Positions 1-34,853 of a DNA stretch of 34,853 nt are shown here, in pieces (the stretch's first letter is position 1; every line of letters starts with the position of its first letter). The position numbers and the translations under genes were made by a program. The DNA comes from an uncultured Clostridia bacterium. Lineage in GTDB: Bacteria; Bacillota; Clostridia; Christensenellales; UBA1242. The DNA lies in NCBI GenBank assembly GCA_944381205.1, contig CALWKG010000003.1, forward strand, positions 91,573-126,425, read 5' to 3'. The notes under the pieces were generated by a model. The model saw nothing but the letters and a program-made list of their open reading frames with translations, did no database searches and was not told where the DNA came from.

Positions 1-725
1 GCAAGGTTGTCGTCTTTGCACTTGTAGCCCTTCATTTCCCGGTGATAACTCAAATACTCGATTGCTTCCTTGCCGTCGGGCTTTAAAAGCAAACTATTGT
101 ACTCGTCTTCTGTTAAAAGCACGTTTTTAAATTGCCCGTATTTATGTTTCTCTTTTTTGCGCGCGGGTGAAAGTGAGTCCTTCTCACTTTCTTTTACTCT
201 CGTTAGAGAGTTTTCTTTTTTATCACACAAATATAAATCTTCATAATAATAATCATAATCATAAAGGTTGTTTTCGCTTGTTTTAGGTTGTTTTAGGTTG
301 TTTTGGGTTGTTTTAGGTTGTTTTAGGTTATCTTCTTGGGTTATGTTAAGTTGTTTACTATTGTTTTCTTCTAAATCATTAGGTTGTTTTTCGTTTTCTT
401 CGTTATCTTCTTCCAAAGCAACTAACTGATTATCGTTATCTATTTCCAAACAAACAGATTTTTTTCTTGCGTTTTGGTTTCCCTTTGGAGCACCGCCTTT
501 TTTGCCGTTTTCTATGCTCGCAAGGTACCTATTTATGCTGTTTTCCAAACTAACACTAAAACTAACAAGCATTGCACTGCAAATTGTCGATACATTATCT
601 GGCATTTTGCCAGTTAAACCGTATTCCATAAGTGCCTTGTAAATTTCTAGTTGGCACTCTTCGGGAAGCCTATTTATCGCATCTACCCAGTTTTTGTATA
701 TTACAAAACTTTCTCTATTCTTCAT
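1..725 (-). CDS. DUF6291-like protein, 3' end cut by window
   Basis: The minus-strand reading frame opens with ATG at 725-723 behind an AAGGAAGG-type ribosome binding site and runs uninterrupted for 241 codons off the window edge. The N-terminal ~75 residues (starting MKNRESFVIYKNWVDAINRL, with a later NGKKGGAPKGNQNA stretch) resemble DUF6291 proteins, which I know from prophages and integrative elements of Firmicutes; their function is unknown. The middle (~residues 90-165) is low-complexity, rich in Asn, Glu, Lys and Gln, and is partly encoded by a 10-bp tandem repeat. After a charged linker, the visible C-terminal part has a YGQFKNVLLTEDEY motif also typical of such proteins, where a compact domain usually follows. 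No other phage or plasmid gene is visible, so whether it belongs to an element to the left cannot be judged. Family assignment is by eye. Confidence 0.75.
   Translation of the reverse strand, partial: MKNRESFVIYKNWVDAINRLPEECQLEIYKALMEYGLTGKMPDNVSTICSAMLVSFSVSLENSINRYLASIENGKKGGAPKGNQNARKKSVCLEIDNDNQLVALEEDNEENEKQPNDLEENNSKQLNITQEDNLKQPKTTQNNLKQPKTSENNLYDYDYYYEDLYLCDKKENSLTRVKESEKDSLSPARKKEKHKYGQFKNVLLTEDEYNSLLLKPDGKEAIEYLSYHREMKGYKCKDDNL
271..330. repeat. 10-bp tandem repeat inside the DUF6291-like gene
   Basis: About six consecutive units of TTTTAGGTTG (plus-strand reading), with small variations in the first, fourth and last. On the coding (minus) strand they give an NNLKQPKTTQ-type peptide repeat of ten residues per three units. 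Because 10 is not a multiple of three, gain or loss of a single unit would shift the frame of the downstream half of the gene. Confidence 0.85.
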
Positions 726-847
726 TTTTTCCTTCCTTTTAAGTTGTAAAAACTCAAATTTTTTACTCCTACTTTAATTTTAAACTATAAATACCCGCAC
801 TTTCAATTTTGACTGACAACTTTTTTTATATTTTTCAAAAAAGTTTT

Positions 848-1410
848 TTATCCCTTCGATTAGGGGACCCTTCGATTGCCCGTCAAAGTAGGGAACTCTC
901 AGGGTGACGTGTCATTCTGAGCGCCGACCAACAACGACGGACTCCCGAAGAATCCCCTATCTCGCTCAGCCACGACCTTGTAGGTGCCGGCTCAAAATTA
1001 ATTTAAAGGCACAATGATTTTTTTACAAAAATCAAAACGTGCCACTATCAATTAATTTTTCGCCCTATCCCAAAAATCTGACGATTTTCGGGAACCCTGT
1101 ACGTCGTTGAGATGGGGGACCCTTCGATTGCCAGTCAAAGTAGGAAACACTCAGGGTGACGTGTCATTCTGAGAGCCGACCTGCAACGACGGACTCACGA
1201 AGAATCCCCTATCTCGAAGACGTACACTTATACTATTGAATCCCTTCGCTTAGGGGACCCTTCGATTATCCGTCAAGAAAGCAGACTCAGGGTGACGGAA
1301 AAGAATGACAGAATTGCGGAGAAAATGGGTGTTATATATGTCGTTAGTGTCTAAGTGATAAAGTAAACTTGTACAACAACCACACTACAAATCACTTGTA
1401 ATCTAAATTT
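848..1410. repeat. Intergenic hairpin-repeat cluster 1 (upstream of rpoB)
   Basis: This stretch fills most of the gap between the divergently oriented DUF6291-like gene and rpoB. It holds REP-like units at 863-909, 911-957, 1115-1161, 1163-1209 and 1253-1297, arranged in head-to-head pairs: one half ends CTCAGGGTGACG, the next begins GTCATTCTGAG. A 77-bp nested palindrome lies at 994-1070, followed by a terminal hairpin (CCC 1069-1071 to GGG 1090-1092). The segment 1321-1410 recurs in inverted orientation near 11135-11215. I see no gene here. Positions 726-847 are AT-rich sequence that should carry the promoter of the minus-strand gene, but no convincing -35/-10 pair was found. Confidence 0.85.
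994..1070. repeat. 77-bp nested palindrome, copy B1
   Basis: Three nested inverted repeats share one axis: AAAATTAATT (994-1003) with AATTAATTTT (1050-1059), GGCAC (1008-1012) with GTGCC (1039-1043), and TGATTTTT (1015-1022) with AAAAATCA (1027-1034). The copy is identical over all 77 bases to the one at 5698-5774 and differs by one base from those at 10086 and 11330. It is flanked by GGCTC on the left and a CCC...GGG hairpin on the right. Confidence 0.95.
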
Positions 1411-1488
1411 AAGCCCGGCAAAACTCTTTTTAAAAAATTTGCAAAAAATTTGTAACAAAAAATTTTTCAAAAAAATGAAAAAAAGGTA

Positions 1489-1517
1489 TTGACTTAAAAA
1501 TTTGTTTATGATAGACT
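1489..1517 (+). promoter_or_regulatory. Candidate rpoB promoter
   Basis: TTGACT (1489-1494), a 17-nt spacer and TAGACT (1512-1517) preceded by TG one base upstream (extended -10). It would give an untranslated leader of about 195 nt. A weaker second candidate is TAGACA (1615-1620) with TACATA (1638-1643). Confidence 0.6.
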
Positions 1518-1718
1518 CAAAATTACTTATGCTGTTAAATTGTGCGCACTATCTATTTTCAGTAAAAATTAGGGGTAAAAAGTGGGGAAAAATTTATAAG
1601 TTTTTATGATTATGTAGACAATTTTAGTTAAAATTAGTACATAATAGTCACTTTGCGCCAAAGTTTTTAAAAAGAGTATTGCAAGATAACGGCAACTATT
1701 CTACATTAAGGAGTGGAA

Positions 1719-4700
1719 ATGAATCAATCTAATCCAGCAATTAAGAAAACTAAGTGTGGAAAAGTCGAAAGGGTTAATTTTTCGAAGATTGAAGAACCTA
1801 TTAATATGCCTTATTTAATCGCGATTCAAAAAGATGCCTACAAGCAGTTTTTGGAACACGGAATTGCGGAAGTTTTAGAAGAGTTTTCTCCTATAACCGA
1901 TTATAGTGGCAAGGCAGAAATCTATTTTGTAGACTACACTTTGGACCCAACTAGCAAGTACTCAAAGGCAGAGTGCAAGAGAAAGGGCATAACCTATTCG
2001 GTTGCATTAAAGGCAAGGGTAAGGCTAGTCAGGAAGGAAGACGGCGAAGTGGTCGAGCAAGAAGTATTTTTGGGCGACGTGCCACTTATGACGGAAGAAG
2101 GCTCTTTTATTTTTAACGGCATAGAAAGGGTGGTAGTTAGCCAAATAGTCAGGTCACCTAGTGCCTATTTTGCAAAGGAGCAGGACAAGACCGGCAAGTA
2201 CCTTTTTAGTAGTACGATAATTCCGACTCGTGGCACTTGGATAGAAACCGAACAGAACGTAGGCGGGGTTTTAAAGGTGGTGATTGACAGGAGCAGTAAA
2301 GTCACCTTGGGAGTGTTTTTAAAGTGCTTTGGGCTAACTAACGAGCAGATTGCCGAAACCTTTGGCAAACACCCACTGATTATGAACACCTTGGATAAGG
2401 AAACTCAGGACACGCAGGAAGCCGCGCTAATAGAACTCAGCAAGAGAATGCGTCCTAGCGAAGTTCCTAGTGCCGAAGCCACTTATAACTTTATAAATTC
2501 GCTTTTCTTTACCCACCAGTACTACAATTTGGCAAGGGTAGGAAGGTACAAACTAAACAAAAAGTTGAGCATTGCAAACCGTATAGCAGGGCAAACCGCT
2601 TACGGAGATATAAAGGCTGGCAACAAAGTCTTTGCCCGTGACGGAGAGATTATTTCCCGCGAAGTAGCAAGCGAAATTCAAAACGCGGGCATTAACGAAG
2701 TTTGGCTTAGGGCAAAAACCCTTACCGGCGAGTTTAAGATGAAAAACGACAAATTTGTTCCGCACAAGGTGATTGGCAATAACAGGATAGACTTGTCCGC
2801 GGTTTTGCCTTGTGACGAAAGGGAACTTGGAATTCTCGAAAAAGTTCACATTCCAACCTTAAATAAAGTTTTGGAAGGTTGCAACACTTTGGAAGAAAAG
2901 TTGGAAGCCGTTAGACTAAATGCCAAAGAACTTATGAATTTTCAACTAACTATGGACGACATTATCGCCACCATCAGTTACCACTTGGACCTTAACGAAG
3001 GCATTGGCGAAGTGGATAACATAGACCACTTGGCTAACCGTAGGATTGCCACAGTTGGCGAACTCATAGCGGGCGCGTTTAGGAGCGGAATTAACAAATT
3101 AGCCGGTGTCATTAGGGAAACTCTGCAAGCCCAAGACCTGTCTACCGTTAATCCGTCTAGCATAATAAACCCAAGGCCAGTAAACAAGGCGCTTAAAGAT
3201 TTCCTTGCAAGTTCGCAGTTGTCGCAACTTATGGACCAAGTAAACCCTATAAGCGAACTCACTCAAAAGAGAAAAATTTCCGCCGTTGGCCCGGGCGGTG
3301 TTAAAAAGGAAAGAGCCACCGCAGAAGTCAGGGATATTCACTACTCGCACTACGGCAGGCTCTGCGTTATCGAAACCCCAGAAGGTCAGGGCATCGGGCT
3401 TATAAACTCGCTAGCCACCTATGCCAAGGTCAACGAGTACGGGTTTATCTTGTCCCCGCTTAAAGTGGTGGATAAAAAGGCGGGAGTGGTTACGGATAAG
3501 GTCGTTTATCTTATGGCGGACGAAGAAGAAAACTGTTGCGTCGCCCAAGCCGTAGAGCCTTTGACCGAAGACGGAAGGTTTGTAAACCCAAGGGTAGTAG
3601 TTAGGAAGAAGGAGTCGGTTATCGAAGTCCCTTCTAGCGAAGTAGACTACGTCGACGTTTCCCCAAGGCAACTAATTTCCGCCGCGACGGCACTCATACC
3701 GTTTTTGGCTAACGACGACACCGCTCGTGCGCTTATGGGCTCTAATATGCAAAGGCAGGCAGTACCACTACTAACCACAGAAGCCCCAATAGTCGCCACG
3801 GGTATCGAGCACAAAATAGCCGTAGATAGCGGGGCAATGGTGCTTTGCAAAAAGGCGGGCTTTGTAAGTTATGTTTCCGCCACCGAAATCCGCGTAAACA
3901 ACGACGACGGCGAAACAGATACCTACAACTTGATTAAATTCCAAAAGACCAATCAGGATACCTGCATTAACCAAAAGCCTTGCGTTATCAAAAACCAAAG
4001 GGTAGAAATAGGCGACGTTTTGGCAGATGGTTTTTCTACCAAAGACGGAGAGTTGGCTCTTGGCAAAAATATGACCATCGCATATATGAACTGGGAAGGT
4101 TACAACTACGAAGATGCTATACTTATTTCCGAGCGCATTGTCAGGGAAGACATTTTCACTTCCATTAATTTAAAGGTGGAAGAAATCAAAGCCCGTAGCA
4201 CAAAACTTGGCGACGAAGAAATCACCAGAGATATCCCTAACCTTAGCGACGAAGTGCTTAAAAACCTTGACGAAAACGGCATCGTAAGAATTGGCGCCGA
4301 AGTCCGCACAGGCGATATTTTGGTAGGAAAGGTCACCCCTAAGGGAGAAACCGAACTCACCCCAGAAGAAAGACTCCTTCGAGCAATATTTGGCGAAAAG
4401 GCAAGGGAAGTCAGGGATACGTCTTTACGCGTACAGCACGGTAGGGGCGGTATAGTGGTAGACGTTCAGGTGTTTACAAGGAAAAACAAGGACGAGTTAG
4501 AGCCGGGTGTCAACACTATGATTAAAGTCTACATTGCCCAAAAGAGAAAACTTTCCGTAGGCGACAAAATGGCAGGTAGGCACGGTAACAAAGGTGTTGT
4601 AAGTCGCATACTCCCATTGTCAGACTTGCCGTATATGGCAGACGGCACTCCTGTTGATATAGTTCTAAATCCGCTGGGTATTCCTAGCCGTATGAACGTT

Positions 4701-5462
4701 GGGCAGGTGCTAGAAGTTCTGCTTGGCAAAGTGGCAAAGGTCTTGGATTGGAAGGTAGCCGTTCCGGTATTTGACTGCATTAACGAAAAGGAAATCTTTA
4801 AACTAATGAGCGATAACGACCTTGACGAAGACGGCAAAATGGTGCTTTACGACGGCAGGACAGGCGAGCCGTTTGAAAACAGGGTCACCGTCGGCACAAT
4901 GTATATGCTAAAACTAGACCATATGGTAGACAGCAAAATGCACGCGCGTTCCACGGGTCCATACTCACTTGTTACCCAACAGCCACTAGGTGGTAAGGCT
5001 ATGTTCGGTGGGCAAAGGTTTGGCGAAATGGAAGTTTGGGCTTTGGAAGCCTACGGTGTTTCTCACTTGCTTCAAGAAATGCTTACCATAAAGTCAGACG
5101 ATATCGTTGGCAGAAACAAAACCTACGAGTCCATAGTAAAAGGGCTCCCAATAAACGAACCGGGTATGCCAGAGTCGTTTAAAGTTATGATAAAAGAGTT
5201 CCAAAGTTTGGGGCTAGATATAAGGATTTTGACACAAGAACACAAGGAAGTATCTATAAACGAGTTGTCTAACGACGATTACGAGTCCGCTTCGTTTATC
5301 GCAAAAAATAGGGAACAGGCTCAGGATATAGATATAGGTATAGAAGAACAACCTACCACAGCAGATATAGTTAGCGAGCAAGATGCCGAAAGCGCCAATA
5401 CCCAAAACGACTTGTTCGACGACTTAGACGAAGATGCCTTGTTCGACGACTTAGAAGATTAA
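1719..5462 (+). CDS. rpoB: DNA-directed RNA polymerase subunit beta
   Basis: This is the 1247-residue beta subunit of RNA polymerase, which with beta-prime forms the catalytic cleft. The ATG at 1719 is chosen because AAGGAG (1708-1713) sits five bases before it; the in-frame GTG at 1713 overlaps that site. Visible landmarks are the lobe/protrusion segment FNGIERVVVSQIVRSPSAYF, the rifampicin pocket SQLSQLMDQVNPISELTQKR, the IETPEG motif and GDKMAGRHGNKG near residue 948. The pocket carries Gln (residue 516, codon 3264-3266) where E. coli has His526, and IETPEG is followed by QG instead of PN. The last ~50 residues are an acidic tail with a duplicated LFDDL motif. rplJ and rplL do not precede it. 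Repeat sequence begins immediately after the stop codon. Identity is certain. Confidence 0.98.
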   Translation: MNQSNPAIKKTKCGKVERVNFSKIEEPINMPYLIAIQKDAYKQFLEHGIAEVLEEFSPITDYSGKAEIYFVDYTLDPTSKYSKAECKRKGITYSVALKARVRLVRKEDGEVVEQEVFLGDVPLMTEEGSFIFNGIERVVVSQIVRSPSAYFAKEQDKTGKYLFSSTIIPTRGTWIETEQNVGGVLKVVIDRSSKVTLGVFLKCFGLTNEQIAETFGKHPLIMNTLDKETQDTQEAALIELSKRMRPSEVPSAEATYNFINSLFFTHQYYNLARVGRYKLNKKLSIANRIAGQTAYGDIKAGNKVFARDGEIISREVASEIQNAGINEVWLRAKTLTGEFKMKNDKFVPHKVIGNNRIDLSAVLPCDERELGILEKVHIPTLNKVLEGCNTLEEKLEAVRLNAKELMNFQLTMDDIIATISYHLDLNEGIGEVDNIDHLANRRIATVGELIAGAFRSGINKLAGVIRETLQAQDLSTVNPSSIINPRPVNKALKDFLASSQLSQLMDQVNPISELTQKRKISAVGPGGVKKERATAEVRDIHYSHYGRLCVIETPEGQGIGLINSLATYAKVNEYGFILSPLKVVDKKAGVVTDKVVYLMADEEENCCVAQAVEPLTEDGRFVNPRVVVRKKESVIEVPSSEVDYVDVSPRQLISAATALIPFLANDDTARALMGSNMQRQAVPLLTTEAPIVATGIEHKIAVDSGAMVLCKKAGFVSYVSATEIRVNNDDGETDTYNLIKFQKTNQDTCINQKPCVIKNQRVEIGDVLADGFSTKDGELALGKNMTIAYMNWEGYNYEDAILISERIVREDIFTSINLKVEEIKARSTKLGDEEITRDIPNLSDEVLKNLDENGIVRIGAEVRTGDILVGKVTPKGETELTPEERLLRAIFGEKAREVRDTSLRVQHGRGGIVVDVQVFTRKNKDELEPGVNTMIKVYIAQKRKLSVGDKMAGRHGNKGVVSRILPLSDLPYMADGTPVDIVLNPLGIPSRMNVGQVLEVLLGKVAKVLDWKVAVPVFDCINEKEIFKLMSDNDLDEDGKMVLYDGRTGEPFENRVTVGTMYMLKLDHMVDSKMHARSTGPYSLVTQQPLGGKAMFGGQRFGEMEVWALEAYGVSHLLQEMLTIKSDDIVGRNKTYESIVKGLPINEPGMPESFKVMIKEFQSLGLDIRILTQEHKEVSINELSNDDYESASFIAKNREQAQDIDIGIEEQPTTADIVSEQDAESANTQNDLFDDLDEDALFDDLED

Positions 5463-5697
5463 GAATCCCCACTCTCGAAGACGTACAACTTATACACATT
5501 TTTTACACCTTCGCTTATGAGATTCTTCGTTAGCCGAACAAAGATAGCCCATCTCAGAATGACAAATAGAAATTGATTGTACGTTTCCCGTCATTCTGAG
5601 CGAAGCGAAGAATCCCCACTCTCGAAGACGAATAACTCATTGTACGACGTATACTATTAAACTCAATCTGACCTCTTAGAAAAGTCACCGCAGGCTC

Positions 5698-5774
5698 AAA
5701 ATTAATTTAAAGGCACAATGATTTTTTTACAAAAATCAAAACGTGCCACTATCAATTAATTTTTCGCCCTATCC
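5698..5774. repeat. 77-bp nested palindrome, copy B2
   Basis: All 77 positions match the copy at 994-1070. Here the left flank is an AGAAAAGTCACCGC-type sequence ending GGCTC instead of the CCACGACC-type flank of copies B1 and B3. The right flank is the conserved ATCCC hairpin, 5773-5796, whose arms CCC+AAAATC and GATTTT+GGG surround a short loop. Confidence 0.95.
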
Positions 5775-5842
5775 CAAAAATCTAACGATTTTCGGGAACC
5801 CTGTGTATTAACGTAGGACAAACAAAATTTTCGTTTAGGGCT

Positions 5843-6020
5843 CCCGCAAATTGAAAATTTGTGGGATAAAGCGAGTAGTGATTGTTCGTGTTGCGTACGA
5901 AAATATGCTAATATTTGCGTTGCAACTTACAATCACGTGCGAGCATAGCGAAGCCCGACCGAAAGCGGTGCGTTACTCACTTTTGTTAAAAAGGGAGCCT
6001 GCACCTAAAAGGTCGTGGTT
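5843..6020 (-). repeat. Composite multi-stem repeat module, reverse orientation
   Basis: Reading the minus strand, this starts with CGACC (6015-6011), GGTGC (6005-6001), a variable stem, GCACC (5971-5967) and GGTCG (5960-5956), which fold as nested stems. A second nested structure follows: GTGATTGT (5936-5929) pairs with ACAATCAC (5885-5878) and encloses GTTGC (5926-5922) with GCAAC (5894-5890). It ends with a CCC...GGG hairpin at 5843-5865. The second half is closely related to 32227-32340; the first half matches 9766-9825 and, with compensatory changes, 11004-11062. Confidence 0.8.
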
Positions 6021-6102
6021 GAGCGAAGCGAAGAATCCCCTATCTCGTAAACGTACAACTCATATTACAACCACACTGTTTTACTTAAAATAACCGCCTA
6101 GA

Positions 6103-6132
6103 TTGGTCGTGACTGAAAGACTAGTTTATATA
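6103..6132 (+). promoter_or_regulatory. Possible rpoC promoter
   Basis: TTGGTC (6103-6108) followed after 17-18 nt by TTATAT/TATATA (6126-6132), just past the end of repeat cluster 2. It would allow rpoC transcription if the repeats weaken read-through from rpoB. The match is modest. Confidence 0.35.
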
Positions 6133-6157
6133 TTAAACAACTTTATAAGGAGAAATT

Positions 6158-9100
6158 ATGTTTGAACTTAACAATTTTGATTCAATGAAAATCGGCATTG
6201 CGTCACCAGAAAAAATCAGGTCTTGGAGTTATGGCGAAGTCACCAAGCCAGAAACCATTAACTACCGTACTTTAAAGCCAGAAAGGGACGGTCTGTTTTG
6301 CGAAAGGATTTTCGGGCCTAGAAAAAACTGGGAGTGCCACTGCGGTAAGTACAAGCGAATCAGGTACAAAGGCGTGGTTTGCGACAAGTGCGGGGTGGAA
6401 GTCACTCACTCTAAGGTCAGAAGGGAAAGAATGGGTCATATCGAACTCGCCACTCCTGTAAGCCACATTTGGTTTTTCAGGGGCATACCTTCCCGCATAG
6501 GTACAATTCTAGACATCACTCCAAAGGCTTTGGAGCAGGTTTTGTACTATGTAAACTACATTGTCCTTGACCCAAAAAACACCAATTTTGCCTATAAACA
6601 GGTAATTTCGGATAAGGAATACCGCGACGCGCTTGAAGAGTACGGCATTGATTCCTTTAAAGTAGGTATGGGGGCAGAAGCCGTTAAAACCTTGCTTAGC
6701 CAAATAGATTTGGAAAAAGAAGACAAGGAACTCAGGGAAATTGTTAGGACTTCTAAGGGGCAAAGGCGACTAAAAGCGGTCAAAAGGTTAGAAATCATTG
6801 ACGATTTTCTCAAAAGCGGAAACAAGCCAGAGTGGATGATTTTGGACGTAATTCCGGTTATTCCGCCAGACCTTAGACCTATGGTGCAACTAGACGGCGG
6901 TAGGTTTGCCACAAGCGACCTAAACGACCTATACCGCAGGGTTATTAACCGCAATAATAGGCTCAAAAAGTTAATAGAACTCGGCGCACCAGAAGTAATT
7001 GTTAGGAACGAAAAACGTATGCTCCAAGAAGCCGTAGACGCATTGATAGAAAACGGCAAAAGGGGCAAGGCTATTCAGGGGCCAAAGCAAAGAGATTTAA
7101 AGAGTTTAACCGCTCTTCTTCGTGGCAAGCAGGGACGTTTCCGTCAAAACTTGCTAGGTAAAAGGGTTGACTATTCCGGCAGGTCGGTTATCGTCGTCGG
7201 GCCAGAACTCAAAATTTACCAGTGCGGTCTTCCTAAGGAAATGGCGCTAGAACTGTTTAAGCCTTTTATTATGAGAAAACTAGTCAAAATGAATGAGTCC
7301 CTTAACATAAAAAGCGCTAAGAGAATTATAGAAAGGGAAAGACCTATCGTTTGGGACGTCTTGGACGAAGTTATTAAAGACCACCCAGTTTTGCTTAACC
7401 GTGCGCCTACACTGCATAGGCTAGGTATTCAGGCTTTCGAGCCGGTTTTGGTTGAGGGCAGGGCAATTAAGTTGCACCCACTCGTTTGCGTTGGCTTTAA
7501 CGCAGACTTTGACGGTGACCAGATGCCAATTCACGTGCCTTTGTCACTAGAAGCCCGCGCCGAAGCCCGTATGATTATGCTAGCATCTAACAACGTCTTA
7601 AAACCAGCAGACGGGCAACCAGTTATGACTCCACAGCAAGACATCGTCTTGGGGTGCTACTATATGACTTTAAATAAGCCAAACGCACTTAACGAAGGTA
7701 AGGTGTTTAAAGACGAAGACGAAGCAATTATGGCTTATCAAACCAAAAATTTGGAATTGCAGTCTAAAATAAAGGTAAGAAGAACAGTACTCGCCGATGG
7801 CGAAGAAGTTACCGGCAATGTCGAAACTACCGTTGGCAGAATTTTGTTCAATCGTTGTATTCCGCAAAATATCGGCTTTGTAAATAGAGTTAATAAAGAA
7901 GACTATCTAAGGTACGAGATAGAAGGCACTGTCGACAAAAAAATGCTAGGGAAAATAGTGTTTCAGGTATATAACAAACTCGGCACTACCCCTACCGTTA
8001 TTATGCTAGACAAAATCAAAGAGTTGGGGTATAAGTATTCCACCATTGGCGCCTTGACAATTAACGTCTATGATATGAGGGACCCAGTGGAGAAAAAGGA
8101 CTTAATTGCCGAAGCAGACGCAAGAGTTCAGGAAAACGAAAAGGCATACAGACGCGGTCTTATCGCCCTTGACGAAAAGATTTCTAAAAATATCGGCATT
8201 TGGAACGAAACAACCGAAAAAGTCAAAAATGCCGTTATGAATAGTTTGGACGAGTTAAATCCGGTTAAGATAATGGTTGCTAGCGGGGCTCGTGGTAACC
8301 CTGTTCAGATTAACCAGTTGTGCGGTATGCGTGGGGTTATGGCTAGTGCTTCCGCTACAAAAATAGACATTCCGGTTAAGTCTTGTTTTAGGACGGGCTT
8401 AACTCCTATTGACTACTTCTTGTCTTCTCGTGGTGGCCGTAAGGGTCTTGCCGATACCGCTCTTAAAACGGCAGACTCGGGCTATCTAACCCGTAGGCTA
8501 GTCGACGTCGCACAAGAGGTCGTTATCACCGAAGATGACTGTTTCGCAGGCTTAGGCGAGAGTCCAAAGGGTCTTAAAGTTACCGACATTATCGAAGATA
8601 AAACCATAGTCGAAAAACTAGAAGATAGAATTTCCGGCAGGGTGTCCGTACACGACATCGTAGACCCAAATACAAAAGAAGTAATTGTCAAGTCCAACGA
8701 GATGATTACCCCAAGCCAAGCAAAGCAAATAGTCGATTGCGGTATAAAGGAAGTGGAAATCAGGACACTTTTGACCTGTAAGGCAAAGCACGGGGTTTGT
8801 GCAAAGTGCTATGGCAGGAATATGGCAAACAACCAAATGGTAAATATCGGCGAAGCAGTAGGCACCATCGCCGCCCAAAGTATCGGCGAGCCGGGTACTC
8901 AACTTACAATGAGAACCTTCCACACAGGCGGTGTCGCAGCCGCGGCTGACATCACAAAGGGTCTTCCGCGTGTAGAAGAAATCTTTGAAGCCCGCAGACC
9001 AAAGGGCGAAGCAATTATTTCCGAAGTGGCAGGCAAGGTTAAGGTAGAAGATAGTGGCGAAAGGTACAAAATAACCGTCAAGTCCAGCGAAGGCGACGTC

Positions 9101-9754
9101 GAATATATGACTCCGCCAAAAAATAAGACCATTTTAGCAGTTCACAGCGGGGACACGGTAGAAGTAGGTCAGTGCTTGACTTCTGGCTCAATTTACCCTA
9201 ACGACATTTTGCGCGTAAGGGGGCTAAGGGGTGTGCAGGAATACCTTTTAAAAGAGGTGCTTAGTGTTTATAGATTGCAGGGTGTTGACATCAATGCAAA
9301 GCATATCGAAATTATTATCCGTCAAATGTTGAGAAAGGTCAAAATAGAAGACCCGGGCGACAGCGAACTATTGCCGGGCGAAACTTTGGAACTTCAAGAC
9401 TACGACGAGATTAACCAAAAGATTTTGATGAACGGCGGTAAGCCAGCCACAGCAAAAAGAGTGCTACTTGGCATAACCAAAGCGGCTTTGTCTACCGAAT
9501 CGTTCTTGTCCGCCGCTTCCTTCCAGGAAACTTCTAGTGTGCTAACCGAAGCCGCTATAAAGGGTAAAGTAGACCACTTGCTAGGACTTAAAGAAAACAT
9601 TATGATAGGTAAATTAATCCCAGCCGGCACGGGTATGAAGTGCTACAAAAATGCCTACCCAGAAATGACTAAGGAATATATCTTGGAAAAGGCAGAAGAA
9701 GAAGCCAACCGCCAACGCGAGCAAGAATTAGCCCAAATAAAAAATGCCGACTAG
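6158..9754 (+). CDS. rpoC: DNA-directed RNA polymerase subunit beta'
   Basis: This 1198-residue beta-prime subunit carries the catalytic magnesium site. AAGGAG (6147-6152) lies five bases before the ATG. The N-terminal zinc ribbon [20 protein letters not shown] is intact. The active site is NADFDGDQM (residues 448-456), with the three Asp ligands at 450, 452 and 454. The next residue is Pro (DQMPIH) where nearly all bacterial sequences I know have Ala. Bridge-helix and trigger-loop segments ([15 protein letters not shown]) and the second Cys cluster ([13 protein letters not shown]) are present. The length fits Firmicutes without large lineage insertions. It is separated from rpoB by about 0.7 kb of repeats, and a repeat module begins at the base after its TAG stop. 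Confidence 0.98.
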
Positions 9755-9905
9755 TCGCTCAGCCACGACCTTTTAGGTGCCGGCTCCCTTTTTAACAAAA
9801 GTGAGTAACGCACCGCTTTCGGTCGGGCTTCGCTTCTCACGACCAAGCGAAATTTTTATTTGTCCTACGTCCAAAAAAAATTTGTCGTGACTTTCTAATA
9901 GGTTA
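9755..9905 (+). repeat. Composite multi-stem repeat module C1
   Basis: Nested stems: CGACC (9766-9770) with GGTCG (9821-9825), GGTGC (9776-9780) with GCACC (9810-9814), and an inner CTCCCTTTT/AAAAGTGAG stem. A second hairpin pairs TCACGAC (9837-9843) with GTCGTGA (9884-9890) and encloses an A/T stem. A conserved CTTTCTAATAGGTTA follows. The related module at 10996-11135 has different bases in several of these stems but keeps the pairing. Confidence 0.85.
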
Positions 9906-10085
9906 GATTGAGTTTAATAGTATACGTTGTGTTACCAATGTATCTCTTCGCTTAGGGGATATTTCGTTAGTCCGTCAAGTAAGCAGACTCAATATGACGT
10001 TTCTCCGTCATTCTGAGAAGGGCAGTCCTGACCGGCTCACGAAGAATCCCCCGTCGCTCAGCCACGACCTTTTAGGTGCCGGCTC

Positions 10086-10162
10086 AAAATTAATTTAAAG
10101 GCACAATGATTTTTTTACAAAAATCAAAACGTGCCCCTATCAATTAATTTTTCGCCCTATCC
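10086..10162. repeat. 77-bp nested palindrome, copy B3
   Basis: Differs from copy B1 at a single base (GTGCCCC instead of GTGCCAC). The left flank is the CCACGACC...GGTGCCGGCTC type, as in B1. The right-hand terminal hairpin seen after the other copies is absent. Confidence 0.95.
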
Positions 10163-10193
10163 TAAAAGGTTGCATTTTCACATTATTCGCCTA

Positions 10194-10222
10194 TTGACAA
10201 ATCCCCATTGTTGTGTTAATAT
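10194..10222 (+). promoter_or_regulatory. Strong promoter for the gene at 10272
   Basis: A consensus TTGACA (10194-10199), a 17-nt spacer and TAATAT (10217-10222) with an upstream TG one base before the -10. It predicts a leader of about 43 nt. Confidence 0.75.
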
Positions 10223-10271
10223 GCCTATGTAAACAAAAGATTAAGGGCAAGATTATATGGAGGTTTATGTT

Positions 10272-10757
10272 ATGGAAGAATTTATCGTTCGTGACAAAAA
10301 TGGAGAAAAAATTGTTTTAAACGAATCTAGGGCAGAGGTGTTAAATCGCATAAAACAGCAAAGCACCAAGGCAACAACCGTTGCGGAAATGCCAACAAAT
10401 AAAGTTCTTAATGGTAAAAACGAAATTAAGTTTTCTGTTTCCGAAAAATCTGACATTAACTTGGTTTTTGTCGATAGCGATGTTTTGCAAAAAAATCAAA
10501 AGTTTTTGGAAGAAAAAGGTATCTTAAAAAGAGTTATCGAAAGGGCTTCTAAAATTGCAAATGAAGCCAAAACAAAGGCTTCTTCAATGGTAAGCAGTGT
10601 TGGCAAAAGGGTAAATGACGTCCTTTCAAAGTTTAAAAACGATGCCAAAAATAATGACGAAAACGTAATAGAATTTGAAGAAAGTTTGCAAAATAATTAC
10701 CCTGATAACGATATAGAACTCTTGTCTGAACAGCAAGACCAAGAAAGAGTAATTTAA
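10272..10757 (+). CDS. Unrecognised 161-residue protein
   Basis: I do not recognise this protein. ATG at 10272 is preferred because TGGAGG (10258-10263) lies eight bases upstream; an in-frame ATG at 10257 overlaps that site. The product has no signal peptide or membrane segment. Residues 1-75 are mixed polar sequence with a short predicted beta-rich part (IKFSVSEKSDINLVFVDSDV). Residues ~75-125 look like a basic amphipathic helix (Lys/Ala/Ser rich, e.g. ASKIANEAKTKASSM). The C-terminal ~35 residues are acidic and Asn/Gln rich. It has its own near-consensus promoter and terminator and sits alone between two repeat clusters, so it is a single-gene transcription unit. A cytoplasmic nucleic-acid- or membrane-surface-binding role is possible but unsupported. 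Confidence 0.75.
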   Translation: MEEFIVRDKNGEKIVLNESRAEVLNRIKQQSTKATTVAEMPTNKVLNGKNEIKFSVSEKSDINLVFVDSDVLQKNQKFLEEKGILKRVIERASKIANEAKTKASSMVSSVGKRVNDVLSKFKNDAKNNDENVIEFEESLQNNYPDNDIELLSEQQDQERVI

Positions 10758-10779
10758 TTGTTTATGTTTAGTTATCTTG

Positions 10780-10825
10780 TCACCATACTCTCATTTTAAT
10801 AAATGCGGGTATGGTGATTTGTTTA
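10780..10825 (+). terminator. Intrinsic terminator after the gene at 10272
   Basis: The stem CACCATACTC (10781-10790) pairs with GGGTATGGTG (10807-10816) around a 16-nt loop. ATTTGTTTATT follows. One G-T wobble. Confidence 0.65.
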
Positions 10826-10995
10826 TTCTAACTTTCCCGTAATTTTGAGTATCACTTCGCCATTTTTGAGTCTATTTTGTCATTGTGTTACCAGTGTATC
10901 CCTTCGATTAGGGGACCCTTCGTCCGCCCTTCTTTGTAAGTCGGGACTCAGGGTGACGTGTCATTCTGAGCGACAGCGAAGAATCCCCTATCTCG

Positions 10996-11135
10996 CTCAT
11001 ACTCAACCTTGTAGGTGCAATTCACATTTTTACAAATGTGAAAAAAGCACCATTTGCGGTTGGTATTCGCTTCTCACCGCCAAACGAAAATTTTGTTTGA
11101 CAATGTCAAAAAAATTTTGCGGTGACTTTCTAATA
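10996..11135 (+). repeat. Composite multi-stem repeat module C2
   Basis: Same architecture as the module at 9755-9905 but with changed bases: CAACC (11004-11008) with GGTTG (11058-11062), GGTGC (11014-11018) with GCACC (11047-11051), CACATTT (11023-11029) with AAATGTG (11034-11040), and TCACCGC (11074-11080) with GCGGTGA (11119-11125). It ends with the same CTTTCTAATAGGTTA. Confidence 0.85.
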
Positions 11136-11329
11136 GGTTACAAGTGATTTATAGTGCAGTTGTTATACAAGTTCAACTTATTACTTAGGTACTAACGACA
11201 TATATAACCCCCCATTTTCTCCGTCATTCTGAGCGACAGCGAAGAATCCCCTATTTCAAAGACGCACAACTCATACTACAATCACACTGATTAACTTAAA
11301 AAAACCGCTTAGAAAGTCACCGCCGGCTC

Positions 11330-11406
11330 AAAATTAATTTAAAGGCACAATAATTTTTTTACAAAAATCAAAACGTGCCACTATCAATTAATTTTTCGCC
11401 CTATCC
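11330..11406. repeat. 77-bp nested palindrome, copy B4
   Basis: One base differs from copy B1 (CAATAATT instead of CAATGATT). The left flank is AGAAAGTCACCGCCGGCTC. The right flank is a variant terminal hairpin (11405-11431) with arms CCCGAAAATG and CATTTTTTCGGG. Confidence 0.95.
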
Positions 11407-11536
11407 CGAAAATGCAAGTCATTTTTTCGGGAGCCCTAGACAAAATTTTTTTAGTTAACACATAAAAAGGTTCTATGTAATAGTAGAGTCTTTTTTTCTT
11501 TTACCAAACAAAAATTCCAAACTTAGTTTAATTTGT

Positions 11537-11565
11537 TTTACATAAATATTTTTGTGTGATAATAT
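11537..11565 (+). promoter_or_regulatory. Promoter of the HicB-like gene
   Basis: TTTACA (11537-11542), a 17-nt spacer and TAATAT (11560-11565). The predicted start of transcription near 11572 lies past an upstream in-frame ATG (11570), which supports translation from the ATG at 11597. Confidence 0.6.
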
Positions 11566-11596
11566 TATTATGAATAAATTGACTTGGGGTAACATT

Positions 11597-11881
11597 ATGG
11601 AGTTTATTTTTCCGGCAACATTTTATAAAGATGAAGAAAACGACGATTACATTGTCGCCTTTGACGACGTCCGCATTTATTGTCAGGGCAAAACGGTGGA
11701 AGAAGCCTACTTTGTCGCCCGAAAATTTCTAAAAGACTTTTGTAAACTCTCGCTTAAAATGTTTGGCGAAGTTAAGGAAAAACCAAGGACTTTTTTAGAG
11801 GCTCAATCTCAGCATAAGGGAGAAATTGTCCTGCTTGTAGATGCCGAAGTTCGCACCCCACAAAAAGTTTTAGATGAATAA
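11597..11881 (+). CDS. HicB-like orphan protein
   Basis: This is a 94-residue protein beginning MEFIFPATFYKDEENDDYIV, which has the partial RNase H-like fold pattern of the HicB antitoxin family: a short strand, KDEE turn, second strand, then GKTVEEAYFVARKFL as the helix. The C-terminal segment GEIVLLVDAEV matches the typical last strand. HicB proteins normally neutralise a HicA toxin, but no hicA lies on either side, so this copy is an orphan or serves another role. There is no DNA-binding helix-turn-helix or ribbon-helix-helix extension. Start choice: ATG 11597 has a weak GGGG site seven bases upstream and lies about 25 nt after the predicted transcription start. The family call is by pattern and moderately sure. 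Confidence 0.65.
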   Translation: MEFIFPATFYKDEENDDYIVAFDDVRIYCQGKTVEEAYFVARKFLKDFCKLSLKMFGEVKEKPRTFLEAQSQHKGEIVLLVDAEVRTPQKVLDE

Positions 11882-11920
11882 TTTTCCCAAAAAAATCCTT
11901 TGCGTTCACTAAAATAAATG

Positions 11921-11949
11921 TTGACTTTATTAAACTTTTTTGGTAACAT
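11921..11949 (+). promoter_or_regulatory. Candidate promoter of the rpsL transcript
   Basis: TTGACT (11921-11926), a 17-nt spacer and TAACAT (11944-11949) preceded by TGG (extended -10). It gives a leader of about 220 nt containing two hairpins. A weaker alternative is TTGACT (12037-12042) with TTAAAA (12060-12065). Confidence 0.6.
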
Positions 11950-12058
11950 ATTTTTGTTGTATGCACGGGCATACTTTTTTGTGCGCGGGTTTACAATCTG
12001 TTTATTTGTTTGGAACGCAAAATAAATAGTTCTATTTTGACTTTTTTTAAGTCGTAAA

Positions 12059-12144
12059 GTTAAAATTTTTGCTATGGTTGACATTCCACAACTGTACCCA
12101 AAATTTTAACAAAAAGACGTTTAGTAGTTGCAACTAAAAGTCTT
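12059..12144 (+). promoter_or_regulatory. Structured leader before rpsL
   Basis: Two consecutive hairpins lie just before the ribosome binding site. In the first, GTTAAAATTTT (12059-12069) pairs perfectly with AAAATTTTAAC (12100-12110), with an inner GTTG/CAAC stem (12077-12080, 12089-12092). In the second, AAGAC+TTTAGT (12114-12125) pairs with ACTAAA+GTCTT (12133-12144) across one G-A mismatch. This could be a ribosomal-protein autoregulatory site, which is inference. Confidence 0.45.
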
Positions 12145-12174
12145 TATGGGTAGTTTATTTTAAGGAGGAAAAAT

Positions 12175-12546
12175 ATGCCTACAATTAATCAATTAGTCAG
12201 GCACGGAAGAAGCCAACAACCAAAAAAGTCACAAGCACCTATTCTTGAACAAAACCCACAAAAAAGGGGTGTTTGCCTTTCGGTTACAACCACTTCACCT
12301 AAAAAGCCTAACTCTGCACTTAGAAAAATCGCCAGGGTTAAACTTTCTAACGGGCAGGAAGGTACAACCTATATCCCGGGTGAAGGGCACAATTTGCAAG
12401 AGCACAGTGTGGTTTTAATCCGTGGCGGAAAGGTTAAGGATTTGCCGGGTGTTAGGTATCATATTATACGTGGTACACTTGACGCGGCAGGTGTTGCAAA
12501 ACGTAAGCAGGCTCGTTCAAAATACGGGGCAAAAAAAGCAAAATAA
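12175..12546 (+). CDS. rpsL: Small-subunit ribosomal protein uS12
   Basis: A 123-residue S12, the decoding-centre protein of the 30S subunit. AAGGAGG is well placed before the ATG. The conserved core [18 protein letters not shown] and [13 protein letters not shown] are present with both lysines (equivalent to K42 and K87 in E. coli), the usual streptomycin-resistance positions, in wild-type form. The C-terminal [11 protein letters not shown] tail is normal. It heads the str group (rpsL, rpsG, fusA, tuf), but 457 bp separate it from rpsG, far more than usual. Confidence 0.98.
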
Positions 12547-13003
12547 TAGGACGTTTTTTGCGTAATTTTATTGCAGTTTTTGTGCTAAAATTTTATTTTA
12601 AAAATCGTGTAAATAATTGTAATTTTTTTGTGTAATTTTACTTAAAATCGTGTATTATAAGCCTAAAATTTGCGAAAAATTTCCCAAAATCTAGCATTTA
12701 TCTTTGTGAATAAACTTGTAGATATTTGCCAGTGAATTTTGTAAATTTTTGTTAGTAAAAATGGAGATTTTATATCTGTAAATTTGCCATTTATTGATTT
12801 TTTACAAAACTGGGTTTGCAAATTAAAAGTTTACGCAATTTTTGTTTAAAATTTTGCAAAAAAACACTTGAAACGGGTAATTTTTATTAACATTTTTTTA
12901 TATTTTGTTTATATCTTTAAAGGTTTTAAATTTAAAAATTACCTAATATAACTTTTAAACTTAAAAATTTTGTTTACAAACAAATTAAACTAGGAGGATT
13001 ATT
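12547..13003. other. AT-rich gap between rpsL and rpsG
   Basis: No gene, strong terminator or REP-like module is seen. The stretch carries an imperfect internal duplication: TTTTTTG(C/T)GTAATTTTA occurs near 12554 and 12624, and AAAATCGTGTA near 12601 and 12643. A possible rpsG promoter is TTGCAA (12854-12859) with TAATTT (12878-12883), spacer 18. The end of the gap carries the AGGAGG site of rpsG. Confidence 0.5.
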
Positions 13004-13477
13004 ATGTCTAGAAGAAATCGTGCTACAAAGCGAGAAGTTTTACCAGACCCAATGTACAATTCCACCGTAGTCACAAAACTTGTAAATCAGGTAATGTTAG
13101 ACGGCAAAAAGGGTATTGCGTTTGGTATAGTGTATAGCGCTTTTGATATTATAAAGGAAAGGCTTAGCACTGACCCTATGGTAGTCTTTAACCAAGCACT
13201 AGAAAATGTTAAACCAGTGCTTGAAACCAAGTCCAGAAGGGTAGGCGGTGCCACCTATCAAGTGCCTATGGAAATCAGACCAGATAGAAGGCAAACCTTG
13301 GCAATAAGGTGGCTAGTGAGTTTTGCAAGGAAACGTGGCGGTGAAAAGGAAATGGATAAAAAACTTGCAAGCGAAATTATAGATGCCTACAACAACGCAG
13401 GCGGTGCTATAAAGAAGAAAGACGAAATGCACAGAATGGCAGAAGCCAACAAGGCATTTGCTCACTTTAAATGGTAA
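13004..13477 (+). CDS. rpsG: Small-subunit ribosomal protein uS7
   Basis: A 157-residue S7, a primary binder of the 3' major domain of 16S rRNA. TAGGAGG precedes the ATG with good spacing. Sequence landmarks are the N-terminal [14 protein letters not shown], the MLDGKKGIA segment, [18 protein letters not shown], the RW..SFARKRG motif and the C-terminal [15 protein letters not shown], all typical of bacterial S7. fusA starts 27 bp downstream, so the two are co-transcribed. In E. coli, S7 is the autoregulator of the str operon; whether the leader before rpsL here responds to it is unknown. Confidence 0.98.
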
Positions 13478-13504
13478 ATTTTTAAATAATAAAAAGGAGA
13501 AAAT

Positions 13505-15583
13505 ATGGCAAGAAAGTATCCACTACAAAGTTACAGAAATATCGGTATTATGGCGCATATCGACGCAGGTAAAACTACCACTACCGAAAGAATTCTATTC
13601 TACACCGGCAGGACTCACAAAATAGGCGAAGTCCACGAAGGCGCGGCTACGATGGACTGGATGGCACAGGAGCAGGAAAGGGGTATTACAATCACCAGTG
13701 CTTGCACAACTGCGATGTGGAAAGACCATTGTATTAACATTATTGACACCCCGGGACACGTTGACTTTACGGTAGAAGTCGAACGTAGCCTTAGGGTTCT
13801 TGACGGAGCGGTTGCAGTGTTCTGTGCTAGGGGCGGGGTTCAGCCTCAGTCAGAAACCGTTTGGCGCCAAGCCAATACCTACAAAGTCCCAAGAATTGCC
13901 TACGTTAACAAAATGGATAGGGACGACGCAAACTTTTTTAGGGTTATCCAGATGATGAAAGACAGACTAAAAGCAAACCCTATCGCAATCCAACTTCCAA
14001 TAGGGCAGGAAGATTCCTTTAAGGGAATAGTCGACTTGGTGGAAATGGATTCGGTTATTTATAAAGACGATTTGGGCAAGGAAATGGTAGTAGGCCCTAT
14101 CCCAGACGATATGCTAGAAGAAGCCAAAAAGTATAGGGCACAAATGATAGAAGCCATTGTCGAAACCGACGACGCGTTGCTCGAAAAGTATTTTGCAGGC
14201 GAAGAATTGACAGTAGAAGAAATTAAAAGGGCTATACGTAAGGCAACTATCGGGCTTCAAATTACACCTGTTATTTGCGGTAGTTCGTTTAAAAATAAAG
14301 GTGTTCAAAAACTACTTGACGCAATATGCGACTATTTGCCAAGTCCACTTGATATTGACGACGTTAAAGGGACTAAACTAGACGGAGTTACCGAAGATAC
14401 CCGCAAGGCAGACGACAAAGCCCCTATGGCAGGTCTTGCGTTTAAGGTAGCAACCGACCCATTCGTTGGCAAAATCACATATTTTAGGATTTATTCCGGG
14501 GTTTTAAAGGCGGGTTCGTACGTTCTTAATTCCACCAAAGATGTTAAGGAAAGAATTGGCAGACTGCTTAGAATGCACGCAAACCACAGGGAAGACGTGG
14601 AAGAAGCCTACGCCGGCGACATCGTCGCAATAGTGGGGCTTAAAGACACCACTACGGGTAACACCCTTTGCGATAGCGACCACCCAATTATTTTGGAAAA
14701 AATGGAGTTCCCAGAACCTGTTATTAATATCGCGGTAGAGCCAACCACTAAGCAAATGCAGGAAAAAATGGTCAACGCACTCATTAAACTTGCCGAAGAA
14801 GACCCAACTTTCAAAACTTGGACTGATAACGAGTCTGGGCAAACAATTATCGCAGGTATGGGCGAGTTGCACTTGGATATTATTGTAGACAGGCTTAAAA
14901 GAGAGTTTAAGGTAGACGTAAACGTTGGTAGACCACAAGTTAGTTACCGCGAAACAATTAGAAAAACCGTCGAAGCCGAAGGCAAGTACATCAGACAAAC
15001 TGGTGGTCACGGTCAGTACGGACACTGCTGGATTAGGCTCGAACCACTCGAAGCAGGCAAGGGATACGAATTTGTTGACAAGATTGTCGGCGGTGTTATT
15101 CCTAAGGAATATATTCCAGCAATAAATAACGGTATTCAGGAAGCCAAACAAAACGGGGTTTTGGCAGGGTACGAAACAGTTGATTTTAGGGTAACCGTTT
15201 TTGATGGTTCCTACCACGATGTCGACTCGTCAGAAATGGCATTTAAGATTGCCGGCTCTATGGCTTTTAGGGAAGGCGCTAAAAAGGCAGACCCAGTATT
15301 ACTAGAACCTATTATGAAGGTTCAGGTCGAAATGCCAGACGATTACTTGGGTACTGTTATGGGCGGTTTAACTAGCAGACGTGGGGTCTTGCAGGGTACC
15401 GAAACCAACGCGGGCAGTGTTATCATTAATGCCGAAGTTCCTTTGTCAGAAATGTTTGGCTACGCAACTGCACTTAGGTCTTCTACTCAGGGTAGGGGAA
15501 CATTTAATATGGAGTTCTCTCATTACTCAGAAGTTCCAAAGAGCATAAGCGAAAAAATTATGGTAGAACGCAAAAAAGACTAA
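13505..15583 (+). CDS. fusA: Translation elongation factor G
   Basis: EF-G (692 residues) is the GTPase driving ribosomal translocation. AAAGGAG precedes the ATG. The G-domain motifs are all present: [12 protein letters not shown] (P-loop, ~residues 17-28), RGITITSA (switch I), DTPGHVDF (switch II), NKMD and GSSFKNKG. The later domains II-V are full length, with [19 protein letters not shown] and the domain IV segment [20 protein letters not shown]. It follows rpsG by 27 bp and precedes tuf across a promoter-rich 311-bp spacer. This is the canonical type that lies in the str operon, not a tetracycline-protection or EF-G2 paralog. Confidence 0.98.
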
Positions 15584-15616
15584 CCTTGTGACTTAAAAGT
15601 AAAAACTTGCAAAGCC

Positions 15617-15861
15617 TTGACTTGTTGCTTTAAGGGTATACAATAAAAAATTATTGCAAGTTAAAACATATATTAAGTTCAAAAGGTATGCGTTTTGCAT
15701 AAAAAAACCAATAAATTAATGGCTAAAATTGATTTTTGTAATGCAAAATATGTCAGTTTTTGCTGTTAAAAAATTATAAAAAATGTTATATTATTTTGTT
15801 TGACAAAATAAATTTTAAAAGTATAATTGTTTTTGACAATTAATTAAAGATAAAAATAATT
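15617..15861 (+). promoter_or_regulatory. Three tandem candidate tuf promoters
   Basis: The 311-bp fusA-tuf gap contains TTGACT (15617-15622) with TACAAT (15639-15644), spacer 16; TTGACA (15800-15805) with perfect TATAAT (15822-15827), spacer 16; and TTGACA (15833-15838) with ATAATT (15856-15861), spacer 17. The middle one is full consensus. They would let tuf be expressed above the level of the upstream genes. No terminator is evident after fusA. Confidence 0.65.
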
Positions 15862-15894
15862 AATTTATATAAATTTTTAGGAGGATTTTTTATT

Positions 15895-17097
15895 ATGGCA
15901 AAAGCAAAATTTGATAGGTCAAAGCCACACGTTAATATTGGTACTATCGGTCACGTTGACCACGGTAAGACCACATTAACAGCAGCCATCACAATGTGGT
16001 GCGCAGCAAAGGGTTGGGCAGAAGGTATGAAATATGACCAAATTGATAAAGCCCCAGAAGAAAAAGCAAGGGGTATTACAATTAATACTTCTCACGTAGA
16101 GTATCAAACAGCCAAAAGGCACTATGCTCACGTTGACTGCCCGGGACACGCAGACTATGTTAAAAATATGATTACAGGTGCTGCTCAAATGGACGGCGCA
16201 ATCCTAGTTGTTGCCGCTACTGATGGTCCTATGCCTCAAACAAGAGAGCACATTCTTCTTGCTCGTCAGGTTGGTGTTCCATACATCGTCGTGTTTATGA
16301 ACAAAATCGACCAAGTTGACGACCCAGAACTTCTTGACCTTGTAGAGATGGATATTCGTGACTTGCTTAACGAATATGGTTTCCCAGGGGATACAACACC
16401 TATTATTAAGGGCTCTGCATTAAAGGCTCTTGAAGCAGCGCAAAGCGGTCACCCAGATGACCCAGCATGTAAGTGCATTGAAGAATTGCTTGACGCAGTA
16501 GATAGTTTCATTCCTACTCCTGCAAGGGCAACAGACCAACCATTCCTTATGCCTGTTGAAGACGTCTTCACCATCACTGGTCGTGGTACAGTCGCAACTG
16601 GTAGGGTAGAAAGGGGTGTTTGTAAAGTTGGTGACACAGTAGAAATTCTTGGTATGGGTCAGGATAAAACTAGTGTTATCACCGGTGTTGAGATGTTTAG
16701 GAAACTCCTTGACGAAGCACAAGCAGGTGACAATATTGGGGTTCTTCTACGTGGTATCCAAAGGACTGATATCGAAAGGGGTCAGGTCATTTGTAAGCCA
16801 GGAACTGTTAAACCACACAAAAAGTTTACTGCACAAGTTTACGTTTTAAAGAAAGAAGAAGGCGGTAGACATACTCCATTCTTCAACGGATATCGTCCAC
16901 AATTCTATTTCAGAACAACCGACGTTACAGGTTCTATCGAACTTGAACCAGGGGTAGAAATGGTTATGCCTGGCGATAACGTAAAGATGACAATTTCTCT
17001 TATTACAGAAATTGCTATGGAACAAGGACTTAGGTTCGCTATCCGTGAAGGTGGCAGGACTGTTGGTTCTGGTGTTGTTTCCGAAATTTTGGAATAA
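15895..17097 (+). CDS. tuf: Translation elongation factor Tu
   Basis: EF-Tu (400 residues) is the GTPase that brings aminoacyl-tRNA to the ribosome. AGGAGG (15879-15884) is ten bases before the ATG. Motifs: [14 protein letters not shown] (P-loop), [12 protein letters not shown] (switch I), [12 protein letters not shown] (switch II), NKID (guanine specificity) and GSALKAL. Domains II and III are complete and end with [15 protein letters not shown]. Codon choice shifts toward GGT, CGT and GTT compared with neighbouring genes, as expected for a highly expressed gene. It has its own promoters and a strong terminator, so it can be transcribed separately from fusA. Confidence 0.98.
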
Positions 17098-17167
17098 TCT
17101 CCGTTATTTTGGAAATTCATATTAGGTTTTCAATTACTCCTTTGTTTTTCATATTTTTTAAACGAAC

Positions 17168-17206
17168 ACAAAAAAAGTGGCTCATTCGGGTCGCTTTTTT
17201 TGTTTT
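17168..17206 (+). terminator. Intrinsic terminator after tuf
   Basis: An A-run, then AGTGGCTC pairing with GGGTCGCT (with G-T wobbles) around ATTC, then a T-run; the A and T runs extend the stem. It ends the tuf transcript. The A-run makes it potentially bidirectional. Confidence 0.85.
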
Positions 17207-17284
17207 TAATAGGTTTTTTTGTGGGGAAATTGTATGTTTGTGTACTATAAAACCTATTTTTGTTAAAAACAAAACAAAAACTTA

Positions 17285-17313
17285 TTGCGCTAAACCGCTT
17301 AATTTTATATAAT
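17285..17313 (+). promoter_or_regulatory. Promoter of the AI-2E-type gene, apparently leaderless
   Basis: TTGCGC (17285-17290), a 17-nt spacer and perfect TATAAT (17308-17313). The start codon at 17324 is only 10 nt past the -10 box, and no Shine-Dalgarno sequence lies in between. Confidence 0.55.
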
Positions 17314-17323
17314 AATATTTGAT

Positions 17324-19015
17324 ATGGGTAAAAATGAGTTTAATGTTAATAACAATAGAAGTGGGAGCATTTTTAGGATAAAGTGGTTCGGACTTTTTGT
17401 TGCAATGTTTTGGGCTTTTTTTGTAGCGCTGGCATTAAGCAACGTTCTAAGCCCGTACTTTTCGCAAATTATCAGTGGCTTGCTCACCGGTATTACCCCG
17501 CTTTTAATAGGTATTGTAATTGCCTTTATTACTTATAGATTGGTCGATTTTACCGAAAACGTCATCTTAAAAAATGCCTTTAAAAGAAGCCCATATAAGT
17601 TTGGCATAAAAAGGACAATTTCTATCACCCTTGTTGTGTTGATTATAATTGGCATTATCGTCGTTATCTTTTCAATCCTTATCCCAAAAATCATAGCGGT
17701 TGTGCAGGAGTTGACCGTTGGCGGTGGTGACGGCTGGGAACAAATGGTTAATAACGTCGTCAATGACATTTGCAACCTTTTGCAAAACTGGTTCGGGGCA
17801 GACGTTAATCAGGAAAGTGTAAAAAGTGTTTTAAATTCGCTGTTTGAAACTTTGCGTGACACAATTTTCTATATCGACGGACTTATGGAAATCTCTATGA
17901 GTGTTGTAACTGGCGCCTTTAATTTCTTTATCGGATTGATTTTGGCTATTTTGATTTTAAAGGATAAGGAAAAAATCAGCAAATTTACCCGCAGGTTTGT
18001 CTATGCCAATTTTAAAAAGGAACGTGCCGATGCTATGGTCGTTATGACTAAAAACACCAACAAAATTTTGTTTGACTATGTTATTTGTAAGTTAATAGAA
18101 TTCGCAATTTTGTTTGTGTCGCTTGGTATTGCGTATACAATTTTGGGCTTAAAGTTCACTTGGGAACTCGCTTTAATTATTGGTCTATTTAACTTTATTC
18201 CGTATTTTGGGGTGTACATCGGGGCAATTCCTTCAATACTCATAACCTTAATTTTTAACTCGGTGGATATGGCTTTGTATATGGCAATAGCAACTATTAT
18301 TATCACCACTCTTGAATTTAACATCTTAATCCCTATCATAACGGGCAACAAGTTAAAGGTTAGCGCTCTTTTGGTTACTGCTTCTATCATAATAGGTGGG
18401 GCAATGTTCGGCATTATGGGTATGTTGCTCGCTCCCCCAATTATTGCGATTATAAGTGTCATAGTGATGGGTAATTTGGAGTTAAAGGAAAACCATATGC
18501 TTTATACTATGGAATTAAATGCCGAGAGAGAAAGGCAAAGAAAGGAAGAAGAAAGACTAAAAGCGCTTAAAGGCAAGTCAACAGCAAAAACAGTTGGTGC
18601 AAAAAAATCTTCTAAAACTAAAACTTTGGCAAAAAACAATTCCGCCATTGAAAAATCAGACAGCAAACTTAGCGAAAAAAACAGCATAGCAAAAAATTCA
18701 GATAATTTAAGCGCCGATTTTACTACAAAAGACGTTGAACCTAATGCAGTAATTTTAGACGTTGAACCTAAAAAAGTCTTAGATAATGAACCTACCACCA
18801 ATATGGATAGCGAACCTAAGGATTTGGGTAGCGAAACTAATACCTTAGAAATTTCGTCTAGCGAAACTAAAAATCTAACCGACGGGTCTGTGCAAACTAA
18901 AATGGAACTAGAAAAACCTAAAAAGGCTAAAAGTTCTAAAATGATAAGTGACAGCGCAAGTACTAAGCCTAAAACCAAAACCACCAAAAATGTTGCTAAA
19001 AAATCACAAGATTAG
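17324..19015 (+). CDS. AI-2E family (UPF0118) membrane protein with long C-terminal tail
   Basis: A 563-residue integral membrane protein of the AI-2E/PerM family (PF01594), whose members are proposed exporters or antiporters. About eight hydrophobic segments are visible: ~20-40, 48-72, 97-120, a soluble region with amphipathic helices, ~190-212, and a cluster from ~250 to 385. The latter includes the family-typical FTWELALIIGLFNFIPYFG and a Pro/Gly-rich last helix pair. After residue ~395 comes a ~165-residue hydrophilic tail rich in Lys, Ser, Thr and Glu, with repeated DVEP/DNEP/DSEP and SET(N/K) motifs; typical family members (~350-400 residues) lack this. The tail is probably disordered and cytoplasmic. 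The ATG shows no ribosome binding site and lies 10 nt after a TATAAT box. trpS follows after 56 bp. The transported substrate cannot be inferred. Confidence 0.9.
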   Translation: MGKNEFNVNNNRSGSIFRIKWFGLFVAMFWAFFVALALSNVLSPYFSQIISGLLTGITPLLIGIVIAFITYRLVDFTENVILKNAFKRSPYKFGIKRTISITLVVLIIIGIIVVIFSILIPKIIAVVQELTVGGGDGWEQMVNNVVNDICNLLQNWFGADVNQESVKSVLNSLFETLRDTIFYIDGLMEISMSVVTGAFNFFIGLILAILILKDKEKISKFTRRFVYANFKKERADAMVVMTKNTNKILFDYVICKLIEFAILFVSLGIAYTILGLKFTWELALIIGLFNFIPYFGVYIGAIPSILITLIFNSVDMALYMAIATIIITTLEFNILIPIITGNKLKVSALLVTASIIIGGAMFGIMGMLLAPPIIAIISVIVMGNLELKENHMLYTMELNAERERQRKEEERLKALKGKSTAKTVGAKKSSKTKTLAKNNSAIEKSDSKLSEKNSIAKNSDNLSADFTTKDVEPNAVILDVEPKKVLDNEPTTNMDSEPKDLGSETNTLEISSSETKNLTDGSVQTKMELEKPKKAKSSKMISDSASTKPKTKTTKNVAKKSQD

Positions 19016-19071
19016 TCACTATGCAATAAGAACAATTAAGTTTTTAAATTATTGATAATTGGAGAAACACA

Positions 19072-20058
19072 ATGGAAATTTTATACAGTGCCACCAAACC
19101 TACGGGCAAACTCACACTGGGCAATTATTTGGGGGCAATAAAAAATTGGAAGGAAATGCAAAACAATTACAACTCTATTTTTGCAGTAGCAGATTTGCAC
19201 GCACTTACAATTAATATAGATAGCAAGGAGTTAAACGACAACATTTATACCCAGTTTGCCACTTTTATTGCGGCGGGCTTAGACCCTGATAAAAGCATAA
19301 TTTACTGTCAATCTCATGTTAAGGAACACGCGGAACTCGCTTGGATTATGAATTGCCTAACCTATTTTGGCGAAGCCAGTCGAATGACCCAATTTAAAGA
19401 CCATAAGGCAAAAGACAAAGTTGTGTCCGTCGGGCTTTTTGCCTACCCAATGCTTATGGCGGGGGATATTTTGCTATATAATACGCAGGTTGTCCCGGTG
19501 GGAGTAGACCAAATGCAACACGTCGAAATCTGTCGCGATATTGCACTAAGGTTTAATTCCAGATACGGCGAAACTTTTGTCATTCCACGCGGAATTATCC
19601 CAAAAGTCGGGGCAAAAATTATGGGACTGCAAAACCCGTTAAAGAAAATGGCAAAAAGCGAAGATAACGACAATAACGTAATTTACATAGAAGACGATGA
19701 CGACACAATTAGAAAAAAATTTAAACGCGCAGTGACTGATAGCCTAAATAGAATAAAATATTGCGATGAACAGCCCGGAGTATCTAATTTGTTGACTATT
19801 TATTCTAGCATAAACAAAATTTCAATTACCGATGCCGAAAAGCACTTTGAAGGCAAAAACTATGGCGCACTTAAAACCGAAGTAGCCGAGTGCGTGATTA
19901 GAGAAATTTCTCCTATACGGGAAAGGTTGCAAGAACTTAAAAACAACAAGCCAAAAATAGAAGAACTTATGAAAAAGGGCGCCGAAAAGGCAAGCAAAAT
20001 AGCCCGAGAAACCTTAAATAAAGTTTACGCAAAAATCGGGCTTGTAATAAACAGGTAA
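19072..20058 (+). CDS. trpS: Tryptophanyl-tRNA synthetase
   Basis: A 328-residue class I TrpRS, which charges tRNA-Trp. TTGGAG lies upstream at good spacing. The HIGH-type signature appears as TGKLTLGNYLGA near residue 11, and the KMSKS loop as KMAKS near residue 192, the variant common in TrpRS. The Trp-pocket segment AYPMLMAGDILLYNTQVVPVGVDQMQHVE is intact. Length and domain order match the standard bacterial form. It lies 56 bp after the AI-2E-type gene with no evident promoter of its own, so co-transcription is likely. A strong terminator follows at 20197. Confidence 0.97.
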   Translation: MEILYSATKPTGKLTLGNYLGAIKNWKEMQNNYNSIFAVADLHALTINIDSKELNDNIYTQFATFIAAGLDPDKSIIYCQSHVKEHAELAWIMNCLTYFGEASRMTQFKDHKAKDKVVSVGLFAYPMLMAGDILLYNTQVVPVGVDQMQHVEICRDIALRFNSRYGETFVIPRGIIPKVGAKIMGLQNPLKKMAKSEDNDNNVIYIEDDDDTIRKKFKRAVTDSLNRIKYCDEQPGVSNLLTIYSSINKISITDAEKHFEGKNYGALKTEVAECVIREISPIRERLQELKNNKPKIEELMKKGAEKASKIARETLNKVYAKIGLVINR

Positions 20059-20196
20059 AAAGCATTTTATAGACTTTATATTTTTAATAAATGGCTCTAA
20101 TGCTAATTGCCCCTATAAAATCATTAATTTTAACAGTTATTTGTTGTCTGATTTGTACCTTTTGCAAATTTTAACGCAATGTTTTTTTATAAGTTT

Positions 20197-20227
20197 AAAC
20201 AAGTCCTTAATTTTAAGGGCTTGTTTT
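20197..20227 (+). terminator. Intrinsic terminator after trpS
   Basis: AAACAAGTCCTTAA pairs with TTAAGGGCTTGTTT (one G-T wobble), leading into a T-run. This is a long stem with a minimal loop. Positions 20228-20463 downstream are AT-rich with nothing else recognised. Confidence 0.85.
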
Positions 20228-20463
20228 TTATTAGTGATAGCATACTTTTTTACCTACTGCAAAACTAAATTTATAAAATAGCAAAATCAAAACTTAGTAA
20301 AAATCATACAATCTATGCTCATTTTTAGTTTGTTTCAACCTTTTTTTGTCTAATGTAATAATTTATATAGCCTATTTTTTTTTACTAATGTTTTTTGTGA
20401 TTTTACTCTATTTTTTTACATAATGAACAATATGGCTTTTTTATTTAGCATAGTAAATTTACT

Positions 20464-20634
20464 TTAAAAAAGTCTTTGATTATTTTGGTTGCAACAACTA
20501 TTACAATTTGTGTTTGTTCCGTTTAAGGCTAGCAAGAGCAGTAGCAAAAAGTTAGTGTTGGTATTTAAGTTTGTGTCGGTAGCAGATGTAAAAATTGAAA
20601 TCAGTAGCACTAGTAATAAGTAGTTAGTATCCAT
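20464..20634 (-). CDS. Small hydrophobic peptide, 56 residues
   Basis: On the minus strand a perfect AGGAGG (complement of 20642-20647) stands seven bases before ATG (20634-20632), opening a 56-codon frame ended by TAA. The peptide starts MDTNYLLLVLLISIFTSA, has an Asn/Thr-rich linker (TDTNLNTNTN), a second hydrophobic run (FLLLLLLAL) and a C-terminal part with three Cys (NCNSCCN). This suggests two short membrane segments and a Cys/Asn-rich end. It resembles, by general character only, the short Leu- and Cys/Asn-rich peptides often left unannotated in Clostridia, some of which are sporulation-related. It lies alone between trpS (convergent) and the ArsR-type gene (divergent). No database family is claimed. 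Evidence is the ribosome binding site and composition, so confidence is moderate. Confidence 0.6.
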   Translation of the reverse strand: MDTNYLLLVLLISIFTSATDTNLNTNTNFLLLLLLALNGTNTNCNSCCNQNNQRLF

Positions 20635-20855
20635 AAAAAAACCTCCTAAAAAACAAATTTAGAGTTAATGTTACAATAATTACAATTTTTTTTGTTGAGT
20701 ATTTTTTATAATAAAATGCAAATAAGTGCCTAAAATGTTTTTGCAACTTGCGGAAATTTTCTATTTAAACGATTAGTTAGGAAAGTTGCCATAGTATTTC
20801 TGCACTTAAAACAACTGTGTGTAGTTTTTTCGTTTGTAAAAGGAGAAGAAAAAAG

Positions 20856-21194
20856 TTGGAATATGTAACTATTGATGACAATACTCTATTTAACCTGCAA
20901 TATTATATGCCAAACAAAGATAGTTTGCGACAACTTGCAAATATTTTTGGGATTTTTGCAGACGAAACACGTCTAAAAATTTTGTCCGCCTTGTCACTTG
21001 GGGAAATGTGCGTTAACGATTTGTCAAAGTATTTAAACATAAATCAAACCACCATAAGCCATCAGTTAAGATTGCTAAGAAACTTTGACGCAGTCCGTGA
21101 TAAAAAAAAAAAAAAAATTGTCTTGTACAGTGTAAAAAACGATTTAATAGCGGAAATTATGAGTATGGGGGTAGATTACCTGCAAATTATGTAA
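20856..21194 (+). CDS. ArsR/SmtB-type winged-helix regulator
   Basis: A 112-residue repressor-type protein. AAAGGAG (20839-20845) precedes a TTG start at 20856; the frame is open upstream to GTG 20817, but that lacks a site. The core reads IFADETRLKILSALSLGEMCVNDLSKYLNINQTTISHQLRLLRN, the standard ArsR helix-turn-helix. The alpha-3 metal motif (ELCVCD in ArsR/CadC) is MCVND here, with one Cys only, so metal sensing by that site is doubtful; other sensors such as nickel or redox types remain possible. The wing contains Lys5 encoded by a run of 16 A (21102-21117). No transporter gene is adjacent; uvrC begins 46 bp downstream. Its target is unknown. Confidence 0.85.
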   Translation: MEYVTIDDNTLFNLQYYMPNKDSLRQLANIFGIFADETRLKILSALSLGEMCVNDLSKYLNINQTTISHQLRLLRNFDAVRDKKKKKIVLYSVKNDLIAEIMSMGVDYLQIM

Positions 21195-21206
21195 AAAAAT
21201 TACTAT

Positions 21207-21234
21207 TTGTTTTTTACGCAATTTGTGGTATCCT
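21207..21234 (+). promoter_or_regulatory. uvrC promoter, apparently leaderless
   Basis: TTGTTT (21207-21212), a 16-nt spacer and TATCCT (21229-21234) with an upstream TGG extended element. The uvrC ATG starts exactly seven bases after the -10 box, i.e. at the expected first transcribed base, and no Shine-Dalgarno sequence is present. Confidence 0.5.
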
Positions 21235-21240
21235 ATTGAT

Positions 21241-23058
21241 ATGGAAATCAAAGAAAAGTTACAAAAGTTGCCTTTAAGCCCGGGTGTATATATTATGAAG
21301 GACAAATTTGGTAACATTATATACATAGGCAAGGCTAAAAGGCTAAAAAACAGGGTAAGTCAATATTTTTTAAACAAAAATCACACCGATAAGGTCAAAA
21401 GTATGGTGTCGCAAGTGGCGGATTTTGACTATATTTTGACAAATTCCGAACTTGATGCCTTGGTTTTGGAGTGCAATCTAATAAAAAAACACCAGCCTTT
21501 TTATAATATTTTGCTAAAAGACGGCAAATCTTACCCGTATATAAAGTTAGACTTGGGGGAAGATTTCCCAAAACTTGAAGTGGTTAGAAAAATTAAAAGA
21601 GATAAGGCAAAGTACTTTGGGCCATATTTTAACATCAGCCCAAGCGAGATAATCAACGCGGTAAACTATGCCTACCCAATTAGGACTTGCAACAAAAAAA
21701 TTAAGGATAATAACAAAATGAAAAAGGGGTGCCTTAACTACTCATTGGGTCTGTGTTCCGCCCCTTGTATGTGCAAGATAACCAAAAGCGATTATATGAA
21801 ATTTATCCCAAAAGTCATAGACTTTTTAAACGGAAAGGACGAAAACGTTTACGAAATTATTTGCAAAAAAATGGAGCAGGCGGTTCAAATAGAAAATTTC
21901 GAACTTGCAATAAAGTTGCGAGATTTAAAATTTATGCTCTTAAAACTTAGGGAAAGGTCTGTCACCGCGCTTCATAATACCGAAGATATTGACGTCTTTG
22001 GAATGGCCTACAATGACTATTTTGTAGTTTTTTCTGTTTTGATTATCAGGCAGGGAAAAATGATGGGCGCTAGATGTTATAGTTTTGACAATATCCAGAT
22101 TGACAACGAGCAAATGCTAATGTCCTTTTTAACTCAGTACTATGTAAAGGATAAAATTTTGCCTAAAAAAATACTCCTTCCAATAGAGATTGACACAGAC
22201 GATGCCTTGTTTAAGTCTTTAAGTGAAGCCCTTGGCAAAAAAATAGACGTAATCGTTCCGCAAAAGGGCATAAACAAGGACTTGATTTTGCAGGCAAACA
22301 AAAACGCAGAAGAATTTTTAAATAAAAACTATGAGTTGGAAAATAAAAAACAACGCAAAAAGTTTGAGATTTTGGAAAATATAAAAAATCTTTTGGGGCT
22401 AAAAAATATCCCGTTTAGAATGGAGTGCTACGACATTTCAAACATTTCTGGCACGAGTTCGGTATGCAGTATGGTGGTGTTTTTAAACGGGGCAAAGGCG
22501 TCTAAACATTACCGAAAGTTTAAGATAAAGGAAGTCATAGGCCCTAACGACTTTGAAAGTTTAAAGGAAAGCATCACCCGCAGGCTAGAAAAACTAAGCG
22601 GTGACGATGTTAGTTTTTCTATGACACCCGACCTAATAGTAATAGACGGCGGTAAGGGGCAAATTAATACGTGCAGGGAGTTAATTAAAAGTTACAACAA
22701 GGATATAGACGTCATAAGTTTAGCCAAAAAGCAAGAAGAAATTTTTGTAGAAGACAATCCCCTGTCCGTAAAACTCTCAAAGGACAGCCCAGAGTTAAAG
22801 TTGCTTCAAAAACTAAGGGACGAAGCCCACCGCTTTGCCATAACCTTTCACCGCAAGTTAAGAAAGAAAAAACAAGTCGTGAGCATTTTGGACGAAATCG
22901 AAGGTTTGGGCAAAATAAAAAAAGAAGCCTTAATCGAAAAGTTTAAAACTGTTAAACGTATCAAAAAGGCCACCGCGGAAGAACTTATGTCCGTTGGCGG
23001 TATAACCCCAAAACTCGCCAGTGCCATTATCTCTAAATTGCACGAAGAAGATTTTTAA
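21241..23058 (+). CDS. uvrC: Excinuclease ABC subunit C
   Basis: UvrC (605 residues) makes both incisions in nucleotide excision repair together with UvrA and UvrB. ATG 21241 matches the family start (MEIKEKLQKLPLSPGVYIMK). The GIY-YIG nuclease covers ~10-95 (GVYIMKDKFGNIIYIGKAKR). A four-Cys cluster (CNKKIK...CLNYSLGLCSAPC) fits the known iron-sulfur site. The UVR motif lies near ~205-240. The RNase H-like C-terminal nuclease has YDISNISGTSSV and DLIVIDGGKGQ. Tandem helix-hairpin-helix motifs end the protein (LDEIEGLGKIKKEALIEKF, SVGGITPKLA). It follows the ArsR-type gene by 46 bp but appears to have its own promoter at the start codon. Confidence 0.97.
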   Translation: MEIKEKLQKLPLSPGVYIMKDKFGNIIYIGKAKRLKNRVSQYFLNKNHTDKVKSMVSQVADFDYILTNSELDALVLECNLIKKHQPFYNILLKDGKSYPYIKLDLGEDFPKLEVVRKIKRDKAKYFGPYFNISPSEIINAVNYAYPIRTCNKKIKDNNKMKKGCLNYSLGLCSAPCMCKITKSDYMKFIPKVIDFLNGKDENVYEIICKKMEQAVQIENFELAIKLRDLKFMLLKLRERSVTALHNTEDIDVFGMAYNDYFVVFSVLIIRQGKMMGARCYSFDNIQIDNEQMLMSFLTQYYVKDKILPKKILLPIEIDTDDALFKSLSEALGKKIDVIVPQKGINKDLILQANKNAEEFLNKNYELENKKQRKKFEILENIKNLLGLKNIPFRMECYDISNISGTSSVCSMVVFLNGAKASKHYRKFKIKEVIGPNDFESLKESITRRLEKLSGDDVSFSMTPDLIVIDGGKGQINTCRELIKSYNKDIDVISLAKKQEEIFVEDNPLSVKLSKDSPELKLLQKLRDEAHRFAITFHRKLRKKKQVVSILDEIEGLGKIKKEALIEKFKTVKRIKKATAEELMSVGGITPKLASAIISKLHEEDF

Positions 23059-23215
23059 TAAGGTATATCGCATTTAAACCAATTTTAGCAATATAAATGA
23101 ACTAAGTTTTAAATATACCAGTTATTTAAAATAAAAACCATTTATATATTAAATAAAGGTCACAAATCAAACAAGTTTTATTATAATATAAAACCCTTTT
23201 GCATATAAATTTGGT

Positions 23216-24235
23216 ATGAATAAAGCAAATTCTAGGGGGATAAAATTAAAAAGTATAGGTAAGGTGCTTTTTGTGGTGTTTTGCCTGTTGTTTTTGATTT
23301 TTACCCCCTTTTTTGTTTTCAATAAGGATAACTATAAAATGGGTATGTTTTTTAACTTGTCCCATTCTTCAAAAGTTGTCCTAACCCTTTATCACATAGA
23401 AACATTTGAGGGCGGTACAAATAGCAGAACTACCTACCTAAATAAGCGGGCGGAAGATTTTAACAAGCAAAACCCAAACGTCTTTATCGTCATAAAATCT
23501 ATGGATAAAGAAGAGTTGCTACTTAACTTAGAAGACGGCAAAAGACCGGATATGTTTTCCTTTGGCATGGGTGTGGGCGAATATATAGTTGGATTTTTGG
23601 CGCAGTTAAATAAAAATGCAAGTGTACGGGAAGATTTGCAAGAGTTTGCAAAATGGGATAACAAAATTTTGGCATATCCGTATATTTTGTCGGGGTATTG
23701 CGTTTTATCGCACGCAGATAGTGAAAATAACGACATTTCCACCCTGCTAACCCCTAAAAACCAAATGTCCGGTTTTAGTTATTCCAAAACCGACATAAAT
23801 CCCTTGCAAGCGCTAAATGTAAATGGCATAAACTATTTATCGACCAACGGGTCGGAATTTAATTCTACCTATGACGCATATCTTAACTTTGTTAGTAAAA
23901 AAAGTGTCAGCCTAATAGGTACTATGCGTGACGTCGCTAGGTGTAAAAATAGGGAAGCAAACTTTTCGCTATCTAACATCACCTACAATATGCTAGGCGG
24001 GTATAGCGATTTAATCCAGTACGTGTCTGTGGTGGATAACGCAAATAGTAATAGAACCTATTTTTCTAAACTTTTTGCCGAGTTTTTATTGAGCGAAAAA
24101 TCCCAGTCTAGCCTTAAATCTTATGGACTTTTTGGCACGTCCAAAAACAAAATTTACGATACGGGGTATATGTCGCAGTTTGAAGATATATTACTTAAAA
24201 ACTTAACAGGTGTAAACGTTTTTAAAAAAGTTTAA
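23216..24235 (+). CDS. Membrane-anchored binding-protein-like protein, function unknown
   Basis: A 339-residue protein with a short basic N-terminus and one strongly hydrophobic segment (~residues 14-33) without a clear lipobox or signal-peptidase site, so it is probably an anchored extracytoplasmic protein. The region after it (VLTLYHIETFEGGTNSRTTY, AEDFNKQNPNVFIVIKSM, GKRPDMFSFGMGVGEYI, LAYPYILSGYCVLSH) follows the pattern of family 1 extracellular solute-binding proteins (MalE/UgpB-like), although it is shorter and divergent. No ABC permease or ATPase genes are nearby, so transport cannot be assumed; a structural or sensor role is equally possible. The ATG has no ribosome binding site, and a TATAAA box (23204-23209) ends six bases before it. 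It lies between uvrC and murB, with murB 31 bp downstream. Confidence 0.7.
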   Translation: MNKANSRGIKLKSIGKVLFVVFCLLFLIFTPFFVFNKDNYKMGMFFNLSHSSKVVLTLYHIETFEGGTNSRTTYLNKRAEDFNKQNPNVFIVIKSMDKEELLLNLEDGKRPDMFSFGMGVGEYIVGFLAQLNKNASVREDLQEFAKWDNKILAYPYILSGYCVLSHADSENNDISTLLTPKNQMSGFSYSKTDINPLQALNVNGINYLSTNGSEFNSTYDAYLNFVSKKSVSLIGTMRDVARCKNREANFSLSNITYNMLGGYSDLIQYVSVVDNANSNRTYFSKLFAEFLLSEKSQSSLKSYGLFGTSKNKIYDTGYMSQFEDILLKNLTGVNVFKKV

Positions 24236-24266
24236 CCTTTAAAATTTTACAACATATATAATTGAT

Positions 24267-25163
24267 ATGGGGTTAAAAAAGTTTATTAAGTTAATTAAAG
24301 ATAAGGGGTATACCGTTTTAGAAAATCAAAAATTTTGCGACCATACCACCTTTAAAATTGGGGGCAAAATCAGGGCATTTGTAAAAGTCAGTGACGAAGT
24401 ATCCTTAATACAACTTTTAAAATTGGTTAAAAAATATAAGATAAAGTACTTTGTTTTGGGCAGGGGCAGTAATCTTTTGTGCAGTGATAAGACATTTTTT
24501 GGAGTGGTTATAAAGGTCGAGTTAAACACTTTAACTAGGCGGAATGATTACATAATAAGCGGGGCGGGTGTTAGCCTGTTTAGGCTTAATACCTATGCCA
24601 TAAACTGTGGTGCTTCGGGGCTAGAATGGAGTTACGGTATCCCGGGCAGTGTGGGTGGCGGGGTGAAAATGAACGCGGGGTGCTTTGGTAAAGAAATGAA
24701 AGACGTAGTGCATTGCGTTACCTTTACCGACGGCAAAAAAATTTATAAACGTTTTGCAAAGGACTTGGATTTTGGGTACAGACACAGTTTTTTTTCAAAT
24801 AACGAGTACGTGATTTTAAAGGTGTGGTTTAAGGTTAATTTTGTAGATAAGTTGCAGGTAAAAAATAGAAGCAACGAATTTTTGCAGTTAAAAAAAGCAA
24901 CTCAGCCGTGCGAGTTTGCCAGTGCGGGCAGTGTTTTTAAAAGGGTAAACGGCATTACGCCCGTGCCAATTTTACTAGAAAAATGCCACTTAAAAGGAGT
25001 AGGCGTAGGAGATGCCGTGGTGTCGACTAGACATTGCGGGTTTATTGTAAACACCAAAAACGCAACTTTTAGACAAGTTTTTAAATTAATTTGCAAAATT
25101 AAAAAGACAGTTTTTAAAAAGTTTGGTATAATCTTAAAAGAAGAAATTGTTATTTTGAGGTAA
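24267..25163 (+). CDS. murB: UDP-N-acetylenolpyruvoylglucosamine reductase
   Basis: MurB (298 residues) is the FAD enzyme that reduces UDP-GlcNAc-enolpyruvate to UDP-MurNAc in peptidoglycan synthesis. The FAD-binding domain shows FKIGGKIRAFV, VLGRGSNLL and GLEWSYGIPGSVGGGVKMNAG. The catalytic Ser lies in ASAGSVFKR, the substrate Arg in FGYRHSFF, and the C-terminal Glu near LKEEIVILR. The compact form fits type II MurB typical of Firmicutes. The ATG (24267) lacks a clear ribosome binding site; TATATA/TATAAT (24255-24262) lies just upstream, hinting at a leaderless start. whiA begins three bases after its stop. In many Clostridia rapZ and yvcK lie between murB and whiA; they are absent here. 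Confidence 0.96.
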   Translation: MGLKKFIKLIKDKGYTVLENQKFCDHTTFKIGGKIRAFVKVSDEVSLIQLLKLVKKYKIKYFVLGRGSNLLCSDKTFFGVVIKVELNTLTRRNDYIISGAGVSLFRLNTYAINCGASGLEWSYGIPGSVGGGVKMNAGCFGKEMKDVVHCVTFTDGKKIYKRFAKDLDFGYRHSFFSNNEYVILKVWFKVNFVDKLQVKNRSNEFLQLKKATQPCEFASAGSVFKRVNGITPVPILLEKCHLKGVGVGDAVVSTRHCGFIVNTKNATFRQVFKLICKIKKTVFKKFGIILKEEIVILR

Positions 25164-25166
25164 AAT

Positions 25167-26153
25167 ATGTCGTTTGCAAGAGATGTAAAATTGGAGGTTT
25201 TGGGTGTAGAGATAAAAAAAGAGTGCTGTTGCCGGGCTTTTTTGTCTAGTGTTATACATTCCGCGGGAGAGTTAAACAAAAGTGGACAAGACATCTACAT
25301 AACAGTAAAAACTGACTTAAAAGACTTGCTACTACAAGTCAACTTTTGCTTAAACACCCTGTACAACGTCAGTGCAAGTTTAAGTGTAGATGACGAAAAA
25401 ACTATTAATAAGCAGGAAAGATACGTCATTACTTTCCCAAAAAACATCACAAGCAAACTACTTAAAGATACTGGTATAGTTAGCAACTCGCAAGACAATA
25501 GTTATATAATTAACCATAACATTAACCAAAGTTTAATTAGCGACGACTGTTGTAAAAAAACTTTTGTTAGGGGGGTGTTTGTCAGTTGCTCCACGTCCAA
25601 CATTGTGCTTAGCCTTAACCAGTCTAAACCCAGGACTTTTAGTGGTTACCATTGGGAGTTTGACTTTTCGGACGAAAGTTATGCCGACGAGTTTTCTAGC
25701 CTGTTATTTTCGCTTAATATTGCCAATAAAAAGAGCAGGCGAAAAAACTTGTATGTTTTGTATATTAAGGAAGCGGAAATGGTAAGCGACCTTTTGGCTG
25801 TGGTTGGGGCATATAAGGGGCTACTTGCATTGCAAAACGAAATGACCGTTAGGGAAGTCAGGAACAATATCAATAGGCAAAACAATTGCCTTAATGCCAA
25901 TATTACCAAGACCGTAAATGCTAGCCTAAGGCAAATAAGCGCCATTACAAAAATCGAGCGCACTATTGGGTTTGAGTCTTTACCCCAAAATTTGCGAGAG
26001 TTATGTCTGGTTAGGCTTGCCAACCCCGAGGAGTCGCTTGAAAACTTGACAAAGTTACTTTCAAACACTATAACTAAAAGTGGAATAAATCACCAGTTTA
26101 ACAGGCTAATAAAAATTGCAAATAATATTAAAGAAGACGAGGAAGAAGCATAG
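25167..26153 (+). CDS. whiA: DNA-binding protein WhiA
   Basis: WhiA (328 residues) is a conserved Gram-positive regulator linked to cell division and, in actinomycetes, sporulation. GAGG within the end of murB serves as the ribosome binding site, so the two genes are translationally close. The N-terminal half begins MSFARDVKLEVLGVE with KKECCCRAFLSSVIHSAGEL and carries the degenerate LAGLIDADG-like fold. The C-terminal half has the well-conserved EVRNNINRQNNCLNANITKT, ASLRQISAITKIE and LLSNTITKSGINHQFNRL helix-turn-helix segments. dnaE starts six bases downstream. Identity is secure from the C-terminal signature. Confidence 0.95.
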   Translation: MSFARDVKLEVLGVEIKKECCCRAFLSSVIHSAGELNKSGQDIYITVKTDLKDLLLQVNFCLNTLYNVSASLSVDDEKTINKQERYVITFPKNITSKLLKDTGIVSNSQDNSYIINHNINQSLISDDCCKKTFVRGVFVSCSTSNIVLSLNQSKPRTFSGYHWEFDFSDESYADEFSSLLFSLNIANKKSRRKNLYVLYIKEAEMVSDLLAVVGAYKGLLALQNEMTVREVRNNINRQNNCLNANITKTVNASLRQISAITKIERTIGFESLPQNLRELCLVRLANPEESLENLTKLLSNTITKSGINHQFNRLIKIANNIKEDEEEA

Positions 26154-26159
26154 TTATTT

Positions 26160-29100
26160 ATGAGTAAAAATTTTGTACACCTGCACGTCCACACAGAGTA
26201 CAGTTTGCTAGACGGAGCAGCGAAGATAAAGGATTTAGTAAAAACAGTTAAGGAACAAGGCGCAAATGCCGTTGCTATAACCGACCACGGAACTATGGCG
26301 GGCGCGTTGGAGTTTTTTAGCGAGTGTTATAGAAACAACATAAAGCCAATAATCGGCTGTGAGTTTTATATCGCTATGGATAGACTCTACAAACAGGGCA
26401 AGGCAGACCACGGGCATTTAATTCTGCTAGCCAAAAATAACGAAGGCTACCACAACCTTTTAAAGTTAAATGCCATCGCGTGTAAGGAAGGCTATTACTA
26501 TAAACCACGTATAGATTATGACGTGTTAGAACAGCACAGCAAGGGATTGATTTGCCTAAGCGCGTGTATCGCGGGGCATATTCCAAGGTACCTTTTAAAT
26601 AGAGAGTATGACGAAGCCTATAAACTTGGGCTAAGACTAAAAAATATGTTTGACGAAGGCGATTTTTATATCGAACTTCAAAACCACCGCTTGCCCGAGC
26701 AAATAGAGATTTTGGAGCCACTAAACCGCCTAGCAAAAGATTTGGGGGTAAAAACCGTTGCCACCAATGACGTTCACTATATAAAAAAAGAAGATGCCGA
26801 AATGCAGGATATATTGATGTGTATCCAGATGGCAACTTTCCAAGACGAACCAGATAGGCTAAAATTTAGCACGGACGAGTTTTACCTAAAAAACAGGGAA
26901 GAAATGGAAGATGCCCTTGGCGCGTATGAAGAGGCTCTTGATACAACGCAGGAAATTGCCGATAAGTGCCTTGTGACTATTAAGGCAAAAAGCCACAAGG
27001 AAGTCCCAAATTTGCCAGAAGGCTGTACCTTGCGTGATAACGAAAATTTTATCCCAAAATATGTGCCAGAAAACGGTATGAGTGCGTCCGATTTCTTAAA
27101 AAAGTTGTGCTATGACGGGTTAAAGGAAAGATACCCCGTAATAACTCCCGAAATTCAAAAACGGGCAGATTACGAGTTAGAAATCATTAACGAGCAGGGC
27201 TTTGTAGAATACTTTTTGGTAGTGTGGGATTACATAAACTATGCAAGAAAAAACAACATTCCCGTAGGCCCCGGCCGTGGCAGTGGTGCGGGTAGTATTG
27301 TGGCTTATACGTCTGGTATTACTAGGGTTGACCCTATAAAATATAACCTTTTGTTTGAAAGGTTTATCCATAGGGAAAGGGTTTCTATGCCCGACTTTGA
27401 CGTCGACTTTTGTTACGATAGACGCAACGAAGTTATCGAGTACGCAAAACGAAAATACGGCAAAGATAACGTCGCATATATTGGTACTTTTGGCACAATG
27501 GCTGCTAAAAACGCGGTTAGAGATGTCGCAAGGGTGCTAAGACTGCCCCTAAGCGAAGTAAATAAAATTTGTAAGGAAATTCCGTTTAAGTTGCCAGACG
27601 GGATAAAAAAGCCACCCGTTCTTAAATACTATTTTGGCACAACCGGTAAGCCAGAAGACGAAAAATACATCATTCCAAGCCTAAAAAAGATGTATGACGA
27701 AGACGAAAGAATTCGCAAAGTCATTAATATGAGCATAAAGTTGGAAGGTATGCCAAGGCAAACGTCCACCCACGCGTGTGGTATTTTAATAGCACCCGAG
27801 CCTGTTGATAATTACGTTCCACTAGCAAAAAACGGGGACGAAATTGCCACCCAATATTCTATGATAGAACTAGAAGATTTAGGGCTTCTTAAAATGGACT
27901 TTTTGGGGCTAAGAACTTTAACAGATATAGACAAAACTTTAAAACTCGTCAAGGAAATCCACGGCAAAGATATCGACTTTTATGCAATGGAATACGACGA
28001 CCCTAATGTATTTAAGTTAATATCTTCTGGCAATACAGACGCGATTTTCCAACTAGAAAGTGGCGGAATGAAGCGCTTTATGAAAAAGTTAAAGCCCGAT
28101 AATCTAGAAGATATTATCGCAGGTATTTCGCTTTATAGGCCGGGACCTATGAAGTATATTGACTCCTACGTAAAAAATAAGCACAATCCAGAAGAGATAA
28201 AATACGACCACCCGTGCCTAAAACCTATTTTGGAAGCCACTTACGGCATTATCGTTTACCAAGAGCAAGTTATGCAAATCGTTCAGGCTATGGCGGGCTA
28301 TTCGCTAGGACAGGCGGATATGGTCAGACGTATTATGGGCAAAAAAAAGGTAGAAAAAATGGCTGCCGAGCGAGAAAAATTTATCTACGGCTGGACGGAC
28401 CCAAAGGGCGAAAAGAGTATAGACGGCGCTTTAAAACGCGGTGTTCCCGAAGAAGTAGCAAGAAAAGTCTTTGCGGATATGGAAGACTTTGCAAAATATG
28501 CCTTTAACAAATCTCACGCAGCCGCGTATGCCTATTTGTCCTACCAAACAGCCTACCTTAAATGTTATTATCCTGTGGAATTTATCGTCGCGGTTTTGAA
28601 TAACAGAATAACTTCTATTGACGAAATAAAAAAATATATAATTTACGCAAGGCAACAGGGCTATGAAGTTTTGCCACCAGACGTAAACAAAAGTAAGACG
28701 TATTTTAGTGTGGATAATAACAGAATTAGGTTTGGGCTTGCGGCGCTTAAAAACGTGGGTATTTCCGCCGTTGAAGCATTAATTAAAGAACGCGAAGAAC
28801 GTGGCGAATATAAGGATTTGCACGATTTTATAGAAAGAACTATGCAACTAGGGGTAAACAAAAGGTGTATCGAAAGTATGATTTTAAGCGGGGCTTTTGA
28901 TTGCTTTGGGGCAACGCGTTCGCAGTTAATGAGTGTTTACGAACTCATTATGGACGTGGTGTCAAAAGACCTGAAAAAACGTGCAACAGGGCAGTTTAGT
29001 TTGTTTGATGACGACAACATTAGTTCCAGCACGTCGGTTAAAATGCCCGATATTAACGAGTACAATAAAACCGCAAAATTAAAGTTTGAAAAACAAGTTT

Positions 29101-29762
29101 TGGGTATGTATCTTTCTGGGCACCCGCTTGATAATTATATGGACGAGTTTAATAAGTTTACTTTTAATGCCAGTATGATTGCAGAAAAAAAGGACGAAGA
29201 TTTTGCCGACGAAGATAACCCAGACGAAAAGTTCGAAAATGAAGGAGTAGAAGATAATCTCGACGTCATTTGCGGTGGCAGTATAGAAGAAATTAAAAAA
29301 ATCTACACCAAGGTCGGCAATAAGGAAATGGCGATTTTAAGGGTGGAAGATTTGTACGGTACCTATGACGTTATGGTTACCCCAAGGGTTTACGATAAAT
29401 ATAGGGCGAAAATTCAGGAAGACGAACTCATAAAAATTAGCGGAAAAACCAACGTAAAAGATGACGGCAGTGTGCTAATTTTAGCCGATAAAATCTTTTC
29501 GCTAGGATACAGGGAAGAAAATATAATCGAGCAAAAAACAGAGCATCAAAAAACCCTATACCTAAGATATGACACTCAAAATGGCATTACTCACAATAAC
29601 GTTCTTGCCATTTTAAAGGATTACCCGGGCAATACCCCGGTTATTGTAAAATGTACAAGTTTAAACAAGGCTTTTAAACTCAGTTTGTTGGTAAGCGCTA
29701 GCGATTATTTGATAAGTGAGTTGTGTTCGCTACTAGACGAGCAAAACATAAAATTAGTATAA
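26160..29762 (+). CDS. dnaE: DNA polymerase III subunit alpha
   Basis: DnaE (1200 residues) is a family C replicative DNA polymerase. An N-terminal PHP domain starts with HLHVHTEYSLLDGA and covers ~1-210. The catalytic palm has GPGRGSGAGSIVAY and MPDFDVDF with Asp414 and Asp416 (equivalent to E. coli D401/D403). Helix-hairpin-helix and OB-fold regions follow (OB near LIKISGKTNVKDDGSVLILA). QFSLF at residue 945 matches the sliding-clamp binding consensus QxxLF. At 1200 residues it is somewhat longer than B. subtilis DnaE. Firmicutes normally also have PolC; it is not in this window. The start lacks a strong ribosome binding site (GAGGAAG lies ~14 bases upstream inside whiA), so coupling to whiA translation is likely. 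Confidence 0.97.
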   Translation: MSKNFVHLHVHTEYSLLDGAAKIKDLVKTVKEQGANAVAITDHGTMAGALEFFSECYRNNIKPIIGCEFYIAMDRLYKQGKADHGHLILLAKNNEGYHNLLKLNAIACKEGYYYKPRIDYDVLEQHSKGLICLSACIAGHIPRYLLNREYDEAYKLGLRLKNMFDEGDFYIELQNHRLPEQIEILEPLNRLAKDLGVKTVATNDVHYIKKEDAEMQDILMCIQMATFQDEPDRLKFSTDEFYLKNREEMEDALGAYEEALDTTQEIADKCLVTIKAKSHKEVPNLPEGCTLRDNENFIPKYVPENGMSASDFLKKLCYDGLKERYPVITPEIQKRADYELEIINEQGFVEYFLVVWDYINYARKNNIPVGPGRGSGAGSIVAYTSGITRVDPIKYNLLFERFIHRERVSMPDFDVDFCYDRRNEVIEYAKRKYGKDNVAYIGTFGTMAAKNAVRDVARVLRLPLSEVNKICKEIPFKLPDGIKKPPVLKYYFGTTGKPEDEKYIIPSLKKMYDEDERIRKVINMSIKLEGMPRQTSTHACGILIAPEPVDNYVPLAKNGDEIATQYSMIELEDLGLLKMDFLGLRTLTDIDKTLKLVKEIHGKDIDFYAMEYDDPNVFKLISSGNTDAIFQLESGGMKRFMKKLKPDNLEDIIAGISLYRPGPMKYIDSYVKNKHNPEEIKYDHPCLKPILEATYGIIVYQEQVMQIVQAMAGYSLGQADMVRRIMGKKKVEKMAAEREKFIYGWTDPKGEKSIDGALKRGVPEEVARKVFADMEDFAKYAFNKSHAAAYAYLSYQTAYLKCYYPVEFIVAVLNNRITSIDEIKKYIIYARQQGYEVLPPDVNKSKTYFSVDNNRIRFGLAALKNVGISAVEALIKEREERGEYKDLHDFIERTMQLGVNKRCIESMILSGAFDCFGATRSQLMSVYELIMDVVSKDLKKRATGQFSLFDDDNISSSTSVKMPDINEYNKTAKLKFEKQVLGMYLSGHPLDNYMDEFNKFTFNASMIAEKKDEDFADEDNPDEKFENEGVEDNLDVICGGSIEEIKKIYTKVGNKEMAILRVEDLYGTYDVMVTPRVYDKYRAKIQEDELIKISGKTNVKDDGSVLILADKIFSLGYREENIIEQKTEHQKTLYLRYDTQNGITHNNVLAILKDYPGNTPVIVKCTSLNKAFKLSLLVSASDYLISELCSLLDEQNIKLV

Positions 29763-29777
29763 CTACGCGTTTATGTT

Positions 29778-29806
29778 TTGACAAAATTTTAACCTTAAAT
29801 TACTAT
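29778..29806 (+). promoter_or_regulatory. Candidate pfkA promoter
   Basis: Consensus TTGACA (29778-29783), a 17-nt spacer and TACTAT (29801-29806), right after dnaE. The predicted leader is ~165 nt of AT-rich sequence. Confidence 0.6.
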
Positions 29807-29977
29807 ATTTTAGTACTATTTATCTAGGTTTAGAGCAGAAGTTTTATTAATATAATTTTAAAAATATAATTAAAATTTAAACCATTTTTAAAGGATAAAT
29901 TTTTAACTAACGTTAACAGATATTAAAAAACTATAATAGCAAGGTATAAAATAGGATAAGATAAAAGGAGTATGCGT

Positions 29978-30952
29978 ATGGATATAGATAAAATCGCGGT
30001 TTTAACCAGTGGCGGTGACGCACAGGGTATGAATACAGTAATTAATATCTTGGTTAGAATTGCCGGACTTAGAAACATAGAAATTTACGGAGTAAAAGAC
30101 GGCTATAAAGGTCTATACAATGACGACTTTGTAAAACTTGACAACGATATGGTGCAAAACATATCTTCCCTTGGCGGAACAATTTTAAAAACCGCCAGAT
30201 TTGACGAGTTTAAAAAGGAAGACGTCGTAATTAAAAGTGCCCAAAATTTAAAAAACAGGCAAATAGATGCCCTAATCGTAATTGGCGGTGACGGTTCTTT
30301 CAAAGGTGCTTTGGCTCTTAGTCGTCACGGGGTCAAAATCATTGCCATACCGGGTACTATTGATAACGATTTAAGGTACACCAGCAAATGTCTTGGCTTT
30401 GACACCGCAGTAAATAATGCCTGTAAGTATATCGAAAATGTCAAACAAACAATGAGTGCTATGAATAGGGGTGTGGTTTTTGAGGTTATGGGCAGGTACT
30501 GTGGGGATATAGCCCTTTACTGCGCGGTTAGTACCGCCTGCGATATCATCGCCATACCTGAAAAACCTATTACAGAAGAAGAATTAATCGAAAAGGTAAA
30601 CTATTGCGTAAAAAACAAAAACAGCGCTCCAACCATCGTTATTGCGGAAAAAATGTTTGACGTGCGTGACATTGCCGAACGTTTAAAGAAAAAAACAAAA
30701 GTAGATTTTAGGTACTCTATCGTTGGATATATCCAGCGTGGGGGACAGCCTTCGGTGGCGGATAAAGCACTGGCTATGGAGTTTGCCGTGCGTGCTATGG
30801 AGTTAGTAGAAGACGGGATTTTTAACCGAGCAATAGGGGTAAAAAACGACGTCGTGTTTGACGATAGTTTAGAAAACGCGCTAAATGCAAAATACAACTT
30901 TAACTACGGCTTGCTAAATTTGTTCTATTTGCTTAATTACAAAAAGGATTAA
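29978..30952 (+). CDS. pfkA: ATP-dependent 6-phosphofructokinase
   Basis: A 324-residue phosphofructokinase that makes fructose 1,6-bisphosphate in glycolysis. ATG 29978 is chosen because AAGGAG (29965-29970) ends seven bases before it; ATG 29972 is too close. Motifs: LTSGGDAQGMN at the nucleotide site (most PfkA have DAPGMN, so the Pro-to-Gln change is unusual), ARFDEF, GGDGSFKGA near 103 (the Gly pattern of ATP rather than PPi enzymes), PGTIDND with the catalytic Asp, MGRYCGDIAL and GYIQRGG. It follows dnaE, as in many Clostridia, but has its own promoter. pyk, often next, is absent; a convergent small gene follows. Confidence 0.95.
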   Translation: MDIDKIAVLTSGGDAQGMNTVINILVRIAGLRNIEIYGVKDGYKGLYNDDFVKLDNDMVQNISSLGGTILKTARFDEFKKEDVVIKSAQNLKNRQIDALIVIGGDGSFKGALALSRHGVKIIAIPGTIDNDLRYTSKCLGFDTAVNNACKYIENVKQTMSAMNRGVVFEVMGRYCGDIALYCAVSTACDIIAIPEKPITEEELIEKVNYCVKNKNSAPTIVIAEKMFDVRDIAERLKKKTKVDFRYSIVGYIQRGGQPSVADKALAMEFAVRAMELVEDGIFNRAIGVKNDVVFDDSLENALNAKYNFNYGLLNLFYLLNYKKD

Positions 30953-30969
30953 ATCTACTTAAATATATA

Positions 30970-30998
30970 AAAAAAGGCTAAAAATAGCCCATTTTAAT
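30970..30998. terminator. Bidirectional terminator between pfkA and the minus-strand gene
   Basis: GGCTA (30976-30980) pairs with TAGCC (30985-30989) around AAAA. An A-run lies on the left and ATTTTAA on the right, so the minus strand gets a long T-run. It separates two convergent genes. Confidence 0.75.
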
Positions 30999-31012
30999 TG
31001 ACGTATAGAAAA

Positions 31013-31276
31013 TTAGTAATTAGATGCTTCTTCTACAACAAATTTGTCAAAGTTTACACTTTCGGGAAAGTCAGATGGTAAAAAAGTCGTGTTGTTAAAA
31101 CTCAAATAGTGATATATGTGCTTGCTAAGGATTATAGGGGTCGCAATGTCTAGCCTTTCACAAATAGTTGCAAGGTAGTCGTAAAAGTTCGCCTTATCAA
31201 ACAACACATAGTCTTCAAAAATCGTTTGCTTCACAATTTTTTCGTCTTTCATAACCTTTGCCCAAATTCGTACCAT
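31013..31276 (-). CDS. Small conserved-looking hypothetical protein, 87 residues
   Basis: ATG at 31276-31274 follows AAAGGA on the minus strand, and a TGTATAAT extended -10 lies further upstream. The product begins MVRIWAKVMKDEKIVKQTIF, continues with an acidic helix (DYVLFDKANFYDYLATICERLDIATPIILSKHIYHYLSFN) and ends FLPSDFPESVNFDKFVVEEASNY. No signal peptide or membrane segment is visible. The pattern of charged strand plus helix suggests a small soluble domain; I recall similar short hypothetical proteins in Clostridia but assign no function. It is convergent with pfkA and divergent from greA. Confidence 0.7.
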   Translation of the reverse strand: MVRIWAKVMKDEKIVKQTIFEDYVLFDKANFYDYLATICERLDIATPIILSKHIYHYLSFNNTTFLPSDFPESVNFDKFVVEEASNY

Positions 31277-31374
31277 TTAGTCATTCCTTTTATACTATAA
31301 ATATTATACAAATTTTTTGTTTTAAGAAAAGTAATTTGCACAAAAAAATTTTTTTTGTAATTAAAAAAATGTTC

Positions 31375-31403
31375 TTGACATAAAATACATTAACTATTAT
31401 AAT
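31375..31403 (+). promoter_or_regulatory. Consensus greA promoter
   Basis: TTGACA (31375-31380), a 17-nt spacer and TATAAT (31398-31403): a perfect match to the vegetative sigma factor consensus. It gives a leader of about 120 nt. Confidence 0.85.
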
Positions 31404-31468
31404 CTCTTGTACATTTTAAATACGGGTAAAATCATATTTAAATTAAATTTAATAGTAAGAGATTTAGT

Positions 31469-31511
31469 AGTATTGTGAAAGCAATACTTCATTTTTTTAA
31501 AATATTGCTTT
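31469..31511 (+). promoter_or_regulatory. Possible two-state hairpin leader of greA
   Basis: Hairpin 1: AGTATTG (31469-31475) with CAATACT (31482-31488), then seven T (31492-31498), like a weak terminator. Hairpin 2: AAAGCAATA (31478-31486) with TATTGCTTT (31503-31511), which overlaps hairpin 1 and ends four bases before AGGAGG (31516-31521). The two cannot form together. Both are AT-rich and weak. Confidence 0.4.
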
Positions 31512-31529
31512 ATTTAGGAGGGTAAAAAA

Positions 31530-32012
31530 ATGGATAATGAGATATTTTTAACAAAAGAAGGCTTTAAATCTTTGCAGGAAAGATTAGACTACCTTAAATC
31601 AACTAAAAGGGAAGAAGTTTCCAAAAAAATAGGTGTCGCAAGGGAATTTGGCGACCTTAGCGAAAATTCAGAATACGACGCAGCAAAGGAAGAACAAGCA
31701 CAAGTAGAAGCCGAAATTTTGGAGATAGAAAATAAATTAAGATACGGTAAAATTATCGATAAAAAGGATTTAGATACCAGTGCCGTCAGTGTAGGTTGCC
31801 ACGTAAAATTGCGTGACTTGGACTATGATGACGAGTTCGAATATCAAATTGTTGGCGCTACCGATTCTGACCCAACCAAGGGAATTATTTCTAACGAAAG
31901 TCCTGTTGGCAAGGCATTAATCGGCAAAAAAGTTGGCGACAAAGTAAACGTTATTTTACCACAAAACAATAACGCAACTATTAGGCTAGAAGTTTTAAAA
32001 ATTAGGGCATAA
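31530..32012 (+). CDS. greA: Transcript cleavage factor GreA
   Basis: GreA (160 residues) enters the RNA polymerase secondary channel and stimulates cleavage of backtracked RNA. AGGAGG is eight bases before the ATG. The N-terminal coiled coil (~1-75) carries the tip motif GDLSENSEYDAAKEEQ with the acidic residues that act at the polymerase active site. The C-terminal FKBP-like domain includes VGATDSDPTKGIISNESPVGKALIGKKVGD. The length is standard. It has a consensus promoter, a possibly regulatory leader and a terminator, so it is a single-gene unit. Confidence 0.97.
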   Translation: MDNEIFLTKEGFKSLQERLDYLKSTKREEVSKKIGVAREFGDLSENSEYDAAKEEQAQVEAEILEIENKLRYGKIIDKKDLDTSAVSVGCHVKLRDLDYDDEFEYQIVGATDSDPTKGIISNESPVGKALIGKKVGDKVNVILPQNNNATIRLEVLKIRA

Positions 32013-32077
32013 ACGTGTCTAATTAATCAAACTTTTGCAGTTAAAACTCGTTTATCTAAATCTATAACGTTAAAATA

Positions 32078-32109
32078 TGGTTACTTTCACAAAGTAGCCA
32101 TCTTTTTTT
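32078..32109 (+). terminator. Intrinsic terminator after greA
   Basis: GGTTACTTT (32079-32087) pairs with AAAGTAGCC (32091-32099) with one G-T wobble, then ATCTTTTTTTC. A repeat cluster begins directly after it. Confidence 0.85.
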
Positions 32110-32426
32110 CGTCATTCTATTTTTTATTCGTCTTTCTATTTTTTATTCGTCACTCTGTTTTTTTCGTCATTCTGAGATGGACCCGCTTGACCGGCTAACG
32201 AAGAATCCCCCATCTCGAAGACGCACAGGGTTCCCAAAAATCGTTAGATTTTTGGGATAAAGCGAATAGTGTTTGTCCGTGTTGCGTACGCAAAATATGT
32301 TAATATTTGCGTTGCAACTTACAATCACGTATGAGCGTCGTCATTCTGAGATGGGCTATCGGGCTCGGCTAACGAAGAATCCCCCGGGATTACTACGTCA
32401 TTCTGAGCGAAGCGAAGAATCCCCCC
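32110..32426. repeat. Hairpin-repeat cluster 5 (between greA and holB)
   Basis: Starts with a degenerate ~19-bp tandem repeat built from the REP-like start (GTCATTCTATTTTTTATTC, then GTCTTTCT..., GTCACTCT...). REP-like units follow at 32165-32210, 32339-32385 and 32396-32424, each with the ATTCT/AGAAT stem but different loops. A module at 32227-32340 is related to 5843-5946. The 63-codon open frame over 32273-32464 is repeat sequence and not called. Confidence 0.9.
32227..32340 (-). repeat. Multi-stem repeat module, reverse orientation
   Basis: On the minus strand: ACAATCAC-side stem (32321-32328) with GTGTTTGT (32269-32276, one mismatch), inner GCAAC/GTTGC (32314-32318, 32281-32285), then the terminal hairpin CCCAAAAATC (32233-32242) with GATTTTTGGG (32247-32256), a perfect 10-bp stem. 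It is closely related to the module at 5843-5946, which has different bases in the terminal stem. Confidence 0.8.
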
Positions 32427-32470
32427 AGTGTGCCCAGTCACATCTTGTTTTTTTGCCGTTGTAATTTTTC

Positions 32471-32499
32471 TTGTGTGAAAGGACAAAAGGTGTTAATAT
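32471..32499 (+). promoter_or_regulatory. Candidate holB promoter
   Basis: TTGTGT (32471-32476), a 17-nt spacer and TAATAT (32494-32499) with TG extended element. It gives a very short leader (~16 nt) that still contains AAGGG. Confidence 0.55.
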
Positions 32500-32521
32500 A
32501 TTTTGTAAGGGCAAAAGTCTT

Positions 32522-33484
32522 ATGATAGAGTATTCTAACATCATTTTAAATAACAAAGATTATATAAATTTAATCCATAGTGACGTTAACGCGTCTTCCT
32601 TTATGTTTATTAGCGAAGACGAAGTTTTTTTACGTAATTTTTCGTATATGTTTGCAAAATTTTTGTTATGCGAAAACAACTCCCGCCCGTGTGGTAACTG
32701 CATTAGTTGTAAAAAGGTGGATATGCTTAGCCATAGCGATATGATTTTATTGCCTAAAACCCACAAAAATGTTTTGGTGGAAGATATAAAAACCTTGATA
32801 GAAAATATCTATCTCGCCCCGTTAGAAAGCGATAGAAAGGTTTTTATTATAGATAATTTCTCTCTTGCAACCACAGGCGCGCAAAACAAACTTTTAAAAA
32901 TTCTTGAAGAACCGCCTAAAAATTCGTACATAATTTTAAACGTTACAAGTGAAAGCAAGGTTTTAAACACAATTAAATCTAGATGTAAAAAGTTAAGATT
33001 GTCCCATTTGTCTAATAAAGAGTTGTCACAGGCTACAAGTATAAATCCAGATAGCGAAGTTTTTAGTATCGCGCAAGGTAATTTAACAAAGGCGCTAAGG
33101 TATGGCGGGGACGAAGATTTTGCGAACTTGTATTCGTCTTGTTTACAAACTTTGCAGGATATGAAGGATAGCAAGCAACTTATAAAATATTCTAGCATTT
33201 TGTCTAAAAACAAGGAAGATATAGACCTTGTGCTTGATATTTTGGAAAGTATGTTTAACGATTTGCTGTATATTAGGTTAAATAAAGATAATTTTGTAAA
33301 AAACACCCATATTTCAAGTACTTTAAAGCAAATTTCTAGCGAATACACGTCAAGTAGCATAGATTATATTTTAAAAAAAATAATCGAAACCCGAAAAAGT
33401 TTGGATTTTAATTGCAACTATACGTTTTTAATAGATGCGCTTTTATTATATATATTGGAGGTAAAATTCTTGTGCAAAGAGTAG
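32522..33484 (+). CDS. holB: DNA polymerase III subunit delta'
   Basis: A 320-residue delta-prime subunit of the clamp loader that places the sliding clamp on DNA. ATG 32522 lies after AAGGG and just past the predicted transcription start; an upstream in-frame TTG overlaps the promoter. The zinc-binding cysteines (CENNSRPCGNCISC, ~59-72), the IDNFSLATTGAQNKLLKILEEPP segment and the SRC motif (TIKSRCKKL) are as in the family. The C-terminal collar domain is present. The order holB-ricT-trmN6 matches B. subtilis holB-yaaT-yabA-yabB except that yabA is missing. Its stop codon overlaps the start of ricT by 13 bases, so the two are translationally coupled. Confidence 0.93.
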   Translation: MIEYSNIILNNKDYINLIHSDVNASSFMFISEDEVFLRNFSYMFAKFLLCENNSRPCGNCISCKKVDMLSHSDMILLPKTHKNVLVEDIKTLIENIYLAPLESDRKVFIIDNFSLATTGAQNKLLKILEEPPKNSYIILNVTSESKVLNTIKSRCKKLRLSHLSNKELSQATSINPDSEVFSIAQGNLTKALRYGGDEDFANLYSSCLQTLQDMKDSKQLIKYSSILSKNKEDIDLVLDILESMFNDLLYIRLNKDNFVKNTHISSTLKQISSEYTSSSIDYILKKIIETRKSLDFNCNYTFLIDALLLYILEVKFLCKE

Positions 33485-34263
33485 AAATAAAAATTCAGGG
33501 AACTAACAAAACATACTCCTGTGATTCTAGTATTGAAGTTAGGGCAAAGGATAAAGTCGTCGCGGATTTAAACGGGGTCGAAACCTTTGGCGAAGTGATA
33601 ACCGTATTTGATGTCGGGGACGAAAAACCAAATTCAAATAAAGTTATTAGGCTTGCGACAAAAGCCGATATTGATAATGCTAGTTCCGCCCTAAAAACTG
33701 CCGTAAATGCGTATAAGGTGGCAAAGGAAAAGGTAAAAAACTTAAACCTTGATATGAACATTGTGGGTGTAAATTGTTCGCTAGATTTGTCAAAAATAAT
33801 CATTGAGTTTGTTGCAGAAGATAGGGTAGATTTTCGGGAACTGGTAAAGGAGTTAGTCCACAGTTTAAAATCTCGTATAGAACTCAGACAAATCACCGTT
33901 AGAGAACAAGCCCAAATCGTAGGTGGGATTGGCTCTTGCGGGAGAATTTGCTGTTGTGCAAGTTTTTTAAAGGATTTCGAAAAGGTGTCTATGAAAATGG
34001 CAAAAACACAGGGTTTGTCGCTAAATCCCACCAAAATTAGCGGGGCTTGCGGTAGACTTATGTGTTGCTTGGAGTACGAAAACCCATTTTATCAGGAAGT
34101 AGCGAATAAAATGCCTAAAATTAATAGCGAAGTAAAAACCAAAGACGGCAAGGGGACTGTTGTGTATCAGGACTTGTTAAAGGAAATAGTCAGTGTAAAG
34201 TTTGTAAATAAGGACGAAACCGTTACTATAAAAGACTACAATTTGTCCGATATTAAGTTTTAA
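33472..34263 (+). CDS. ricT: PSP1-domain protein RicT (YaaT)
   Basis: A 263-residue PSP1-domain protein, RicT/YaaT in B. subtilis, which with RicA and RicF forms an iron-sulfur complex that affects RNase Y mRNA processing, competence, biofilm and sporulation. GTG 33472 is chosen: GGAGG (33457-33461) is ten bases upstream, and MQRVEIKIQG is a family-like start. The conserved core GSCGRICCCASFLKDFEKVS and ISGACGRLMCCLEYE supplies the clustered cysteines expected to bind the cluster. The start lies inside the end of holB. ricA and ricF are not in the window. Confidence 0.92.
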   Translation: MQRVEIKIQGTNKTYSCDSSIEVRAKDKVVADLNGVETFGEVITVFDVGDEKPNSNKVIRLATKADIDNASSALKTAVNAYKVAKEKVKNLNLDMNIVGVNCSLDLSKIIIEFVAEDRVDFRELVKELVHSLKSRIELRQITVREQAQIVGGIGSCGRICCCASFLKDFEKVSMKMAKTQGLSLNPTKISGACGRLMCCLEYENPFYQEVANKMPKINSEVKTKDGKGTVVYQDLLKEIVSVKFVNKDETVTIKDYNLSDIKF

Positions 34264-34368
34264 TAAACCATAAAAATTTACTAAACCAATATTAAAATTT
34301 CAAAATCACTTTTTTTATGCGTCTTTGATAAAAAACAACTGTTTATTTTACTAAAATTGGGGGATTAA

Positions 34369-34853
34369 ATGGATTTAAAAGCGGGCGAAGTGCTAGAAGA
34401 TTTGCAAAGGGATAATTTGTATATTTTGCAAAACAAAAACAATTATAGGTTTGCGGTAGATAGTGTTTTGTTAGCCCACTTTGCAAAGGTAAAAAGTACT
34501 GATTTTGTGGTAGAATTTTGCTCGGGCTGTGGGGTAGTGTCAATTTTAAATAATGCCATTTTTCACCCAAAAAGTATCCTTGGGCTAGAAATTGACCCCG
34601 AACTTTGCGATATGGCAAAAAGAAGTGTAGAGTACAACAAAATTGACAATATAAGATTTATCTGTATGGACGTAAAAGATTGCCTGTCGGTAGTCGATTA
34701 TGCAGACGTCATCATTTGCAACCCACCATACTATAAAAAAGTACCTAAAAATACTATTCCTAAAAACTTAATTGCTAAGTACGAAATAAAAATTAACTTG
34801 GAACAAATTTTAAAACTATCTAGCCAACTACTTAAACCAAATGGAATACTTTA
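34369..34853 (+). CDS. trmN6: tRNA1(Val) (adenine(37)-N6)-methyltransferase, 3' end cut by window
   Basis: The first 161 codons of a class I SAM-dependent methyltransferase of the YabB/YfiC/TrmN6 group. GGGGGA precedes the ATG. Features: a NYRFAVDSVLLAHFA start typical of the group, SAM motif I VVEFCSGCGVVSIL, the acidic GLEIDPEL loop and the catalytic NPPY (ICNPPYYKK). The gene runs off the window in frame. Its position after holB and ricT matches yabB in B. subtilis. NPPY enzymes modify exocyclic amino groups; the tRNA target is taken from the family, not shown here. Confidence 0.88.
   Translation, partial: MDLKAGEVLEDLQRDNLYILQNKNNYRFAVDSVLLAHFAKVKSTDFVVEFCSGCGVVSILNNAIFHPKSILGLEIDPELCDMAKRSVEYNKIDNIRFICMDVKDCLSVVDYADVIICNPPYYKKVPKNTIPKNLIAKYEIKINLEQILKLSSQLLKPNGIL

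Follow-up and report, generated by a model that had tools for sequence, protein, structure and literature searches.

Nested-hairpin modules downstream of rpoC in an uncultured Clostridia bacterium belong to a family of short DNA elements conserved in fold

Hairpin modules of the rpoC locus and their mosaic copies

The window analysed here is a stretch of 34,853 nucleotides from the genome (999 kb, 31 contigs) of an uncultured Clostridia bacterium, and it carries two modules on the plus strand downstream of rpoC. Module C1 (9755-9905), whose first base directly follows the rpoC stop codon, consists of a first domain of type A with an inner hairpin of type I (9757-9833), a second domain of type 1 (9837-9894) and the tail CTTTCTAATAGG. 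Module C2 (10993-11140) consists of a first domain of type B with an inner hairpin of type II (10995-11070), a second domain of type 2 (11074-11129) and a tail. None of 200 dinucleotide shuffles folded as well as either module (z = -4.4 for C1 and -5.4 for C2). The initial annotation described these modules as sets of nested stems that change jointly, and all of the stems that it listed were present, with the joint arm changes confirmed. It also placed a third, inverted half-copy at 5956-6015. An inverted copy was indeed found there, but it extends over 5947-6026 (minus strand) and, being 98% complementary over 80 nt to 9755-9834 of C1, represents the whole first domain (type A, inner hairpin I) and not a chance half-copy.

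The outer arms of domain 1 are CGACC/GGTCG with AGCC/GGCT in type A and CAACC/GGTTG with ATAC/GTAT in type B. Three further module types, D, E and F, have the common frame GCTC-R...Y-TCGC, with a length of 73-76 nt (74-78 nt in types A and B), and differ in their stems; R and Y covary, GCTCA occurring with TTCGC and GCTCG with CTCGC. In types D, E and F, the frame is followed by a second hairpin, TCCC...GGGAGCCC. Copies were searched for with two covariance models whose E-values are rough: R1, which was built from D, E and F units, with C1 and C2 outside its building set, and R2, which was built from other species only (51 distinct rows). C1 matched R1 with 45.4 bits (E 7.6e-7) and was not recovered by R2 at E 0.01, while C2 matched both models (67.8 bits with R1; 66 bits, E 1.9e-10, with R2).

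In the window, R2 detected six full units, including C2, and one partial unit, with E-values from 6e-7 to 6e-15; no R2 match was observed in 16 other loci. The highest score was obtained for a complete two-hairpin unit of type F at 32227-32336 (minus strand; 89 bits, E 6.4e-15). A second type F unit at 5837-5944 (minus strand; 85.4 bits, E 3.3e-14) is the sequence into which the inverted domain 1 runs, and it occupies the place expected of domain 2. Complete type D units were located on the plus strand at 5694-5802 (85.3 bits, E 3.4e-14), at 990-1098 (83 bits, E 9.5e-14), where the unit is joined to a type-A domain-1 5' half (962-993), and at 11326-11437 (75.9 bits, E 2.4e-12), whose second hairpin has G-C at a pair that is elsewhere A-T or mismatched. 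The partial unit (10054-10158, plus strand) is a fusion of a type-A domain-1 5' half (10054-10085) with a type D unit devoid of the second hairpin, and its R2 match covers 10082-10158 (48.3 bits, E 5.9e-7).

The number of copies is not limited to the three noted at first, as 25 matches to C1 were obtained by blastn and 47 matches by R1 in the window's genome. Contigs C1 and C19 of this assembly terminate within copies, and the true copy number is therefore probably higher. A de novo scan for nested hairpins, which was too loose for use alone, gave 72 matches in real and 25 in shuffled intergenic DNA. When the copies of this genome were read side by side, their parts were found to combine freely. 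All four pairings of outer arms A or B with inner hairpins I or II were present, domain 2 occurred in three types and the tail in two, and outer and inner stems were swapped concentrically between copies of one genome. An E copy at C4:14785 carries the interior of E inside the outer arms of F, D units are nested within the inner hairpin of type-A modules on contigs C15 and C4, and E or F units lie at the expected start of domain 2 at C11:10401, at C15:6628 and, in the window, at 5837-5944. At C14:9848-9938 (locus L051), the right end of a D unit is replaced by an inverted domain-1 half, making the unit a near-perfect 91-nt palindrome with outer arms of 23 bp. These data demonstrate that the elements have multiplied into nested mosaics between the genes of this genome. 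The tail that follows C2 is a separate repeat in its own right. Positions 1322-1405 and 11134-11217 of the window form an 84-nt inverted repeat (83% complementary) that includes this tail.

Fold conservation and distribution among relatives

The modules belong to a family of DNA elements of roughly 105 nt in which a nested-hairpin fold is kept. The first hairpin of a unit has three tiers, an outer stem of about 9-10 bp, a middle stem of 5 bp and an inner stem of about 9 bp, separated by internal loops of 4 + 6 nt (outer/middle) and 1-2 + 3-4 nt (middle/inner). The second hairpin has 10 bp (CCC...GGG), and the unit ends with AGCCCT; the common ends in the alignments were GC/TC on the 5' side and GGGAGCCCT on the 3' side.

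In an alignment of 16 domain-1 copies, 95.5% of the pair cells were paired, and two-sided changes were observed in 13 of 22 pairs; both sides had changed in 55 cells, a single side in none. The covariation of these copies was 0.446, compared with 0.173 in shuffled and at most 0.07 in slid controls, bearing out the earlier proposal that their coordinated changes go beyond random decay. Similarly, 13 D, E and F units exhibited 91.3% pairing, with two-sided changes in 17 of 33 pairs (62 cells), no one-sided change, and shuffled and slid controls far below the real values. All 33 modelled pairs of the R2 alignment showed two-sided changes (506 cells, 51 distinct sequences), with a covariation of 0.643 against 0.149 in shuffled and at most 0.097 in slid controls; this alignment was seeded from R1 hits and is therefore biased towards the structure. 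Fold and spacing have thus been maintained while the stems were rewritten, both arms together. The complete lack of one-sided (G-U) steps is unusual for an RNA helix.

Using R1, units were detected in 8 of 12 genomes of the genus, with constant geometry and different stem sequences. R2 extended this distribution to 91 of 197 sampled genomes of the taxonomic family (22 of 42 genera) and to 18 of 121 genomes drawn from the order, with nine further families represented; within genera, the distribution was patchy. The same fold is kept in different genera and families, with hardly any conservation of sequence. A scan of this kind had been suggested in the initial annotation, and the copies that it recovered retained their pairing through two-sided changes. 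By RpoC, the nearest named genomes are those of uncultured Clostridia, one of which carries the label Christensenella. No match to Rfam 15 was found at the gathering score in the whole window, and a relaxed threshold in the two module regions yielded only weak chance matches (E 0.7-5), in agreement with the earlier statement that the modules are not recognisable as a known RNA family. A search of phages and plasmids with C1 gave no match. Matches of viral contigs to the tail word were discounted, as they were unrelated sequences without the hairpin.

Insertion of units in tRNA genes

A tRNA or tmRNA gene was located within 300 nt of 53 of 127 units (42%) in the relatives. In three comparison sets of loci (the rpoC region, own stretches and mobile-gene loci), the proportion of positions so placed was 0, 0.8 and 4.3%; as these sets are small or special, the background is a rough estimate. 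More than half of the relatives' units lie away from tRNA genes and have no insertion signature. Many of the tRNA-associated units exhibited a common layout, [X-N]-unit-rc(N-M)-[X-N]-M, in which N^M denotes the point of insertion, [X-N] a direct repeat and rc(N-M) an inverted copy of the target. The order is a truncated tRNA, the unit, the reverse complement of 12-17 nt of target from across the insertion point, and the direct repeat, which restores the tRNA. Direct repeats of 46-122 nt were found in 17 of the 19 units having N beside the unit, with identity at, for example, 72/72 (G057), 122/122 (G045) and 73/74 (G152) positions. As several of these repeats are perfect or nearly so, some of the insertions are recent. 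Insertion sites with flanking direct repeats, as looked for in a mobile element, are thus present in the relatives.

The inverted target copy was further examined in a fresh set of 70 units picked on model score alone, in which an inverted match was sought 45-220 nt downstream. A copy of at least 12 nt was found for 12 of these units, in contrast to 0.9% of cross-locus pairings. In the full set, such a copy (12 nt or more) was present in 22 units, 21 of which adjoin a tRNA, on or 3' of the unit. Three loci (L072, L180 and L220) have a long inverted match, but N is not directly upstream of the unit. In G152, a tRNA-Ser fragment ending in ...GTCCGAGC is followed by the unit, by ACCTTAAACCGCTCGG, which is the reverse complement of CCGAGC^GGTTTAAGGT, and by the 74-nt repeat with 73 identical positions that leads into an intact tRNA-Ser. 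Other insertion sites were GGAACC^AAAGGT in tRNA-Arg (one locus in each of four genomes), AGAGTG^GTCGAATG in tRNA-Ser, TGCCA^ATTCCGCCA and relatives in tRNA-Leu, TGGACCC^ACTGAT in tRNA-Lys and GAACCC^CTGACC in tRNA-Arg, read in reverse. The site ATGTCC^TAATTTCCCG in G010 lies away from any tRNA and has a direct repeat of 14 nt only. The insertion point differs between tRNAs, being in the anticodon arm (Arg), the D arm (Ser and Leu) or the T arm (Ser), with a further site in tRNA-Lys, and both orientations of the unit relative to the tRNA occur. At L156 (G045), L139 (G095), L095 (G021) and L081 (G010), a truncated tRNA and a unit are repeated in tandem, with two copies each, beside an intact tRNA; some of the truncated copies in tandem arrays were called tRNA genes by ARAGORN.

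Among the copies of the window's genome, whose insertion sites were checked for the inverted target copy only, inverted flank copies were no commoner than in the control, and proximity to tRNA genes was also absent. In this species, amplification appears to have placed the elements inside one another and inside a second palindromic repeat, GTCATTCTGAGCGAAGCGAAGAATCCCC, a process by which their own insertion marks would be lost. It is through the fold model that the window's copies are connected with the tRNA-inserted units of the relatives.

From these data, we consider it somewhat probable that the modules represent a short mobile DNA element, non-autonomous and recognised by its fold, with its recombinase encoded elsewhere. 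The element would be recognised as a folded single strand of DNA, and insertion would be coupled to copying of the target, by a staggered cut or by strand switching, leaving the direct repeat and the inverted target copy. The latter may be a guide that chooses the site or a scar (snap-back) of insertion. Arm sequences would be re-matched by template switching or by conversion between copies, which would account for coordinated changes without G-U intermediates. A more specific version, which we put forward tentatively and hold to be rather doubtful, is a minimal mobile element inherited as a shape, with recognition by fold only, a tail of 12-17 nt that pairs with the sequence on either side of the insertion point and so chooses the site, mostly in tRNA genes, and a target duplication that spares the gene.

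Several of these features might also be produced without any dedicated enzyme, if the units were passive palindromes whose hairpins stall replication and which spread by template switching of the host, through templated tandem duplication and snap-back copies. A single template-switching event during replication is reported to be able to produce perfect stems and compensatory changes of several bases (PMC8794818), consistent with the well-matched, G-U-free arms observed here; the inverted target copy of 12-17 nt resembles a snap-back and the direct repeat a duplication, and the palindrome at C14:9848-9938 with its extended outer arms is also compatible with this reading. However, dozens of unrelated sites show the same unit frame and ends with the parts in a fixed order, there is a strong preference for tRNA genes, and with passive spread alone several switches would be needed anew at every insertion. 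We therefore regard this explanation as unlikely and continue to favour an element moved by a recombinase.

Strand, candidate enzymes and comparison with known systems

The initial annotation left open whether the modules are a folded RNA or a single-stranded-DNA mobile element. Of these alternatives, mobility was supported by the direct-repeat insertions in the tRNA genes of relatives, but an RNA was disfavoured by the analysis of wobble pairs. In 125 units of the relatives, G-U pairs accounted for 3.95 and 3.57% of the predicted stems on the two strands, whereas 83 tRNAs folded by the same method showed the expected excess and asymmetry (10.0% sense, 5.8% antisense). Since G-U pairs are equal on both strands, the stems are strand-symmetric, and their rarity and symmetry favour a DNA-level hairpin over a transcribed RNA. 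The minus strand, opposite to that of the initial annotation, was more stable in 97 of the 125 units (median 3.4 kcal/mol), and the element is possibly a DNA-level hairpin with one preferred single strand. A single functional strand deduced from wobble pairs seemed promising in the window genome's own copies, as the G-U pairs of the E, F and D units are mostly on the minus strand, but was not upheld in the relatives.

A structured RNA, such as a cis-element, a 3' trailer of a tRNA or mRNA, or a small RNA, kept by its fold through ordinary compensatory evolution, would agree with the extensive covariation, with the better folding of the minus strand and the own units' G-U bias towards it, and with the position of several units immediately at the 3' end of tRNA or tmRNA genes (L063 in G010, L018 in G008 and L019 in G001). 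On the other hand, hairpins 1 and 2 favoured opposite strands, and the orientation to genes in the window's genome was mixed (8 sense, 7 antisense, 4 convergent and 3 divergent). Together with the rare, symmetric G-U pairs, the lack of an Rfam match, and the direct repeats and inverted target copies that such an RNA leaves unexplained, these data make it quite unlikely. A terminator scan of 9600-11500 detected one terminator-like site (rpoC end, minus strand), fewer than in shuffles, and the second hairpin of the units is followed by AGCCCT and not at once by the T run of an intrinsic terminator.

We searched for an enzyme that might move the element, and none co-distributed with the units was found among Y1 transposases, reverse transcriptases and tyrosine recombinases. 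The Y1 transposase (PF01797) was absent from the unit-rich genomes G001 and G008, and the Y1 gene of the window's genome belongs to an ordinary IS200 (L057) with unrelated hairpins, so that IS200 was rejected as the mover. A reverse transcriptase gene of 363 aa, for which no curated family scored above the cut-off, is located at about 2337-3428 of L210 (own contig C23) and ends about 0.1 kb short of a C-element tail that is joined to a broken D unit. This adjacency was taken as chance and the enzyme rejected, as reverse transcriptases were absent from G008, G010, G023, G045 and G055. Tyrosine recombinase matches (PF00589, a general family) were found in 22 of 22 genomes tested, and being nearly universal, the enzyme is uninformative as a tracked mover. 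A 334-aa tyrosine recombinase frame (C108:24551-25006) was noted about 320 nt from the unit at L068 (G004:C108:24127-24229).

The units could nevertheless serve a tyrosine recombinase as recombination sites that it recognises as folded single strands of DNA, with att-like direct repeats left in tRNA genes. Integron attC sites likewise show no conservation of sequence and are believed to be recognised in single-stranded form through their structure (PMC2727003). Further, tRNA genes are classical targets of integrases, and matches to the recombinases are present in all genomes tested. Against this, no GTTRRRY / RYYYAAC core boxes were seen in the unit ends on inspection by eye, the inverted target copy is left unexplained, and no convincing ORF was found between neighbouring units at the three loci examined. 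In addition, the sole tyrosine recombinase match in G047 (three contigs, 100% complete), which has a unit, is a 41-residue fragment containing stops, and this genome may be without a normal XerC/D. Sites of this kind are therefore very improbable, and our preferred reading remains a fold-recognised element whose recombinase is encoded elsewhere; we infer that it moves as a single strand.

Small palindromic elements are a known kind, represented by REP and the organelle hairpin elements, and integron attC sites offer a structural parallel. In the open-licence papers searched, we found no description of a family that is maintained by its fold alone, inserts in tRNA genes, spares the gene through a duplication and carries an inverted copy of the target; its absence from these papers is weak evidence. 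REP/BIME sequences, associated with TnpA-REP (RAYT), are short, palindromic, intergenic repeats of high copy number, thought to be non-autonomous and processed as folded single strands (PMC8266576). The units described here are likewise short, palindromic, intergenic and numerous, but they consist of two hairpins, one of which is three-tiered, their stems are not conserved in sequence, the unit-rich G001 and G008 have no Y1 (HuH) transposase, and insertion occurs in tRNA genes with a direct repeat and an inverted target copy. No prominent GTAG-type tetranucleotide, a feature of REP, was seen at the hairpin foot on reading the aligned units. Organelle repetitive hairpin elements are divergent in structure and sequence, scattered, and spread intragenomically (PMC2800124). 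The present units resemble them in their divergent hairpins, scattered distribution and spread within a genome, but lie on a bacterial chromosome, keep their inner geometry across genera and have a defined layout of insertion in tRNA genes. With attC sites, the units share a conserved fold without conserved sequence and unpaired segments between stems, but they have two hairpins, no cassettes and an inverted target copy.

IS200/IS605 elements have subterminal hairpins, move as single strands and choose their site by short base-pairing guides, and direct repeats are not expected of them. The hairpins, the presumed single-stranded movement and the short stretch complementary to the target recall these elements and their palindrome-associated derivatives. 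In contrast, the units carry direct repeats of 46-122 nt, and the hairpins of the window genome's IS200 (L057) are unrelated to them.

An element identified by its fold and not by its sequence escapes ordinary repeat and Rfam searches; about half of the sampled genomes of the family carry this one. Whether the target-complementary tail is a programmable guide or an insertion scar is directly testable, and a guide would constitute a new principle of site choice that could be used as a tool. The joint changes of the arms, almost free of G-U, provide a dense natural data set on the rewriting of stems, and they caution that covariation alone need not imply a functional RNA.

Other repeats were noticed in the course of the analysis. 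The intergenic palindromic repeat GTCATTCTGAGCGAAGCGAAGAATCCCC occurs at 5589-5617, 6012-6040 and 32396-32424 of the window and at about 40 other sites of the genome; its interiors are exchangeable (e.g., ...GAGATGGGC..CCGGCTTACGAAGAATC), and it was absent from the other 23 genomes of that search, being found in the window's genome only. The 3' end of rpoB (5404-5457) contains a tandem 27-nt repeat encoding an acidic NDLFDDLDEDALFDDLED tail. A short tandem array of AGGTTGTTTT, in 10-nt units, lies at 265-334 of the window, and a similar stretch is present in L049 near 4470-4540.
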